Assembly (NCBI GenBank): GCA_944325185.1
Contig: CALUZA010000046.1
Location: forward strand, 1-64,000
DNA: 64,000 nucleotides
From: Candidatus Gastranaerophilales bacterium
Lineage (GTDB): Bacteria > Cyanobacteriota > Vampirovibrionia > Gastranaerophilales > Gastranaerophilaceae
Reading direction: 5' to 3'
Positions within the stretch are counted from its first letter, which is position 1. Each line of letters opens with the position of its first letter. Below are positions 1 to 64,000 of the stretch, piece by piece. Made by a program: the position numbers and the translations under genes. The notes below the pieces were generated by a model, which was not told the origin of the DNA, searched no databases, and saw only the letters and a program-made list of their open reading frames with translations.

Positions 1-172
1 AAAATTTATCAGAACATTCTGTTGTTATATCAGATACATTATTTCCACTTATTGTAATATTAGAACTTGATAATTTTTTTGATATTACAGGCATAAATGC
101 TGCAACTATACAAGATATTGTAATTAAGCTAATCATTAACTCGATTAGGGAGAAAGCTAAGAATTTTTTCAT
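1..172 (-). CDS. Type IV pilin-like protein, N-terminal fragment
   Basis: The reading frame starts at an ATG (complement of 170-172) and runs off the left edge, so only about 57 codons are visible. The protein begins MKKFLAFSLIELMISL, a short basic leader followed by a hydrophobic helix with Glu at position 5 after the presumed cleavage point, as in type IV prepilins and pseudopilins. The residue before Phe is Ala rather than the usual Gly. AAGGA lies 5 nt upstream of the ATG. The pilus genes at 5.3-7.5 kb and the pilin at 37.9 kb fit this role. Which pilin it is cannot be said from the fragment. Confidence 0.75.
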   Translation of the reverse strand, partial: MKKFLAFSLIELMISLITISCIVAAFMPVISKKLSSSNITISGNNVSDITTECSDKF

Positions 173-329
173 ATTATTCCTTGTGTAATAAAGATTTGAG
201 TGTAATTAAAAAATAAAATTCAATTTTTATAATAGTACATCGATGTCTTATTGTCAAATAAAAATAAGACATGAAAGTAGTTTATATGCCCACAAATATG
301 TCTTAAAATTACAAAAAATAGTGATAGGA

Positions 330-674
330 ATGCAGATATTGTTAGACACCGATAAAAAAAATATAGGTCAAAAAATAAAATTTTATAGGAAATTAAAAAA
401 GTATACTCAATCTGAACTTGCTGAACTAGTAGGGTTAAATGAAAAACAAATTTCAAGAATTGAAGCAGGGCAAAATTATCCTACTTACTCTACTTTTGTT
501 AGATTAATACAGGCACTTGATATAGATTTAGTGGAATTTTCGGTTAAAAATGATAACCATTCAAGTTATTTAGAAAAGGAATTAATTTCATTAATTAAAA
601 ATTCAACTGAAAAAGAATTAAAAATTTATTTGGATGTTATAAAACCTTTAAGGAAAAATTTAAGAAATTTATAA
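330..674 (+). CDS. XRE-family HTH transcriptional regulator
   Basis: The N-terminal half is a helix-turn-helix of the Cro/CI (XRE) type, with the stretch QSELAELVGLNEKQISRIEAG typical of the HTH core. The C-terminal 50 residues are charged and helical with no recognised domain. The open frame extends upstream to 243, but those extra residues do not resemble the family, so I place the start at the ATG at 330 (GTG at 321 is an alternative). Neither has a clear Shine-Dalgarno sequence. The regulator at 30931 is similar over the HTH. Its targets are unknown. Confidence 0.8.
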   Translation: MQILLDTDKKNIGQKIKFYRKLKKYTQSELAELVGLNEKQISRIEAGQNYPTYSTFVRLIQALDIDLVEFSVKNDNHSSYLEKELISLIKNSTEKELKIYLDVIKPLRKNLRNL

Positions 675-720
675 AATTTTTAATATTTTTTAACTTTCGA
701 TTATATTAATTCATTTTGGA

Positions 721-734
721 TATAATATTTTATT
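721..734 (+). promoter_or_regulatory. -10 box directly before the response regulator
   Basis: TATAAT at 721-726 is followed by only 8 nt before the ATG at 735, and no Shine-Dalgarno sequence is present. A transcript starting about 7 nt after the box would be leaderless or nearly so. No convincing -35 hexamer is seen. Confidence 0.4.
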
Positions 735-1451
735 ATGAATAAAATATTAATTATTGATGATGATTTAGCAATTTGCGAATTAATAAAGGTAAATCTTGAA
801 TTATTGGGATATGAATGTGCATATTCTGTTGATCCTATTCAAGGTTTTGCCCTTGTGAAACAAGAAATGCCGAGTTTGGTTATTTTGGATGTTATGATGG
901 GTGAAGTTAGCGGTTATGACGTTGCTCAAAAAATCCGTCAAACAAAAGAAATATCAAAAACTCCTATTATAATGTTAACTGCATTGGGCGAGTTGAATAA
1001 TAAGCTTGAAGGATTTAATTCCGGTGCGGATGATTATATAGTTAAACCTTTTGAAATTGAAGAATTAAAAGCAAGAGTTATTGCGCTATTAAGCAGAGCA
1101 GGCGAAGAACATATATCTTTAAGAGTTAAAGAGGTTTTATCAAAAGGAGATATAACCTTAATTCCCGAAAGTTATAGCGTGAAAATTTTGGATAAGATTG
1201 CACAACTGACTCCGATTGAATTTGATATATTAAATGTTTTAATGCAACATGAAGGTTCAATGGTTAGTGCTAAAGCATTATTAAAAGAAGTTTGGGGATA
1301 TGAGGATGAGGATGATATTGATACAATAAGAGTTCATATAACTCACCTAAGAGCAAAGATTGATAAAATTTCTTCTCAAAAAAATAAATATATTCAGACT
1401 ATATATGGTGGCGGTTATAGACTTTTAGCAAATGGTGTAGAAAAAAAATAA
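735..1451 (+). CDS. OmpR/PhoB-family response regulator
   Basis: The protein has 238 aa. Residues 1-120 form a receiver domain with the acidic pocket D8-D10, the phosphoacceptor D52 (LVILDVMM), T82 and K104 (VKPFE). The C-terminal 100 residues form a winged-helix DNA-binding domain ending in IQTIYGGGYRLL, typical of the OmpR class. No histidine kinase is adjacent, so it is an orphan here. One nucleotide separates its stop from the next start (a CtpA-type protease), which implies translational coupling. Its partner kinase and regulon are not visible. Confidence 0.93.
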   Translation: MNKILIIDDDLAICELIKVNLELLGYECAYSVDPIQGFALVKQEMPSLVILDVMMGEVSGYDVAQKIRQTKEISKTPIIMLTALGELNNKLEGFNSGADDYIVKPFEIEELKARVIALLSRAGEEHISLRVKEVLSKGDITLIPESYSVKILDKIAQLTPIEFDILNVLMQHEGSMVSAKALLKEVWGYEDEDDIDTIRVHITHLRAKIDKISSQKNKYIQTIYGGGYRLLANGVEKK

Positions 1452-1452
1452 G

Positions 1453-2730
1453 ATGAAGTTTCAACTTAAAGATTTTTTTCTAAATAAAAATAAATTGAAA
1501 AAATTTATTGTAATTTTTACAAGTGTTCTTGTGCTTTTTAGTGTTACTTATAATAATTGCAGAATAAAGCAAATAAAAAGAATAAATAATATTTCGGAAG
1601 TTAATATTATTAATGAAGAAAATGTTTCTCCAAGAGAATTATTTCTTGATTCTTGGCAAATAATAAAAACAAATTATTATAAAAATAATTTAAATAAGCA
1701 AAATTGGAACAGGTGGAAAAAACGATATGTGAATCGAATCAAAACAGAAGAAGATGCTTATGTTGCGATTAATTCAATGCTTGCTTCTTTGGATGACTCT
1801 TATTCAAAATTTATGTCTAAAGAGGAATTTATGGCGCAAAACAGTGCTATAAATTCTAAATTGTATGGAATAGGAATAAATATAGCCTCAATATCGGGCA
1901 AAATTTATATTGTAAATGTGCTTGAAGAAGCTCCTGCCTATATAGCTGGAATACGTGCCGGAGATATAATTTTAAAAGTCAACGGAGAAGATGTAAATGG
2001 TCAAACTATATATCATGTTGCTCAATTAATACGCGGAGAAGCTAATCAAAATCTTGAATTGGAACTTTTAAGGGGCAGGGAAAAATTCGTTAAAGTTGTT
2101 AAAAGGGAGGAAATCAAGGTTAAGACAATAGATGCCAAGAAATTAACCGAAGATATCGGATATATAAGAGTTTCGAGTTTTATAGGAGTTGACACGCCAA
2201 AAGAATTTATAATTGCACTAAATCGTATGAAGGACTCCAAAGGTTTGATTTTAGATTTAAGAGGAAATTCAGGCGGGTTATTCCAAAATGCAATTATGAT
2301 ATCAAATTTATTTATGAAAAAAGGCGTTATAGTTAATGTTATAGCTCGACAAGGTAAAAAAAATGTTTATGCCGCTCAAGATGGTGGTTGCATATATGAT
2401 AATCCTGTTGTTGTTTTGATTGACGGCAATTCCGCTTCTGCTTCAGAAATATTATCTTCTGCGCTTAGGGATAATTCAAGGGCGGTGCTTGTTGGAACAA
2501 AAACTTACGGCAAGGGGCTTGTTCAAAAAATATTTTCACTTCCAAATCAATCAGGCATGAATTTAACAATTGCAAGATATTTAACTCCTAAAGGAGTTGA
2601 TATTAATAAAAAGGGAATAGAGCCTGATTTTACAGTTAATTTTTCTCATAGTGATTTTATTAATAATGTTGATCCGCAGTTAATATATGCACAGAGATAT
2701 TTGGAAAAGCACGCTATAAGCGGTCTGTAG
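1453..2730 (+). CDS. ctpA: S41-family carboxy-terminal processing protease (CtpA-like)
   Basis: The protein has 425 aa. A membrane segment at about residues 17-35 anchors it so that the rest lies outside the cytoplasm. A PDZ domain (about 130-215, with AGIRAGDIILKVNGEDV) is followed by the S41 protease core. The nucleophile is S329 in GNSASASEI, with K354 in TYGKGLV exactly 25 residues downstream, the spacing known for CtpB and the D1 protease. The family trims C-termini of envelope proteins or activates signalling factors. Coupling to the response regulator upstream suggests a shared envelope-stress role (inference). Confidence 0.92.
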   Translation: MKFQLKDFFLNKNKLKKFIVIFTSVLVLFSVTYNNCRIKQIKRINNISEVNIINEENVSPRELFLDSWQIIKTNYYKNNLNKQNWNRWKKRYVNRIKTEEDAYVAINSMLASLDDSYSKFMSKEEFMAQNSAINSKLYGIGINIASISGKIYIVNVLEEAPAYIAGIRAGDIILKVNGEDVNGQTIYHVAQLIRGEANQNLELELLRGREKFVKVVKREEIKVKTIDAKKLTEDIGYIRVSSFIGVDTPKEFIIALNRMKDSKGLILDLRGNSGGLFQNAIMISNLFMKKGVIVNVIARQGKKNVYAAQDGGCIYDNPVVVLIDGNSASASEILSSALRDNSRAVLVGTKTYGKGLVQKIFSLPNQSGMNLTIARYLTPKGVDINKKGIEPDFTVNFSHSDFINNVDPQLIYAQRYLEKHAISGL

Positions 2731-2740
2731 TATGGTTTGT

Positions 2741-4561
2741 ATGAAAAAGATATTATTTTCCGTATTATTTATTTTTACTTTTTTATTTTCGTTTTTTATA
2801 TGTGCAGATAAAATTAATATTCCGTATTTTGGTGGAATAAATGAAAAAGTTTCATTGGATTTATTGTTTAAAAATGAATCTGTTAATAATACTGTTTTAT
2901 TTGATAAAAATAAACCTGAAAATATTATAAAAATAGATAATAAACATTTTTTGTATACGAATAATGATTTTAAATCGTTTAGAACAATAAAAATTGATGA
3001 TTATAAAAATATTCAAAAATTGATTATTTATCAAGGTAATAAAATTAAAACTTTTGAAAAAACAAATCCGGATAAATCTCTTTATGAGCTTGATGAAACG
3101 GTAAATAAAACATTATATAACAGATTAGCTATTTTTTTTCTTTCTTTTTTTTATAATCCTAAATTTTATTTAATAAGCTATATTTTTCTATTTTTCTGGA
3201 TAAGTTGTATAAAAAAACCGGTAAATAATAAAAAATATTTTTATTTAATGGTATTTTTAACCGTTTTTTTAAGATTTGCGCAATTAAACAATGTTCCTTT
3301 TTGGGATGATGAAATTTATACAATAAAAATTACTTCAATAGAAAGCCCTTTAATTGCATTGTTTGATGATTTGGGAAATCCTCCTTTGTATTTTATTTTG
3401 TTTAAAATTTTTCGTATGTTTTTTCAAAATGAAGAATTTTGGAGAGTTTCATCGGTTATTTTAGGTAGTATTTTTAATATTGTTTTTTATTTTTATTTAA
3501 AAAAAGTTTTAAATAATTTGACTGCAAAAATAGCACTTTTTATTGTTAGCGTCAGCGTTGTTATGATATATTTTTCGCAAGAATTAAGGTGTTATATGCT
3601 TTTAATGCTTTTGAGCGTTTTAAGTTCTTTGTTTTTGTTTAATTTTAAAGGCAAAAATAGAATATATTATTTGATTAGTACTATTGCGCTTTTATATACT
3701 CATTTTTATGGTGCTTTTTTTGTTTTTTATAATTTTCTTTTTGGCTTTTTCTTTTATCTGGATAAAAAAAGAAAATTTGAATTTCTGAAATTAAATTTAA
3801 TCTCGTTTTTTACTTTTTTGCCGATTTTAATATATAAAAAAATGGCCCTTATTTCAGATTTTAATTCTTGGATTGAAAAGCCTGATTGGTTTGATTTTAG
3901 ATTGGTTTTTGAGACTTTTTCTTCAAAGAGTTTTTTATTTTTTGTGTTTTTAATCGGGTGCTTTTTGGCTCTAAAATTTGCAAAAAAACGAAAAGAAAGG
4001 GTTTTTATCAAATATAATTTGTTTGCAATTTTGTTTGTGTTTATTTTGGCTGTTATTTTTTCATATTTAATTAAACCAATTTTTTGTTACAGATATTTTT
4101 ATGTAGTTTATCCTTGTTATATAGCTTTGATTTCTTATTTTCTTTCTTTGGATTTTAAATTTAAAATGCAAATTGTTTTAAAAACAATAATTTTAATTGT
4201 TTTTGGACTCTACTCAAGAATAAATTATCAAAATCTTTTTTGTAATCATAATTTATATCTTGAATTTATTAAAAATGATATTGATTATTCGATGAATAAC
4301 TATATTTTTATGTCTGATACTGTTCAAGGTTATTCGGGTTTTGAAGATGTTTTTAAAAATAAAAAAAATGTCAAAATATTATATTTGCCTGTTAATAAAG
4401 GTATTAAAGAAATTGGCTTTGATGATTTTAATTTTCAAAAGCCATATAGCGCTTATGTTTTAAATTTATATTTAAAAGATGATGTATTTCAAAATGCTTC
4501 TATTATAGAATTGTATAAAACGCCATTGGGGGTTTATACAAAGTCGGTATTTAAAAAATAA
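2741..4561 (+). CDS. GT39/ArnT-like polytopic membrane glycosyltransferase
   Basis: This protein of about 606 aa is extremely hydrophobic, with a signal-like first helix, a soluble loop at about 25-130 and then about ten or more membrane segments. The motif VPFWDDEIYT after the second helix matches the acidic catalytic loop of GT-C enzymes of the Pfam PMT/ArnT group, which use polyprenyl-phosphate sugars on the outer face of the inner membrane. The acceptor is unknown. An ATG at 2732 is an alternative start; 2741 gives the more typical MKKILF start. It lies 10 nt or less after ctpA and in the same direction. Confidence 0.7.
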   Translation: MKKILFSVLFIFTFLFSFFICADKINIPYFGGINEKVSLDLLFKNESVNNTVLFDKNKPENIIKIDNKHFLYTNNDFKSFRTIKIDDYKNIQKLIIYQGNKIKTFEKTNPDKSLYELDETVNKTLYNRLAIFFLSFFYNPKFYLISYIFLFFWISCIKKPVNNKKYFYLMVFLTVFLRFAQLNNVPFWDDEIYTIKITSIESPLIALFDDLGNPPLYFILFKIFRMFFQNEEFWRVSSVILGSIFNIVFYFYLKKVLNNLTAKIALFIVSVSVVMIYFSQELRCYMLLMLLSVLSSLFLFNFKGKNRIYYLISTIALLYTHFYGAFFVFYNFLFGFFFYLDKKRKFEFLKLNLISFFTFLPILIYKKMALISDFNSWIEKPDWFDFRLVFETFSSKSFLFFVFLIGCFLALKFAKKRKERVFIKYNLFAILFVFILAVIFSYLIKPIFCYRYFYVVYPCYIALISYFLSLDFKFKMQIVLKTIILIVFGLYSRINYQNLFCNHNLYLEFIKNDIDYSMNNYIFMSDTVQGYSGFEDVFKNKKNVKILYLPVNKGIKEIGFDDFNFQKPYSAYVLNLYLKDDVFQNASIIELYKTPLGVYTKSVFKK

Positions 4562-4570
4562 GGAGTTTTT

Positions 4571-5227
4571 ATGTTATTGGATTTAATTGAGAACAGAAAA
4601 AGTGTGCGTGAATATCTTGAAAAAGATATACCTAATGAAGACTTAAAAAAGATATTAAAAGCAGGTTATTTAGCTCCTTCTTGGATGAACAGTCAGCCTT
4701 GGAAATTTATTCTTGTAAAAAATCCTGCTACAAAAGCTCTTTTATCTCAATTATCAGGTAACCAGCCTCATGTTAAAAATGCAAATGCTCTTGTTGTTTG
4801 TATAGCTGATAAAAATGGTTGGTCAAAAGAAGAATTTGGCAAAGTTCTTGCAGCACGTGGAATAGGTGAAAGCGGCAGAGAAAAAATCTTTAATATACCG
4901 ATGTTTTACCCGCCACTTTTGGGTGAAGATAAAGTTCTCTTGAGAACAGTTGAACAAGTTACTTATGCTGTTTCATATATGATGCTCGAAGCTAAAGATT
5001 TAGGGGTTGATTCTTGTATAATTGGTGCAATTTCAAATGAAGCAACAGTTAGAAATGAAGAATTAATGAAAAAAGTAAATGAAGTTCTTAATTTGAATGA
5101 AAGTGAAGTAATAATAACTATAATTACACTTGGTTATGCTAAAGAGGAGACGCCTGCAAATAAAATAAGAAAAGATTTTGATGATATTATTCATTTTGAA
5201 AAAAAGGGAAATAAATTGAATTTTTAA
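4571..5227 (+). CDS. Nitroreductase-family FMN oxidoreductase
   Basis: The protein has 218 aa and the nitroreductase fold. The RKSVR stretch at residues 9-13 binds FMN phosphate in this family, and APSWMNSQPWKF at 35-46 is the typical second FMN-contact motif. The C-terminal part (DSCIIGAISN and VIITIITLGYAKEE) also fits. Such enzymes reduce nitro compounds, quinones or flavins with NAD(P)H. The natural substrate cannot be inferred. AAGGAG precedes the ATG with good spacing, and a terminator follows directly. Confidence 0.9.
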   Translation: MLLDLIENRKSVREYLEKDIPNEDLKKILKAGYLAPSWMNSQPWKFILVKNPATKALLSQLSGNQPHVKNANALVVCIADKNGWSKEEFGKVLAARGIGESGREKIFNIPMFYPPLLGEDKVLLRTVEQVTYAVSYMMLEAKDLGVDSCIIGAISNEATVRNEELMKKVNEVLNLNESEVIITIITLGYAKEETPANKIRKDFDDIIHFEKKGNKLNF

Positions 5228-5231
5228 TAAA

Positions 5232-5258
5232 ATAAAAGGGGCTAAATGCCCCTTTTAT
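5232..5258. terminator. Bidirectional hairpin terminator
   Basis: There is a perfect 11-bp stem (5232-5242 with 5248-5258, core AAAAGGGGC) and a 5-nt loop, with T/A tracts on both sides. It lies between the convergent nitroreductase and pilO genes and overlaps the pilO stop codon. Confidence 0.85.
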
Positions 5259-5830
5259 ACAGTCTTTGTATATAACCTTACTTTAAATTTGACTATAAGA
5301 ATTGTTTTATCTTTGTCGTAAGGTTCAATATATATTTCATATAAATTGCTTAAATAATTTTCTTTTGCAATATTTTTAAAGAATTTTTGAAATTGACTAT
5401 AGTTTCCAACTGCCACAAAAGATAATTCGCAAGCGTTATATCCGGGTACATTTGCAAAAAGAATCTTATCATCTGCAGGTTGATAGTTATAGTCAATTGA
5501 GCGAATTCTTATGCCGCTATTTGTAATATTTGATAAAATATTTTCAAACATTATTCCGAAAGAAGCTTCGGGGCTAAATTGTTGTCCTAAAACTTCATAT
5601 ATTACTTTTCCGCTTTCTGCTTCTTTTTTCTTTTGAACATTATTTGCTTTTTGACGTCTTATTTGAGCCAGTTTAACTTGTTTTGTTTCAAGCTCTGCCT
5701 TTTTTTGTATAATGTCGTTGTGACTATCAAGAGCAATGGAAGCAAAATGCCAAGTTCCATATAAACCGCCAATAATTGCTGCTACAACTACTAAAATGTA
5801 TAAAATTTTATCTTTTATGAGTTTTTCCAT
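5255..5830 (-). CDS. pilO: PilO-like type IV pilus inner-membrane assembly protein
   Basis: The protein has 191 aa: a short cytoplasmic N-terminus, one membrane helix (about residues 9-27), a coiled-coil rich in K/E/Q (about 35-70) and a periplasmic ferredoxin-like domain. This is the PilO layout. PilO pairs with PilN in the periplasm to align the pilus motor with the outer-membrane part. It sits 9 nt downstream of the PilM-PilN fusion in the same operon. No pilP or pilQ follows. The assignment rests on topology and context more than on sequence motifs. Confidence 0.75.
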   Translation of the reverse strand: MEKLIKDKILYILVVVAAIIGGLYGTWHFASIALDSHNDIIQKKAELETKQVKLAQIRRQKANNVQKKKEAESGKVIYEVLGQQFSPEASFGIMFENILSNITNSGIRIRSIDYNYQPADDKILFANVPGYNACELSFVAVGNYSQFQKFFKNIAKENYLSNLYEIYIEPYDKDKTILIVKFKVRLYTKTV

Positions 5831-5839
5831 TGTTTTTCC

Positions 5840-7546
5840 CTATCTTGCAGGTTTCATTTGTTGAGAAGGCTTTTCGATATTTTCCGTTGAATTTGTCGGT
5901 TTTACTATAATATCGTTTTCGTTGTTTTCAATTTGTTTATTTTTGCCTTCTTCTTTATTTCCAGTAATTTGAATTTGAGTATTTGAAATTTCGAAGCTAT
6001 ATAATCTATCTGTGTCTTGATCAATTGCAAGATCGGTTATAAATCTGCTGTCTTCTGATTTCATATCTTCTGTTACTACTTTTAATTCAGTTAATTTAAT
6101 ATCGGATTGAGGCGATACTATTCTTAAATTTTTGTAGTATTCATAAATATCAACAATACTTTCCGCTATACCTCGAACTGCAATTTTATCACCTGTTTGA
6201 TTGTAGTATCTTGTAAGCCATACATTTTTTGGAATATCTGTTGCAATTGAGTCATAGAAATTAATAGCATTCACATTGGAAGCGGCTATTTCATCTATAA
6301 TAACGTTCATATCTATTTCTTCTTTTTTCTCGCCTTGGTTTTCGGCGCTTATTTGAGCATCAATAGTTTGAATTTGACTGTTTATGTCGGTTATACTGTT
6401 TTGAATTTGCGTATTTAAAAGATTACACAATCCTATTAATATTCCAAATATGACAGCGCAAGCAGCTACAACTAAAACGGCTAATTTGTCTACAAAATCG
6501 CTTGTTACTTCTATAGTAGTTCCTAAAATAGTAGTTGTAAAATATGCGCCAAGGTTGATACTTGGATCATCTTGAAGAACATTTAAAACAATATTGAAAT
6601 CAGTTGTTTTTGTATATGCTGCTCCTATAACCCCTAACGTGATTGAATTTGCCGCATTGAAATCAGTTGCTGACATTACTTCCATTATGGGTTTTTTAGA
6701 GTATTTATTTGAATCTATTGCAATAATTTCTCTATCAAATTGCATTTGTCTTTTTAAAACATCTGCACAAATATCATCAGTTTGGCTTATTATGAATAAA
6801 TTTGATGAATCAAAATTAGATAAAAGTTGAGAAGAACTTGAAACAATAGCTTGGTAAGATTCTTCCATAGAGAAAGATTTAATTGCAAGAGGAACTTCTG
6901 TGTAATCAAGAAGATTTTTACCGTCTAATTGGAAGAGAGTGTAGCTGTTTGTGTTAATAAACATAACAGTCCAAGGGGATTCTTCAATTATTATATCATT
7001 TAGATATCCGGTAGTATAAAGTCCTCTAAGAGTAGCAGAATATGAGCTCTCAATTCCAATTAATTGTAATCCCAGATCTGAAATAATTTCTTTTATTTCA
7101 TCAACAGCGCTTTTTTGGAAGGATGTGTATACAATTTTCTTTTGTGAGCCGCCTTGAGGGTTCACAACTTCACACCATCCCGAGATGGGTTCATCTCTTT
7201 TAAAGATGTAAAATTCTTCCGCTTTTGAAAGCACTGCGGTTTTGATTTCGGGGTTACTAATCATTGGAGGAATTTCAAGAAAATCGAAATATACATTAGG
7301 TAGAACTATGTAAACATAAGATTTAGGAGCGATTTTCATTTCGTCCATAAGTTCAACTATTGCTGTTTTAAATTGAACATAATCTTGGATTTCCCTAGTT
7401 GAGAAATTGTATTCAACTTTTTTACGTCCATAATTAAGAACGGTTGTTTTATTTTTATCAAGAACGACAGCTTCTAAACCTATTCCAGGGGTAAGTGTAA
7501 TTCCTACAATTTGTTTTTGATTTCCTGAAGATAAAAAATTTAACAT
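5840..7546 (-). CDS. PilM-PilN fusion protein for type IV pilus assembly
   Basis: The protein has 568 aa. Residues 1 to about 330 resemble PilM, the actin-like cytoplasmic ATPase-fold protein (start IVGITLTPGIGLEAVVLD; later ILSDLGLQLIGIESS). A single membrane helix at about 350-375 (LAVLVVAACAVIFGILIGL) follows, then a coiled-coil and a periplasmic PilN-like domain (DIPKNVWLTRYYNQTGD, KIAVRGIAESIVDIYEYYKN). In most pilus systems pilM and pilN are separate neighbouring genes. The PilN N-terminal tail normally docks on PilM, so a fusion is mechanically sensible. The last 50 residues are low-complexity and polar. Confidence 0.78.
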   Translation of the reverse strand: MLNFLSSGNQKQIVGITLTPGIGLEAVVLDKNKTTVLNYGRKKVEYNFSTREIQDYVQFKTAIVELMDEMKIAPKSYVYIVLPNVYFDFLEIPPMISNPEIKTAVLSKAEEFYIFKRDEPISGWCEVVNPQGGSQKKIVYTSFQKSAVDEIKEIISDLGLQLIGIESSYSATLRGLYTTGYLNDIIIEESPWTVMFINTNSYTLFQLDGKNLLDYTEVPLAIKSFSMEESYQAIVSSSSQLLSNFDSSNLFIISQTDDICADVLKRQMQFDREIIAIDSNKYSKKPIMEVMSATDFNAANSITLGVIGAAYTKTTDFNIVLNVLQDDPSINLGAYFTTTILGTTIEVTSDFVDKLAVLVVAACAVIFGILIGLCNLLNTQIQNSITDINSQIQTIDAQISAENQGEKKEEIDMNVIIDEIAASNVNAINFYDSIATDIPKNVWLTRYYNQTGDKIAVRGIAESIVDIYEYYKNLRIVSPQSDIKLTELKVVTEDMKSEDSRFITDLAIDQDTDRLYSFEISNTQIQITGNKEEGKNKQIENNENDIIVKPTNSTENIEKPSQQMKPAR

Positions 7547-7656
7547 CTCTATAAAATTCTAAACTTATTCACATCCTACTCTTATTTTATAATACAATAA
7601 TTAAATAAAATAATGTAATAACTTAACAATTATATACAATAATTTGAGGCAAAAAT

Positions 7657-8421
7657 ATGCAAAATTCTGAAAATAATTATGTATACGGAAAAAATCCTGT
7701 TTTTGAGATTTTGTTAAAAAATCCTAAGCGTATTAATAAAATTTACATTCAGAAAGGTATTTTTTATGATAACCGTTTGAAAAAAATAAATGATTTGGCA
7801 TTTCAAAATAAAATTCAAATCCAACAAACAAATTTGCAGAAATTTTATGAATATTTTGAAGAAAAACCGAATTTTCAAGGTGTCGTTGCAAGTGTTTGTC
7901 CTGTTGAATATATTAATTTGGAAGATTTTTTAGATATTAAAAAGGATGGTTTTAAGAAAATAGTTATTTTAGACGGTATTGTTGATCCTCATAATTTGGG
8001 GGCTATTATTCGGACTACAGCCGCTGCCGGATTTGATGCAGTCATGGTTTCAAATCATCGTTGTGCGCCGATTACAGCTGTTGTTGAAAAAATTTCATCA
8101 GGCGCAGTTAATCATATTCCAATAATTAAAACAACCAGTCTTTCGGCTAGTATCGAATTGTTAAAAAAACACGACTTTTGGGTAATTGCCACTCAAATGG
8201 AAGCAAAAGACAATTATTATGAAATTGATTATACCGATATGAATTTTGCCCTTGTAATGGGTTCAGAAGGAAAAGGTATATCAAAAACGATTTTAAATAA
8301 AGCTGATTTTACGGTTAAGTTGGAATCCGATTTTGAATCTTTGAACGTTTCTGCTGCGGCCGCCGTTATCATATATGAGGCAAAGCGTCAAATAAATATC
8401 AAACAACCAAAATCTCTTTAA
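7657..8421 (+). CDS. rlmB: TrmH/SpoU-family rRNA 2'-O-methyltransferase
   Basis: The protein has 254 aa. The N-terminal substrate-binding domain starts YGKNPVFEILLKNP. The SPOUT domain carries the three family motifs: DPHNLGAIIRTTAAAGF, LVMGSEGKGIS and LNVSAAAAVIIYEA. It uses SAM to methylate a ribose; the closest named member is RlmB (23S rRNA G2251), though another rRNA or tRNA target cannot be excluded. GAGG lies upstream of the ATG. The next gene is the main sigma factor on the same strand. Confidence 0.88.
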   Translation: MQNSENNYVYGKNPVFEILLKNPKRINKIYIQKGIFYDNRLKKINDLAFQNKIQIQQTNLQKFYEYFEEKPNFQGVVASVCPVEYINLEDFLDIKKDGFKKIVILDGIVDPHNLGAIIRTTAAAGFDAVMVSNHRCAPITAVVEKISSGAVNHIPIIKTTSLSASIELLKKHDFWVIATQMEAKDNYYEIDYTDMNFALVMGSEGKGISKTILNKADFTVKLESDFESLNVSAAAAVIIYEAKRQINIKQPKSL

Positions 8422-8439
8422 GAAAATCGAAAAATAATG

Positions 8440-8445
8440 TATAAT
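8440..8445 (+). promoter_or_regulatory. Candidate -10 box for the sigma factor gene
   Basis: There is a perfect TATAAT 22 nt before the chosen ATG at 8468. The -35 region (TTTAAG at 8417-8422, 17-nt spacer) is weak. A start here would give a leader of about 16 nt that includes the GGAG ribosome site. Confidence 0.4.
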
Positions 8446-8467
8446 AGCGTTGTCTTTGGAGATTAAA

Positions 8468-9481
8468 ATGAAGCAAAAAACTAAAGAAGAAAAAAAGGTT
8501 CAAGAAGATTTTTTATATGATGATTTGGACGAAGAAACTCTTTTGGAGATAGATAACGATATTCAAAACAAGGATGATGAAGAAGAAGATTTGTCGTCAA
8601 AAAACCATGAAGATTATAAATCTATTGTCGCTGATGATTCTGTAAAAATATATCTTCAACAAATCGGCAAAATTCCTCTTTTGAGTTTTGAAGATGAGTT
8701 AGAAGTTGCTCGTCAGATTAAGGAAAATCATTCCCAAAAAGCAAGAGAAATCTTGATAAATGCAAATTTAAGACTCGTTGTTTCAATAGCTAAAAAATAT
8801 ATAGGAAGAGGACTTTCCTTTCTTGATTTAATTCAAGAGGGTAATTTAGGTTTAATGAAAGCTGCTGAAAAATTTGATTATTCTAAAGGATATAAGTTTT
8901 CAACTTATGCGACTTGGTGGATACAACAAGCAATAACAAGAGGAATAGCGGATAAATCCCGCATGATTAGATTGCCTGTTCACATGATTGAAACTTTGAG
9001 CAGAATAAAACGTGCAACAATTGAATTGTCTACTGAATTAAATCGAGTGCCAACCAAGGAAGAAATTGCCAAGAAAGTTGATATGCCTATTTCAAAGCTT
9101 GTTGCGCTGATGAAAAGTTCTCAAAGTACTATTTCCATTGAAACTCCTGCAAATCAAAAGGATGATACATCAAAAATCGCTGATTTTATTGTAGATGATA
9201 CACATCTTACTCCCGATACAAAGGTTACACAGGAAAATTTACTTGAGGATGTACAAAAAATGTTAAATCAACTTAATCCTAAGGAAAAGGATGTGTTGAT
9301 TATGAGATACGGACTTGATAATAACGGACAAAAAAAGACGCTTGATGAGATAGGTTCTCGTTATGGGGTTTCAAGAGAAAGAATACGTCAAATAGAAACA
9401 AGAGCAATTGCAAAATTGAAAAAACTTTGCAGAAATAAAAATCTTTCCGTTAATTTGAAAAATTACATCGGTTTGGATTAA
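8468..9481 (+). CDS. rpoD: Primary sigma-70 factor (RpoD/SigA)
   Basis: The protein has 337 aa. An acidic N-terminus replaces a full region 1.1. Region 1.2 is SVKIYLQQIGKIPLLS, region 2 includes NLRLVVSIAKKY and FSTYATWWIQQAITR (core binding and -10 recognition), then come region 3 and region 4 with VSRERIRQIETRAIAKL (-35 recognition). The ATG at 8468 is chosen because GGAG lies 6-7 nt before it; the open frame extends to a TTG at 8450 without support. It is the best candidate for the housekeeping factor because it retains all regions. Confidence 0.93.
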   Translation: MKQKTKEEKKVQEDFLYDDLDEETLLEIDNDIQNKDDEEEDLSSKNHEDYKSIVADDSVKIYLQQIGKIPLLSFEDELEVARQIKENHSQKAREILINANLRLVVSIAKKYIGRGLSFLDLIQEGNLGLMKAAEKFDYSKGYKFSTYATWWIQQAITRGIADKSRMIRLPVHMIETLSRIKRATIELSTELNRVPTKEEIAKKVDMPISKLVALMKSSQSTISIETPANQKDDTSKIADFIVDDTHLTPDTKVTQENLLEDVQKMLNQLNPKEKDVLIMRYGLDNNGQKKTLDEIGSRYGVSRERIRQIETRAIAKLKKLCRNKNLSVNLKNYIGLD

Positions 9482-9505
9482 TTTTGAAAAAACTTAAAAT
9501 AAAAA

Positions 9506-9540
9506 CCCTTCCGCTTTCGGAAGGGAGATTTTAGGTTTTT
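9506..9540 (+). terminator. Terminator after rpoD
   Basis: An 8-bp stem CCCTTCCG/CGGAAGGG (9506-9513 with 9518-9525, loop CTTT) is followed by AGATTTTAGG and a T6 run. Confidence 0.7.
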
Positions 9541-9877
9541 TCTTGATATCCTTTTGTTTTAGTTTGTTTACTCTCTTATATATATAAAGTATATATATGG
9601 TATAAAATTGCTAAATATTGAATAAATATTTAATAAATCTTAATAAAACTATTAAAAACCAATAGGGGCTTGAGTTTTATAATATTAAGAAATGTGAATA
9701 AGTAGGCATGAAAAATGAATTTGTGTTTACATTTTGTAATAATACCCTTGAAAAAAACATTTTAAAATGATATATTAAATATATCAATCGTATATCATTT
9801 TCCATTAAAAAATTTATAAACTACGGTGACAAGTTATGTTTCTTTAGTTTAATTTGTGTTGCAAAAGGGGTATTTGT
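9541..9877. other. AT-rich intergenic region between two sigma factor genes
   Basis: These 337 nt have no credible ORF or RNA gene. They contain alternating TA runs (about 9577-9602), an A/T inverted repeat near 9770-9800 (ATGATATA with TATATCAT) and TGTAATAATACC near 9735, a possible extended -10. GGGG at 9867-9870 is the ribosome site of the next gene. The length and AT content are consistent with a regulated promoter, but I see no clear operator. Confidence 0.4.
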
Positions 9878-10678
9878 ATGTTAAAGAAAATTGAAAATCA
9901 AGTTGAAAACGAAATTGAATTAATTTTAAGAGCGAAGAACGGTGATGTTTATTCAAGAAATAAACTTATTGAAAACAACATTCCTTTAATACAAAAAATT
10001 GCAACTAAATCAATTACATCAACCTCTCTTTCGAATTCTGATTTAGTGCAAGAAGGTATTTTTGGGCTTGTTGTTGCTATTGAAAAATTTAATCCTTCAT
10101 TGGGTTTTAAGTTTGCAACTTATGCAACTTGGTGGATTAAACAAGCAATGTTTAAAGCTATTTCAGAACAAAGTTATGCGGTAAATATTCCTGTCTATAT
10201 TCAAGAAACTCTTTCACGTTATAAAAAAACAAAACAGGAGATGGAACAAATTGCACAAAAAGAAGTATCTAAAAAAGATGTTGCTTCTAAATTAAAAATG
10301 ACAGAAGAAAAAATCGATACTTTTTTAAATGTCTACACTCGAGCAATTTCAATAGAATCCGGTGTTTCTATGACTGATAATAAAGAATTAACTCTTTATG
10401 AAATTATAGAAGATGAAAAGCAAAATGTTGAAAAAGATGTAATTAATTTGGAACTAAAAAATGATATTAAAAAAGCATTAGATATACTTAAAGATAAAGA
10501 AAAAAACGTTATTGTTTTAAGATTCGGGCTTAATAATCAACCTAAAAAAACTCTTGAAGAAATTGGCAAAAGCTATGGTGTTACTAAAGAATGTATAAGG
10601 CAAATCGAAAAAAGAGCACTAAATAAAATTGCAAATTTAGAATTTGCAAAAATAAATTTATTGGCATATATAAAGTAA
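9878..10678 (+). CDS. Secondary sigma-70 factor (group 2-like)
   Basis: The protein has 266 aa. It has region 2 (LSNSDLVQEGIFGLVVAIEKF, FATYATWWIKQAMFKAI), region 3 and region 4 (KTLEEIGKSYGVTKECIRQIEKRAL) but lacks the acidic N-terminus and most of region 1.2 found in the neighbour. Cyanobacteria and relatives typically hold several such alternative RpoD paralogues for stress or stationary phase. The start at 9878 is supported by AGGGG 8 nt upstream; the TTG at 9854 is rejected. It recognises promoters close to the housekeeping consensus judging by the conserved region 2.4 (inference). Confidence 0.88.
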   Translation: MLKKIENQVENEIELILRAKNGDVYSRNKLIENNIPLIQKIATKSITSTSLSNSDLVQEGIFGLVVAIEKFNPSLGFKFATYATWWIKQAMFKAISEQSYAVNIPVYIQETLSRYKKTKQEMEQIAQKEVSKKDVASKLKMTEEKIDTFLNVYTRAISIESGVSMTDNKELTLYEIIEDEKQNVEKDVINLELKNDIKKALDILKDKEKNVIVLRFGLNNQPKKTLEEIGKSYGVTKECIRQIEKRALNKIANLEFAKINLLAYIK

Positions 10679-10714
10679 AACAGCTTGGATGAGTTGACAA
10701 GAGGATGTTTTATG

Positions 10715-10782
10715 ATTAATATATAACAATATAATTTACATGACATATATAAATATATTTGTTATATTTGTTATATATTAAT
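10715..10782. repeat. 15-bp inverted repeat in intergenic DNA
   Basis: ATTAATATATAACAA (10715-10729) is repeated in perfect inverse at 10768-10782, with a 38-nt spacer that also holds a partial extra copy TTTGTTATAT. It lies after the second sigma factor and before a terminator. It could be a cruciform, a regulator site or a weak terminator stem. Confidence 0.6.
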
Positions 10783-10798
10783 AAACCAAAAACATGAC

Positions 10799-10830
10799 TG
10801 AGCACTACTTATGGGCGTGCTCATTTTTTT
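10799..10830. terminator. Hairpin terminator between convergent genes
   Basis: TGAGCAC (10799-10805) pairs with GTGCTCA (10817-10823), followed by seven T on the plus strand. On the minus strand the hairpin is followed by a weaker T-rich run, so it may also serve the M16 peptidase gene. Confidence 0.7.
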
Positions 10831-13438
10831 ATTTTTGCTTAACCACGGTGTATATGTATGGTTTTGCAAAGTATTTGTTTGCAACTTCAATTATATCATT
10901 TTGTGAAACATTTTTTATCATTTCTTTATATTCTTCAAAAGCATTTAAGTTTCTGCCTAATGCGCTGTACCAGCTTAATAAATCTGCTTCGTCCATATTT
11001 GTTTCCAATGAAAGCAAGAATTTGCCTAAAAGTTTATCTTTGGCATTGTTTAATTCTTCAGTTGTAATCATTTCTGTTTTTATAGTTTCAAATTCATCTA
11101 AAATGCCTTTTTTTGCTTCATTAATGCTTGCTTCATTGGTTCCTATGTATGCTACAAAAGCCCCATCCAATACATTTGTCATAAGGCTTGAGCCTACTGT
11201 GTATGCAAGTCCTTTTTCTTCTCTTAATTTTGTAAAGAGTCTTGAGGACATTCCTTCTCCAAGTATTGAATTAATTACGCTTAAGGTTGCGATATCTTTT
11301 CGGTTTAAAACGCCGCAAATTTTATATCCCAAAGCCATCCAATTTGCTTGAACTTCGTTTTTATACAAAGTTGTTTCGATATTTTTATTTGGATGATATG
11401 GAGTGTATTTGATATTTGAGAAAGAGAATTTAGAACCTTTTGGATTTGTTTTTATTATGGAGTTAAGTTTTTCTGCAATATAATTTTCGTCAATGTCCCC
11501 AACAACGCTTATGGACATATTTTCGGGGTTTATAATTTTTGAATAAAATTCAACGATATCATCCCTTGAAACATTATTTATGTTTTTTAACATAAATTCG
11601 GAGTTTTGTCCGTATATGGAATTTAGAAAGGCAAGTTTTCTGAATTCATCAAAAACAAAGGATGAGGGGTTATCGGAAATGCCTTTTAGTTCTTGGATTT
11701 TTCTTTCTTTTATTTTCTTAATTTCATAATCTGAAAATATCGGTTTGTTCAAAACCTCGTTTAAGGCAATAAAAGCGTTGTTTAGATTATCTTTTGTTGT
11801 TTGTATAACAATAGCAAAAATATCGTTTGTTGAGCTTACGCCAAGTTTAATACCGTTTTCGTCAAGAAATTTTGCAAATTCTGCATTTGTGTAATTTTGT
11901 GTTCCTGTCGTTGCGCTTAATGCTGCAAGCATTGCGCTTAAGGGTTTTTTTTCGACAGCTTTTGAACCTTTTATTGTAATATCTATTGCAATTATTGAAT
12001 TAGTTGTTTTTTTCTTGGTAATTAAAGTCGCACCATTTTCCAATAATACTTTTTTTTCGTTTCCTTTTTGTTCTAAAAGCTTATTTTCTTTGTTTTGTTC
12101 TTTTATTTGCGTGTTTGAAATTTCTTTAAAACTAGTAGGTCTTACAATTGAAATAGCATATTTATTTAATGTTAAATATTTCTTTGCAACGTTGATTATA
12201 TCTGTCTTTGTAACCTTATCAATATTTTTTAGATAATTTTCATAAAAAGTATCGTCGTTTGCAAATGTAAAATCATAACCTAAATCATCAGATATATTTG
12301 AGATTGATTCTCTTGAATAGTATGTATCGGTTTTAATTGTATTTTTTGCTTTTTGAACTTGTGATTCTTCAAATTTACCTTCTTGGATTTTTTTTAGTTC
12401 CGATATTATTTCATTTTCAACCTGTTTTTCTTTTGAAGGTTCAAATGTAGCGTAAACATAGAACATTCCTGAATCTTTTTGAGAATAGTTTCCTGTTGAA
12501 ATAGAAAGCACAAGTTCTTTATTTTCTTTTAAATCTTGATTTAGGATAGAACTTTTTCCTGAAGATAGCATTGTAGCGAGTACGTCAAGAGCGTAGTTAT
12601 CTTTTGCATCCGAAAATTTTGGAGCAAGAAAAGCAAGCATAACATGGCTTTTGTTTATATCCATAGTATCTTCAATGCGCTTAATTTTATCCAAGGGTTT
12701 GATTTTTGGATATTTTATTTTTGTTTGTTTTGCTTTTTGCTTGCTTGAAAAGGCTTTTGCTACTTTTTCAAGAGCTTCTTCTTTATTTACATCTCCTACA
12801 ATAACTGTCGTATATGCGTCCGGGGTGTAGAATTTATTGTAATAATCAAGGATTTCTTCTCTTGTAACATTTTGGATTATTTCTTTTTTACCTATAACAT
12901 TCCTTTGATAAGGATGATTTGATTTTTCATATAATGCTTTATAAATATTGTCAAAAAGTCTGTTTGAAGGGCTATCTTTTGTTTTTGAAATTTCTTCAAT
13001 TACCACAGGACGTTCACGTTCTAATTCTTTTCTTGGAATCATCGGGTTTAATAACATATCAGAGTGCAATTCAAGTGCTAAGTCAAAATCTTTAGAGGGG
13101 ATTTGTATGTAATAGTGTGTAAAATCCTTGCTGGTGCCTGCATTAACTATAGCTCCTTTGGAGTCTAAAATTTTATCCATTGTTCCTGTCGGATATTTTT
13201 GTGTTCCTTTAAAGAAAAGATGTTCTAAAAAGTGGCTAATGCCGGAATTTTTTTCATCTTCATTTATTGAGCCTGTATTAATCCAAGTATCAATTTTGAC
13301 AATGTTATTGTCCCTGACTTCTTTGATTACAACTTTTTGTCCCGAAGGGAGTGTAGTAACGCTCATTCCTTCTTCAAGAGCAAAAACTGTTCCTATTGAA
13401 AGAGTTATGATTGTTAGTGCGGTAAGTATTTTTTTCAT
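10829..13438 (-). CDS. M16-family zinc metallopeptidase (two-domain, exported)
   Basis: The protein has 869 aa. A signal peptide (MKKILTALTIITLSIGTVFA) precedes two M16 halves of about 420 residues each. The first half has the inverted zinc motif H69-F-L-E72-H73 in SHFLEHLFFKGT and a downstream acidic motif VVIEEISKTKDSP. The second half lacks HxxEH and serves as the inactive clamshell half, including GLAYTVGSSL. The enzyme should degrade peptides in the periplasm. It lies 13 nt downstream of a radical SAM gene, a pairing that recalls PqqE/PqqF, but PqqF is cytoplasmic whereas this one carries a signal peptide. Confidence 0.9.
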   Translation of the reverse strand: MKKILTALTIITLSIGTVFALEEGMSVTTLPSGQKVVIKEVRDNNIVKIDTWINTGSINEDEKNSGISHFLEHLFFKGTQKYPTGTMDKILDSKGAIVNAGTSKDFTHYYIQIPSKDFDLALELHSDMLLNPMIPRKELERERPVVIEEISKTKDSPSNRLFDNIYKALYEKSNHPYQRNVIGKKEIIQNVTREEILDYYNKFYTPDAYTTVIVGDVNKEEALEKVAKAFSSKQKAKQTKIKYPKIKPLDKIKRIEDTMDINKSHVMLAFLAPKFSDAKDNYALDVLATMLSSGKSSILNQDLKENKELVLSISTGNYSQKDSGMFYVYATFEPSKEKQVENEIISELKKIQEGKFEESQVQKAKNTIKTDTYYSRESISNISDDLGYDFTFANDDTFYENYLKNIDKVTKTDIINVAKKYLTLNKYAISIVRPTSFKEISNTQIKEQNKENKLLEQKGNEKKVLLENGATLITKKKTTNSIIAIDITIKGSKAVEKKPLSAMLAALSATTGTQNYTNAEFAKFLDENGIKLGVSSTNDIFAIVIQTTKDNLNNAFIALNEVLNKPIFSDYEIKKIKERKIQELKGISDNPSSFVFDEFRKLAFLNSIYGQNSEFMLKNINNVSRDDIVEFYSKIINPENMSISVVGDIDENYIAEKLNSIIKTNPKGSKFSFSNIKYTPYHPNKNIETTLYKNEVQANWMALGYKICGVLNRKDIATLSVINSILGEGMSSRLFTKLREEKGLAYTVGSSLMTNVLDGAFVAYIGTNEASINEAKKGILDEFETIKTEMITTEELNNAKDKLLGKFLLSLETNMDEADLLSWYSALGRNLNAFEEYKEMIKNVSQNDIIEVANKYFAKPYIYTVVKQK

Positions 13439-13451
13439 TTTGTAACCCCAT

Positions 13452-14552
13452 TTAGTTTCTGACTTTTAGTTCACAGCACATCTGGCATGATGAAAAAACT
13501 TTTGAATGTTTTAAATTCTTTCTAAAACAACGATATTTTGGATTATTCATTATGTCAATTAATTTTTGTTCTGTTATATTTCCCATTTTATATGATAAAC
13601 AAGGGTAAATATCCCCCATTGGATTTATTATTGTGTTTGAATATGGATAAAGACAAGGAAAATATATTTCATTTATATCTTTAGTATTATATTCATTGAA
13701 AAATTTTTTAATTGTTTCGAGTTCGATTTTTGAATTATCATTGTCAAATTTTGGTGAAAAACGGATTTTTGTTTTTGAAAATTTTTTAATTTTTTGAATT
13801 TCTTTATATATTTCTTCAAATTTTTGAATGTCAAAATATTTTTGAATAGGGTAATTCGGTTTATAAAAAATTTCGTCAAAATTTTCATATAACTTGCCAT
13901 TTTGTTTTAGGTTGTTGTTTCTCAAAAATGAGATTGAAAAAAATTCAAAATTTGATTTTGAAGCATATTCATATAATTTTAATATGTCCTCAAGATTGTC
14001 TTTTAAAACTATTGTTTTTATGTCAATCATTAATCTTGATTTTGTTTTTTTTCTTTTTTCATTTAGATTTTCCAGATTATCTGTAATTTTTTTAAAAATT
14101 CCTTCTTTATTTCTGTATTTATCATGATTTTTTTCCCATCCATCCAAAGAAACGCTTACAAGAAGCATTTTGGATTTTATAATATCATTTGAAATTTTGT
14201 CGTCTAAAAGTGTTCCATTAGTTACAAGATTAACTTTTCCGAGAGTTTTTTTGGTTGATGCAAAAAGAATTTCAGAAAAGTCTTTTCTAATCAGAGGTTC
14301 ACCTCCAACAAGAGTTATGAATCCCCAAAATGGTATTTGTTTAATTAAATCAAGCCATTGAGATGTTGTTAGTTCTTTTTTGTTTCTGTTTTCGCCAATG
14401 TAACAATATGGACAATTAAGATTACAAAGATGAGTCAATTCGAAAAAGTATCTTAAAGGTAAAATGGCTTGTCCTGTTTTAATCATTGGATTACAGTAAC
14501 TTATATAACCATATAAATTCCTGATTTTATCGAATAGTTCCGATTTATTCAT
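13452..14552 (-). CDS. Radical SAM protein with SPASM-like C-terminus
   Basis: The protein has 366 aa. C43-x3-C47-x2-C50 (THLCNLNCPYCY) ligates the SAM-cleaving 4Fe-4S cluster; LVGGEPLIRKD is the GGEP motif. The C-terminal third has further cysteines (PMGDIYPCLSYKMGNI, then SSCQMCCEL near the end) as in SPASM proteins, which bind auxiliary clusters and usually modify peptides or activate enzymes. The first gene of an apparent two-gene operon with the M16 peptidase, it is divergent from dnaA. No small precursor peptide is visible nearby, so the substrate is unknown. Confidence 0.85.
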   Translation of the reverse strand: MNKSELFDKIRNLYGYISYCNPMIKTGQAILPLRYFFELTHLCNLNCPYCYIGENRNKKELTTSQWLDLIKQIPFWGFITLVGGEPLIRKDFSEILFASTKKTLGKVNLVTNGTLLDDKISNDIIKSKMLLVSVSLDGWEKNHDKYRNKEGIFKKITDNLENLNEKRKKTKSRLMIDIKTIVLKDNLEDILKLYEYASKSNFEFFSISFLRNNNLKQNGKLYENFDEIFYKPNYPIQKYFDIQKFEEIYKEIQKIKKFSKTKIRFSPKFDNDNSKIELETIKKFFNEYNTKDINEIYFPCLYPYSNTIINPMGDIYPCLSYKMGNITEQKLIDIMNNPKYRCFRKNLKHSKVFSSCQMCCELKVRN

Positions 14553-14650
14553 AAAATAAATTTTACTACATTAAATGTTTATAGTAAAATGCATAAAAGA
14601 AAGCATGAAAGAAATTTCATTGTTTATGGTTGGATATTAAAAAGATAGGA

Positions 14651-16066
14651 ATGGCGGCTTTTTTGACGAGTTCATTAAACAAAAAAGAAAATGAGGCTTG
14701 GAATAATTTTATAAATATATTATCAGATAAGCTCCCCGGTTTTGTTCGTCCTTGGATTAATTCTTTGGAGCCTGCGTTGCCTTTATTTGAAGAAAGCGAA
14801 AACGGAATTTTTTTAATTAAAAGTTCGCAAAGTTTTGGTATTCAAGTGTTGCAGCAAAAGCATTTAAAAGAAGTTGAAGAAGCTCTTTTTCAGGCTACAA
14901 ATATAAAAAGAACTCCAAGATTTATTTTGGATGAGAATGTTAAAGCAAAAAAGAAACCAAAGCTTACGCCCGAACAAAAAAGCCATGAAGCAACCGCAAT
15001 AAAAATGGAAAATTTATCGCAAATGCATTCGTTTTGCGGTTTAAATTTAAAATATACTTTTGAGAATTTTGTTGAAGGTGAGAATTCTAAATTTGCATAT
15101 AAAATTGCTCAAATGATTGCAGAAGCTCCCGGGCAAAAATATAATCCGCTGTTTATTTCCGGTTCGGTGGGTCTTGGAAAAACTCATTTAATGCAAGCTA
15201 TTGGGCATAAAATTTTAAGGAATTTTCCAAATTTGAAAATACGTTATACAAAAGCCGAAGAATTTGGAAATAAATTAATTGAATCTTTAAATACTTGCAA
15301 GAATACCGGAGATTTAAATGAAAAAATGCGTAAATTTAGAGATATGCACAGAAATGTGGATGTTCTTTTAATTGATGATATTCAATGGATAGACGGTAAA
15401 AAAAGAACTGAAGAAGAAATTTTCAATACTTTTGATGCTTTATATCACGCAGGAAAACAAATTGTATTTGCTTCCGATAGGCCTTTATCTGCTTTTGAGA
15501 TGATACCGGACAGATTAAGAAGCAGATTTGAATGGGGTATAGAAGCAAATATTAAAGTCCCCGATCTTGAAACAAGAATGGAAATTGTTAAACGTCATGC
15601 TGTTTTATCTGATTTTCCAATAACGGATGAGGTTGCTTTATTTCTTGCTAAGGAATTTGCGACAAATATTCGTGAATTGGAAGGTGCATACAATAAAGCA
15701 AGCGCAAGAGCCTCAATTGAGGGGGTTGAGTTAAATGTTGAAAATGTTGTTGAATTTTTGGATTTAAAAAATAAGAAAAAAAAGATTACGGTTTCAGATA
15801 TTTTAAAAACTTGTGCAAGATATTTTTGTGTGGATGAAGATGAAATTTTATCTACTGCAAGAGCAAAGGAAGTTGTTAATGCAAGGAAATATGCTATATA
15901 TCTTTCAAGAGAAATGTTAGATTTAAGTTACCCTGTTTTAGCGAAAGAATTTAGAAAAAATCATACAACTATAATGTATCAACATGAAAAATTGAAAAAA
16001 GATATCGAATTAAATAAAGCAATGCAAATCGTAACAGAAGAATTAAAGGAATTACTAAATAAATAA
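14651..16066 (+). CDS. dnaA: Chromosomal replication initiator DnaA
   Basis: The protein has about 471 aa. Domain I is at the N-terminus. The AAA+ domain has Walker A GSVGLGKTHL (about residue 170), Walker B VLLIDDIQWI and a sensor region FASDRPLSAFEMIPDRLRSR. Domain IV binds DnaA boxes, with the signature KNHTTIMYQHEKL. A TTG at 14630 is an alternative start; the ATG at 14651 follows AGATAGGA immediately. No dnaN is adjacent and I find no cluster of TTATCCACA boxes upstream, so this is probably not next to the origin. Divergent from the radical SAM gene. Confidence 0.95.
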   Translation: MAAFLTSSLNKKENEAWNNFINILSDKLPGFVRPWINSLEPALPLFEESENGIFLIKSSQSFGIQVLQQKHLKEVEEALFQATNIKRTPRFILDENVKAKKKPKLTPEQKSHEATAIKMENLSQMHSFCGLNLKYTFENFVEGENSKFAYKIAQMIAEAPGQKYNPLFISGSVGLGKTHLMQAIGHKILRNFPNLKIRYTKAEEFGNKLIESLNTCKNTGDLNEKMRKFRDMHRNVDVLLIDDIQWIDGKKRTEEEIFNTFDALYHAGKQIVFASDRPLSAFEMIPDRLRSRFEWGIEANIKVPDLETRMEIVKRHAVLSDFPITDEVALFLAKEFATNIRELEGAYNKASARASIEGVELNVENVVEFLDLKNKKKKITVSDILKTCARYFCVDEDEILSTARAKEVVNARKYAIYLSREMLDLSYPVLAKEFRKNHTTIMYQHEKLKKDIELNKAMQIVTEELKELLNK

Positions 16067-16072
16067 TTAAAT

Positions 16073-17671
16073 TTAGTTGGCTACTAGAGTTTTTGCAAAT
16101 TCGACCGTTTCATCATTTATTTGTCCGCTTGCAAGTTGAGCTAAGGCTTTTAATCTTTCATCGTTGTTTAAAATTTTAATTGAGATATTGGTATTGTTTT
16201 GGTGAGTTTTTGAAATCCATATAAAATTGTCTGCTTTTGCACAAATTATTGCTTGATGAGTTATTGCTATAATTTGTGTTGTTTTTGAAAGTTCAATTAT
16301 CGAAGAAGCAACGGCATTTGAAGTAATTCCTGAAATACCTGTATCAATTTCATCAAAAACTACGGTCGAAATTTTGTCTACATTTGCAAAAATTGTTTTC
16401 ATTGCAAGCATAACTCTTGAAATTTCACCTCCTGAAGCTACTTTTGAAAGAGGCATAAGGTTTTGATTTTTGTTTGTAGCGATTAAAAACTCAACATTAT
16501 CAGAACCGTTTTCTTGTTTTTGAGTTTCTTTGATTGAAATTTCGAATTTTGCTTCATTAAGCTGCAGACTTTTTAATTTTTCAACTACTGCAGATGATAA
16601 TTCTTTGGCATTTTCTTTTCTGTATTCATTTAATTTTTTTGCCATTAAGTCAAGAGAATTTAAAAGAACGTTATAGTTTTCTTCAATGATTTCAAGGTTA
16701 TTGTCTTTTGAAGTAAGTTCTTCAAGTTTTTTTGCGATATTATCTCTTTCTAAATCAAGATTTTCCCCATATTTTCTTTTTAGTTTTTGAATTAATGACA
16801 ATCTTTCATTTAATTCGTCGAGTCTTTCGGGGTTAAATTCGAGATTAGAGGAATAATCTCTTAAATAATTTGCGCAATCTTTTAAATTTTCAAGTGCGTC
16901 AAATAATGTTTCTTCTGTTTCTGTTAGGTTTTTATCAAGAGAAGCACAGTTTGAAATTTCATATTTTATTTTGGATAAACCTTCAACTATACTTTGATTA
17001 TCCCCATATAATGCCCAATAAGCACCGTAAGATTTTTCTTTTAATTCTTGCGCATTAACTAAAACATCAAGTTCTGCTTTTATTTCGTCTTCTTCGTTGG
17101 TTTTAATTGCAGCATCATCCAGTTCTTTTAGTTGAAATGTTAAAAATTCTATTTCTTTTTCGTTATTTTGATAATTTTCTTTTAGATTGTTTAATTTTTT
17201 TTCAATTTGTTTAAATTCAAGATATGTTTCTTTGTATGTTTTTAAAATTTCTTTAAATTCTGGACTTTTTTTGCTTGTATAATTGTCGAGCAAAATAATA
17301 TGATTTTTAGGTGACATATAAACGTATGTTTGATGTTGAGAGTGAATATCTATTAAATGTTCACGTTTTTCTTTTATTTCTTCAAGATTTGATAAAATTC
17401 CGTTTATCCTGAATTTTGATTGAGTATTAATCTCTCTTGAAATTGTTATTTCTTCATTATTTACAATAAAAACAGCTTCGATTAGTGCAGGTTTTTCTTT
17501 GTTTAAAATAACTTCTTTTGAAGCCTTTAATCCGAGAGCACAATCCAAAGCTTTTATTATTATGCTTTTTCCTGCTCCCGTTTCACCGCAAAGAACATTA
17601 AAACCTTTACTAAATTCCAGAAAGGCTTCTTCGATAAGTATGAAATTTTTAATTAGAAGTGATTTTAACAT
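16073..17671 (-). CDS. recN: DNA repair ATPase RecN
   Basis: The protein has 532 aa. The SMC-like head is split: N-terminal Walker A GETGAGKS at residues 29-36, a long coiled-coil middle (about 150-360) and a C-terminal head with signature VASGGEISRVMLAMK and Walker B VVFDEIDTGISG. RecN acts at double-strand breaks. The ATG at 17671 starts 1 nt after the nadK stop; a TTG at 17689 would overlap nadK and is less likely. Its 3' end faces dnaA 6 nt away. Confidence 0.95.
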   Translation of the reverse strand: MLKSLLIKNFILIEEAFLEFSKGFNVLCGETGAGKSIIIKALDCALGLKASKEVILNKEKPALIEAVFIVNNEEITISREINTQSKFRINGILSNLEEIKEKREHLIDIHSQHQTYVYMSPKNHIILLDNYTSKKSPEFKEILKTYKETYLEFKQIEKKLNNLKENYQNNEKEIEFLTFQLKELDDAAIKTNEEDEIKAELDVLVNAQELKEKSYGAYWALYGDNQSIVEGLSKIKYEISNCASLDKNLTETEETLFDALENLKDCANYLRDYSSNLEFNPERLDELNERLSLIQKLKRKYGENLDLERDNIAKKLEELTSKDNNLEIIEENYNVLLNSLDLMAKKLNEYRKENAKELSSAVVEKLKSLQLNEAKFEISIKETQKQENGSDNVEFLIATNKNQNLMPLSKVASGGEISRVMLAMKTIFANVDKISTVVFDEIDTGISGITSNAVASSIIELSKTTQIIAITHQAIICAKADNFIWISKTHQNNTNISIKILNNDERLKALAQLASGQINDETVEFAKTLVAN

Positions 17672-17672
17672 T

Positions 17673-18470
17673 TTATTTTTTCGGCGCAATGGACCAATGC
17701 AGTTTCTCTTTTAAAATATCATAAAATTTATCATTTTGTCTGTTTAAAATTAAAAGTTTTGCATATTTTTCATTTTTTTCAATGATAATTTCGTTTGTTG
17801 TGGTTATATCTTCTTGTCCGTCAAATGAAACATTTAGTTTTTCTTTTTTTTCGCTTGCAATTATTTTTATTTTTTCATTTGAAGGAATTATAATAGGTCG
17901 TGTATTAAGTGTGTGAGGGCAAATTGGTATAATTAAAAAACAATCTACATCAGGAGAAATTATAGGGCCTCCGGCAGAAAGGGAATAAGCAGTTGAACCT
18001 GTTGGGGTAGATATAATTAAGCCGTCTGCAACGTAAGAACAAAGTTTTTTATCGTTGATATATAAATCTAAAGTGGCTGTTCTTGCACAATTTTGACCTT
18101 TGATAACAATGTCATTTAAAGCAGTTTTATTTTTAGATTTTAGCATGAGGCGATTTTCAATTTTGTAGTCGCTTTTTTTTAGTTTTTCAATGACAAAATC
18201 TGCTTCATTTGGATGTGCTTGGGCTAAATAGCCTAATCTTCCGACGTTAAAGCCAATTATGGGAATATCTTTTTTGCTGTAAAATCTTGAGGCTTTTAGA
18301 AAAGTCCCATCTCCGCCGATTACAATTGCTAAATCAATATTGTTTTTTAAACTATCTATTGAAAAAATCTTTGCATTTTGTATTTTTGAATTTAATTTTT
18401 TTGCAAGAATTTTAGAGTCATCAAATTCAGGATTAAAAATTATTCCGATTTTTTCAAAAGTTTTATTCAT
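17673..18470 (-). CDS. nadK: NAD kinase
   Basis: The protein has 265 aa. GGDGT at residues 52-56 is the family ATP/NAD-binding motif, and DGLIISTPTGSTAYSLSAGG is the second signature. It phosphorylates NAD to NADP with ATP or polyphosphate in the cytoplasm. It precedes recN by one nucleotide, a pairing common in many bacteria (nadK-recN), so the two are probably co-transcribed. Confidence 0.95.
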   Translation of the reverse strand: MNKTFEKIGIIFNPEFDDSKILAKKLNSKIQNAKIFSIDSLKNNIDLAIVIGGDGTFLKASRFYSKKDIPIIGFNVGRLGYLAQAHPNEADFVIEKLKKSDYKIENRLMLKSKNKTALNDIVIKGQNCARTATLDLYINDKKLCSYVADGLIISTPTGSTAYSLSAGGPIISPDVDCFLIIPICPHTLNTRPIIIPSNEKIKIIASEKKEKLNVSFDGQEDITTTNEIIIEKNEKYAKLLILNRQNDKFYDILKEKLHWSIAPKK

Positions 18471-18554
18471 AGCTATATTTTATCAGAAAATTTGCTTTTA
18501 TAACAATAAAATGTATTGGTTGTATTATTTTTCTTTTTGTGATATTAAAACGAT

Positions 18555-20510
18555 ATGAAAGTTAATTGTATTGTTGGGTTGAGTAATAAATATAATCACC
18601 GTGTTTCTTTTAAAAGACATTTGTATGAAAGCGAGAAACCTGATTTTCAAGCGACAAATGAAAAGGCGTTTGAATATTTGGGGATTAAAAATCGTGCTTT
18701 GATAATTCATGGTTCAAGTTTTCCGGTACGTGGAGAATATGATCAAAAAATTGGTTCTCCAAATGGGTCTGATGAATTTTTGGATTTTGTAAAATTACAA
18801 GGCTTTAATGCTATCCAAGAAGGACCTTCAGGCGCTTTGAATTTGTTGGATAATTCGCCTTACGTATCTTCTGTTATTGCAAAAAATACATTATTTATTG
18901 ATTTTTCTTTATTAACAAAACCTGAATATGCTTCTATTTTAACCCTTCAGGATATTGCGAATGTTACAGAAAGGCCGGAATCATCTTACGATAATATTGC
19001 AAGGACTGATTTTAATTCTGCAAGAAGTATTACAAATGAAATGATTAAGCTTGCATATTATAATTTTAAAAAGAAATTAGACGAACAAGACAGTGGAGCA
19101 TATAAATTAAATCAGGAATTTTTAAAATTTAAAAAAGAAAATTCTTCTTGGCTTGATTATTATGCGATTTTAGATATTTTTTCAAAAAGTTATGGAACAG
19201 AAGACTATACAAAGTTATCTCCAAGAGATAGAGATCTTATAAAAGGTGTAAAAAAAGGCAATACAAGTGCTATAAAATATTTTAAAGAATTGCTTCGTGC
19301 AAATAAATTATCTGTAGAATTATATAAATTCGGGCAATTTTTAATAGATAAACAAACAGAAGAAAATAATGAAAAAAGGACAGTAATAAGAATAAGTGAT
19401 TTTTTAGTTGGCGTTTCAAAAGCTGATGAGGTTGTTTTTTCGGATGTTTTCTTAAAAAAATATAGGATGGGTACGGCCGGAGGCGGACCTTTGGGTTCAC
19501 AACAGCTGTGGGATATACCGGTATTAGATCCTAAAAAACTTTTTAATGATGATGGTAGTCTTGGACCTGCAGGTGAATTTTTAAAATTAAAGATAGAAAG
19601 AACTTTGCAAGGTGCAAAAAATGTTAGAGTAGACCATGCGATTGGGCTTGTAGACCCTTATATTTATGATAAAGAAACCGTGAAATATAGGATAGAAAAA
19701 GGTGAAGACGGTAAAGAATATAAAATTCCCGACAGGGAAAAAATTGTAGCAGGCAGTTTGTCAACAATGGGAATTGATAGAGCTGTATATTTTGAAAGTA
19801 TTATACCCGAAATTTTATTACCGATTTTGGAAGAAAAAGGAATAGATCCTAAAAACGTTGCTTGGGAAGATATTGGTTCTGATGAAACAGGAAAATTTAA
19901 TAAAATTTTCAGACAAGAAAATAATTTACCGGGAATTAGTTCAATAATGTGGTCAAGAGGGCAGACTGCACCTAAAGATAATTGGGCATATATAGGTTGT
20001 CATGATGACGCACCTTTAAGGCAATCTGTTAATAAAGATTGGGTAAGAAATAGTGATGCTTGGAATTTAGATTATCTTTCAGGGTATTTGTTTTCTGACC
20101 CTTCAAGAGAATCTGAAAGATGGGAATTTAGAGAAAAAATTAAAAATAGTCCCAAGGAATTAGTTAAAGCAAAATTTGTAGACTTGTTGCGTTCTGCAAA
20201 AAATATTCAAATTTCTTTTATGGATTTTTTTGGTATAAATTCGCAATATAATGTTCCGGGTGATAATTTTAATAAAGAAAACTGGACTTTAAGACTTTCT
20301 GATAATTATGAAAAACAATATTATGATGATTTGATTAATAATAAAGGTTATGCTTTGAATATGCCTGAGTTATTGGCAACTGCGGTTGAGGCAAAAAGAG
20401 ATCTTGATTTTGTTGAAGGAAGAAAAACAAAAGAACAATCGGAAGAAGAAACTAAAGAATTGTTGGAGAAATTACATTATTACAGTGAAATTTTAAAAGA
20501 AGAAGAATGA
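18555..20510 (+). CDS. malQ: 4-alpha-glucanotransferase, GH77 family (divergent)
   Basis: The protein has 651 aa. GH77 landmarks: GSSFPVRGEYDQKIGS at the start of the barrel, the nucleophile region KNVRVDHAIGLVDPY, the acid/base region VAWEDIGSDETG and the third acid in YIGCHDDAPLRQ. It moves alpha-1,4-glucan chains between acceptors in maltodextrin or glycogen metabolism. It is longer than many MalQ proteins because of an N-terminal stretch of about 45 residues (HRVSFKRHLYESEKPDFQ) and an insert. No other glycogen genes are in the window. It is divergent from nadK. Confidence 0.85.
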   Translation: MKVNCIVGLSNKYNHRVSFKRHLYESEKPDFQATNEKAFEYLGIKNRALIIHGSSFPVRGEYDQKIGSPNGSDEFLDFVKLQGFNAIQEGPSGALNLLDNSPYVSSVIAKNTLFIDFSLLTKPEYASILTLQDIANVTERPESSYDNIARTDFNSARSITNEMIKLAYYNFKKKLDEQDSGAYKLNQEFLKFKKENSSWLDYYAILDIFSKSYGTEDYTKLSPRDRDLIKGVKKGNTSAIKYFKELLRANKLSVELYKFGQFLIDKQTEENNEKRTVIRISDFLVGVSKADEVVFSDVFLKKYRMGTAGGGPLGSQQLWDIPVLDPKKLFNDDGSLGPAGEFLKLKIERTLQGAKNVRVDHAIGLVDPYIYDKETVKYRIEKGEDGKEYKIPDREKIVAGSLSTMGIDRAVYFESIIPEILLPILEEKGIDPKNVAWEDIGSDETGKFNKIFRQENNLPGISSIMWSRGQTAPKDNWAYIGCHDDAPLRQSVNKDWVRNSDAWNLDYLSGYLFSDPSRESERWEFREKIKNSPKELVKAKFVDLLRSAKNIQISFMDFFGINSQYNVPGDNFNKENWTLRLSDNYEKQYYDDLINNKGYALNMPELLATAVEAKRDLDFVEGRKTKEQSEEETKELLEKLHYYSEILKEEE

Positions 20511-20590
20511 TTTTTTAATGTTGACGTCTTATTTTTACCATGATAGCATGATTTTACTTATATGAATATTCTCTAAAGGAGGTGAAAATA

Positions 20591-20764
20591 ATGCCTGAAG
20601 TAAGAGTTCGTGAAAATGAAAATATAGAATCTGCTTTAAAAAGATTCAAGAAAAAAATTCAAAAAGCGGGTATCTTATCTGAAATTAAACGCAGAGAAAG
20701 ATACGAAAAACCTTCTGTAAAAAGAAAAAGAAAATCAGAAGCTGCAAGAAAAAGAAAAGTATAG
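20591..20764 (+). CDS. rpsU: 30S ribosomal protein bS21
   Basis: The protein has 57 aa, is very basic and begins [20 protein letters not shown], matching bS21, which helps 16S rRNA pair with mRNA leaders. An AAAGGAGGTG sequence (20576-20585) 6 nt before the ATG at 20591 fixes the start; GTG at 20582 lies inside that site. A strong terminator follows at once. Confidence 0.95.
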
Positions 20765-20769
20765 AAATA

Positions 20770-20801
20770 AAAACCGACAGAAACAACACTGTCGGTTTTT
20801 T
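20770..20801 (+). terminator. Terminator after rpsU
   Basis: A perfect 11-bp stem, AAAACCGACAG with CTGTCGGTTTT (20770-20780 with 20789-20799), has an 8-nt loop and runs into a T tract. Confidence 0.9.
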
Positions 20802-20845
20802 ATACCTTTATGATATAATTCAATTAAGATTATTAAGGAGGTTAT

Positions 20846-21346
20846 ATGGCAAAAGATGCAAGTTTTGACATAGTTTCGGAATTTGATAAACAAGAGCTTA
20901 CAAACGCTGTTGATCAAGTAAAAAGAGAGCTTACAACAAGATTTGATTTAAAAGATTCAAATTCTGATATAACTTTAGATGATGATAAATCAATTACCAT
21001 AACTACCAAAGATGAAATGAAGTTAAAAAATATTTATGATATTTTGCAATCTAAGCTGATAAAAAGAAATCTAAGTCTTAAAATTTTAGATCCGCAGAAA
21101 GTTGAAAATGCACTTGGAGGCAATGTCAAGCAGGAAATAAAACTTAAAAAAGGTTTAAGTGTTGAATTAGCAAAGAAAATCACAGGTTTTATAAAAGATA
21201 CAAAATTGAAAGTTCAAGCGTCAATTCAAGGTGACTCAGTCAGAGTTACCGGAAAAAGCCGAGATGATCTTCAAGATGTTATTAAGGCAATCAGACAAAA
21301 AGAAGATCAAATTGATGCTCCTTTACAATTTACAAACTATAGGTAA
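20846..21346 (+). CDS. yajQ: YajQ-family nucleotide-binding protein
   Basis: The protein has 166 aa and starts ASFDIVSEFDKQELTNAVDQ, the YajQ/UPF0234 signature, with two tandem ferredoxin-like domains. The C-terminus has VRVTGKSRDDLQDVIKAIR. Some members bind cyclic di-GMP and act as transcription co-factors; others are linked to RNA or nucleotide binding. AAGGAGG precedes the ATG. It is 8 nt upstream of the PLP lyase gene, so probably co-transcribed with it. Confidence 0.9.
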   Translation: MAKDASFDIVSEFDKQELTNAVDQVKRELTTRFDLKDSNSDITLDDDKSITITTKDEMKLKNIYDILQSKLIKRNLSLKILDPQKVENALGGNVKQEIKLKKGLSVELAKKITGFIKDTKLKVQASIQGDSVRVTGKSRDDLQDVIKAIRQKEDQIDAPLQFTNYR

Positions 21347-21354
21347 AAAATAAA

Positions 21355-22611
21355 ATGAATAACAAAGAAAAAGCATGTGAGTTAGTAGAAAATGCTCATC
21401 GTTCGCTTGAGCAAATTTTTGATGAAATTGATGAAATAGCTGAATATAATCAAAAAAAGGTGCTGGATGCTTTTTGTAAGAATAAAATAGGCGAGGAGCA
21501 TTTCTACACAGTAACCGGATACGGGCATGATGATTTGGGTCGTGAGGCTTTGGATAAAACCTATGCGGATGTTTTTAATGCGGAAGCTGCAATAGTTCGT
21601 CCGCATTTTGTATCGGGGTCACATACGATTGCTTGCGCTTTGTTTGGAGTTTTAAGATATAATGATAGATTGGTTTCTATTGCAGGTGAACCTTATGATA
21701 CTATGCAACAAATAATTGGTTCAAGACCTGATTGTGATGATTTTGAAACAAGTTTGATGGGGCATGGGGTGAAATATAGCGAAGTTCCTCTCAAAAATGG
21801 ACTCGATGTTGACTATGAAAATATTGAAAAGTATCTTTTGCCTGATACTAAAATGGTTTTAATTCAGCGATCCAGAGGGTATTCGTTAAGAAAGCCTTTG
21901 ATGATTAATGATATTAAAAAAATAATTGAAATAGTAAAAGCAAAAAATCCTGAAATATGTTGTTTTGTCGATAATTGCTATGGGGAATTCACTGAAAAAC
22001 TTGAACCTGTTGATGTTGGGGCTGATTTAATTGCAGGCAGTCTTATAAAAAATCCGGGTGGCGGAATTGTTGAAGCCGGTGGATATATTGCAGGTAAGAA
22101 GAAATATGTTGATATGGCGGCAAGAAGACTTACTGCTCCCGGAATTGGTGCTGAGGGCGGAGCAATGCATAATCAAACAAGAGTGATTTTACAAGGATTT
22201 TTTATGGCTCCCAGTGTTACTTCTTATGCTTTAAAAGGTGCTGTATTGTCTGCAAAGGTGTTTGAGGATATGGGTTTTAATACTTTTCCTTCTTCAAATA
22301 CAAAAAGAACTGATTTAATTCAAACTATTAAATTTAATAATGAAAATGAACAACAAGCTTTTTGCACAATGATACAAAAGGCTTCACCTGTTGAAAGTTA
22401 CCTTACTCCAATTCCGGACAAAGTTCCTGGATATGATTGTGATTTGTTGATGGCAGGCGGAAGTTTTATTGAAGGCTCAACTATAGAGCTGTCTGCGGAT
22501 GGTCCGGTTAGAGAACCTTGGGCAATATATTTGCAAGGCGGATTAAGTTATTTTCATGTAAAAATTGCCTTAAAAGGAGTTGTAGAAGCACTTTTGGAAC
22601 ATAGAAATTAA
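21355..22611 (+). CDS. PLP-dependent lyase of the aluminium-resistance (COG4100) family
   Basis: The protein has 418 aa. It resembles cystathionine/methionine gamma-lyase-like proteins annotated for aluminium resistance: HFYTVTGYGHDDLGREALD, VRPHFVSGSHTIACALFG, and the PLP lysine region AGSLIKNPGGGIVEAGGYIAG. The C-terminal GGSFIEGSTIELSADGP is also typical. The fold-type I enzyme probably cleaves or builds a sulfur amino acid, but the true substrate of this family is not established. Its last 4 nt overlap the convergent crcB. Confidence 0.85.
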   Translation: MNNKEKACELVENAHRSLEQIFDEIDEIAEYNQKKVLDAFCKNKIGEEHFYTVTGYGHDDLGREALDKTYADVFNAEAAIVRPHFVSGSHTIACALFGVLRYNDRLVSIAGEPYDTMQQIIGSRPDCDDFETSLMGHGVKYSEVPLKNGLDVDYENIEKYLLPDTKMVLIQRSRGYSLRKPLMINDIKKIIEIVKAKNPEICCFVDNCYGEFTEKLEPVDVGADLIAGSLIKNPGGGIVEAGGYIAGKKKYVDMAARRLTAPGIGAEGGAMHNQTRVILQGFFMAPSVTSYALKGAVLSAKVFEDMGFNTFPSSNTKRTDLIQTIKFNNENEQQAFCTMIQKASPVESYLTPIPDKVPGYDCDLLMAGGSFIEGSTIELSADGPVREPWAIYLQGGLSYFHVKIALKGVVEALLEHRN

Positions 22612-22976
22612 TTTTTATTTATTAAAAAACCAAAGTATGTTGCAGACAGACCTAAAATTAGGCTTGATATTGTATAAATTGAAAAAAGCAGGTATTTTCC
22701 TTCTTTTAAAAAATTCATACCTTCAAGACTAAAGGTTGAAAAAGTTGTTAAACCGCCTAAAAGTCCTGTCATTAAGAATAAAATCATATTTTGCGGTATT
22801 TGGATTTTATGTGTAATTAAACTTGATAAAAAACCTATTAAAAAACAACCGGCAATATTTACCATAAAAGTTGCAGGATATCCGATTTGAAAATAATTTA
22901 TAGAAATTTTTGTAACTATATATCTTATTGTTGCACCAATTCCGCCACCTATAAAAACAGACAAAATATTTAACAT
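22608..22976 (-). CDS. crcB: Fluoride channel CrcB/FluC
   Basis: The protein has 122 aa with four membrane helices. The signature GGGIGATIRY at the start and GLLGGLTTFSTFSLE in the third helix match the dimeric Fluc fluoride exporter. The ATG overlaps the stop of the upstream permease as TAATG, so it is the last gene of the tolC-macA-macB operon. I find no fluoride riboswitch directly upstream, as expected for an internal operon gene. Confidence 0.93.
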   Translation of the reverse strand: MLNILSVFIGGGIGATIRYIVTKISINYFQIGYPATFMVNIAGCFLIGFLSSLITHKIQIPQNMILFLMTGLLGGLTTFSTFSLEGMNFLKEGKYLLFSIYTISSLILGLSATYFGFLINKN

Positions 22977-24202
22977 TATTCATACCTCAAAGCGTCAATC
23001 GGGTTTAATAAAGAAGCTTTATAGGCAGGATAATAACCAAAGCCTATTCCAACAAGTCCCGAAAAGCCAAATGATAACAATATTGGAGCAAGTGTAATTT
23101 CAATGCTTGTTCCAAAAACTCCGCCTACAATTAGTGCTATTATTATACCTGTTACAACTCCAATTAAACCGCCAATTAATGATAAAATAAGTGCTTCAAT
23201 TAAAAATTGAATTTGAATATCTATTGCTCTTGCTCCGATTGCCATACGAATACCTATTTCTTTAGTCCTTTCGGTCACTGAAACAAGCATGATGTTCATA
23301 ATGCCTATACCGCCTACAACCAGTGAAACAGAGGCGATTGAAGCAAGTAGAATTGCAAAAGTTCTTACTGTTGATTTCATTTTTTCTTGAAATTCTGCAC
23401 TGTTTCTTATTTCAAAATCATTTTCCTGCAATTTTCCTAAATTATGTCTGCGTCTTAGTATTTCTTCAATGTCTTTTTCTGCTAAATTTGTATCTTCAAG
23501 AGTAGCAGCTTTTACTATTATTTGATTGACTGATCCCGGAAAATCAGTTCCAAAAACTTTTCTTTGTGCTGTTGTAATTGGAATAAAAATAATATCATCT
23601 TGATCCATTGGGCCCATTTGTCCTTTGGATTTCAATGTTCCGATTACTTTAAAGGGCACGTTACCTATTCTTATAGTTTTATTTATTGAATTAACATCAC
23701 CAAAGAGTTCTGTTTCAACTGTTGAACCTATTATGGCTACTTTTGCCGCATTTTTATCATCATCCATAGTGAAGGCTCTACCCCTGCTTACTTCGTAGTT
23801 TTTCACATAAAGATAGGGGGTTGTAATTCCATAAATTGTTGTTGACCAGTTTTGGTTTCCATACATTACTTGTTTTGTTGAGTTCATAACAGGAGCTACC
23901 GCTTCAACTCCTCTTGCTGTTTTTTGTATTGCTGTTGCGTCTTTTATGCTTAGTGTCGGCTTTGTTCCCATACCCATTGAAACACCGCCTGTTTTTGCTG
24001 TAGCAGAGCGGATTGTAAGAAGGTTTGAGCCCATAGATTCCATATTTTCCTGAACTTGTTTGTTTGCTCCGGAACCTATCGCAAGCATAATAATTACTGC
24101 CGCAACACCTATAATAATCCCCAAAGATGTTAGTGCTGAGCGCATTTTATTGACTTTAAGAGAATTTATTGCAATTTTCATTGTGGATTTAAAGTCTATC
24201 AT
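22976..24202 (-). CDS. macB: MacB-type ABC transporter permease
   Basis: The protein has about 408 aa. An N-terminal membrane helix (SALTSLGIIIGVAAVIIML), a large periplasmic MacB_PCD domain (about 60-265) and three C-terminal helices of the FtsX type (MLVSVTERTKEIGIRMAIGA coupling segment) are present. The start at 24202 is preferred: AAAGGA lies 5 nt upstream and its ATG overlaps the ATPase stop as ATGA. The frame remains open to an ATG at 24229. It drives extrusion across the envelope with MacA and TolC rather than membrane transport itself. Confidence 0.92.
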   Translation of the reverse strand: MIDFKSTMKIAINSLKVNKMRSALTSLGIIIGVAAVIIMLAIGSGANKQVQENMESMGSNLLTIRSATAKTGGVSMGMGTKPTLSIKDATAIQKTARGVEAVAPVMNSTKQVMYGNQNWSTTIYGITTPYLYVKNYEVSRGRAFTMDDDKNAAKVAIIGSTVETELFGDVNSINKTIRIGNVPFKVIGTLKSKGQMGPMDQDDIIFIPITTAQRKVFGTDFPGSVNQIIVKAATLEDTNLAEKDIEEILRRRHNLGKLQENDFEIRNSAEFQEKMKSTVRTFAILLASIASVSLVVGGIGIMNIMLVSVTERTKEIGIRMAIGARAIDIQIQFLIEALILSLIGGLIGVVTGIIIALIVGGVFGTSIEITLAPILLSFGFSGLVGIGFGYYPAYKASLLNPIDALRYE

Positions 24203-24915
24203 GTTTGTCTTGTCCTTTGTTTGAGCCATTCTTCTTTAGGAAGGTCAGACACAATTTTACCGTCTTTAAATTTGATAATTCTTTTTGTATATTCCGCGAT
24301 ATCAGGTTCATGAGTTACAAGAACAACTGTTTTCCCTAAGTTTTCATTAAGGTTTACAAAAAATTCCATAACGTCAATACTTGTTTTGGTATCCAAATTT
24401 CCTGTAGGTTCATCTGCAAGAATTAAAGGGGCATCATTAACGATTGCCCTTGCTATTGCGACCCTTTGTTGCTGACCGCCGGACATTTGCGAGGGCATAT
24501 TGTTTTCTTTTTTTTCTAATCCGACAATTTTCAGAGCTTCTCTTGCCCGTTTATATCTTTCTTCTTCGGGAATTCCTTTGTAAATCATCGGCATACATAC
24601 ATTATCTATTGCAGATGTTCTTGAAATCAAGTTGAAACCTTGAAAAACAAAGCCTATTTTATTATTCCTTATGTCTGAAAGTTGGTTTGCATTGAGAGAA
24701 AATACATCAACTCCTTCAAGATAATATTCGCCTGATGTTGGTTTATCTAAAGTTCCAAGCATATTCATACAGGTTGATTTACCTGAACCTGATGTTCCCA
24801 TTATTGCTACAAATTCACCTGTTTCAATTGTAAAAGAAACATCATTCAATGCATGGAAGGTTTCTTCTCCCATTTGATATGTTTTTATTGCATTTTTTAC
24901 TTTTATTAGTTCCAT
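24199..24915 (-). CDS. macB: MacB-type ABC transporter ATP-binding protein
   Basis: The protein has 238 aa. Walker A GTSGSGKST is at residues 40-48, the signature is MSGGQQQRVAIARAI, and Walker B leads into ADEPTGNLD, all typical of the MacB/LolD/FtsE subfamily. In Proteobacteria the MacB ATPase and permease are one chain; here they are two overlapping genes. It is 3 nt downstream of macA. Confidence 0.93.
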   Translation of the reverse strand: MELIKVKNAIKTYQMGEETFHALNDVSFTIETGEFVAIMGTSGSGKSTCMNMLGTLDKPTSGEYYLEGVDVFSLNANQLSDIRNNKIGFVFQGFNLISRTSAIDNVCMPMIYKGIPEEERYKRAREALKIVGLEKKENNMPSQMSGGQQQRVAIARAIVNDAPLILADEPTGNLDTKTSIDVMEFFVNLNENLGKTVVLVTHEPDIAEYTKRIIKFKDGKIVSDLPKEEWLKQRTRQT

Positions 24916-24918
24916 TTT

Positions 24919-26064
24919 TTACATTCTCGGTGGTCGCATACTTGTTTGTTTTTTTGATTTACCGCCTGTTGATGAAATAACTACTTTATCTCCTTCTTTT
25001 ATTTCATTTGAAATAATTTGAGTTTTATTTTCATCCGATACTCCAAGTTCAACATTATAGCGTTTTAGTCCGCTTTTTGTTTGAATCCATATTCCCTGTT
25101 GTTCAAATTTTTGTGTATTATCTTCAGGAGTGAATTTCAGGGCTTTATTATCAACACATAAAGCATCTTTAACTTCGTCTGTAATTATTGAAACATTGGC
25201 TGTCATTCCCGGTATAACAAGTCCTTCTGTATTATCTACAGAAACAATTACCGTGTATGTTACAACGTTATTTGTAGTGGTTGAAGCAAGACGAACTTGT
25301 GTAACTTTACCTTCAAAAATTCTGTCTTGATAGCCGTCAAGAGTGTATTTTGCGGTTTGTCCGACTTCAATTTTTCCGATATCAGCTTCTGAAACACTTG
25401 TTTCGATTTGCATTTTAGTTAAATCTTTGGCAACTTCAAATAATGTAGGAGTGTTAAAGCTTGCTGCAACTGTTTGTCCGACATCAACCGCTCTTGAAAT
25501 AACTGTTCCATCGACAGGTGAGGTTATTTTGGAATATCTTAAATTGGTCATGTTGTTGTCTAATGTTGCTTGTGCTGCGCTAACTTCCGCTTTTGTGGCG
25601 TCAACTTCCGCTTTTGCTTGAAGATAATTTGAAAGCGCAAGTTCTACGTCATCTTTTGAAACATAATTTTTTTCATATAAATGTTTATATCTTTGGTAGT
25701 TGTTTCTTTTATATGCAAGTGTTGAACTTGCCTTAGCATAGCTTGCTTTTGCATTTCTTAATTTCGCTTGAGATTGATCAACGTTTGCTTGAAATAAGCT
25801 TGGGTCAAGTTCTGCTAAAAGATCGCCTTGTTTAACTATGGAATTATAATCAACATATATTTTTGCAACTGTTCCTGATACTTGTGTACCAACTGCAATG
25901 GTGTTTATAGGTTTTATTGTTCCTGATGCTTCAACATATTGAACAATTGTTTCTTTTTTAATTGGTTTTGTGATGTATTTTACTGTTGTTTTCTTTAATA
26001 TAAAAATGAGAGAAATTATTGCTATTAAAGAAATTATGCCTATTATTATATATCTTTTTTTCAT
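24919..26064 (-). CDS. macA: MacA-like periplasmic adaptor protein
   Basis: The protein has 381 aa. One N-terminal membrane helix (about 4-23) is followed by a lipoyl half-motif, a coiled-coil hairpin rich in A/K (about 95-170), the second lipoyl half (SPVDGTVISRAVDVGQTVAA) and beta-barrel domains. It bridges MacB to a TolC channel. Its ATG overlaps the stop of the upstream tolC-like gene as ATGA. The C-terminus is short and basic. Confidence 0.9.
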   Translation of the reverse strand: MKKRYIIIGIISLIAIISLIFILKKTTVKYITKPIKKETIVQYVEASGTIKPINTIAVGTQVSGTVAKIYVDYNSIVKQGDLLAELDPSLFQANVDQSQAKLRNAKASYAKASSTLAYKRNNYQRYKHLYEKNYVSKDDVELALSNYLQAKAEVDATKAEVSAAQATLDNNMTNLRYSKITSPVDGTVISRAVDVGQTVAASFNTPTLFEVAKDLTKMQIETSVSEADIGKIEVGQTAKYTLDGYQDRIFEGKVTQVRLASTTTNNVVTYTVIVSVDNTEGLVIPGMTANVSIITDEVKDALCVDNKALKFTPEDNTQKFEQQGIWIQTKSGLKRYNVELGVSDENKTQIISNEIKEGDKVVISSTGGKSKKQTSMRPPRM

Positions 26065-27659
26065 CTTACCCCCATTGATTTAAGTAAGGTTTCTCTTGCT
26101 ACATTATAATTAAATACTGCTTCAACAAAATTCAACTGCGAATTGTTGTAATTCGCAAGGGCATCTTGTAATTCTACATAATTGTTTAATCCAACACTGT
26201 ACCTTCCGTCTGCAAGTTCAAAGTTTTCAAGTGTTGCTTTTACTTTTGAATTCATTAAAGGAATTTTTCTTTCTAATTGGCGCATATTTACATAATTTGT
26301 TTGAACTTCCCAGAAGATATCCGCTTTTGAAATGTTTACGTTATGAAGTGCTATATCAAGGTATGATTCGCCTTCTTTAACTTGATAGTGAATGCCGTAG
26401 GGATTAATTGAACCAAGTCCTATGCTAGCTCCAAGTTGAAGCGGGCTTGAATAGGCTGATTCGCTTTTTGTATATCCCCAAGTTAAATCACCTGTAATTT
26501 CAGGAAGATATTGTTTTTTTATTGCTTTTAAAGATTCATTTTGAACTAAGACAAGCATTTCGTTTGATTTTAAATCAGGACGGAGTGCTAAAGCTTCATC
26601 CACCGCTTCTTTTCTTGTTAAAGTCATTGGTTTAAATTCGAAATTTTGTATTATATCACGATGTTCAATTCCAGATGACAGCATAATAAGCCCGTCAGGA
26701 GTTTTTTTGATAGTTTCTTCGGGGGGTTTGATTGATGTAAAACTTTCAACCTTTTTTCTGTAGTCAGCTTTAAGAAAACTAAAGTTTTCAGTATTTTTAA
26801 CTATAAAATCAGTATCTTCTTCATAATACATTGAATTTTTTAGCGCAATTAGTGCTGTTTCCAGTACATTTTGACCTTCTACAAGTTGGATTTTGGAATC
26901 TGTCAGATTAACTTGTGCGTTTACTACGTCGATTTTAGATTTTAAACCCTCGTCAAACATTGCTTTTGTACGTTCATAGTTTAGGGTGTTTATTCTGACG
27001 TTTTGTTCGTATATATCAAGGTTTGCAAGTGCCGATAAGACTTTATAGTAATTAATTTTAACATCATAAATGACACTTAAAACATCAAAATCATAATCAT
27101 ATTGAGCAGATTGTGTATCATATTTTGCCATGTTGATTTTTGCGGTAGTTCTTCCGAAATCCCAAATCATTTCAGAAATTCCTACATTAAAACCTAAAGA
27201 GTTGTCTTGAGAATTGACTAATCTTGTCCCGTTGTTATTGTTGTGATTATAATTTACTCTGCCTGTGAGTTTTGGAGCGTAATTTGCTCTTTGTTGTCCG
27301 ATACCCGATTTAGCAGCGTTAATTCTTTCTTGCGAAACACGTAAATTTGGATTGTGCGTCATGGCATATTCGACGCAATCTTCTATTGTCATAACGGAAA
27401 GTTGGCTTAAAGGCGGTCTTTTGCCGACTCTTACTTCCGGTAATTTAATTTCTTCAATTCTGAATTGTTGTTTTTTGGTCTTTTTTTGTTTTTTATTTTG
27501 AGATTTGGTGTTTTCTTGATTTTCTACAACTGTCTTATTTTTTTTGAAGAAATTAAAAAAAGATTTTTTTGTTGTTGTTGTTTCATTTTCTTCTATTGCA
27601 AATGTGCTTTGAGCTAATATTAAAAAAGAAAGTATTATAACCGGTGCTATCTTTTTCAT
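26061..27659 (-). CDS. TolC-family outer-membrane efflux channel
   Basis: The protein has 532 aa. A signal peptide (ending QSTFA) is followed by a Lys-rich segment (about 30-65) and two outer-membrane efflux repeats with long alpha-hairpins, for example LSVMTIEDCVEYAMTHNPNL and MTLTRKEAVDEALALRPDL, the two duplicated repeat starts. It is first in the operon tolC-macA-macB(ATPase)-macB(permease)-crcB, an export system for a drug, peptide or lipid. The Lys-rich insert before the first repeat is unusual. Confidence 0.9.
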   Translation of the reverse strand: MKKIAPVIILSFLILAQSTFAIEENETTTTKKSFFNFFKKNKTVVENQENTKSQNKKQKKTKKQQFRIEEIKLPEVRVGKRPPLSQLSVMTIEDCVEYAMTHNPNLRVSQERINAAKSGIGQQRANYAPKLTGRVNYNHNNNNGTRLVNSQDNSLGFNVGISEMIWDFGRTTAKINMAKYDTQSAQYDYDFDVLSVIYDVKINYYKVLSALANLDIYEQNVRINTLNYERTKAMFDEGLKSKIDVVNAQVNLTDSKIQLVEGQNVLETALIALKNSMYYEEDTDFIVKNTENFSFLKADYRKKVESFTSIKPPEETIKKTPDGLIMLSSGIEHRDIIQNFEFKPMTLTRKEAVDEALALRPDLKSNEMLVLVQNESLKAIKKQYLPEITGDLTWGYTKSESAYSSPLQLGASIGLGSINPYGIHYQVKEGESYLDIALHNVNISKADIFWEVQTNYVNMRQLERKIPLMNSKVKATLENFELADGRYSVGLNNYVELQDALANYNNSQLNFVEAVFNYNVARETLLKSMGVR

Positions 27660-27777
27660 TAAAAATCCCCTACTAAACTACATTATAATTCAAAATAGTT
27701 AAATTTCATATCATTTTATTGTTGTAGTATGTTTTTGTGTGCTTGATATTTATTTTTGTACGTTGTAAAATTGAGTT

Positions 27778-27807
27778 AAATTGAATATTTGCGCTTGTAG
27801 CTCAGCT
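27778..27807 (+). repeat. Duplicate of the tRNA-Arg 5' half, copy 1
   Basis: This 30-nt copy of the sequence around the tRNA start (upstream AAATTGAATATTT, then the acceptor 5' strand and D-stem through CAGCT) has one mismatch against the copies at 27950 and 28084. It stops in the D-loop where the structured element T1 begins, so it cannot make a tRNA. Confidence 0.9.
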
Positions 27808-27949
27808 AAATGCGAAGCCGGTGCGAAACGAGCTTTCTATTAGAAAGCGAGGTAAGCATTACGATTGCGATGTAGGATAATTGAACAAACGAACGACAGC
27901 GTTAGCGGTAGTGAGTTTTGTGAAATACCCACAGGAGCTACAGGGCAAG
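27808..27949 (+). repeat. Structured repeat element T1
   Basis: A 142-nt GC-richer insert after the first tRNA half. It shares its first 19 nt (AAATGCGAAGCCGGTGCGA) with T2. It contains CGA-[GCTTTCT att AGAAAGC]-GAG at 27829-27851, the same flanks as a hairpin in the groEL repeat locus, and ends with a hairpin at 27911-27932 followed by AGGAGCTAC, matching the 3' module of T2. No ORF. Probably a folded RNA or ssDNA element. Confidence 0.7.
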
Positions 27950-27980
27950 AAAACTGAATATTTGCGCTTGTAGCTCAGCT
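27950..27980 (+). repeat. Duplicate of the tRNA-Arg 5' half, copy 2
   Basis: These 31 nt are identical to 28084-28114, which covers 14 nt upstream of the tRNA and its first 17 nt. Like copy 1 it ends at CAGCT and is followed by AAATGCGAAG. Confidence 0.92.
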
Positions 27981-28083
27981 AAATGCGAAGCCGGTGCGAT
28001 AATCGATAAGGCGTTGAGCCTTAGCGTTTAAGCAGTCGATGAGCGACGTGGAAATCTTTGATTTCCTCAGGAGCTATAAGTAT
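27981..28083 (+). repeat. Structured repeat element T2
   Basis: This 103-nt insert has the complete module set: a stem TAAGGC/GCCTTA with GTTGA loop (28007-28023, extended by CG/CG), then GAGCGACGTG, a 9-position hairpin (28048-28068) with a conserved T-T mismatch, and CAGGAGC. The layout matches E1 and E2 after groEL, but the stem sequences differ while pairing is kept. No ORF or promoter is evident. Confidence 0.75.
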
Positions 28084-28097
28084 AAAACTGAATATTT

Positions 28098-28171
28098 GCG
28101 CTTGTAGCTCAGCTGGATAGAGTGTTTGGCTACGAACCAAAAGGTCGGGGGTTCGAATCCCTCCAAGCGCG
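28098..28171 (+). tRNA. tRNA-Arg (anticodon ACG)
   Basis: The 74-nt cloverleaf has a 7-bp acceptor stem GCGCTTG/CAAGCGC, a D-stem GCTC/GAGT, an anticodon stem TTGG/CCAA around the loop CTACGAA (anticodon ACG) and a T-arm with GTTCGAATC. The 3' CCA is not encoded. A strong terminator follows. The 14 nt upstream plus the first 17 nt are duplicated twice upstream, and the last 11 nt are duplicated downstream, marking the gene as a recombination or integration site. Confidence 0.97.
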
Positions 28172-28229
28172 TATTAAAAAAAGAAGCTAAAAAAATGCTT
28201 CTTTTTTTACACGACACTTGTCGGGATGC
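28161..28229 (+). repeat. 69-bp direct repeat at the tRNA 3' end, copy 1
   Basis: This covers the last 11 nt of tRNA-Arg (CTCCAAGCGCG), its terminator and the trailing sequence to GGGATGC. It is identical to 28293-28361. A repeat that starts in the 3' end of a tRNA is the usual form of an attachment site for integrative elements. Confidence 0.9.
28176..28208 (+). terminator. Terminator of tRNA-Arg
   Basis: A perfect 12-bp stem AAAAAAAGAAGC with GCTTCTTTTTTT (28176-28187 with 28197-28208) has a 9-nt A-rich loop. Confidence 0.9.
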
Positions 28230-28292
28230 AACCGCTTCGCTTTTGCCCTCTCAAAAAACTTGCCCATTGGGGCAACTTTTTTTCGGCAGAGT
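28230..28292 (+). other. 63-nt segment between the two 69-bp repeats
   Basis: There is no ORF. It contains a terminator-like hairpin TTGCCC/GGGCAA (28260-28265 with 28270-28275) followed by CTTTTTTT. It joins directly to the second tRNA 3' end copy at 28293 and may be the remnant of an integrated element. Confidence 0.5.
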
Positions 28293-28361
28293 CTCCAAGC
28301 GCGTATTAAAAAAAGAAGCTAAAAAAATGCTTCTTTTTTTACACGACACTTGTCGGGATGC
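28293..28361 (+). repeat. 69-bp direct repeat, copy 2 (att-like)
   Basis: This is identical to 28161-28229, including the tRNA 3' 11 nt and a second copy of the terminator hairpin (28308-28340). Its right end joins abruptly to a truncated XRE regulator gene at 28362. Confidence 0.9.
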
Positions 28362-28414
28362 TTCCTCAACTCTTTTATGCGATTTGCTAATTTTTGTAGT
28401 AAAACTTTATCCAT
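28337..28414 (-). pseudogene. Truncated XRE regulator remnant
   Basis: From an ATG at 28414 the first 18 codons (MDKVLLQKLANRIKELRK) are nearly identical to the start of the XRE gene at 28863. The frame then passes into the duplicated tRNA downstream sequence and stops after 25 codons. The rest of the gene, including the HTH, is gone. The break at 28361/28362 coincides with the end of the 69-bp repeat. Confidence 0.8.
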
Positions 28415-28417
28415 AAA

Positions 28418-28633
28418 TTAATCTTTAAAATCAAACAAATCCTTAACTTCAAGCCCTAAATTGTCAGCTATAATTTTTAACTTAGTAACAGTAACATCTG
28501 TTTTAGCAAGTTCAAGTAAGCTAATCATTGATCTTGATACACCATTTACGCCAAGGTCATCTTGCGTTAATTTTCTTTCTTCTCTTAAATATTTTAATCT
28601 TTTTGCTAATTTTTCTAAAAAAGGCTTGTTCAT
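28418..28633 (-). CDS. Small XRE-family HTH regulator
   Basis: The protein has 71 aa and is essentially one XRE helix-turn-helix: LTQDDLGVNGVSRSMISLLELAKTDV, with a C-terminal VKDLFDFKD. It is one of three intact small XRE genes arranged in tandem on this strand within 1 kb, 17 nt after the next copy upstream. Such proteins are typical repressors of phage or integrative elements and toxin-antitoxin loci; the target is unknown. Confidence 0.8.
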   Translation of the reverse strand: MNKPFLEKLAKRLKYLREERKLTQDDLGVNGVSRSMISLLELAKTDVTVTKLKIIADNLGLEVKDLFDFKD

Positions 28634-28650
28634 TTTTGTTTATCAACTAA

Positions 28651-28863
28651 CTAAAAATTTAAAAATTCAGCTAATGTTAGATTAAAAGCTTTGGCTATTT
28701 TGTTCAATTTGGAAAAGCTTACATCATTTTGAGCAGTTTCAATATTCCCTAAAGTAGAGCGTGCAATTTTGGCTAAATCCGCTAAATCATCTTGAGTGTA
28801 TTTATTTAATTTCCTCAACTCTTTTATGCGATTTGCTAATTTTTGCAATATTGTTTTATCCAT
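28651..28863 (-). CDS. Small XRE-family HTH regulator
   Basis: The protein has 70 aa. The HTH core is YTQDDLADLAKIARSTLGNIETA, and it ends LAEFLNF, as does the 29228 gene. Its first 18 codons are repeated in the truncated remnant at 28337-28414, showing local tandem duplication. It lies 31 nt downstream of the RHH gene and probably shares its transcript. Confidence 0.8.
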   Translation of the reverse strand: MDKTILQKLANRIKELRKLNKYTQDDLADLAKIARSTLGNIETAQNDVSFSKLNKIAKAFNLTLAEFLNF

Positions 28864-28894
28864 AAATTGTTAATGATTAACCTATTGATAAATA

Positions 28895-29068
28895 TTAAAG
28901 TTTATCTGTATTTTTATCTAAATGTTTGATAGCATATTCACAACATTGTTGCACCAAATTATTAAGAGATACCCCCTTATTTTGTGCTATTGTTTGTAAT
29001 TTTTGCACTAATTTTAAAGGTAATCTGAATGTTTTATTTGTCATTTCTGTTTTTTCAACTTTAAACAT
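28895..29068 (-). CDS. Small ribbon-helix-helix DNA-binding protein
   Basis: The 57-aa gene starts at the ATG complementary to 29066-29068. GAGGTG 5 nt upstream is a strong ribosome site. The sequence has the RHH pattern: an N-terminal strand TNKTFRLPLKLVQKL, then two helices (AQNKGVSLNNLVQQCCEYAI). Arc/MetJ-type and antitoxin RHH proteins have this size. It heads the tandem XRE genes. Repeats of AGTGCAA upstream (near 29090 and 29140) could be its operator (inference). Confidence 0.75.
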   Translation of the reverse strand: MFKVEKTEMTNKTFRLPLKLVQKLQTIAQNKGVSLNNLVQQCCEYAIKHLDKNTDKL

Positions 29069-29160
29069 GTTCACCTCACTATTTATATTAAGTGCAATTT
29101 TTGATTATTTATATACCCTATTTATACACTTAAATATTTAGTGCAAATTGCAATATATCA

Positions 29161-29169
29161 TGCTATAAT
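29161..29169 (+). promoter_or_regulatory. Extended -10 promoter, orphan
   Basis: TGCTATAAT is a perfect extended -10 on the plus strand. Downstream at 29212-29231 lie GAGG, 7 nt, ATG ATT TAA: a start signal with no gene. The promoter may belong to a plus-strand gene whose body has been lost. Confidence 0.5.
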
Positions 29170-29211
29170 TCATTGGTGCATTATAGATAGAAATAATTTT
29201 ATAACTGAATT

Positions 29212-29231
29212 GAGGAAATATAATGATTTAA
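29212..29231 (+). other. Stranded ribosome site and two-codon ORF
   Basis: GAGGAAATATA followed by ATG ATT TAA looks like a normal translation start cut off after two codons, exactly where the 3' end of the convergent XRE gene (stop at 29228) begins. This suggests a recombination junction. Confidence 0.45.
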
Positions 29232-29440
29232 AAATTTAAAAATTCAACTAATGACAAATCAAAAGCTTTGGCAATATTCAATAACGTGAGGTATTTAGGC
29301 TCAACTAATCCTTTTTCTATTCTGCTTATCGTAGAAGGTTCAAGACCATTTTTATAGCATAAAGCACTAATTGTTAGTTTTCTTTCTTTTCGTAATTTCT
29401 TTATATGATTACCCAGTTTTTGTAATTCATTGCTTTGCAT
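29228..29440 (-). CDS. Small XRE-family HTH regulator
   Basis: The protein has 70 aa with an XRE HTH (KLTISALCYKNGLEPSTISRIEKGL) and the same LVEFLNF-type end as the 28651 gene, so the two are paralogues. It is divergent from the HAD-like gene; the intergenic region holds a 28-bp perfect palindrome that may be its operator. Confidence 0.8.
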   Translation of the reverse strand: MQSNELQKLGNHIKKLRKERKLTISALCYKNGLEPSTISRIEKGLVEPKYLTLLNIAKAFDLSLVEFLNF

Positions 29441-29467
29441 ATATGCAATTTTAATGCTACCATTTAA

Positions 29468-29495
29468 TTATTTTTTGCATGCATGCAAAAAATAA
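29468..29495. promoter_or_regulatory. 28-bp perfect palindrome, candidate operator
   Basis: The sequence is its own reverse complement over 28 nt, centred on GCATGCATGC with A6/T6 flanks (29468-29495). It lies between the divergent XRE gene (start 29440) and the HAD-like gene (start 29523), the expected place for a dimeric HTH repressor site. Confidence 0.6.
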
Positions 29496-29522
29496 AAAAT
29501 AAAATAGAAAGGTTTATCTTAA

Positions 29523-29858
29523 ATGTTCACTAAAAAAATACTTATAGATTTAGACGGCGTACTAAATGAATATGGAAAAGAGAAATTCAATGAAAATTAC
29601 ATTCCTAAAATCAAAATCGGGGCTTATGAATTTTTGGAAATATTATCTAAAAAAGCTGAATTGTATCTTTTTACATCAAGAAATCTAATACTTGCAACTA
29701 AATGGCTAATTAATAACAACTTAGATAAATTTTTTAAAGATGTAACAAATATAAAATTACCGTCTTATCTTTATATCGACGATAGAACAATTTGTTTTAA
29801 GGGAGATTATAATAAAACTCTTGAAGAAATTGAAAATTTTAAAGTTTATTGGAAATAA
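29523..29858 (+). CDS. Small HAD-like phosphatase domain protein
   Basis: The protein has 111 aa. ILIDLDGVLNEYG at the N-terminus gives the HAD DxD motif (D9, D11). LYLFTSRN is motif II, and SYLYIDDRTICF is the acidic motif III/IV region. It is shorter than usual and has no cap domain, resembling small phage-borne HAD hydrolases. GAAAGG lies about 10 nt before the ATG. It probably removes phosphate from a small molecule or nucleic acid end; the substrate is unknown. It lies in the accessory region. Confidence 0.7.
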   Translation: MFTKKILIDLDGVLNEYGKEKFNENYIPKIKIGAYEFLEILSKKAELYLFTSRNLILATKWLINNNLDKFFKDVTNIKLPSYLYIDDRTICFKGDYNKTLEEIENFKVYWK

Positions 29859-29884
29859 AATATTCTTCTTTATTTAACTTTCAA

Positions 29885-30775
29885 CTATCTTCTATAAACC
29901 TTTGTTATGAAAGGAATAAATCCGAATAAATTATATTTTATTTTATCTTCAAAATAGTAAATTTTTATAATATTAATATTAAATAGTTTTATGTATGCTT
30001 TTTTGTTGGGATGAGGGATATTTTTTTTGTTGTAGCTTATATTAATATTGTGCTTTTTAGAGAATTCTATTAATTCATTCATAGCCCATTTGTAGTCATT
30101 AATGTGTTTTTTTGAATATGCTGCAACGGTTGAGGAGTTGTTTTTTCTGTAATGGTAGTATGTATTTGGAACTGTTACCAAATCACCCATATAGTATAAA
30201 ATTTTAATTAAAATTGCTGCATCTTCGAAAAATCTTCCATTTTCAAAATTTAAATTTGTTTTTTTGAAATTTTCGGTATTATATATTTTATTGTATACAT
30301 AATTGTATTTAGGTATTTCGACAATTTTTACTTTAGCATTAATATCTTTTGCTATCTGTATATTTTTATATTTTATTTTTAATTTTTCAAATATTTTTCC
30401 ACTTCTTTTGAATCCGCAACATGCAATATCACAGTTATGTTTTATTGCGGCATTGTATAGTTTTTCAAAATAATTTTTATCAACCCAGTCATCTGAATCA
30501 ACAAAGCCCAGAAATTCACCCTTTGCTTTTTTAATTCCTATGTTTCTCGCTTTTGATTGTCCTTCATTTTCTTTTTCAATTATTTTAATTCTTTTGTCTT
30601 TAAGTGCAAACTTTTTTAAAATTTTTCCGGAGTTATCCGTTGAGCCGTCATTGATACATATAATTTCTATATTTTGTAGAGTTTGGTTAACTAAACTGTC
30701 TAAACATTTTTTAAGATATTTTTCGGTATTATAAATTGGAATAATTATTGAAATTTTAATTTTTTTATTTGCCAT
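29885..30775 (-). CDS. Family 2 glycosyltransferase
   Basis: The protein has 296 aa. The GT-A fold start ISIIIPIYNTEKYLKKCLDSL, the nucleotide-binding ICINDGSTDNS and the DxD-like GFVDSDDWV are all GT2 hallmarks. The enzyme transfers a sugar from a nucleotide donor, most likely in surface polysaccharide synthesis. GAAGG precedes the ATG. It stands alone among regulator genes, which suggests acquisition with the accessory region. Confidence 0.9.
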   Translation of the reverse strand: MANKKIKISIIIPIYNTEKYLKKCLDSLVNQTLQNIEIICINDGSTDNSGKILKKFALKDKRIKIIEKENEGQSKARNIGIKKAKGEFLGFVDSDDWVDKNYFEKLYNAAIKHNCDIACCGFKRSGKIFEKLKIKYKNIQIAKDINAKVKIVEIPKYNYVYNKIYNTENFKKTNLNFENGRFFEDAAILIKILYYMGDLVTVPNTYYHYRKNNSSTVAAYSKKHINDYKWAMNELIEFSKKHNINISYNKKNIPHPNKKAYIKLFNINIIKIYYFEDKIKYNLFGFIPFITKVYRR

Positions 30776-30845
30776 TTTTACCTTCTGATTTGCGTTTTTA
30801 TATGTTGTTATTTTTTCATAAATAAAATAAAAAGTCTACATTACT

Positions 30846-30880
30846 ACGAATTATATATAAATAATAATTCGTTAATTCGT
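30846..30880. promoter_or_regulatory. Repeated ACGAATT half-sites upstream of XRE gene
   Basis: ACGAATTAT (30846-30854) and ATAATTCGT (30864-30872) form a perfect 9-bp inverted repeat, and a third AATTCGT follows at 30874-30880. They sit 50-85 nt upstream of the XRE start at 30931, so autoregulation is plausible. Confidence 0.5.
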
Positions 30881-30930
30881 CCTTATATATTCATATATTT
30901 TGTTGAAAAATTGAAAGAGGATTTAGTGTA

Positions 30931-31296
30931 ATGAACGTAGAAAATAATAAAATTGAATTTGGTAAGAAGATTAAGCGATTGAGAAAGGAAAAAGGCCTGA
31001 CACAAGAACAATTATCTGAATTAATAGGTATTGATAACAGACATTTATCAAGAATTGAAACAGGTATACATTATCCTACGTTTAAAATAATGAAAAAGTT
31101 AGCTAAAGCCCTTGATGTTAATTTGGAAAGTTTAGATGAAGTTTCGATTGATGACACAATAGTTTCGGATAAAATTTATTTAAAATCTCTACAAATATTA
31201 AATTCTGCTAAAACGGATGAAGAAAAGAAATATTATTATAAGGTTTTAGCATTAGCTAAGTTAGGTTTAAAGATAAATTCAAACAACAATTGTTGA
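30931..31296 (+). CDS. XRE-family HTH transcriptional regulator
   Basis: The protein has 121 aa. The HTH (LTQEQLSELIGIDNRHLSRIE) fills residues 10-65, and a helical tail of about 50 residues follows. It resembles the regulator at 330-674 in the HTH and the following HYPTFKIMKKLAKALDVNLE segment. GAGG lies 10 nt before the ATG. Candidate operators lie upstream. Confidence 0.85.
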   Translation: MNVENNKIEFGKKIKRLRKEKGLTQEQLSELIGIDNRHLSRIETGIHYPTFKIMKKLAKALDVNLESLDEVSIDDTIVSDKIYLKSLQILNSAKTDEEKKYYYKVLALAKLGLKINSNNNC

Positions 31297-31334
31297 AATA
31301 ATTAAAGTATAAATAAAATCATAGCTTATAACTT

Positions 31335-31865
31335 CTAGAATTTATTCGATAAGCCTTTTGAAATTAATGCGCTGTTAAAATCGGCATTATGTATTCTTGA
31401 TAGCCCTTTGATTAGTTCATCATATCGCCTTAAAGTTTTTTCTCTGATGATTTTTAGTTTTGAAAGTTCCTGATTGCAAGCGTTTTGCATTGCGGTTTTA
31501 TATTTTTGGTCAACAGCTTTTCTTTTGGCTTTTAAGTTTTCTATTTCTTTATTTTGGTTTGATTTTAACTGCATTAAATCAAAAATATCCGTAAAATATT
31601 GAGCAATTTTTCTTGCATTATCCTTTGGAGGTTTTATTTGAAATGAGTGTCTGGCTTGCATTATACCGTTTTCTTCAAGTGTAACTCTTGATTGTTCAAA
31701 ATCTTCAACATAAAGTGTTTGATTTGGGTATGATGAAGTATTTTTTTTAAAAACATCGCAAATTTCTCTTTGCTTTTGATGAAAATTTTGAAAAGCTTCG
31801 CCTTCTTGTCCTTTTGCAAGAGGTATCAATTTTGCAGTGAAATTTATGTTACTTATGTTTTTCAT
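31335..31865 (-). CDS. Uncharacterised helical protein
   Basis: The protein has 176 aa and no recognised domain. It starts MKNISNINFTAKLIPLAKG and has a coiled-coil-like second half (about 95-150, rich in K/E/Q). No signal peptide or membrane helix. Codon use matches its neighbours. It is divergent from the MATE gene. The short NINFTAKLIP start recalls N-termini I associate with Gastranaerophilales hypothetical proteins, but I cannot verify that here. Confidence 0.6.
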   Translation of the reverse strand: MKNISNINFTAKLIPLAKGQEGEAFQNFHQKQREICDVFKKNTSSYPNQTLYVEDFEQSRVTLEENGIMQARHSFQIKPPKDNARKIAQYFTDIFDLMQLKSNQNKEIENLKAKRKAVDQKYKTAMQNACNQELSKLKIIREKTLRRYDELIKGLSRIHNADFNSALISKGLSNKF

Positions 31866-31940
31866 TCTAAAGTTATAAAACTTGTAAATAAAATTTGTTG
31901 TTTATAAATTTTTCGTTTATTATATCTTTTTGAGGGGCTT

Positions 31941-33308
31941 ATGGCAACAAAAGAATTAACAATCGGTAATCCTTTTAAATTAATTTTAAATTTTATGTTT
32001 CCGATATTAATTGGAAACATGTTTCAGCAGTTTTATAATTTAGTTGATGCTTTGATTGTGGGCAGAACTCTTGGAATTAATGCGCTTGGTGCTGTTGGAG
32101 CAACTGGACCTTTAATTTTTCTTTTTATAAGTTTTATTTTTGCTACTACTCAGGGTTTTTCCGTTGTTACGGCTCAAAAATTCGGAGCAAGAGATTATGA
32201 AATGGTTAAAAAATCAGTTGGGACATCTTTTATATTATCTTTTGTTTTAACTATAATTTTAACTGTATTGTCGGCTCCTTTTGCCTATCAAATGTTAGAT
32301 TTTTTAAGAACTCCTTCGGATATAATAGAGCCTGCTTATGAATATCTTTTTATTATGTTTGTCGGTATTTTTGCTACGGTTTTTTATAATTTGTCCTCTA
32401 ATATAATAAGGGCATTGGGAGATAGTAAGACTCCTTTGTATTTTTTGATTTTTGCTTCAATATTAAATATTTTTCTCGATTTATTGTTTATTTTAAAATT
32501 TGGCATGGGAGTAAGCGGTGCTGCTTGGGCAACTGTTATATCTCAAGCTGTTGCAACGGTTTTGTGTATAGTTTTTATGTTTATTAAATTCCCAATTTTA
32601 AAATTGAGAAAAAAAGATTGGGAAATTGATAAAAGCTTTGCTTATGAACATCTTTATGTCGGTATTCCTATGGGATTTCAAATGTCTGTGTTGTCAATTG
32701 GAATAATTGCCCTGCAATTTGTTTTGAATGGCTTAGGTTCAATTGCTGTTGCTGCCTATACAACTGCAATGCGTGTTGATCAATTGTTTTCTCAAATATA
32801 CCTTGCTTTGGGGGCAACTATGGCGACATATACCGCTCAAAATTTCGGTGCAAAAAAAATGTCCAGAATTAAAGAAGGAGCAAAAGCAAGTATTTTGATA
32901 GCTTTTATTGCAAGCGTTCTTGCGGTAGCGTTTTTAACATTTTTCTCAAAAGCAATAGTTGCAATGTTTATGGATAAACCCCATCCTGAGGTTATAAGGC
33001 TTGCGGTTATGTATATTCATATAATTATGATATTTTTCTTTTTCCTTGGAATTTTGATTATTTATAGAAATATTTTACAAGGTATGGGAAATGTGACAGC
33101 GCCTCTTGCTTCTGGCGTTGCAGAACTTATAGCAAGAACTTTATGTGCATTTGTTTTGGGGCATTATTTCGGATATTTGGGTATTTGTCTTTCAACTCCT
33201 GCTGCTTGGGTTGCAGCGGCTATTGTTTTATATGTCGGCTATAAGATTAGTCTTGTAAAAAATTTGAAAAAAATTAGGGCTCAAAATAAGAAGTTAATTT
33301 CTGAATAA
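31941..33308 (+). CDS. MATE-family efflux transporter
   Basis: The protein has 455 aa and twelve predicted membrane helices in two homologous halves. It starts IGNPFKLILNFMFPILIGNMFQQFYNLVDALIVGR, the usual MATE/DinF-like opening. It exports cationic drugs or metabolites against Na+ or H+. GAGGGGCTT precedes the ATG. Its last 35 nt overlap the convergent small gene. Confidence 0.93.
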   Translation: MATKELTIGNPFKLILNFMFPILIGNMFQQFYNLVDALIVGRTLGINALGAVGATGPLIFLFISFIFATTQGFSVVTAQKFGARDYEMVKKSVGTSFILSFVLTIILTVLSAPFAYQMLDFLRTPSDIIEPAYEYLFIMFVGIFATVFYNLSSNIIRALGDSKTPLYFLIFASILNIFLDLLFILKFGMGVSGAAWATVISQAVATVLCIVFMFIKFPILKLRKKDWEIDKSFAYEHLYVGIPMGFQMSVLSIGIIALQFVLNGLGSIAVAAYTTAMRVDQLFSQIYLALGATMATYTAQNFGAKKMSRIKEGAKASILIAFIASVLAVAFLTFFSKAIVAMFMDKPHPEVIRLAVMYIHIIMIFFFFLGILIIYRNILQGMGNVTAPLASGVAELIARTLCAFVLGHYFGYLGICLSTPAAWVAAAIVLYVGYKISLVKNLKKIRAQNKKLISE

Positions 33309-33519
33309 CTCTTTTAAAGAAATCAGCCATTGAATTTGTTTCTTTGCTTTTTGGAATTATATATCCGGCTTTAACATTTTTAAGACGTTTTTGAAATCTG
33401 TCGTAATCAAGTTCTTGTAAGATTCTTTGAGTTTTTTTGGCATTTCTTGTTGCCATGTCGAATTTCAGACTTTTGGGCATATTTGTTCTTGGTATTAAAT
33501 TTTTTAATTTTTGAAACAT
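33274..33519 (-). CDS. Uncharacterised small basic protein
   Basis: The protein has 81 aa, is rich in Lys/Arg and has no signal peptide or membrane helix. It is accepted as a gene because AAAGGAGA stands 4-5 nt before the ATG, and no other gene covers most of it. The 3' end overlaps the MATE gene by 35 nt in convergent orientation. I do not recognise its family. Confidence 0.6.
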   Translation of the reverse strand: MFQKLKNLIPRTNMPKSLKFDMATRNAKKTQRILQELDYDRFQKRLKNVKAGYIIPKSKETNSMADFFKRVIQKLTSYFEP

Positions 33520-33610
33520 TTTATCTCCTTTGCATATCTATAAAACAACAAAAAAAATTATATTGTTTTAATATTAAAAAATTTTAAAAAATTAATAACT
33601 ATTTGTTTTG

Positions 33611-33619
33611 TGCAATAAT
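33611..33619 (+). promoter_or_regulatory. Extended -10 box directly before the EamA gene
   Basis: TGCAATAAT (extended -10, one mismatch to TGnTATAAT) ends 6 nt before the ATG at 33626. No Shine-Dalgarno sequence is present, which suggests a leaderless transcript. The same box and distance occur before the gene at 58976 on the other strand. Confidence 0.45.
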
Positions 33620-33625
33620 GTAAAT

Positions 33626-34522
33626 ATGGAAAAAAGTTCGAAGCGTGCATTTTTGGATTTACATATTTCAATTTTACTTGCCGGTCTGACAGGTTTATTC
33701 GGTCGTTTAGTAACCTTAAATGAGGGTTTGCTCACATTTTGGCGATTGTTTTTGACTGTCGGTATTTTTTGTATAATTACATTTTTTACAAGAAAATTTT
33801 ATAAAGTAAAATTAAAAGATTTTTTTAAAATTGCAGCAGTTGGAGGGCTTTTGGGGCTTCATTGGGTATTTTTTTATGGCAGTATAAAATATTCAAATAT
33901 ATCTGTCGGAACTGTTTGTCTTTCTTTAATAAGTTTTTTTACTGCAATAATTGACCCTATTGTTAATAAACACAGGTATTTTAAACATGAATTTTTATTT
34001 AGCCTCATAACAATATTTGGTATAGTTTTGATTTTCAATTTTGACAGCGGATATAGAACAGGGGTTATTATAGGTATTTTTTCGGCACTTTTAGCTGCAT
34101 TATTCACAATATTTAATAAAAAAGTTGCAAAATATAATCTTGAAACCGTTTTGTTTTATGAAATGGTGGGCGGCTTTATTTGTATAAGTGCTTTTTTACC
34201 TTTTTATTTACATTTTTTCCCTGTTAAAAATATATTTCCTGTAGGATTAGATTTATTTTATCTTGTTATATTGGCCTTATTTTGTACGGTATTTTTGTAT
34301 TATTTTCAAATTAGCGCGCTAAAAAAGCTTTCGGCATTTAGTGTGAATTTGTCTTATAATCTTGAACCGGTATATACAATAATCCTTGCAATGATTATAT
34401 TCCATGAATATAAAGATTTGAATATCGCTTTTTACATAGGATTTTTTGCTATTTTAGTTTCGGTTATACTCGAAAGCTTGTATGTTGCAAAATGGAGTAA
34501 AAAATTTAATAAAACCAATTAA
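33626..34522 (+). CDS. EamA/DMT-family transporter
   Basis: The protein has 298 aa and ten predicted membrane helices in two EamA repeats (GGLLGLHWVFFYGSIKYSNIS in the first; VFLYYFQISALKKLSAFSVNLSY split in the second). Family members export or import metabolites such as amino acids. The ATG at 33626 is preferred; the frame remains open to a TTG at 33608. The last 4 nt overlap the convergent gene. Confidence 0.85.
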   Translation: MEKSSKRAFLDLHISILLAGLTGLFGRLVTLNEGLLTFWRLFLTVGIFCIITFFTRKFYKVKLKDFFKIAAVGGLLGLHWVFFYGSIKYSNISVGTVCLSLISFFTAIIDPIVNKHRYFKHEFLFSLITIFGIVLIFNFDSGYRTGVIIGIFSALLAALFTIFNKKVAKYNLETVLFYEMVGGFICISAFLPFYLHFFPVKNIFPVGLDLFYLVILALFCTVFLYYFQISALKKLSAFSVNLSYNLEPVYTIILAMIIFHEYKDLNIAFYIGFFAILVSVILESLYVAKWSKKFNKTN

Positions 34523-35148
34523 ATTTTTTTGAATACGCTTTTTGGTTGTTTGCATACAGGACAAGTAAAATCATTAGGTTCATTTTCTATGTTTCCGTTG
34601 TATATATAACCGCAAATTGAACATTTGTATGCTTCTTTATTTTCTGTTTTTTGTTCTATGTATGTTGGGGCATTTTTAGGGGTGAGTCCTTTTTTGATTA
34701 GGTGATAATATGCGTATGTCATTGGTTTTTTGTTTGGATTTATAACATCTCCTTCGGCTATTTTTGCAATAAAAATTGTGTGTGTTTCTGTTTCTATTAC
34801 ATTTTCCACATCTAAAATTAAATAGCTAACGCAGTTTTGAATTATATCAATATCCGAAATCGTTATTTTTTTAATGCCTTCAAATTTATTGACGTTTCTT
34901 CCCGATTGAAAACCAAAAGCAGGGATTACATTTTCATCTGTATCTTCTGGTAAAATTGAAATTGCAAAGTGTTTTGATGCTTTAATGCATTCATTTGTGT
35001 AGTTATTATGGTTAATACTTACTGCTACAGTGTTATATGTTACTTGAATAACACTGTTTACAACGCAACCTGTAGATTTTTCGTTTGTTTTTACTGTTGC
35101 AACATAAACTCCGTATGATAAATTTTTAAGTGATTCTTGTATATTCAT
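34519..35148 (-). CDS. Flavin reductase-rubredoxin fusion (Hrb-like)
   Basis: The protein has 209 aa. Residues 1 to about 155 form an FMN-binding split-barrel flavin reductase domain (GVYVATVKTNEKSTGCVVNS, HFAISILPEDTDE). The last 40 residues are a rubredoxin with KCSICGYIYNG and FTCPVCKQP, giving the four Cys iron site. High-molecular-weight rubredoxins of this layout pass electrons from NAD(P)H to flavodiiron proteins that remove O2 or NO in anaerobes. No flavodiiron gene is in the window. It lies 10 nt downstream of ogt. Confidence 0.9.
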   Translation of the reverse strand: MNIQESLKNLSYGVYVATVKTNEKSTGCVVNSVIQVTYNTVAVSINHNNYTNECIKASKHFAISILPEDTDENVIPAFGFQSGRNVNKFEGIKKITISDIDIIQNCVSYLILDVENVIETETHTIFIAKIAEGDVINPNKKPMTYAYYHLIKKGLTPKNAPTYIEQKTENKEAYKCSICGYIYNGNIENEPNDFTCPVCKQPKSVFKKI

Positions 35149-35158
35149 TTTTTCTCCT

Positions 35159-35614
35159 TTATAGTGCCTGTTCTATATTTAAAAGTTTTTCTTGAATGTC
35201 GATTCCTTCTTTGTATCCTTTTAATTTTTTGTTTGAACCGATTACTCTGTGACAAGGAATAATAATTAAAATAGGATTTTTATTATTTGCATTTCCTACT
35301 GCTCTTGATGCGTTTTCATTGTTGATTTTTAGCGCTATGTCTTTATATGTTTGATATGTTCCATATGGAATTTTTGTTAATTCTTCCCAAACTTTCTTTT
35401 GAAAAGGTGTGCCTTCGGGATTAATAGGGATATCAAAAGTTTTTCTTTTTCTTTCAAAATATTCATCAAGTTCTTCAAAAGTTTTTTTGATTAGTAGGGT
35501 TAATGTAAAATTATAGTTGCTTTTGATTTTGCCAAATTTTAATTTTACAATTTTTTTATTTTCTTCAAATATAGTTATATAGCCGATTTTACTCTTTTTA
35601 TAAAAGTAGTCCAT
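35159..35614 (-). CDS. ogt: Methylated-DNA-protein-cysteine methyltransferase
   Basis: The protein has 151 aa. The active-site motif IIPCHRVIG holds the acceptor Cys; GTPFQKKVWEELTKIPYGTYQTY and ASRAVGNANNKNP are the DNA-binding wing and arginine finger. It repairs O6-alkylguanine by irreversible transfer to Cys. It is the first gene of a two-gene operon with the flavin reductase-rubredoxin. Confidence 0.95.
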   Translation of the reverse strand: MDYFYKKSKIGYITIFEENKKIVKLKFGKIKSNYNFTLTLLIKKTFEELDEYFERKRKTFDIPINPEGTPFQKKVWEELTKIPYGTYQTYKDIALKINNENASRAVGNANNKNPILIIIPCHRVIGSNKKLKGYKEGIDIQEKLLNIEQAL

Positions 35615-35705
35615 GGTTAATATTTTACTTGTTTTGTAAATTTAAGCAATATTTTTTTTCTAATATTGTTATAATATATATACGGATTTAAGCTCGAAGC
35701 AAACA

Positions 35706-37001
35706 ATGAAAAAAATAATTCTTCTTTTAATATTATTTATATTAAACAGTTCTTGTCTTGCACTTGTCGAAAATAAAAAAATCAATTTAAGACAGGCAAT
35801 AGACATTACTTTGAATGCTAACCCCAGAGTAAAAATTGAGAAATTAAATGTTGAAATTTCAAAAAATGATATAGATGTTGCAAATAGATTGCAAAATCCT
35901 TCTTTGCATACTTTTCAAAATATTGGTACAGCAGGAGAAGGTAATCCGCAACAGATTGGTGCTGATTATGTAATTGAAATTTTAAAGAGGGGAAAAAGAA
36001 AAGATTATTCTAAATCTGAAGCTCAAGCAGCGTATAATAATCAAAAATTTAGCGAGCAAATCCTTATTTTGAATGTTAAAAAAGCATATATTGATTTATT
36101 GCTTAAAAAATCAAATTTAAAAATATTAACCGAACAAGAGGTTTTGGCAAAAGAGCTTTTGGATTCTGCTATGAAAGATTTAAATAGTGGTAAAGTCCAA
36201 AAAACAGAGGTAATACAGGCAAAAATTGCTCTTAATAGAGCAATTATGTATACAAATATAGCAAAATCAGAAGTAATATTTGCCCAAAATCGTCTTAATT
36301 CAACAATGAATACAAGTGAAATAAATTATGATACAGAAGAAGATTATTTAAATGATAATTATGAGGCTTTAAATACAATTAGCCCTTTGGATAATGGTTT
36401 TGATTTTGAAAAAATAAAGAATTATGCTCTATCAAACAGATATGATCTTTTAAAGGCTTCGCAACAAGTTGAAAGTGCAAAATTAAATTTAAAAGTTGTT
36501 AAAAGCCAACTTATTCCAGATATCGAATTTACTGGTGGTTATGCTTATCAAACACAAGGAGTTTCTGCTACGGGAACATATCTTTCAGGTGCTTATGCCG
36601 GTGCAAGTTTGGTTAATATTCCGCTTTTTTACAGGTATAAACCTGAAATAAAAAATGCTGAATTGGAAATTGAAAAAGCACAATTAAGATACGAAGATAT
36701 AAAAGTAGATGTAATAAGAGATTTGACTGACGCTTGGGAAAAATTTGTAATAGCAAGAAATAATTTGAATTTTTATAATAAAGAATTGCTGTCAAATTCA
36801 AGAGAATTGGCAAAAGAATCAAAAGAGAGCTTAGATGAAAAGGAAATTGACTTAACTTCGTTTTTGGTTTCAAAGAAATTGTATTTAGAGTTAATGCTAG
36901 GATATGAAGCAGCATTAGCAGAATATTATAATTGTTATGCCGAGTTATTAAAAGAGATGAATGCAGACAGCATTAACGTTGTTAAATATGAAAAAGTTTA
37001 A
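35706..37001 (+). CDS. TolC-family outer-membrane protein
   Basis: The protein has 431 aa. The signal peptide (MKKIILLLILFILNSSCLA) is followed by two efflux-channel repeats with long coiled helices (INLRQAIDITLNANPRVKIE; LSNRYDLLKASQQVESAKLN). It is shorter than the 26061 homologue and resembles the CzcC/CusC size class. No adaptor or pump gene is adjacent. TATAAT-like sequence lies about 35 nt upstream. A Cys near the signal cleavage site is not a good lipobox. Confidence 0.85.
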   Translation: MKKIILLLILFILNSSCLALVENKKINLRQAIDITLNANPRVKIEKLNVEISKNDIDVANRLQNPSLHTFQNIGTAGEGNPQQIGADYVIEILKRGKRKDYSKSEAQAAYNNQKFSEQILILNVKKAYIDLLLKKSNLKILTEQEVLAKELLDSAMKDLNSGKVQKTEVIQAKIALNRAIMYTNIAKSEVIFAQNRLNSTMNTSEINYDTEEDYLNDNYEALNTISPLDNGFDFEKIKNYALSNRYDLLKASQQVESAKLNLKVVKSQLIPDIEFTGGYAYQTQGVSATGTYLSGAYAGASLVNIPLFYRYKPEIKNAELEIEKAQLRYEDIKVDVIRDLTDAWEKFVIARNNLNFYNKELLSNSRELAKESKESLDEKEIDLTSFLVSKKLYLELMLGYEAALAEYYNCYAELLKEMNADSINVVKYEKV

Positions 37002-37004
37002 ATT

Positions 37005-37661
37005 TTACAGTTGAAATTGATAACTTAAATCTTGATATTTAACATATATAGGATATTTGTCTAAATCTTCAAAGAAGAAATAAAAATATTGGCTTCTTCT
37101 TGGGCTGATTGTTGCCGAATATTTAATTGAATGTTTTAAAATTTGATTTCCGATTGTTTCAAGTTTTGAAAAAGCAGATTGATTAGATTGTTCTGAGGAA
37201 TTTTGTACCATTGATTGGTTAAATTCATTATAGTTTGCCGTCATTCCTGTCATGTTTGTTAAAGTCGCACCCATAGAGCTCATTGCAGCCATAGAAGATG
37301 CTTCTTGATTTTGCCATATATCCAGATAATTATTTGATGTTATGAATTGAAGGTTTTTATCAGGGTTTGACATTGATAAATCTTCAACTTTAAATATATA
37401 TGGTGTTTCATAAGATAAATTTTCAACTTGTACAAATAAGGCTAAAATTTCAGGAACAGGAGTTTTTGAAATTCCCATTTTAACGTTTACATTTTGATTG
37501 GATTTTTTGTATACATTAAAAATTAAGTCCTCATTTGTTTTAACTGTTTGAGTGTTATTTGAATTGTAATCTTCTCCAACATAAGTTAAAGTTGCACAAC
37601 CGCTTAAAATAAACATTGTGCAAGCTAAAAACAATAGTTTTATTTTTTTAATCTTTTTCAT
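37005..37661 (-). CDS. Putative lipoprotein
   Basis: The protein has 218 aa. The N-terminus KIKLLFLACTMFILSGC is a type II signal peptide with lipobox LSGC (lipidated C22). The mature part has a Met/Ser/Asn-rich stretch (about 115-160) and ends in strands. No domain recognised. It ends 3 nt from the convergent TolC-like gene and is 193 nt from the small membrane protein. Confidence 0.75.
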   Translation of the reverse strand: MKKIKKIKLLFLACTMFILSGCATLTYVGEDYNSNNTQTVKTNEDLIFNVYKKSNQNVNVKMGISKTPVPEILALFVQVENLSYETPYIFKVEDLSMSNPDKNLQFITSNNYLDIWQNQEASSMAAMSSMGATLTNMTGMTANYNEFNQSMVQNSSEQSNQSAFSKLETIGNQILKHSIKYSATISPRRSQYFYFFFEDLDKYPIYVKYQDLSYQFQL

Positions 37662-37710
37662 TTGCTATTATGATACAGTATTTTCTTTAATTAATCAAAT
37701 AAAAAGGCTT

Positions 37711-37854
37711 TTATTTTAAATTTTTTATAATTTTTACTATTCTAAATTCGTAGCCTTCAGGTTTATTTAAATATGCTGTATATATTGATGAAATTATTAA
37801 CATAAGAAATGATATTGAAAAACAAACTGCAATAATTTTTTCTTTTTTAGTCAT
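37711..37854 (-). CDS. Small single-pass membrane protein
   Basis: The 47-aa protein starts at the ATG complementary to 37852-37854, with AAGGAG 7 nt upstream; longer versions of the frame are rejected. One hydrophobic helix (IIAVCFSISFLMLIISSIYTA split by context) is flanked by Lys residues. It starts 1 nt after the pilin stop, so the two are co-translated. It may assist or regulate the pilin, but its function is unknown. Confidence 0.65.
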   Translation of the reverse strand: MTKKEKIIAVCFSISFLMLIISSIYTAYLNKPEGYEFRIVKIIKNLK

Positions 37855-37855
37855 T

Positions 37856-38644
37856 TTATTCTCCTTTTTGAATTGATTTTTTGAGCCATTCATCTGCTCT
37901 TGCACCGGTTAAAATTTTACCTTCTGCTCTAATACCGTAGCCAAAAGGATCTTCCCCTTTATTAATACCGTCTACATCCATACAGAAAATTTTATATATT
38001 CTATCAAAACCATTGTCATTAGAGTGGTATATAGGTCCATTTGGGGATGAAAAAAATCTTACAGTGCTGTTACATGCTTCTTCACCAAATATATAAATAC
38101 AATTTTCTCTAGCACCGGCATCAGTTTCAATAGCCCAAAGCACTCCAAAAGGGTTCGCGGGATCAACTTGATAATATATAATATCGTCGTTCAAAATTAT
38201 TTCGGCACCAATTTCATTAGAACATTCGGCGCAATATTTATCAAGATCTTCTTTAAATTTTTCTAAAGTTGATCCGTATTCTGTTCCTAATTGTAAGGCG
38301 CCCCTGTATGAACATGTACTTGTTGTTTCTGAACAATTTAAGTTTTTTACATTTGTAAAATCAGCAAATGTTTGACAAAAATATGTATTATCCCCGTCAT
38401 GAGTGCCGTCAATTAAAGTCCCGTCAGGTTTCATTCCTAAATCACCATTTGCATAATATTGATCAGAATTTACAAGCTCTCTTATAACAGTCCCTAAAGT
38501 ATTATTTCCTTTTTTAAATTTCATTACATTCTCATCAGGAGCGCTATGTATTGCAACAGGCAGTAATATCGCACTTAAAACTCCTATTATAACCAGAACA
38601 ATCATTATTTCTGCTAAAGTAAATGCTTTTTTAAAATACTCCAA
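37856..38644 (-). CDS. Type IV pilin-like protein with prepilin leader
   Basis: The 262-aa protein is read from a TTG at 38644, with AGGAG 7 nt upstream. This yields the short leader MEYFKKA followed by FTLAEIMIVLVIIGVLSAIL, the classic prepilin cleavage site with Ala at -1 and Glu at +5. An ATG at 38671 lacks a ribosome site and would give an overlong leader. The globular part has eight or more Cys, including a CSETTSTCSYRG pair, implying disulfides. It is divergent from an XRE gene and probably a minor or adhesive pilin. Confidence 0.85.
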   Translation of the reverse strand: MEYFKKAFTLAEIMIVLVIIGVLSAILLPVAIHSAPDENVMKFKKGNNTLGTVIRELVNSDQYYANGDLGMKPDGTLIDGTHDGDNTYFCQTFADFTNVKNLNCSETTSTCSYRGALQLGTEYGSTLEKFKEDLDKYCAECSNEIGAEIILNDDIIYYQVDPANPFGVLWAIETDAGARENCIYIFGEEACNSTVRFFSSPNGPIYHSNDNGFDRIYKIFCMDVDGINKGEDPFGYGIRAEGKILTGARADEWLKKSIQKGE

Positions 38645-38708
38645 AATATTACTCCTGTGCGCTACAGACATGGTTCTATATATAGATAACCATAACATAA
38701 TTAAATCA

Positions 38709-38714
38709 TACAAT
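38709..38714 (+). promoter_or_regulatory. -10-like box directly before XRE gene
   Basis: TACAAT ends 7 nt before the ATG at 38722, and no Shine-Dalgarno sequence is present; leaderless transcription is suggested. Confidence 0.35.
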
Positions 38715-38721
38715 TCTATAT

Positions 38722-38997
38722 ATGCAACATGTAAATTCTAAAAAAGCGAAAAATGTGATTAGGATACTTGCAAGGCTAATAAGAGAGGAGCGTTTAAAAC
38801 AAAATAAATCTCAAAGGCTTTTGGCGGATGAATTTGATATACCAAAATCTATGTTAAGCAGACTTGAAAATGGAATAAATGAGCCTAAATTGATTTCATT
38901 GTTGTCTGTGTGTGAAGCTTTAAATATAAAATTGTCTGATTTAATAAAAAAACTTGAATTGGAGTTAAGCGAAAAGTTTTCATTGATAGAAAAGTAA
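38722..38997 (+). CDS. XRE-family HTH regulator
   Basis: The protein has 91 aa with an XRE HTH (QRLLADEFDIPKSMLSRLENG at about 30-50) and a basic N-terminus. It is divergent from the pilin gene with a 77-nt spacer, so it may control the pilin (inference). A bidirectional terminator separates it from pnp. Confidence 0.85.
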   Translation: MQHVNSKKAKNVIRILARLIREERLKQNKSQRLLADEFDIPKSMLSRLENGINEPKLISLLSVCEALNIKLSDLIKKLELELSEKFSLIEK

Positions 38998-39030
38998 AAA
39001 GCCGATAGATAATAAATCTATCGGCTTTTT
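38997..39030. terminator. Bidirectional terminator
   Basis: A stem AAAAGCCGATAGAT with ATCTATCGGCTTTT (38997-39010 with 39016-39029) has a 5-nt loop and A/T tracts on both sides, serving the convergent XRE and pnp genes. Confidence 0.9.
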
Positions 39031-39045
39031 TATATTGTTTTATTT

Positions 39046-41184
39046 TTAGAATTGAGCTTTTTCTTCTTCCGTTAAACCTTTGATTGTAAGGTTTACTCTG
39101 CCTTTGTCGTCGATTTTTTGAACTTTAACAACAACTTCTTGACCTATTGTAAGATGCGGTTCAATTGTTTCAATTCTTTCGTTACAAATTTGAGAAATGT
39201 GAACCATGCCGTCTTTTCCGGGTGCTAATTCAACAAAAGCACCGATTGGAATTATTCTTACAACTTTGCCTTTGCAAACCATTCCGACTTCAGGTTTAAA
39301 AGTCAAATCTCTAATCATTTTAGCTGCTAATTCAGCACCTTCTTTGTCATTTGATGTGATTGTAACTTTTCCGTCGTCTTGAATATCGATTTCGGCACCT
39401 GTAGCATCAATTATGCTTCTTATCATTTTTCCGCCTGGTCCGATTACTGTTCCGATATCTTCTTGATTAATTGTCATTGACATTAATCTTGGTGCATTAG
39501 GAGAAAGCTCTTTTCTTGGAGCACTTATAACTTCTCTCATACAATTCATAATGTGAAGTCTGCCTTCTTTGGCTTGTGCAAGCGCTCTTCTTAATGTCGG
39601 ATTTGAAATTCCTTTAATTTTCATATCCATTTGAAGCGCTGTTATGCCTTCTTCATTACCTGTAACTTTGAAGTCCATATCACCAAGAAAGTCTTCTATG
39701 CCTTGAATATCAGTTAAAACGATATCAGTATCTTCTTCATGGATTAAGCCCATTGCAACCCCGCCTATCATACATTTAACAGGGACGCCTGCATCCATTA
39801 GTGCCATAGAACTTGCACAAGTTGAACCCATAGAAGTTGAACCGTTTGATTCCAATACATCTGATGTTACACGTATTGTATATGGAAATTCTTCTTTTGA
39901 AGGAAGTGCCGGAACATTTGCTCTTTCTGCCAAATTTCCGTGTCCTACTTCACGACGTCCTGGACCCCTTAGAGGCTTAACTTCACCAACTGAAAATCCG
40001 GGGAATATGTATTTGTGCATATAGTCTTTTGTTCTGACAGGATCAACTCCGTCAAGTTCTTGAGCCATTCCCGGACCTGCAAGTGTTGCAACGGAGAGGA
40101 TTTGTGTTTGACCTCTTGTAAATACTGCAGAACCATGAACCATTGGTAGAACTCCAACTTCACACCAAATCGGGCGAACTTCGGTTGTTGTTCTGCCGTC
40201 TGCACGAACTCCTTCGTTTTTAATCATTGCACGCATTATTTTCTTTTCGAGTGCTTTAAATTCTTCTGCAACAAAATCAATTCCTGTTTCTTCAATCATT
40301 TTAGCAATCGGATGTTCTTCACCAAGTGCTTCAATTTTTTCTTTAACAATTTCTTTGATTTTATCAAGTTTTTCGCTTCTTTCATCTCTGTCTGTAGTGT
40401 GATAAGCGTCAACCACAGCGTCATAAGCAGTGTCTTTTATGATTTGTGCTAATTCTGATGTGTCATAAGGATTAACAAATTCTTGTCTTTCTACTCCACA
40501 TTCTTTTGCAAAAGCAATTTGTGCTTCGCATTGTTTTCTTATTTCGACTTGAGCAAATTCAACAGCTGCCATAATGTCGTCTTCTGTTACGAAATTGCAA
40601 CCTGCTTCAACCATAATAACAGAGTCATGTGTACCTGCTATTACTATGTTCATATCTGATTTTTCATCTTGACTGTGAGTCGGGTTTGCTATCATTTGTC
40701 CGTCAATTCTTCCGACTCTGACTGCTCCTACAGGACCTTCAAAAGGCGCACCGGAAAGCATTAATGCAGTTGAAGCACCGATTATTGAAAGTATGTCAGG
40801 TTGTTCTTCTTGATCATACGCAAATAGTTGCGAAACAATTTGCACGTCATTTCTATATCCTTTTGGCCATAAAGGTCTTATGGGTCTATCTATTAGTCTT
40901 GAAATTAATATTGCTTTTTCTGAGCTTCTGCCTTCTGTTCTTGTGTATCCTCCGGGGATTTTTCCGATTGCGGACATTCTTTCTTCATAGTCAATTAATA
41001 ATGGGAAGAAATCTATTCCGACACGAGGTTCTTTGCTGACTGTTGCATGAACAAAAAGCATTGTATCGCCACATCTTACTGTAACTGATGAAGTTGCTTG
41101 TTTGGCGTATTTTCCTGTTTCAACTTCTACGGTTTTCCCACCAACCGTAATAACCATTTTTTTGCTTTCAGGTTTGTTTGTCAT
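39046..41184 (-). CDS. pnp: Polyribonucleotide nucleotidyltransferase (PNPase)
   Basis: The protein has 712 aa. Two RNase PH domains flank an all-alpha domain; the second has the active GSTSMGSTCASSMALMDAG stretch. A KH domain (TVIGPGGKMIRSII) and an S1 domain (GMVCKGKVVRIIPIGAFVEL) follow. It degrades RNA from the 3' end with phosphate. The single gene is divergent from groES, and rpsO is not adjacent as it often is. Confidence 0.97.
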   Translation of the reverse strand: MTNKPESKKMVITVGGKTVEVETGKYAKQATSSVTVRCGDTMLFVHATVSKEPRVGIDFFPLLIDYEERMSAIGKIPGGYTRTEGRSSEKAILISRLIDRPIRPLWPKGYRNDVQIVSQLFAYDQEEQPDILSIIGASTALMLSGAPFEGPVGAVRVGRIDGQMIANPTHSQDEKSDMNIVIAGTHDSVIMVEAGCNFVTEDDIMAAVEFAQVEIRKQCEAQIAFAKECGVERQEFVNPYDTSELAQIIKDTAYDAVVDAYHTTDRDERSEKLDKIKEIVKEKIEALGEEHPIAKMIEETGIDFVAEEFKALEKKIMRAMIKNEGVRADGRTTTEVRPIWCEVGVLPMVHGSAVFTRGQTQILSVATLAGPGMAQELDGVDPVRTKDYMHKYIFPGFSVGEVKPLRGPGRREVGHGNLAERANVPALPSKEEFPYTIRVTSDVLESNGSTSMGSTCASSMALMDAGVPVKCMIGGVAMGLIHEEDTDIVLTDIQGIEDFLGDMDFKVTGNEEGITALQMDMKIKGISNPTLRRALAQAKEGRLHIMNCMREVISAPRKELSPNAPRLMSMTINQEDIGTVIGPGGKMIRSIIDATGAEIDIQDDGKVTITSNDKEGAELAAKMIRDLTFKPEVGMVCKGKVVRIIPIGAFVELAPGKDGMVHISQICNERIETIEPHLTIGQEVVVKVQKIDDKGRVNLTIKGLTEEEKAQF

Positions 41185-41294
41185 TTTCTTCTTCTTTCTT
41201 CTTTACATAACTATACGAAAATTTTATAATAAATGCCGTTTAAAAGCAATCTTGGACTTTTTAAATTTGAAAAATTAATTTTTTATTAACATAA

Positions 41295-41323
41295 TTCATG
41301 ATTTTAAATTTTGCCGTTATTAT
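41295..41323 (+). promoter_or_regulatory. Candidate promoter of groES-groEL
   Basis: TTCATG (-35, 3 of 6) and TATTAT (-10, 5 of 6) are 17 nt apart and 43 nt upstream of the groES start. No CIRCE inverted repeat is visible, so HrcA control is not supported. Confidence 0.3.
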
Positions 41324-41365
41324 AGAGAAGTGAACTTGTAAAAAATTAGAAAAATGGAGGATATT

Positions 41366-41650
41366 ATGATTAAACCTTTAGCAGACAGAATTGTTATTAA
41401 AGTTATTGATGATGTTCAACAAACATCAGGCGGAATTTTTATTCCTGATAGCGCAAAAGAAAAACCTCAAAAAGGCGAAGTTGTAGCTGTAGGTTCAGGC
41501 AAAACTATGGATAACGGTGAAAAAGAACCTATGGAAGTTAAAGTTGGCGATATTGTTTTATTTGCTAAATATTCAGGAACAGATGTTAAGATAGACGATG
41601 TTGAGTATAAAATTATTAGCGTAAAAGACGCTTTGGCTGTTTTAGCTTAA
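41366..41650 (+). CDS. groS: Co-chaperonin GroES
   Basis: The protein has 94 aa. It begins IKPLADRIVIKVIDDVQQTSGGI and ends VEYKIISVKDALAVL, the GroES beta-barrel. The mobile loop (QTSGGIFIPDSAKEKP) that contacts GroEL is intact. GGAGG lies 6 nt before the ATG at 41366, ruling out the ATG at 41354. It forms an operon with groEL 35 nt downstream. Confidence 0.97.
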   Translation: MIKPLADRIVIKVIDDVQQTSGGIFIPDSAKEKPQKGEVVAVGSGKTMDNGEKEPMEVKVGDIVLFAKYSGTDVKIDDVEYKIISVKDALAVLA

Positions 41651-41682
41651 AAAGTATTGTATTAGTTAGAAAAGAGGTATAA

Positions 41683-43383
<1,701 letters not shown>

Positions 43384-43478
43384 AGGATGTGAGGGCGTGA
43401 CGGTGAAGCGTTGAGCTTCATCGAACAGCCCGACACTGGACTAAAGCGACGTGGGACTGAAAGTCCCTCAGAAGCAAA
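43384..43478 (+). ncRNA. Structured repeat element E1
   Basis: This 95-nt element has stem S1 GGGC (43393-43396) with GCCC (43428-43431), then linker GTGA, hairpin S2 (43401-43409 with 43415-43423, loop GTTGA), linker AACA, then AAAGCGACGTG and hairpin S3 (43451-43458 with 43462-43469, loop GAA, T-T mismatch), ending CTCAGAAGCAAA. S1 and S2 differ from E2 by compensatory changes. No ORF. Transcription is unproven; called ncRNA for its covarying fold. Confidence 0.65.
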
Positions 43479-43533
43479 CTTTTGAAATTCGAGCTATACT
43501 CCGACTGGAGTTAGCGAGAATGAAAAAGCAAAA
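43479..43533 (+). repeat. Linker module with CGA-hairpin-GAG, between E1 and E2
   Basis: It has a hairpin GCTA-(T)-ACTCC / GGAGT-TAGC (43493-43515, loop GACT) flanked by CGA and GAG exactly as in T1 at the tRNA locus, although the stem sequence is unrelated. It therefore belongs to the same element family. Confidence 0.6.
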
Positions 43534-43629
43534 AGGTGTGTGAGCTCGTGATGTCAGACCGTTGAGGGCTGACAGACAGAGCGAAACCGTACCAAAGCGA
43601 CGTGGGACTGAAAGTCCCTCAGAAGCAAA
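43534..43629 (+). ncRNA. Structured repeat element E2
   Basis: This is colinear with E1 without gaps from S1 onward (offset 151 nt). S1 is GCTC (43544-43547) with GAGC (43579-43582); S2 is a 9-position stem (43552-43560 with 43566-43574) with one A-G pair and a GTTGA loop; linkers are GTGA and GACA. The 3' 36 nt are identical to E1. Its end joins directly to the second groEL repeat. Confidence 0.65.
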
Positions 43630-43686
43630 GGAATGATGTAATTTTTTACAGCGCTTGTGCGCTGTTTAAAATTACGAATGACCCAA
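43630..43686 (+). repeat. 57-bp direct repeat of the groEL 3' end, copy 2
   Basis: This is identical to 43327-43383, including the last groEL codons and stop, here not preceded by the gene. The two copies bracket the E1-E2 cassette like a very long target duplication or a tandem duplication. Confidence 0.92.
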
Positions 43687-43706
43687 TAGGATTTAAATTT
43701 ATCAAG

Positions 43707-43736
43707 AAATGCCAAGGTATATACCTTGGCATTTTT
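43707..43736 (+). terminator. Terminator of the groEL operon
   Basis: A 12-bp stem AAATGCCAAGGT with ACCTTGGCATTT (43707-43718 with 43723-43734) has loop ATAT and a T tract. It lies after the repeat cassette, so groEL read-through would transcribe E1 and E2. Confidence 0.85.
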
Positions 43737-43807
43737 AAATTATTTAATTATTAATGTTAAATTTAAAATAATTAAATTGATATGATAGTGATTTATTTTT
43801 TTAATAG

Positions 43808-43820
43808 TATAATTTTTTTT
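43808..43820 (+). promoter_or_regulatory. -10 box directly before the formyltransferase
   Basis: TATAAT (43808-43813) is followed by seven T and then the ATG at 43821. No Shine-Dalgarno sequence: a likely leaderless start. Confidence 0.45.
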
Positions 43821-44690
43821 ATGGCGAAAGTGGTTTTAGTAGGATACGGAAAAATGCTCTATTCCCTTATTGAAGGGATAAAGGCTTCTAATCATGAGAT
43901 TTTAGGAGTATTTAGGAATGATAGAATAAGGTATTCTAAAATAAAACTTTTTTTTAAAGATATTTTTAATCCTTCGGTTGACTATACGATAATCAAATCT
44001 AAAAAACTATATGATATTAAAGCAAATAGTGTTAACAGCGATAAATTTTTAAAAGAAATTAAAAAATTAAATCCTGATATTATAATCGTTGGTTCTTGGG
44101 CTGAAAAATTTCAACATAAAATCTTGAAAGAAATACAATGCGTTAATTTTCATCCTGCGCTATTACCGAAAAACAGGGGTCCTAATCCTTATTTTTGGTC
44201 AATATACTTAAATCAAAATGTTAGCGGTTTAACAATTCATTATATGAATGAATTTTTTGACAGAGGTGATATTTTATTGCAAGAAGCTATCACCATTGAT
44301 AAAAACGAAACAGGAAAAAGCTTAAAAGAAAAAACAACACGATATGCAAAAGTTATGGTCAAAGAATTTTTAGATTTATACGATAAAAAGCAGCTTCAAC
44401 CGATTAAGCAAAATGAAGAATTTGCAAGTTATGAGCCTCAATTATCAGATAAAGAAGTTGTCATTGATTTAAACAAATCAAAAGAAGATGTTGATAGGCA
44501 TTTAAGAGCTTTATATCCTTGGGCAGCTCCTTATGTTAAAGTTTTAAGAAGATACATTAAAATAGATAAATATGAATTTATAGAATTAAGTAAAGAAACA
44601 AAAGAAAGAAAAAATTATGAAGTTATAGATAATAATTCAAATTATTTTGTTTTAAAAGGGTCTGATTTTTTAATAAAACTCTACAAATGA
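43821..44690 (+). CDS. Formyltransferase-family protein (Fmt-like)
   Basis: The protein has 289 aa. The N-terminal formyltransferase domain has the catalytic Asn and His in VNFHPALLPKNRGPNPYFW and the Asp in FDRGDILLQ; the C-terminal domain resembles that of Fmt but is short. RGPNPYFWSI differs from the RGAAPIQWA of true Met-tRNA formyltransferase, so an amino-sugar or polysaccharide precursor may be the substrate. The ATG at 43821 is chosen over 43782 because the family starts MAKVVLVGYG. It precedes LPS export genes. Confidence 0.8.
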   Translation: MAKVVLVGYGKMLYSLIEGIKASNHEILGVFRNDRIRYSKIKLFFKDIFNPSVDYTIIKSKKLYDIKANSVNSDKFLKEIKKLNPDIIIVGSWAEKFQHKILKEIQCVNFHPALLPKNRGPNPYFWSIYLNQNVSGLTIHYMNEFFDRGDILLQEAITIDKNETGKSLKEKTTRYAKVMVKEFLDLYDKKQLQPIKQNEEFASYEPQLSDKEVVIDLNKSKEDVDRHLRALYPWAAPYVKVLRRYIKIDKYEFIELSKETKERKNYEVIDNNSNYFVLKGSDFLIKLYK

Positions 44691-44746
44691 TTATATTTAA
44701 TTAACTTTTATAATATAATTAACTAATAGAATAAAAGAGAGATTTT

Positions 44747-45487
44747 ATGAGAATAATAGCTGAAAATCTTGTTAAAATATATGGGGACAGATCGGTTGTA
44801 AATGACGTTTCTTTTGATGTCAATAAAGGTGAAGTTGTAGGGCTTTTAGGTCCTAATGGGGCAGGTAAAACAACAACTTTTTATATGGTTGTCGGTCTTG
44901 TTAGAGCGAATGCCGGAAAAGTTTTTATTGAAGATGATGATAAAAATAGAACCGAAATAACACATCTTCCAATGAATGAAAGAGCTCGTCTTGGAATTGG
45001 CTATCTTCCGCAAGAGACTTCTATTTTTAGAAAATTAAATGTTGAAGATAATTTAAAACTTGTTCTTGAAATGAATGATAAATTAAATGAAGAACAAAAA
45101 AAGGAATTGCTTGAAAGTCTTTTAAGTGAATTTGGTGTGGCGAAATTAAGAACCGCTCCTTCTGTAGCTTTGTCAGGCGGTGAAAGAAGAAGGGTAGAAA
45201 TTGCAAGAGCGCTTGCTGCAACGCCTTCTTTTATACTTTTGGATGAACCTTTTACAGGTATTGACCCGATTGCAATAGGTGAAATTAAAGAAAATATATT
45301 TAAACTTGCTAAAGAAAAAAATATCGGCATTTTAATTACTGACCATAACCCGAAAGCAACTCTTTCAATTACGGATAGGGCAAATGTAATTTTTGACGGA
45401 AAAATTAAAATTTCGGGAAAATCTAAAGATGTTGCAGTTGACCCTGTAGCTAAAGAATTTTATCTGGGAAAAGATTTTGTACTCTAA
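44747..45487 (+). CDS. lptB: LPS export ABC transporter ATPase LptB
   Basis: The protein has 246 aa. Walker A GPNGAGKTT is at residues 35-43, GIGYLPQETSIFRKL is the LptB-specific Q-loop region, the signature is LSGGERRRVEIARAL and Walker B ILLDEPFTGID. It powers LPS movement from the inner membrane through the Lpt bridge, so the cell has an outer membrane with LPS-like lipid. A lptF/G permease follows 4 nt later. Confidence 0.95.
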   Translation: MRIIAENLVKIYGDRSVVNDVSFDVNKGEVVGLLGPNGAGKTTTFYMVVGLVRANAGKVFIEDDDKNRTEITHLPMNERARLGIGYLPQETSIFRKLNVEDNLKLVLEMNDKLNEEQKKELLESLLSEFGVAKLRTAPSVALSGGERRRVEIARALAATPSFILLDEPFTGIDPIAIGEIKENIFKLAKEKNIGILITDHNPKATLSITDRANVIFDGKIKISGKSKDVAVDPVAKEFYLGKDFVL

Positions 45488-45491
45488 AATT

Positions 45492-46619
45492 ATGGAACTT
45501 ATAAATAAAATTAAAAATTTTAAATTGAGCCTTTTGGATAAATTTATTTTAAGCCAAGTTATAGGCGCAACTATAGTTTGTTTAATTTTATTTATAATTG
45601 TTTGGATTGCACCTGAAACGCTTTTTAAGATAATAAAAAAAGTTTTAAATGACCATATAGGAATTTCGATGGCAATTAAATTGCTCATTTTAGAAATTCC
45701 AAAAGTTCTTGCAAAGGCAATACCTGTAGGTATTTTATTGGGTTCAATTTTCACTTTTGACAGACTTTCCAAAAATTCTGAACTTTCAATTTTAAGGGGT
45801 ATTGGAATATCATTTAATCGTATAATGCTTCCTGTTATATGTTTTGGATGTGTTTTGTCAGTATTTTGTTATATAGTAAATGATAAACTTGTTCCTATTG
45901 CAAGTCAAAAGCTTGGAGAATCCAAGGGCGGCGGAAGTCATTTTGTTTATATTGTTGAAAATCCTGATAAAACTCCCAAACAAAATATTATAGTTTCAAA
46001 TTTTAATCCGAAAACTATTTTTGATATTACGGTCATGAATTTTGCAAAGGAAGATTATACCGATGCTACAACATTTGACAGCATTGTTTTTGCACCTATT
46101 GCAACAAAACAAAAAAATTGTTGGATGTTAGAGGATGCTCTGATATACAAAATTGATGAAAATGGAATTTATAAAAAGATATTACACGAAGATTTTTATC
46201 CGATTTTACAAGAAAAAAACCAAGCTCAGGAAGTTTTTGATTTGATGTTAAATACCACAAGAAAAGAAAGAGTCTTTACTAATCATCAAATTTCAAAATA
46301 TGCGAAATTACTTAAAAAAGCTAATTTTTCTGATGAATACAGATATTTTAGAACAAAATTATACCAAAGATACTTACATCCTCTAACTTGCATTTTATTT
46401 GCAATTATAGGTTGTCTGTTGGGTTTTGCTCCGCCAAGATCTCAAAGACTTGTGGGTTTTACAATAGCTGTAGGTATGATATTCGGATATTACATAACAT
46501 TACCTTTCTTTGATTTGTTGGCGCAAAAGGGAGTTTTACCGTCTTTTATAGCTGCAGGACTTCCGATTATATTGTTTATAATATCTATTTTTATAATTAA
46601 AAAAGTGAAGGATTTGTAA
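45492..46619 (+). CDS. LptF/LptG-family LPS export permease
   Basis: The protein has 375 aa of the YjgP/YjgQ type: membrane helices at both ends (VIGATIVCLILFIIVWIA; LTCILFAIIGCLLGFAPP) and a central periplasmic domain. PVGILLGSIFTFDRLSKNSEL is the coupling region. Only one permease is present here, as in Cyanobacteria, where a homodimer may act or the partner lies elsewhere. The ATG at 45492 follows the lptB stop by 4 nt. The stop overlaps the next start as TAATG. Confidence 0.9.
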   Translation: MELINKIKNFKLSLLDKFILSQVIGATIVCLILFIIVWIAPETLFKIIKKVLNDHIGISMAIKLLILEIPKVLAKAIPVGILLGSIFTFDRLSKNSELSILRGIGISFNRIMLPVICFGCVLSVFCYIVNDKLVPIASQKLGESKGGGSHFVYIVENPDKTPKQNIIVSNFNPKTIFDITVMNFAKEDYTDATTFDSIVFAPIATKQKNCWMLEDALIYKIDENGIYKKILHEDFYPILQEKNQAQEVFDLMLNTTRKERVFTNHQISKYAKLLKKANFSDEYRYFRTKLYQRYLHPLTCILFAIIGCLLGFAPPRSQRLVGFTIAVGMIFGYYITLPFFDLLAQKGVLPSFIAAGLPIILFIISIFIIKKVKDL

Positions 46620-47431
46620 TGAAGAAAAAAATCATAAGTTCATTTTTATTGTTTTTGTTTGGATTTTTTTGTATTTTACCGGTTTATGCACAAGAAAAAA
46701 TTGATGTGATAAATGATGAAGTAGGAATTTGGATTTTTAAAATAAATACAAAAAAATATGGGGCAAAAATAAAGCCATATATTTCTAAAAATCTTGCAAC
46801 TCCTCAAAAAATATATGATGATAATTCTTTTGATTTGGTTGTAAATGGCGGATTTTATGATGTTAAAAATGGTAAAACGGTTTCATATGTGGTTATAGAT
46901 GGTGTTATGGAAGGAGATTTAGACCTCCATACTGATTTAACAGAATCTTTAAAAAAAGAAGGAAGGTATGATAAAGTTGCATCAAGAGCAGAATTAAGGA
47001 TTTTGGAAAATAAAAGACATAAATTAAAATTTGACATAAAAAGACACACAGACCCTGTTAAAAAAGGCTGGAAAATTAAACATTCTCTGCAAGCAGGTCC
47101 TATGTTTTACCCCACTATGGATTTAGTCGGAGAGGGGTTTGTTGTGTATGAAGATGATGTGGTAAGATCACAAAGCGCAGATATCTTAAAAAGACGAGAA
47201 AGAACGGTAATCGGTTTAAAGGGTAAATATTTATACATTGTTATTTTTACAAAAGATCATAAAGTTGACATAATAGAGTTAAAAAAATTCATGGAAGAAA
47301 AGCTTAAAATTGATAAAGCAATGGCATTTGACGGCGGTATTTCTACAGCAATTAACTCTAAAAATATTTCAATAGGTTCTATTGGAAAATATCAAAGAAA
47401 AGTTAAATCATTCTTGGTTATTGAAAGGTAA
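46619..47431 (+). CDS. Phosphodiester glycosidase (NAGPA-domain) protein
   Basis: The protein has 270 aa. A signal peptide (ending PVYAQ) precedes a domain with NGGFYDVKNGK, ERTVIGLKGKYLYIV and AMAFDGGISTAI, matching the NAGPA family, which removes GlcNAc from phosphodiester links. In bacteria members act on cell-surface glycans or teichoic-type polymers. Coupling to the LPS permease suggests envelope polysaccharide processing in the periplasm (inference). Confidence 0.85.
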   Translation: MKKKIISSFLLFLFGFFCILPVYAQEKIDVINDEVGIWIFKINTKKYGAKIKPYISKNLATPQKIYDDNSFDLVVNGGFYDVKNGKTVSYVVIDGVMEGDLDLHTDLTESLKKEGRYDKVASRAELRILENKRHKLKFDIKRHTDPVKKGWKIKHSLQAGPMFYPTMDLVGEGFVVYEDDVVRSQSADILKRRERTVIGLKGKYLYIVIFTKDHKVDIIELKKFMEEKLKIDKAMAFDGGISTAINSKNISIGSIGKYQRKVKSFLVIER

Positions 47432-47436
47432 AAAAA

Positions 47437-47883
47437 ATGAAGTTGGGAAAAATTAATTTTTGCAAAATAAGAAAAATTACCGCTATTGAGATAACTACAA
47501 TAATGTTAGCTTGCATAGCTTTGGGAGTGTATTATTCTCCTAATTTTATGCATAAACAGGAAGTATTAAAATCTGCTAAAATTAAAGCCGATAATGCTAT
47601 CTTTACTTCAAAAGCGCTTGAAGAATTTGCAAAAAATAAATCTGCTAAATCTTCTGAAATTGCACAAAAAATATCTGATGAACTAAATTCAACAAGCATT
47701 AATCCCTATAATAAAAAAGCCCCCGCTTATACTTTTGAGGTTAATTGTAAGGGTTGTAACAGTGTTGAATATGATGATAATTTAAGCATGATTATTTTAA
47801 CGACATATAATAAAAAAGGTGAACTTATTGCAAGAACCGTAATAAAACCTCCGTCTTTTGTTACATATACAAAAGAAGATTAA
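47437..47883 (+). CDS. Uncharacterised single-pass, pilin-like protein
   Basis: The protein has 148 aa. The N-terminus has a basic stretch then a hydrophobic helix beginning TAIEITTIMLACIALGVYY with a Glu at its start, resembling the pilin helix, but without a clear G/A-F cleavage site. The Asn-Pro-Tyr segment (INPYNKKAPAYTF) is also seen in pseudopilins. One CKGC pair may bridge. It follows the NAGPA gene by 5 nt, so probably operonic. The pilin link is tentative. Confidence 0.55.
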   Translation: MKLGKINFCKIRKITAIEITTIMLACIALGVYYSPNFMHKQEVLKSAKIKADNAIFTSKALEEFAKNKSAKSSEIAQKISDELNSTSINPYNKKAPAYTFEVNCKGCNSVEYDDNLSMIILTTYNKKGELIARTVIKPPSFVTYTKED

Positions 47884-47925
47884 TTTTTTATTTTATGTTA
47901 TTTTTATTCTGTAAGGAGACAAATT

Positions 47926-48399
47926 ATGGTAAATGTTTTTGAAGGAAATTTATATTCGGAAAATGATGATAAATATTGTATCGTTATTTCGAGATTTAAT
48001 GATTTTATAGGCACTAAACTTTTAGAAGGTGCGATTGATACTTTTAAAAGATTGAATGTTAAAGAAGAAAATATAGATGTGATATGGACCCCCGGAGCTT
48101 TTGAAATTCCTCTTACGGCTTCTTATGCAGCTAAATCAAAAAAATATTCTGCAATTTGTGCTCTTGGAGCAATTATTAAAGGCTCAACAGATCATTATGA
48201 CTATGTTTGTGCTGAACTTTCAAAAGGTATTGCTTCGGTTTCCTTAAATACGGGTGTTCCTGTTTTATTTGGGGTTTTAACGGTTGATACAATTGAACAA
48301 GCAATCGAAAGAGCCGGTTCAAAAGCAGGAAACAAAGGTGCTGAATGTGCTAAGGCAGCTATAGAAATGACAAACGTTTTAAAAAAAATCAATCTTTAG
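47926..48399 (+). CDS. ribH: Lumazine synthase RibH
   Basis: The protein has 157 aa. The catalytic region [17 protein letters not shown] holds the active His; [17 protein letters not shown] and [11 protein letters not shown] complete the site. It condenses the ribityl-pyrimidine with dihydroxybutanone phosphate in riboflavin synthesis and forms icosahedral or pentameric shells. It stands apart from other rib genes, and no FMN riboswitch is visible upstream. AAGGAG precedes the ATG. Confidence 0.96.
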
Positions 48400-48509
48400 A
48401 TTAATATAAAATTACCCGAAAGCAACCTTGGGATTAATGCCCTATCTGAATAAAACAAATACATTATTAGTATAGACTTTTATTTAGATTGATGGGAGAG
48501 TATTCGGGA
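48400..48509 (+). other. Intergenic leader with a GC-richer core
   Basis: Between ribH and the next gene, 48411-48450 is visibly richer in G and C than its surroundings (ACCCGAAAGCAACC, then TTGGGATTAATGCCC), and a short GGG/CCC hairpin is possible. It matches no riboswitch class that I can recall. GGGAGAG at 48494-48500 is the ribosome site of the next gene. Confidence 0.35.
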
Positions 48510-49673
48510 ATGAGTTCCTTTAAATTAAAAGCTTGTATTTTAACGACTGTATTTTTGTTTTGTATTTCATATTTACCTGCTATTGCACAAGAAAATATAA
48601 TTTCTTCGGTAGTGATTTCTAAATCGAAAGAAAAACCAAATGCGTATGAATTGAATATTGATTCAACTGAAGTAGTTGATTATAAAATTAACACTGATGA
48701 AGAAGGTGTGTATTTTGATCTCAAAAATTCAACACTAGCAGAAGACATTGGAACTGTTTATGATGATGTTTCAAATATTGATAATGTAGTAATTAAACAG
48801 TTGAACAACAATAAAGTAAGAATTTATGTTAAAGGAAAAGATGCTAAAAATACGGAATTAGTTTTTGTAAATTCATTGTTTGAAACATCAAAAGATAATT
48901 CTAAAAAAATTGTTATAAATCGTCCTATTAGTGAATATCAGCCTACTAATCATTTGAATGATTTGGATAGCGAAGAAGATATACAAGATTGGAGCGATAA
49001 TTCTTTTAATTTTTCTCATTTAATAGCTGAATTATTATCAAATATTAAACAAGGTTCAATGGGAATTATATTGATATTTTTATCTATTTTTGCAGCAGGT
49101 GCGGTAGTTATTAAGAATTTAGCCGCTAAGATTTCTCAAGATAGAGAGCCTTTAATTGGTTTAAATTCTTCTAAAATATCAAATAATAATGAACTGCAAA
49201 GTGTTTCAAACAGAATGGAAGCGCTGAAAAATGCTCAAAGTGAATTAAATAAAGCGCATCAAAAATATCAAAACTATTTACAAAATAAATACAAAAACGT
49301 TAATAAAGAAAAAACTAATCCTATTAATATTGATTCCATAAAGAAAGGAATAGCTCTGAGTCAATACCAAAAGAGCACTCAAAATCCTTATTTAAATCAA
49401 GAAGTAATAAAAATTAATAAAGATTTTACCAATACTATTCCACAAGGAAATTTTCAAATTCCGCCAAGACCTAAAAAAACTGTTCAAAGCGATTTTTCAA
49501 GCCCTTATATTCAAAGAAAAAATAATAAAATTAACTACACTCCAAAAACAAATGAAAAATCAAGTTCAACAAAATTTTTGGAATCAGTTACAAAAATATA
49601 TGAGCAATCCGGAAGGAAGGATCTTGCAACAGGATTAAAAAATTCTATTTCAAAAGCAAAACAATCAATTTAA
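48510..49673 (+). CDS. Exported single-pass protein with possible AMIN-like domain
   Basis: The protein has 387 aa from the ATG at 48510 (GGGAGAG 9 nt upstream; ATG at 48492 is an alternative). A signal peptide ends near YLPAIAQE. Residues 20-125 are beta-rich (AYELNIDSTEVVDYKI, VRIYVKGKD) and recall AMIN domains of envelope proteins such as PilQ. A membrane helix (GSMGIILIFLSIFAAGAVVI) follows at about 185, then a basic, Gln/Asn-rich cytoplasmic tail. Function unknown. Confidence 0.6.
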   Translation: MSSFKLKACILTTVFLFCISYLPAIAQENIISSVVISKSKEKPNAYELNIDSTEVVDYKINTDEEGVYFDLKNSTLAEDIGTVYDDVSNIDNVVIKQLNNNKVRIYVKGKDAKNTELVFVNSLFETSKDNSKKIVINRPISEYQPTNHLNDLDSEEDIQDWSDNSFNFSHLIAELLSNIKQGSMGIILIFLSIFAAGAVVIKNLAAKISQDREPLIGLNSSKISNNNELQSVSNRMEALKNAQSELNKAHQKYQNYLQNKYKNVNKEKTNPINIDSIKKGIALSQYQKSTQNPYLNQEVIKINKDFTNTIPQGNFQIPPRPKKTVQSDFSSPYIQRKNNKINYTPKTNEKSSSTKFLESVTKIYEQSGRKDLATGLKNSISKAKQSI

Positions 49674-49694
49674 TATAATACTCAACCAATAAAT

Positions 49695-49724
49695 GCCTCT
49701 TTAATAAAGAGGCTTCTTTTTATT
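49695..49724 (+). terminator. Terminator
   Basis: A stem GCCTCTTT with AAAGAGGC (49695-49702 with 49706-49713) has a 3-nt loop and is followed by a T-rich tail. Confidence 0.85.
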
Positions 49725-49773
49725 TTGCTAGACTAGAATATGACTTTTTCGTATAATTAATTTAGGTTGAATT

Positions 49774-50778
49774 ATGGCATCGAATGTATATACTAAAAAT
49801 GAAATATTACAGAGTTTAGCTTCAAAGGGTTATTTTATAGACGCTTATACGCTTGACACTTTTTTTGAAAAGTGGCGCATTGAAGCTATTTTTGAAGATG
49901 AACAAGGAAGCGAATTTTATGATAAGAACGCTTTGGATTTAGTGTTAAAAAATCTATTTAGCGCTAAAAATGAGCCTGAAAAAAAAGAAGAAGAAATAAC
50001 CCCAAAAGAGCAAGAAAATGATACTCAACCTGAAATCGAACAGCAAAATGTCATAAACCAGCCTGCAGTTGAAGAAAATCTTCAAATAAAAGAAGAAAAA
50101 TTAAAAATAGATGATAGCGCAACAGAAAATTTATTAAATAATATAAAGCTTTCTGACGGTACTCCATTGATTGAAAAGATACAAGAAAGCCCCGACTTTG
50201 ATGCCGCTGTTCAACCTATGCCCCAAATGGAAGTTCCAAAAATTCAAATTGAAGAAGATAAACCTCAAAATGCTCAGCCGGGGATTTTGGAAAGTGCTAT
50301 GCAATCTGCTCAAAAAGATTTAAATTCTCAAATAAATGAAATGCCTGCACCTCAAATAATCCCGCCCCAAGAAGATAATGGGGATTTTGATGATATAAGT
50401 TTATTATCCGAGTCTTTGGAAGCACAAGAAAAATTTAGGCAATATGTTGTATCTGAACTTGTCAAAAAAAATGTTGATTTAAATCCTAAAAATAATGAAT
50501 TTAAACTTGATATTTCGGAAAGAACATTAAGTATGATAGCTCGCACAATGGCAAAAAAAATAGCCAAACATGTGAATACTATTTTCTCGGCTGATGCAAA
50601 AAATGCTGCGCAATTAGAAAATGTTAAGGAAGAAAATAAAAAACTTACTCAAAAAGCACGTGAATTAGAAGAACAAAATCGAAAATTAAGATTACTTCTT
50701 GCAGAATCAAATAAAAATTTAAATTCATACAAGCCAAGCATTTTTGGTTTATATAAAAAAGTAAACCCTAATAAATAA
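49774..50778 (+). CDS. Uncharacterised acidic protein with coiled-coil
   Basis: The protein has 334 aa. Residues 1-65 form a small globular domain (YTKNEILQSLASKGYFIDAYTLDTF split by context). Residues 70-210 are disordered, rich in E, Q and P. A conserved-looking helical domain (FRQYVVSELVKKNVDLNP) and a C-terminal coiled-coil (about 280-315) end the protein. No signal peptide or membrane helix. TATAAT at 49753-49758 may be its promoter. It precedes rseP by 17 nt. Function not recognised. Confidence 0.6.
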   Translation: MASNVYTKNEILQSLASKGYFIDAYTLDTFFEKWRIEAIFEDEQGSEFYDKNALDLVLKNLFSAKNEPEKKEEEITPKEQENDTQPEIEQQNVINQPAVEENLQIKEEKLKIDDSATENLLNNIKLSDGTPLIEKIQESPDFDAAVQPMPQMEVPKIQIEEDKPQNAQPGILESAMQSAQKDLNSQINEMPAPQIIPPQEDNGDFDDISLLSESLEAQEKFRQYVVSELVKKNVDLNPKNNEFKLDISERTLSMIARTMAKKIAKHVNTIFSADAKNAAQLENVKEENKKLTQKARELEEQNRKLRLLLAESNKNLNSYKPSIFGLYKKVNPNK

Positions 50779-50795
50779 AAACTAAAAGGAGCAAA

Positions 50796-52199
50796 ATGAA
50801 TCAACTAATAATGATTTTACTTATAAGTTTACTTATTTTAGTTCATGAAATAGGACATTTCGTTGCGGCTAAAATTTTCAAAGTTAAAGTGGTTCGTTTT
50901 GGAATTGGAATGCCGATAGGACCATCTTGGAAGCTTTTTAGATGGAATGATACAGTATTTTATTTGCATGCATTTTTATTTGGCGGGTATGTTTCTTTTG
51001 CAGAAGCAGAATCAGAAAATCCGGAGAATGAATCTGAAGCAAATAAGGAAAATGTTGATGAAACTTTGCCTAAAGATTCCCCCGAATTGTATGATAATAA
51101 AACAATTGCGCAAAAATTGATAATTGTTTCGGCGGGAGTTATTATGAATATTGTTTTTGCGGTTGCTCTTGTAATTTTTGCAGCGGCATATTTTCATAAA
51201 CTTCCTGCTTCAATTCAGAATATATATGTAGATAGTTTTTCAAATAAAATAACTTCAAATATTGAAAAATCAGGAATTATTAAAGGTGATAAATTTTTAA
51301 AAGTAAATGATAAAAAGATTAATTCTTTATATCAGTTAACCTTTTTTGCAAAAAATTCAAAATTATTTGATGATTATGCTCAAGAAAATTTGATTGAAGA
51401 AAATTTAAAAGAATTAAAAAAATTAAATCCTAATATAAGTGAAGAAATAAAAGCAGGAACTACCATTTATTTGCCTGCAATTAAAGCTGAAAAACCTTTG
51501 GAAATAAATGAAAATGTTTTAAAGGGACTTGAAAAATATAAAAAAGACGGCATTGAGCTTACAAAAACACAAATTGAATTAAGAGATGAGCTGTATAATA
51601 AAAAAGCTTATAAATTTACAAATCCTATAACTTTAAATGATGTTGCAACTGCTCTTTCGGATACTTATAAACCTATGAGCATTACTGTTTTAAGAAATAA
51701 TAAAGAAATAGTCTTTAATAATATCATTACAAATAAAGATGGAATGCTTGGCGTAATGTTAAAAATTGAAGATGTATATACTGAAACAAAAACCCCAAAA
51801 CAAATTGTCTTAAAGTCAATTAACTATATTTATACAACTACAACAACAATGTTATATAGCTTATGGCAGTTAATTACAGGTAAAGTTTCTGCTTCTGATA
51901 TGCATGGAGTTATTGCGGTTGTGAAAGTGGGCGGAGATATAATTGCTTCAAAAGGAATGTTAAACGGTATTCTTTTGACTGCTATGATTAGTATAAATCT
52001 AGCAATTATGAATTTTCTTCCCATACCTGCGCTTGATGGCGGGCATGTTATGTTTTTATTAATTGAAAAGTTTACAGGTAAAAAACCCGACAGGGAATTG
52101 AGTGAAAAAATTAATAACTTTTTCTTTATTTTATTAATAATTTTAATGGTGAGCATTTGTTACAACGATATTTTTGCTCTAATTACGAAAAAATTGTAA
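50796..52199 (+). CDS. rseP: Site-2 (RseP/MmpA-type) intramembrane metalloprotease
   Basis: The protein has 467 aa. The zinc motif H17-E18-x2-H21 sits in the first helix (LVHEIGHFVAAK), and the third ligand D414 lies in PIPALDGGHV. One PDZ-like region lies between. The central periplasmic part is enlarged: an insert around 195-285 contains LKELKKLNPNISEEIKAG then TTIYLP, which resembles the second half of a LysM motif. The family cuts membrane-bound anti-sigma factors or signal peptides. ATG with AAAGGAGC upstream. Confidence 0.92.
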   Translation: MNQLIMILLISLLILVHEIGHFVAAKIFKVKVVRFGIGMPIGPSWKLFRWNDTVFYLHAFLFGGYVSFAEAESENPENESEANKENVDETLPKDSPELYDNKTIAQKLIIVSAGVIMNIVFAVALVIFAAAYFHKLPASIQNIYVDSFSNKITSNIEKSGIIKGDKFLKVNDKKINSLYQLTFFAKNSKLFDDYAQENLIEENLKELKKLNPNISEEIKAGTTIYLPAIKAEKPLEINENVLKGLEKYKKDGIELTKTQIELRDELYNKKAYKFTNPITLNDVATALSDTYKPMSITVLRNNKEIVFNNIITNKDGMLGVMLKIEDVYTETKTPKQIVLKSINYIYTTTTTMLYSLWQLITGKVSASDMHGVIAVVKVGGDIIASKGMLNGILLTAMISINLAIMNFLPIPALDGGHVMFLLIEKFTGKKPDRELSEKINNFFFILLIILMVSICYNDIFALITKKL

Positions 52200-52275
52200 T
52201 TAAATTAAAAGTGCATTTTTAATTTTTTTCTGTTAAAATCGAAACATAGTATAGAGAGATTGTTACAAGAAGATA

Positions 52276-53586
52276 ATGAAAGAAAGAATAGCTTTATTAA
52301 TTATAATTTCGTTTCTTATCGCTTTTTTAGTTATTTTTCAAAACTATTTTAATACAATGTGGGCGATTATCTTTTTAATAGGATTTATGTTCCTATATGC
52401 GTTTTATATGTATCTTGCAACTAAATATCGCAAAAGAAAGTTAAAAAAATGTCCCCCTGTTGTAGATTGCACTTATCATCCCTTTGTTTCCATTTTAATT
52501 CCTTGCCATAATGAACATGAGGTTATTGAAAAAACTGCTTTAAATATTTTAAATCTTGATTATAAAGATTTTGAAATAATTTTAATTGATGATAGATCAA
52601 GCGATAATACAGCAGAAATCATACATAAACTTTCAGAAAAATACGATAAAATCAAAACTTTAATAAGATTAGAAGATGCCACTGCCGGAAAGTCTGCGGT
52701 TTTAAATGACGCAATGAAAATTGCAAAAGGTGAAGCAATACTTGTTTTTGATGCAGATGCAAAAGTTGAAAGCGATTTTTTGTCAAAAATGGTTGTAGCA
52801 CTTGCTCCTGCTGATGTTGGAGCTGTGCAAGCACAAAAAGTAATTATAAATGCAAGACAAAATTTCTTAACTGAATGCCAATATAATGAATATATTTTAG
52901 ATACCTATTTGCAAGCAGGTAGAGATGCTGTAAGAGGCGCAGTTGAATTAAGAGGAAACGGCGAACTTATTAAAAGACAGGCCCTAAAAAGCATTAACGG
53001 TTGGAACGAAGATACAATAACCGACGATCTTGATATGTCTACGAGGTTACATGTAAAAGGTTGGGATATTCGTTTTTGTCCTGAAATTAAAGTATATGAA
53101 GAAGGGGTTATTACATTTTCCGCTTTAATTCGCCAAAGAAGAAGATGGGTTGAAGGTTCAATAAGAAGATATTTAGAATATGCAAAAGACGTCTTTACTT
53201 CAAGGGACATGTCCCTTAGAGTCGGTTTTGATTTAATTGCATATATTACAGAATTTTTGCTCCCCTTTTGGTTGATTGCAGAAATTATAATCCAAGCTTT
53301 CCATTTTGTTAAAGGGTACCAAAATAGTATATTGTCATCAATAATAGTGGTTTTTGCAACCGGAATATTTTTTACTTGCGGATTTATATATAGTTTAAGA
53401 AAATATTCGCACTACGGTTTTTGGCGTTCTTGTTATGAAGCAATTGTAACTTCAATATATTTCATTACAATTTGGTTTCCTATTGCAATGTTCATTATTT
53501 TTAAAATTATTTTTACAAAAAAAACAATGGACTGGGGTAAAACGCAACATGGCGTTGCTACAGTCAGCATAGAAGGAATAGAATAA
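52276..53586 (+). CDS. Processive family 2 glycosyltransferase (PgaC-like)
   Basis: The protein has 436 aa. Two membrane helices at the N-terminus are followed by a GT-A domain with ILIDDRSSDNT, VFDADAKVE, TDDLDMSTRL and the QxxRW-type motif RQRRRWVEGS that marks processive enzymes such as cellulose, chitin or poly-GlcNAc synthases. Further C-terminal helices form the channel. It likely makes an exported polysaccharide. Its stop overlaps murC as TAATG, linking it with peptidoglycan genes. Confidence 0.9.
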   Translation: MKERIALLIIISFLIAFLVIFQNYFNTMWAIIFLIGFMFLYAFYMYLATKYRKRKLKKCPPVVDCTYHPFVSILIPCHNEHEVIEKTALNILNLDYKDFEIILIDDRSSDNTAEIIHKLSEKYDKIKTLIRLEDATAGKSAVLNDAMKIAKGEAILVFDADAKVESDFLSKMVVALAPADVGAVQAQKVIINARQNFLTECQYNEYILDTYLQAGRDAVRGAVELRGNGELIKRQALKSINGWNEDTITDDLDMSTRLHVKGWDIRFCPEIKVYEEGVITFSALIRQRRRWVEGSIRRYLEYAKDVFTSRDMSLRVGFDLIAYITEFLLPFWLIAEIIIQAFHFVKGYQNSILSSIIVVFATGIFFTCGFIYSLRKYSHYGFWRSCYEAIVTSIYFITIWFPIAMFIIFKIIFTKKTMDWGKTQHGVATVSIEGIE

Positions 53587-54959
53587 TGGAAGGTTATGAT
53601 TTTCATTTTATTGCTATCGGAGGAGTAGGACAAAGTGCTTTAGCTAAAATTCTTTTGCAACAAGGTTATAAAGTTTCAGGTTCTGATTTATCCGAAAGTA
53701 AATATACAAAACTTGTTCAATCTTTAGGTGCAAAAATTTTTATCGGACAAGATAAAAATAATATTAAAGGCAACCCTACTGTTGTAATATCTTCTGCAAT
53801 TAAAGAAGACAACCCCGAATTAATTGAAGCAAAAGAATTAAATCTTAAAATTATGCATCGTTCTGATTGCTTAAAATTTATTTCAGAAGAATTTGAAACA
53901 TTTATTGGATTATCAGGAACTCACGGTAAGACTACAACAAGCGGAATGCTTTCATTTATTTTGGAAAAAGCAAAAAAAAATCCTGCATACGCTGTGGGAG
54001 GAATACTTCCCGAGTTTCAAATTAACGCAAATTCTTATAAAAATTCAAAATATTTTATTGCTGAATTAGATGAATCGGATGGCTCTATTGTAAAATATCA
54101 TCCTAATTATCTTGTTATTAATAATCTTGAAGCTGATCATCTTGATTTTTATAAAAACGGATTAAAAGACATTTTAGAAACCTTTAAAAAAACCGTTCAA
54201 AACGTCAAAGCCGGTGGAAAAATTTTTATAAATTCAGACAATGAAGGTAATAAAAAATTATTGGATATTATTGAACAAGATAATGTAGTGACTTACGGAA
54301 TTGACGAAAACGTTGATTATCGAGCAAAAAACATTATATTTGATAATTTTAATACATCTTTTGAAATATATAAAAAAGAAAAATTTATAGGCAAAATAAA
54401 TCTTATAATTCCCGGAGTACATAATGTATATAATGCTCTTGCGATAAGCGCTTTATTATGCGAAATCGGTTTTGAATTTAGCGAATTTGGTGAGTTTTTC
54501 TCTGAATTTAGCGGTATGGGAAGAAGGTTTCAAATAGTAGGAGATGTTAAAGGAATTAAAATTATAGATGATTATGCGCATCATCCGACTGAAATAAAAA
54601 CAACGATAAATGCAATTAAAGAAATAAAACAGCGTAAAATTGCAATTTTCCAGCCACACAGATATACAAGATTAAAAGGTTTGTGGGATGAGTTTTTACA
54701 AAGTTTTGACAATATAGATAAGCTTTATGTGTTAGATGTTTTTTGTGCAGGTGATAAGCCCCTTAGTGATTTTAATTCAAAGAATTTTACAAAAGAGATT
54801 TCAAAAAAAGGAATAGATGCAATTTATGTTGAAGGCGATATACAAAAAGCAGCCGAAAAAATTGTACAAGAATTAAAGAAAGATGATATAGTTTTAACCC
54901 TTGGCGCGGGTGATATAACAAAAATTGGCGGTGTTTTGAATGATTTGCTCACAAAATGA
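53586..54959 (+). CDS. murC: UDP-N-acetylmuramate-L-alanine ligase
   Basis: The protein has 457 aa. The ATP-binding motif GTHGKTTTSGM is near residue 111; the N-terminal FIAIGGVGQSALAKILL is the Rossmann-like UDP-binding start, and IIDDYAHHPTEIK marks the Mur ligase C-terminal domain. It adds L-Ala to UDP-MurNAc. The 3' end overlaps murB by 20 nt. Ordered murC-murB-ddl-ftsQ cluster. Confidence 0.97.
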   Translation: MEGYDFHFIAIGGVGQSALAKILLQQGYKVSGSDLSESKYTKLVQSLGAKIFIGQDKNNIKGNPTVVISSAIKEDNPELIEAKELNLKIMHRSDCLKFISEEFETFIGLSGTHGKTTTSGMLSFILEKAKKNPAYAVGGILPEFQINANSYKNSKYFIAELDESDGSIVKYHPNYLVINNLEADHLDFYKNGLKDILETFKKTVQNVKAGGKIFINSDNEGNKKLLDIIEQDNVVTYGIDENVDYRAKNIIFDNFNTSFEIYKKEKFIGKINLIIPGVHNVYNALAISALLCEIGFEFSEFGEFFSEFSGMGRRFQIVGDVKGIKIIDDYAHHPTEIKTTINAIKEIKQRKIAIFQPHRYTRLKGLWDEFLQSFDNIDKLYVLDVFCAGDKPLSDFNSKNFTKEISKKGIDAIYVEGDIQKAAEKIVQELKKDDIVLTLGAGDITKIGGVLNDLLTK

Positions 54960-55869
54960 TATAAAATTTTATAATGATTTTCAATTAACTAATTTTAATA
55001 CCTTAAAAATTAAATCAATGGCAAAATATTTTTATATGCCCGATAATGATGGAGAATTAGTTACTCTTTTAAAGAAATATAAAAATATGAACCCTGTTGT
55101 TATTGGAAATGGTTCTAATATTTTATTTTCATCTCAAGGAGTTGAACAGCCTGTTATATATACAGGAAAAATGAAATCTTGCTTGGTTTTAGGAGAAACT
55201 ATTGAAGTTCAGGCTGGTCTCAAAGTTCAAACATTATCAAAAATCGCACTTGATAAAAAATTGAGTGGTTTTGAATTTTTAATTGGGATACCGGCTTCTT
55301 TAGGGGGTGCTTGTTACATGAATGCGGGCGCTCACGGCAATTCGATAAGCGATAATTTTATAAGTGCAAAAGTTTATGATATTGAAAATAGCAAAATTTT
55401 AACTTTAAAAAAAGAAGAAATGAATTTTTCATACAGGCATTCAATTTTAAAAGAAAAACCATATATTCTTTTAAGTGCTAAATTTGAGCTTAGAAAAGCG
55501 CCTGCAGAAGAAATTAAGTCTAAAATGGATGAAAATATTATTTTTAGAAAAAATAGACAACCAAATTTGGCAATTCCAAATGCGGGTTCTGTATTTAAAA
55601 ATCCGGAAAATTGTGAATTTTCAGCGGGTGCTTTAATTGATAAATGTAATTTAAGAGGCTTTCAAATCGGCGATGTGCAGGTTTGGGAAAATCATTGTAA
55701 TTTTGTTGTTAATAAAGGAAAAGCTACATCAAGTGATTATACTGATGTTGTTTTTGAAATGTATTCAAGGGTAAAAGAAAAATTTAATATTGAACTTGTA
55801 CCTGAAATAATCTATATAGGAAAAATGACTAGAAACGAGAAAGAAAAATGGAAAATACTAAAAAAATAA
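54940..55869 (+). CDS. murB: UDP-N-acetylenolpyruvoylglucosamine reductase
   Basis: The protein has 309 aa. The FAD site VIGNGSNILFSS and IGIPASLGGACYMNAGAHG, the Tyr-loop region SYRHSIL and the catalytic Ser in PNAGSVFKNP are visible. It reduces the enolpyruvyl group to lactyl with NADPH. The start overlaps murC by 20 nt; the end overlaps ddl by 22 nt. Confidence 0.97.
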   Translation: MICSQNDIKFYNDFQLTNFNTLKIKSMAKYFYMPDNDGELVTLLKKYKNMNPVVIGNGSNILFSSQGVEQPVIYTGKMKSCLVLGETIEVQAGLKVQTLSKIALDKKLSGFEFLIGIPASLGGACYMNAGAHGNSISDNFISAKVYDIENSKILTLKKEEMNFSYRHSILKEKPYILLSAKFELRKAPAEEIKSKMDENIIFRKNRQPNLAIPNAGSVFKNPENCEFSAGALIDKCNLRGFQIGDVQVWENHCNFVVNKGKATSSDYTDVVFEMYSRVKEKFNIELVPEIIYIGKMTRNEKEKWKILKK

Positions 55870-56807
55870 ATAAAAATTCAAAAATCGGCGTATTGTGCGG
55901 TGGTTTATCAAATGAAAGAGAAGTCTCTCTGCGCTCGGGAAGAAATGTTTTTAAAGCGTTAATTGAACTTGGATATAAAGATGTTACATTAATTGATGTT
56001 GATAGGAATATTGCTTCAACTTTAGCCGAAACAAAAATTGAATATGCTTTCAATGTTCTTCATGGAAGATACGGGGAAGATGGCTGTATACAAGGAGTTT
56101 TAGAGTTTTTAAATATACCTTATACAGGTTGCTCCGTTATGGCAAGTTCAATTTGTATGGATAAAATTATGACGAAAAGAGTTTTGTCTGCTAATAAAGA
56201 AATTCCTTTGATTAAATCAGAAAGTGCTGTTTCAAAAGAAGAGGCAATAGAAAAAATAAAAAATTTAAAATTTCCAATTATAATTAAACCGTCAAGAGAG
56301 GGTTCTTCAATTGGCATGACAAAAGTAAATGGGGAAGGTGAAGCTTTAAATAAAGCTCTTGATGAGGCTTTTAAGTGTGATAAAGAAATTTTAATTGAAG
56401 AATATTTGGAAGGTGAATCTGCGACAGTTGGAGTTTTGGAGAGAATTAAGGATGGAGAAAAAGAAATTTTTGCAACTCCGATTCTTGGTTTTAAAACTAA
56501 AACAGAATGGTATGATTATGAAGCAAAATATACCAAAGGTTTGACTGAATTTATATTACCTGCGAATTTTAACCCTGAATTAACAAAAAAAATACAAAAT
56601 ATTGCGCTTCTTGCTCATAAATTAACAGGATGCAAAGGATTATCCAGAGTTGACTTTTTAGTGCATAATAACATACCATATATATTGGAAATCAACACTA
56701 ACCCTGGCATGACAGATACTTCTGATTTACCGGCGCAAGCAAGTGCAATGGGTATAGATTATAATGAACTTGTTGATATAATTTTAAAAACATCGGAGCT
56801 TGAATAA
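55848..56807 (+). CDS. ddl: D-alanine-D-alanine ligase
   Basis: The protein has 319 aa, an ATP-grasp enzyme. N-terminal VLCGGLSNEREVSLRSG, the loop FPIIIKPSREGSSIGMTK, and metal-ligand ILEINTNPGMTDTSDLPAQA are typical. It joins two D-Ala for the peptidoglycan stem. It overlaps murB by 22 nt and is 4 nt from ftsQ. Confidence 0.97.
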   Translation: MENTKKINKNSKIGVLCGGLSNEREVSLRSGRNVFKALIELGYKDVTLIDVDRNIASTLAETKIEYAFNVLHGRYGEDGCIQGVLEFLNIPYTGCSVMASSICMDKIMTKRVLSANKEIPLIKSESAVSKEEAIEKIKNLKFPIIIKPSREGSSIGMTKVNGEGEALNKALDEAFKCDKEILIEEYLEGESATVGVLERIKDGEKEIFATPILGFKTKTEWYDYEAKYTKGLTEFILPANFNPELTKKIQNIALLAHKLTGCKGLSRVDFLVHNNIPYILEINTNPGMTDTSDLPAQASAMGIDYNELVDIILKTSELE

Positions 56808-56811
56808 TAAG

Positions 56812-57780
56812 ATGGGATTGCTCTATCAAAAAAGAAGACTTAAAGTTAATAAAATAAAAAGACAAATTGCTACTAATCGTGCAAATTTGCAAAGAATACG
56901 TGTGCTTTTGTCGCTTATAATGATAGTTGCAATTTCATATTCTGGTATCAAAATATTAAAAATGCCTCAATGGTATATTGATTCAAGTAAGCTTGCAAAA
57001 GCGGATACTTCTGTTTTAAAAATTCAAGGCAATGTTATTACTCCGGATTACAAAATAATTAACATGGCAAGACAGACGCAGCTCCCGTATACTCAAATTT
57101 TCAGATTAGACACAAGTGAACTTGAAGAAAATATTAAACAATTACAACCTGTTAAAAAAGTATATGTAAGGCGTTATTGGTTTCCTGCAAGGTTGCAAAT
57201 TACAATCGAAGAAAGGACCCCTGCATTTTTGCTTGCACCAAATCTTGATTCTGAACCAAATTCTGCGCTTTCTTCCGACGGTGTATTAATTGATCATGAT
57301 TATTTGCCTTTTAATTCCAATATAAAAGCAAAAAAACTCTTAACTTATGGGGTTAGAAACGGGCATGATGAAGTTTGGGACAAAAAAAAGGTAGAAGAAA
57401 TCTTAAAACTTACAAAAGCAATGGAAGCATATTCGGGACTTTCTGTTGTTTATATAGACATCAGAAATCAAAAAGATGTCTATATTATGCTTGATGATTA
57501 TTTAATCAGATTTGGTGAAATAAATGATTCGGCTATATCAAGAGCAAAAAGAATTGCTTCTATTTTACCTGCGGCAAAAAAGAATGCGGATAAATTGAAA
57601 TATATTGATTTAAGGTGGGAAGATTCTTGTTATTTGCGTCTTGAAGGTGTAAAAGAACAAAGAAATGAAAACAGAATACAACAAAACCAAACATCTCAAA
57701 TTCAATCTGTTTCATCAGAGCAGCAAACAACAAAAGTCGAAGACAATAAACAGCCTAAAATGGATGATAATCAGGAATAA
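56812..57780 (+). CDS. ftsQ: Cell-division protein FtsQ
   Basis: The protein has 322 aa. A cytoplasmic basic tail, one membrane helix (LLSLIMIVAISYSGIKIL), a POTRA domain (about 65-140, with VKKVYVRRYWFPARLQITIEE split by context) and a beta domain follow. The last 45 residues are Gln/Asn-rich. It links early and late divisome proteins. A TTG at 56800 is an alternative start. It overlaps the 3' end of the convergent gene by 10 nt. ftsA and ftsZ do not follow. Confidence 0.9.
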   Translation: MGLLYQKRRLKVNKIKRQIATNRANLQRIRVLLSLIMIVAISYSGIKILKMPQWYIDSSKLAKADTSVLKIQGNVITPDYKIINMARQTQLPYTQIFRLDTSELEENIKQLQPVKKVYVRRYWFPARLQITIEERTPAFLLAPNLDSEPNSALSSDGVLIDHDYLPFNSNIKAKKLLTYGVRNGHDEVWDKKKVEEILKLTKAMEAYSGLSVVYIDIRNQKDVYIMLDDYLIRFGEINDSAISRAKRIASILPAAKKNADKLKYIDLRWEDSCYLRLEGVKEQRNENRIQQNQTSQIQSVSSEQQTTKVEDNKQPKMDDNQE

Positions 57781-58976
57781 CAGCTTTCAATAAAAGCTTT
57801 TATATTTTCATCTTTAATATTTTCAATTATTTTTTTATTTACAAGTTGAACAGCTCCAAGATTTTTCAAAACTTGTATTGTTGCTGTAATTAAGTTTACG
57901 GGAAGCTCGTTTTCGTTTATTTTATTTGCTAAAATTTGAACTTTATTTTTTAGTTTGTATTCATTTACTATTTTGAGTGCAATTTCAAACCTGTAAGCTT
58001 GTTCAATATTATTGAATTCTTGTTCGATGTTATCGAAATTAAAATCAAGAGAATTTAAAAAAGCGCAGATATTTTTTAATTCAAGTTTGGTATCTTTGTC
58101 TAAATCAAAACTATATATGTCATTATCGCAGTATTCTTGGAAGTTAAGTTTTGCTAATGCTAAAAGATTTTTTATATATTGATTTTCGAATTTAGATAAA
58201 TATTTGATAAAGTCAGAAATTTGATAATAAATTATAGTGTTTAGCGAAATATTTTCAGGATAGTTTTCAATTAAAACTCCAAAAATTCTTGCTATACTAT
58301 CTTCTTTAAAAATATTTTCTAAAGTCTTAAAGTCGTTAAAATCAAGCAAATTAGAAATTATATTTGCTAAAAAAGGGCTATTGAAACAATTTTCAAGACA
58401 GAATTGAGTTGAATTATTTTCTCCGTAAGCTAAAACAAATGTGTAAGCTGATAATTTTTCAAATTCGTCTTTTGAATTTAGGATTAGATTTTTCATTTTA
58501 TTTAAAACTTCAAAATCATTGAATTCTTTTAATGTTTTTGCGCAATTAATTTTTAAAGGCATAAAATCAGAAAATGCATTTTTATTTAATTGTTCAATAG
58601 CAAGAGAATCTTTTATATAGCTAAAATACTTTGCACAATATGTTTTTATTTCACCTGAACCATTTTCAAAAAAATCTAAAATTTTATCGGTTAAATCTTC
58701 GTCTGCAAATTTTAACCAAGATTTTATAATTAAATCTTCAAAATCATAATTGTAAATTTGAGCAAATTTAAATATTGTATCTAAATCATTTTTGTTAATT
58801 AACTTAACAAAATCATTAATAATTCTTTCTTTTATAAATGGAAAAATAAATTCACTATTTTCACATAAATATTTGTAATTGCTTAAATCCCCAGTCTTTA
58901 CAAGCATTTTAATTGTGTTTTGTGAAATATTTTTATCTTTTGAAGTAATATTTTTTAACAAATTTGGTAACGGCAT
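57771..58976 (-). CDS. HEAT-repeat-like helical protein
   Basis: The protein has 401 aa and is almost entirely helical, with repeated two-helix units such as IKTYCAKYFSYIKDSLAIEQL and LKINCAKTLKEFNDFEVLNKM that resemble HEAT repeats. No signal peptide or membrane helix. The ATG at 58976 is chosen because an extended -10 box ends 6 nt upstream; an in-frame ATG exists at 58994. HEAT proteins bind partners; none is indicated here. It is divergent from pyrH. Confidence 0.6.
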   Translation of the reverse strand: MPLPNLLKNITSKDKNISQNTIKMLVKTGDLSNYKYLCENSEFIFPFIKERIINDFVKLINKNDLDTIFKFAQIYNYDFEDLIIKSWLKFADEDLTDKILDFFENGSGEIKTYCAKYFSYIKDSLAIEQLNKNAFSDFMPLKINCAKTLKEFNDFEVLNKMKNLILNSKDEFEKLSAYTFVLAYGENNSTQFCLENCFNSPFLANIISNLLDFNDFKTLENIFKEDSIARIFGVLIENYPENISLNTIIYYQISDFIKYLSKFENQYIKNLLALAKLNFQEYCDNDIYSFDLDKDTKLELKNICAFLNSLDFNFDNIEQEFNNIEQAYRFEIALKIVNEYKLKNKVQILANKINENELPVNLITATIQVLKNLGAVQLVNKKIIENIKDENIKAFIESCYS

Positions 58977-58982
58977 AATTAA

Positions 58983-58991
58983 ATTATTACA
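58983..58991 (-). promoter_or_regulatory. Extended -10 box directly before the HEAT-like gene
   Basis: On the minus strand TGTAATAAT is followed by 6 nt and the ATG at 58976, with no Shine-Dalgarno sequence. This is the same architecture as at 33611-33626. Confidence 0.45.
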
Positions 58992-59059
58992 CATTGATAA
59001 AATCTTGTGTATAATTGATTTATATTATTTTTTAAATTATGTTTTGAAAAAGGTGTTAA

Positions 59060-59782
59060 ATGGAAAATCTAAAATACAAAAAAATTCTTCTTAAAATCTC
59101 CGGAGAAGCACTTTTGGGCTCTCAACAATTCGGAATTGATCCTGAACCTGTGCAAAAAATTTGTGCAGAAATTAAAAAAGCTTATGATATGAATGTGCAA
59201 ATTGCCGTAGTTGTCGGTGGCGGTAATATTTTTAGAGGCATGAACAATTCAAGAAAACTTGGAATGGATCAAGCTTCTGGTGATTATGTAGGCATGTTGG
59301 CAACAGTTATGAATGCTATTGCGCTGCAATCGGAATTAAGGAAAATAGGTGTTAGCTGCAGGGTTCAATCGGCAATTAATATGGAAAAAATTGCAGAACC
59401 ATATATTAGATTTAAAGCAATAAGACACTTGGAAAAAGGCAGAGTTGTTATTTTTGCTGCGGGAACAGGAAATCCTTTCTTTACAACTGATACAGCGGCA
59501 GCCCTAAGAGCAGCAGAAATCGGTGCAGATGCCATGCTTATGGCAAAAAATGGGGTAGACGGAATTTATTCGGATGATCCCAAGACAAACAAAAATGCAG
59601 TAAAATATGATAAAATAAGTTACGATGATATTATTGTAAATGGCTTAAAGGTTATGGATTTAACTTCTTGTGCTTTATGTAAACAAAATAATATACCAAT
59701 ATGCGTATTTGATTTTAGTTTGGAAGATAGTATCGTTAAAATTTTAAACAATGAAAACATTGGAACAATAGTTACAGAATAA
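59060..59782 (+). CDS. pyrH: UMP kinase
   Basis: The protein has 240 aa. ILLKISGEALLG at the N-terminus and VVVGGGNIFRG are the amino-acid-kinase fold motifs; AAGTGNPFFTTDTAAALRA is the UMP site. It makes UDP and is usually GTP-regulated. AAGGTG precedes the ATG. It heads pyrH-frr-cdsA-rnc-rpe. Confidence 0.97.
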   Translation: MENLKYKKILLKISGEALLGSQQFGIDPEPVQKICAEIKKAYDMNVQIAVVVGGGNIFRGMNNSRKLGMDQASGDYVGMLATVMNAIALQSELRKIGVSCRVQSAINMEKIAEPYIRFKAIRHLEKGRVVIFAAGTGNPFFTTDTAAALRAAEIGADAMLMAKNGVDGIYSDDPKTNKNAVKYDKISYDDIIVNGLKVMDLTSCALCKQNNIPICVFDFSLEDSIVKILNNENIGTIVTE

Positions 59783-59801
59783 TGATTTAGGAGAAAATAA
59801 A

Positions 59802-60362
59802 ATGCCAATTGAAGAAATTAAAAAACAAGCAAATGAGAAAATGGAAAAATGCACGCTTCAGCTTTCAAAAGAACTTGCTTCTGTTAGAACCGGAAGAGCT
59901 AACCCTCTTATTTTAGATAAAGTAGTAGTTGATTACTACGGCGCTCCGACAGGACTTCGTCAATTAGCACAAGTTTCTGTTTCAGAAGGTACAACTCTTG
60001 TAATAACTCCTTTTGATAAATCAATAATAAAAGAAATTGAAAAAGCAATTGTAAAAGCAGAAATCGGAATTACTCCAAATTCGGATGGCGTTGTTATAAG
60101 ACTTCAATTCCCGCCTTTAACTCAAGATAGAAGAAAAGAATTAGCTAAAGAAGTTAAAGCAATAGGCGAAGAAGCAAAAGTTGCAATAAGAAATGTACGC
60201 CGTGATATGCAAGATGCTGTTAAAAAGCTTGAAAAAAGCGCAAATTTGCCTGAAGATACTATAAAAGACGGTCTTGATCAGGTTCAAAAAATAACGGATA
60301 AATTTATAAAATCAGTTGATGAAACAGTAAGCGCTAAAGAAAAAGAGGTTATGGAGATATAA
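59802..60362 (+). CDS. frr: Ribosome recycling factor
   Basis: The protein has 186 aa, the standard length. LASVRTGRANPLILDKVVVDYYG split across the first helix and hinge and IAVRNVRRD-like AIRNVRRDMQDAVK are family signatures. With EF-G it splits post-termination ribosomes. TAGGAGA precedes the ATG, 19 nt after pyrH, a pairing widespread in bacteria. Confidence 0.97.
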   Translation: MPIEEIKKQANEKMEKCTLQLSKELASVRTGRANPLILDKVVVDYYGAPTGLRQLAQVSVSEGTTLVITPFDKSIIKEIEKAIVKAEIGITPNSDGVVIRLQFPPLTQDRRKELAKEVKAIGEEAKVAIRNVRRDMQDAVKKLEKSANLPEDTIKDGLDQVQKITDKFIKSVDETVSAKEKEVMEI

Positions 60363-60363
60363 A

Positions 60364-61272
60364 TTGTTAGAAGATGCTGCTCTAAAAAAGAATAAGCTGA
60401 CAAGAGTAATAACAGGGGTAATAATTTCAATAATATCAATTGTAGCGATTATTTTAGGCTCGCTTCCTTTGTTTGTTTGCTTGCTTTTAATTATTACCCT
60501 TTGTTCAAGGGAATTTGTTAAAATATTAAGATATAAAGGATTTCATCCAAGTTTATCTATAATTTTATTTTCGGCTTTTGTTTTTGCAACTTTAACGTTT
60601 TTCCATAGATTTGATATGGTTCCTTCGATGCTGACCTTAACTATAATGGCATCTTTTTTGGTTGTTCTTTTCAGAGGACGCCAGCCTTATATAGTAAATG
60701 TTGCAACAACTATTTTGGGGGCGTTGTATTGCGGGTGGCTTCCTTGTCATTTGCTTTTAATTCGTCAAATAGGCATGAATAGAGTTAGTGCTTTTCAATT
60801 TTCTTATTCCGAGGGTCTCTGTCTTTTGATGTTTGTCTTTTTAGCGGTTGCTATGACTGATATCGGGGCATATTATTTTGGTGTACGATTTGGAAAACAT
60901 AAACTTGCAGAAGTTATAAGTCCTAAGAAAACTGTAGAAGGTGCAGTTGGCGGGGCTTTGTGTGCAATTGTAGTTTCTTGTTTGGGTGTTTTTTATACGG
61001 AGTTAAGTCTTTGTCAATTAATTATTGGCGGTATTATTATAACAGCCTCAGCTCAACTTGGAGATTTATCCGAATCTCTTATTAAAAGAGATGCGGGTGT
61101 TAAAGATTCAAGCGATATTTTACCCGGACATGGCGGTATGTTGGATAGATTTGACGGGTATATTTTTGCAATTCCTGTTGCGTATTATTTCTTCACGCAT
61201 TTTGCATTGGGAAAAAATGTTTTTGTAGAATTTTTAAGTTATTTTATGGGTGCAATAAATGTCTATTTCTGA
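60364..61272 (+). CDS. cdsA: Phosphatidate cytidylyltransferase
   Basis: The protein has 302 aa and about eight membrane helices. The C-terminal signature SLIKRDAGVKDSSDILPGHG then GMLDRFDG marks CdsA, which makes CDP-diacylglycerol for phospholipids. The start is a TTG at 60364 with GGAG about 8 nt upstream. It begins 1 nt after the frr stop and overlaps rnc by 14 nt. Confidence 0.95.
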   Translation: MLEDAALKKNKLTRVITGVIISIISIVAIILGSLPLFVCLLLIITLCSREFVKILRYKGFHPSLSIILFSAFVFATLTFFHRFDMVPSMLTLTIMASFLVVLFRGRQPYIVNVATTILGALYCGWLPCHLLLIRQIGMNRVSAFQFSYSEGLCLLMFVFLAVAMTDIGAYYFGVRFGKHKLAEVISPKKTVEGAVGGALCAIVVSCLGVFYTELSLCQLIIGGIIITASAQLGDLSESLIKRDAGVKDSSDILPGHGGMLDRFDGYIFAIPVAYYFFTHFALGKNVFVEFLSYFMGAINVYF

Positions 61273-61996
61273 TTTAATCACCGAGGAAAGACTTGAAAAA
61301 CTGCATAATTTTGAGCAAAAATATAATCTGAATTTTTCTGATATTAATCTTTTAAATCAAGCTTTTTGTCATACTTCATATACTAATGAAAATAATTTGG
61401 GAGCTGAAAATTCTTATGAAAGGCTTGAATTTCTTGGGGATGCTGTCTTAAAGCTTTCAATTAGTAGTCTTTTTTATAATAATTTTCAAAATTATCAAGA
61501 AGGTAATTTAACAAAATTAAGAGCTGAAATTGTTTCAGATAAAAATATCTCAAATTATGCAAGAAAATTGGGATTTGAAGATTTAATTTTGCTTGGAAAA
61601 AACGAAAGAAAGCTTGGCGGAGCAAAAAAAGAGTCTATATTAGCTTGTGCTTTTGAAGCTTTTTTAGGTGCAATATATATTGAATACAAAGAAGAAGGAT
61701 ATAATAAAGCCTTAAATTTTTTAATCGAAAATTTTAGAGATGAAATTTTTTCTATGGATGAAAAAATAAATTTTTTAAATCCTAAGGCAATTTTACAAGA
61801 ATACACTCAAGGAATTTCAAAGGAATTGCCAATATATAATCTTGTAAAAGAAGAAGGAAAAGAACACAAAAAGACATTTTATGTCGAAGTAAGTTACAAA
61901 AATGAAGTGATAGGCAAAGGGAGCGCAAAAAATATTAAAGAAGCCTCTCAAAATGCAGCTTTGGACGCACTGACACAATTAGGAATATTGAAATGA
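61259..61996 (+). CDS. rnc: Ribonuclease III
   Basis: The protein has 245 aa. The catalytic signature YERLEFLGDAVLKLS and the second acidic site ACAFEAFLGAIYIEY are intact. A dsRNA-binding domain (about 165-240, NPKAILQEYTQG start) follows. It cuts dsRNA in rRNA maturation. It overlaps cdsA by 14 nt and rpe by 4 nt (ATGA). Confidence 0.97.
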   Translation: MSISDLITEERLEKLHNFEQKYNLNFSDINLLNQAFCHTSYTNENNLGAENSYERLEFLGDAVLKLSISSLFYNNFQNYQEGNLTKLRAEIVSDKNISNYARKLGFEDLILLGKNERKLGGAKKESILACAFEAFLGAIYIEYKEEGYNKALNFLIENFRDEIFSMDEKINFLNPKAILQEYTQGISKELPIYNLVKEEGKEHKKTFYVEVSYKNEVIGKGSAKNIKEASQNAALDALTQLGILK

Positions 61997-62631
61997 CAAT
62001 TATATCGCCTTCTATTTTATCTTGTGATTTTTCTGATTTAAAAACTGATATTAAAAAAGTTGAGCCTTATGTACCTTGGATTCATATTGATGTTATGGAT
62101 GGGCATTTTGTACCGAATATTTCAATAGGAATACCTGTTGTCAAATCTATAAGACAAATCACCAATCTTTTTTTTGATGTTCATTTGATGATCGAGAATC
62201 CTCAAAAATATGTTGATGCTTTTATTGACGCAGGTGCTGATTTAATAACTTTTCATTATGAGGCAACAAAAGAAAAGACTCCTCAAGTTATAGAACAAAT
62301 AAAAAAGAGAGATAAAAAAGCAGGACTTTCGATTAAGCCGAAAACTAACCCCGAGGAAATTAAAGAATATATTGATTTGTGTGATTTAATATTAATTATG
62401 ACGGTTGAACCCGGATTTGGCGGGCAAAAATTCATGGATGATTGTGCAAAAAAAATTCCTATAATTCGAAATTTATCATCAAGAAAAGATTTAATAATAC
62501 AAGTAGATGGTGGAATTAACGATATAACAGGAAAATTATGCAGAAATCTTGGCGCTGATTCTCTTGTTTCAGGAAATTATATCTATAAATCGGAAAATAT
62601 AAAGCAGGCGATTGAGTCTTTAAATAAATAA
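61993..62631 (+). CDS. rpe: Ribulose-phosphate 3-epimerase
   Basis: The protein has 212 aa and a TIM barrel with HIDVMDGHFVPNIS (metal and catalytic residues), HLMIENPQKY and MTVEPGFGGQKF. It interconverts ribulose-5-P and xylulose-5-P in the pentose phosphate pathway. It ends the operon; the following 134 nt are AT-rich without visible features. Confidence 0.97.
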   Translation: MTIISPSILSCDFSDLKTDIKKVEPYVPWIHIDVMDGHFVPNISIGIPVVKSIRQITNLFFDVHLMIENPQKYVDAFIDAGADLITFHYEATKEKTPQVIEQIKKRDKKAGLSIKPKTNPEEIKEYIDLCDLILIMTVEPGFGGQKFMDDCAKKIPIIRNLSSRKDLIIQVDGGINDITGKLCRNLGADSLVSGNYIYKSENIKQAIESLNK

Positions 62632-62765
62632 AAGTTTATTATATATTAAATTTATAAAATAAATTGTAAAATTATCTATAAATATATTTTATATGTTTTT
62701 ATTTTTAATTTAAAATAACGCTATGGTTGTTTAAAATTAAAAATTTAAAGATATAAGGAGAATAT

Positions 62766-63815
62766 ATGGAATTTGTTGATAAAATTAATCAATTAAAAGA
62801 AAGAGTTGCTAGCTTAAAAGACAATTTGCAAACAGAAGAAGCTACTAAAAATGCTTTAGTCATGCCATTTTTAAGTGTTTTAGGTTATGATGTTTTTAAT
62901 CCAATGGAAGTTGTGCCTGAATACATTGCAGATAGTCGTTTTAAAAAAGATGAAAAAGTTGATTATGCAATAATTAAAGATAATAAACCAATAATTTTAA
63001 TTGAATGTAAAAAGGTTGATAATGATAAACTTGACGTTAAAAAACATGCAGGTCAACTTTTTAAATATTTTACCGCAAGTAAATCAAAGTTTATTATTTT
63101 AACAAATGGTGTAATATATAAATTTTTCTCCGATATTGATGAACCGAATATTCTTGATAAAGAGCCTTTTTTTACTTTTAATTTGTCCGAATTTAAGGAA
63201 AGTCAATTAGAAACTTTAATGGAATTTTGCAAAGAAAATTTTGATATAGATAAAGCTTATTCAAATGCCGGTAATTTAAAATACATTAAGCAATTTGAAC
63301 AAGTAATAGAAAAAGAATATAAAAGTCCTTCGGATGACTTTGTAAGGTATTTACTTGATAAATCAGGTATTTATGATGGAATTAAAACAGCTAAAGTGAT
63401 TGAAAAACATAGAAAAACAACAACCGAAGCTTTTAATTTATTTATGTCAAAAATTATGAAAACATCACTTGATTTTAATCTTGCTTCCAAAAAAGATGAT
63501 GAAAATTTAAAAAATAAAGTCGTAACAACCGTTGAAGAATTGGAAGGATATGCGATTGTAAAATCTATATTAAATAGCCACATTGATATTTCTAGGGTAA
63601 CATATAGGGATAATTCAAGCTATTTTAATGTTTTACTTGACGATAATATAAGAAAAACAATTTGTCGTTTATATTTTAATCGTACACAGAAATATATAGC
63701 ATTTTTAGAAGGAAATAAGGAAACAAAAACCCCAATCAATTCTATTAATGATATTTTTTCTTTTTCGGAACAAATCAAAAGTAAAATAGATGAAATTTTG
63801 AGTGTTAAAAAATAA
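62766..63815 (+). CDS. HsdR_N-like PD-(D/E)XK protein, stand-alone
   Basis: The protein has 349 aa. The N-terminal 160 residues resemble the endonuclease domain of type I restriction HsdR: TEEATKNALVMPFLSVLGYDV, then D66 (KVDYAII), E80 and K82 (LIECKK) form the D-ExK active site. No helicase motifs follow; the C-terminal domain is small and unidentified (RKTICRLYFNRTQKYIAFL). No hsdM or hsdS gene is near. Possibly a solitary nuclease or a defence effector. AAGGAG precedes the ATG. Confidence 0.75.
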   Translation: MEFVDKINQLKERVASLKDNLQTEEATKNALVMPFLSVLGYDVFNPMEVVPEYIADSRFKKDEKVDYAIIKDNKPIILIECKKVDNDKLDVKKHAGQLFKYFTASKSKFIILTNGVIYKFFSDIDEPNILDKEPFFTFNLSEFKESQLETLMEFCKENFDIDKAYSNAGNLKYIKQFEQVIEKEYKSPSDDFVRYLLDKSGIYDGIKTAKVIEKHRKTTTEAFNLFMSKIMKTSLDFNLASKKDDENLKNKVVTTVEELEGYAIVKSILNSHIDISRVTYRDNSSYFNVLLDDNIRKTICRLYFNRTQKYIAFLEGNKETKTPINSINDIFSFSEQIKSKIDEILSVKK

Positions 63816-63870
63816 AACCACCGTGAACTTATGCCTAAATCCTTTAGCATAAGTTCTTTTTAAGGTGGTT
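63816..63870. terminator. Two-part hairpin between convergent genes
   Basis: An outer stem AACCACC/GGTGGTT (63816-63822 with 63864-63870) encloses a 10-bp inner stem GAACTTATGC/GCATAAGTTC (63825-63834 with 63847-63856). It overlaps the stop region of the upstream gene. It probably ends transcription from one or both sides. Confidence 0.6.
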
Positions 63871-63913
63871 TATATATGAATTTAAGAAATATGATATCAA
63901 AAGATTAAGGCGA

Positions 63914-64000
63914 TTAATCTACTTTTAATTTTTTAACGTCATCTTTTTTATCATCATGTACTTTTGGTAATTGAATATGTAAAACTCCGTTTTTGTATTC
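63914..64000 (-). CDS. Hsp20/alpha-crystallin small heat shock protein, C-terminal end
   Basis: Only the last 28 residues are in the window; the gene continues past the right edge. EYKNGVLHIQLPKVHDDKKD matches the final strand of the alpha-crystallin domain (NGVLxIxLPK), followed by a Lys/Asp-rich tail. Such proteins hold unfolded proteins under stress. The identity is well supported but the rest of the gene is unseen. Confidence 0.85.
   Translation of the reverse strand, partial: EYKNGVLHIQLPKVHDDKKDDVKKLKVD

Follow-up and report, generated by a model that had tools for sequence, protein, structure and literature searches.

Our analysis indicates, with a probability of about 0.6, that the two structured elements behind groEL, E1 and E2, are the B-C portions of two units belonging to a mosaic palindromic repeat of the Gastranaerophilaceae that is dispersed, non-coding, non-autonomous and of a REP-, RPE- or MITE-like kind. 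This reading rests on the covarying stems, the many copies, their restriction to one family, the occupied and empty states of their sites, the swapping of hairpins and the presence of the groEL tail elsewhere. The elements lie in the window, by which we mean the whole 64-kb stretch of DNA analyzed, from a draft genome of 1.74 Mb in 63 contigs that is 94% complete. The features referred to below are as follows:

27778-28096, plus strand: second array of related modules, with the scaffolds GCGAAGCCGGTGCG and GCGAYGT..CAGGAGC, between two partial tRNA-Arg 5′-end copies and the real tRNA
41686-43338, plus strand: groEL open reading frame, whose last codons and stop, GGAATGATGTAA, are the 5′ arm of the T hairpin
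43327-43383, plus strand: T1 (module A), groEL tail and hairpin, GTAATTTT..ACAGCGC-TTGT-GCGCTGT..AAAATTAC, plus GAATGACCC
43384-43442, plus strand: E1 module B, with stem S1 at 43393-43396/43428-43431, stem S2 at 43401-43409/43415-43423 and loop GTTGA at 43410-43414
43443-43478, plus strand: E1 module C, AAAGCGACGT-[GGGACTGAAAGTCCC]-TCAGAAGCAAA
43479-43528, plus strand: module D, CTTTTGAAATTCGAGC..GCGAGAATGAAAAAG, a hairpin with a tandem G.A internal loop (33 unique relatives; fold z = -4.8)
43534-43593, plus strand: E2 module B, with S1 at 43544-43547/43579-43582, S2 at 43552-43560/43566-43574 and loop GTTGA at 43561-43565
43594-43629, plus strand: E2 module C, identical to E1 module C
43630-43686, plus strand: T2, second groEL-tail hairpin, an exact 57-nt copy of T1
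43705-43736, plus strand: intrinsic terminator downstream of the array

From the groEL stop codon to the terminator, the array thus reads T1, E1 (B and C), D, E2 (B and C) and T2, and from this position it would be transcribed as the 3′ UTR of groEL. The initial annotation, which had placed E1 and E2 after groEL, described most of their architecture correctly. From S1 to their ends the two elements align without gaps, each spanning 86 nt as read directly, and their last 36 nt are identical (43443-43478 and 43594-43629). In E1, S1 is GGGC/GCCC, the linkers are GTGA and AACA, and the S2 arms CGGTGAAGC/GCTTCATCG flank GTTGA; in E2, S1 is GCTC/GAGC, the linkers are GTGA and GACA, and TGTCAGACC/GGGCTGACA flank the same loop. 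The claim that the 9-position S2 stays paired in both elements held overall, but E2 carries one A.G mismatch and E1 one G.T; most relatives have a purine-purine mismatch at position 3 of S2. Module B of E1 scored 72.9 bits against the B covariance model (fold z = -4.1), and that of E2 72.6 bits (z = -2.8). Two parts of the array had gone unnoticed, namely the 57-nt T hairpin repeated exactly on both sides, with a fold z of -6.2 and a further occurrence behind pnp in a relative, and the third hairpin, D, between E1 and E2.

Within the window, only E1 and E2 scored highly against the B covariance model, and the same model identified at least 20 copies in the genome as a whole. The repeat was present in 18 of 20 sampled genomes of the genus and, order-wide, in 48 of 286 genomes from 12 of 50 sampled genera, all of them in one family (f1, Gastranaerophilaceae). 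A motif of the form GTGA-N9-GTTGA-N9-RACAG occurred in 19/28 genus genomes and its reversed control in none, while a scan of 84,980 species with one exact pattern matched Gastranaerophilales MAGs only, and searches of phage, plasmid and viral-contig collections for the repeat gave no match. Many copies lie at contig ends, as expected of repeats that break assemblies. groEL itself is present in 28/28 genus genomes and complete in 26, contig ends cutting it in the other two (G009 and G014). The notion that E1 and E2 are a groEL-specific pair was rejected, given the copies dispersed across the genome, genus and family. In the literature library searched, no paper joined Gastranaerophilales with a repeat and a hairpin, and to our knowledge the family has not been described so far.

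Covariation of the stems was assessed on 37 distinct copies, which were found without any pairing requirement and hand-picked from 65 unique ones to avoid near-duplicates. Among them, 94.0% of stem cells were paired, compared with 70.3% (sd 1.4) after shuffling and at most 43% with slid partners, and the covariation score was 0.672 versus 0.205 for shuffled copies. Watson-Crick pairing in S2 stood at 0.851, and swapping 3′ arms among copies lowered it to 0.573, with a maximum of 0.656 in 2000 trials. Many S2 types are found in combination with the S1 types GGGC/GCCC, GCTC/GAGC, GAGC/GCTC and GTCC/GGAC. The stems of D covary independently, with its 4-bp stem perfect in 32/33 unique copies as ATTC/GAAT, GTTC/GAAC, GTTT/AAAC, ATTT/AAAT, GCTC/GAGC or GCTT/AAGC. 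The covariance-model search of related genomes proposed in the initial annotation, run with a model of module B, returned many homologues whose stems covary and which match no known class. The selection on an RNA or single-stranded DNA fold that it had claimed is strongly supported by these 37 copies as far as maintenance of the fold goes. E1 and E2 are nevertheless two of many dispersed, recombining repeat units and not a compensating pair descended at one locus.

The unit as a whole is X-B-C, about 150 nt with three hairpins, in which X is either the D hairpin or the A hairpin. Its cleanest form in other genera is D-B-C, about 155 nt, directly 3′ of tRNA genes; the junction ..CCCAA/ACTTTTGAA.. 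recurs behind three different tRNA genes (L232, L233 and L238), and at L233 two tandem units are followed by a truncated third. The alternative X, module A, reads GGAATGATGTA..GAATGACCC. A single scaffold accommodates differing hairpins before CAGGAGC, as in GCGACGT-[GGGACTGAAAGTCCC], GCGACGT-[AAGAGTTTTACTTTGTAAAACTC] and GCGACGT-[TTCAAATTC..GAATTTGA], and at two loci (L130 and L134) the B scaffold incorporates native terminators as its hairpins. By reading of the sequences, the internal loops are largely tandem G.A.

Comparison of congeners revealed both occupied and empty sites. Module-free groEL tails were found in G006, G008, G010 and G022, and most other congeners have differently composed arrays starting from the stop codon. 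The 5′ side of tRNA-Arg is empty in G001, G004 and G014 and filled in G000, G002 and G023, where a portion of the tRNA 5′ end is repeated. A unit with the groEL tail (..ATGGGAATGATGTAAAACC..) sits behind pnp in G003, flanked on either side by a repeat of the pnp tail. An in-frame D-B-D insert of about 41 amino acids occurs in the membrane protease RseP of G001 (L006) and G014 (L010), while the window's own rseP (50796-52199) is without it. In the ribosomal protein operon, arrays lie between rpsH (S8) and rplF (L6) at three loci (L021, L023 and L043). After the C end, upstream sequence recurs in 24/78 cases, compared with 6/343 random points; these flanking direct repeats vary from 19 to 105 nt, which argues against one fixed target duplication. 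Among the 65 copies with a scored upstream gene, 49 are codirectional with it and 16 opposite.

Several further observations concern tRNA genes. At 27778-28096 in the window, two partial copies of the tRNA-Arg(ACG) leader and 5′ end are each followed by a related hairpin mosaic, and the same upstream site is found in single-insert or empty states in relatives. At 28161-28355, the tRNA-Arg 3′ end and terminator are duplicated around an insert of about 70 nt, AACCGCTTCGC..CGGCAGAGTC, itself a further hairpin module lying on the minus strand. At L036 (G000:C14), much as in the tRNA-Arg case, a tRNA-Pro gene follows a truncated tRNA-like copy that carries module inserts. A different type of insert lies upstream of tRNA-Arg at L160 (G011), L168 (G027), L171 (G007) and L172 (G012): that of G011 carries a reverse complement of the tRNA-Arg D-arm (CACTCTATCCAACTGA), in tandem, and those of the other three are similar. 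These inverted D-arm inserts suggest template switching at the tRNA gene.

Covariation is usually regarded as the best sign of a functional RNA. The array could be a structured 3′-UTR RNA, its units working within the transcript as sense-strand RNA, for instance as an mRNA 3′-end stabilizer, an RNase III/E processing site or a protein-binding RNA, with RNA selection keeping the stems. Its position between the groEL stop codon and an intrinsic terminator would suit such a role, as would the codirectional majority of copies and the copies within tRNA and ribosomal-protein transcription units. The sense strand also folds better than the antisense strand in 55/60 copies with RNA parameters; DNA parameters, however, gave the same bias (58/60), so we rejected sense/antisense folding as evidence for RNA, since it does not discriminate. 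The pair counts used all 39 unique stem combinations rather than the 37-row set. G.U made up 7 of 453 standard cells (1.5%) in module stems, about seven times rarer than in the stems of tRNAs at the same loci (62/557, 11%; Fisher 1.6e-10), although tRNAs are essential RNAs and selection on them differs from that on a dispersed repeat family; A.C (4) was not much rarer than G.U (7). Module stems had 122 cells with two-sided changes and 4 with one-sided ones, compared with 154 and 41 in the tRNAs. A spanning tree of the stems was less clear-cut: single steps of the two kinds were about equally common (14 one-sided and 12 two-sided in one tally, 18 and 15 in another), and 8 larger steps were purely two-sided. 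The near-absence of G.U and the scarcity of one-sided changes favor a fold at the DNA level over RNA. Also at odds with a 3′-UTR RNA are the four congeners without a groEL array, the other composition of the array elsewhere and the in-frame copies within a protein, and we regard such an RNA as somewhat unlikely. From the sequence evidence, we think it more probable that single-stranded DNA is the form in which the fold persists and/or that template switching, which is able to generate and preserve hairpins (PMC8794818), rewrites it.

For a dispersed mobile repeat, the following course of events may be envisaged. The form recognized or maintained would be a single-stranded DNA hairpin of the plus strand, as the Watson-Crick stems, the tandem G.A internal loops and the fixed GNNGA loops lead us to infer. 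A putative host or mobile DNA enzyme would move the units, possibly aided, at C ends (..CAGGAGC/A), by slippage or recombination. Copies lie downstream of stop codons, beside tRNA ends, between the genes of an operon and now and then in frame within proteins, and tandem arrays build up from them. Both arms may be renewed at once, through template switching between arms or replacement of whole hairpins, and this would account for changes on two sides that pass through hardly any G.U intermediates. We also considered a bolder version, a new kind of DNA-hairpin replicator in which a candidate enzyme recognizes the folded single strand, so that motifs stay fixed while stems and captured gene tails or terminators are exchanged and both arms rewritten; we think this unlikely.

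A search for the mobilizer in the genome and its congeners weighs on several further readings, bearing in mind that such an enzyme could be missed in a draft 94% complete. Against an omega RNA, TnpB (PF07282) was found in 0/11 genus genomes, this one included, with controls positive. Reverse transcriptase (PF00078), looked for in view of a retroelement, group II intron or DGR, was absent from this genome and present in 12/28 of the genus. No recurrent ORF that might represent an autonomous partner was seen beside copies, the clusters there being the host genes groEL, atpG, rpsH/rplF and rseP, named from reading of their translations. At gathering scores, with HEARO, the group II intron and riboswitches among the families covered, Rfam matched only a tRNA in the whole window, in keeping with the initial annotation, which could assign no known family; matches in the E1/E2 region were all below threshold and put down to chance, and likenesses to a kink-turn, a hammerhead and group II domain 5 were set aside as having no Rfam support. 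Mobilization as a REP/BIME by an IS200/605-type Y1 transposase (RAYT) would fit short extragenic palindromes that are often paired or tandem and biased toward gene 3′ ends, as REPs are (PMC3733652). Y1/RAYT (PF01797) is nonetheless absent from this genome and was found in 1/11 genus genomes (G005), the unit comprises three hairpins over about 150 nt, and a GTAG tag was not seen at its ends, making this origin highly improbable. An integron-like cassette array with an attC-like C, or CRISPR/casposon-like integration with target duplication, is barely credible and in our opinion largely refuted: the ends of C are indeed conserved while the hairpin that they enclose is highly variable, and in 24/78 cases upstream sequence is repeated after C, but integron integrase (TIGR02249) stayed below cut-off in 28/28 genomes, Cas1 (PF01867) exceeded it in 3/28 and was absent from this genome, GTTRRRY/RYYYAAC boxes were not seen at C by inspection, and the repeats range too widely in length, as noted above.

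It may also be that no mobile element is involved, and that template switching and slippage at palindromes make and remodel the hairpins with no dedicated enzyme. The two-sided changes with few intermediates, the inverted D-arm inserts and the partial last copies of tandem arrays all speak for this. However, the same scaffolds, loops and unit order recur at dozens of unrelated sites in 12 genera, and the groEL tail behind pnp represents a dispersal of sequence beyond local template switching alone, so that we deem this account improbable and retain the dispersed, non-autonomous repeat as our preferred reading. In an uncultured gut lineage, the repeat extends to the loci of groEL, tRNA, ribosomal-protein and rseP genes. 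Its strong covariation, found in a dispersed family together with very few G.U pairs and scarcely any one-sided changes, offers a natural setting in which to ask whether recognition of single-stranded DNA hairpins or template switching can counterfeit RNA covariation.

We compared the family with four kinds of known systems. Bacterial MITEs (Correia/NEMIS, ERIC, RUP, Nezha) are likewise base-paired, non-autonomous inserts of small size that lie near genes and are transcribed; here, neither terminal inverted repeats nor a target duplication of fixed length were established, and the direct repeats at C ends vary in length. Template-switch hairpins have been inferred in the evolutionary past of RNA genes, rRNA among them (Monttinen and Loytynoja, 2022; PMC8794818), and our stems resemble them in changing on two sides without intermediates, but differ in belonging to a dispersed repeat family. 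REP/BIME elements, with GTAG or CGTC tags, are high-copy extragenic palindromes that occur paired or in tandem with a bias to gene 3′ ends, and the CGTC class has no known transposase (PMC3733652); they consist of a 20-40 bp palindrome plus an unpaired tetranucleotide tag, whereas the present unit has three hairpins, no tag was established for it and no RAYT was found in its own genome. Rickettsia palindromic elements are about 100-150 nt long and dispersed, both between genes and in frame within conserved proteins (PMC2229807, PMC10969869), and the Gastranaerophilaceae family, as a non-coding palindromic repeat with intergenic copies and the in-frame rseP insert of G001 and G014, likewise shows these traits. 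The likeness is one of behavior, drawn by description, and the scan of 84,980 species with the exact pattern gave no Rickettsia match; unlike the RPEs, which belong to another phylum, this repeat is a mosaic of swappable hairpins with tandem X-B-C units, copies at tRNA 3′ ends and captured host-gene tails. RPEs are thus its closest counterparts in behavior and REPs the next, but because a mosaic of swappable, covarying hairpins that captures host tails is distinctive, we do not file the family as a member of the REPs, RPEs or MITEs.
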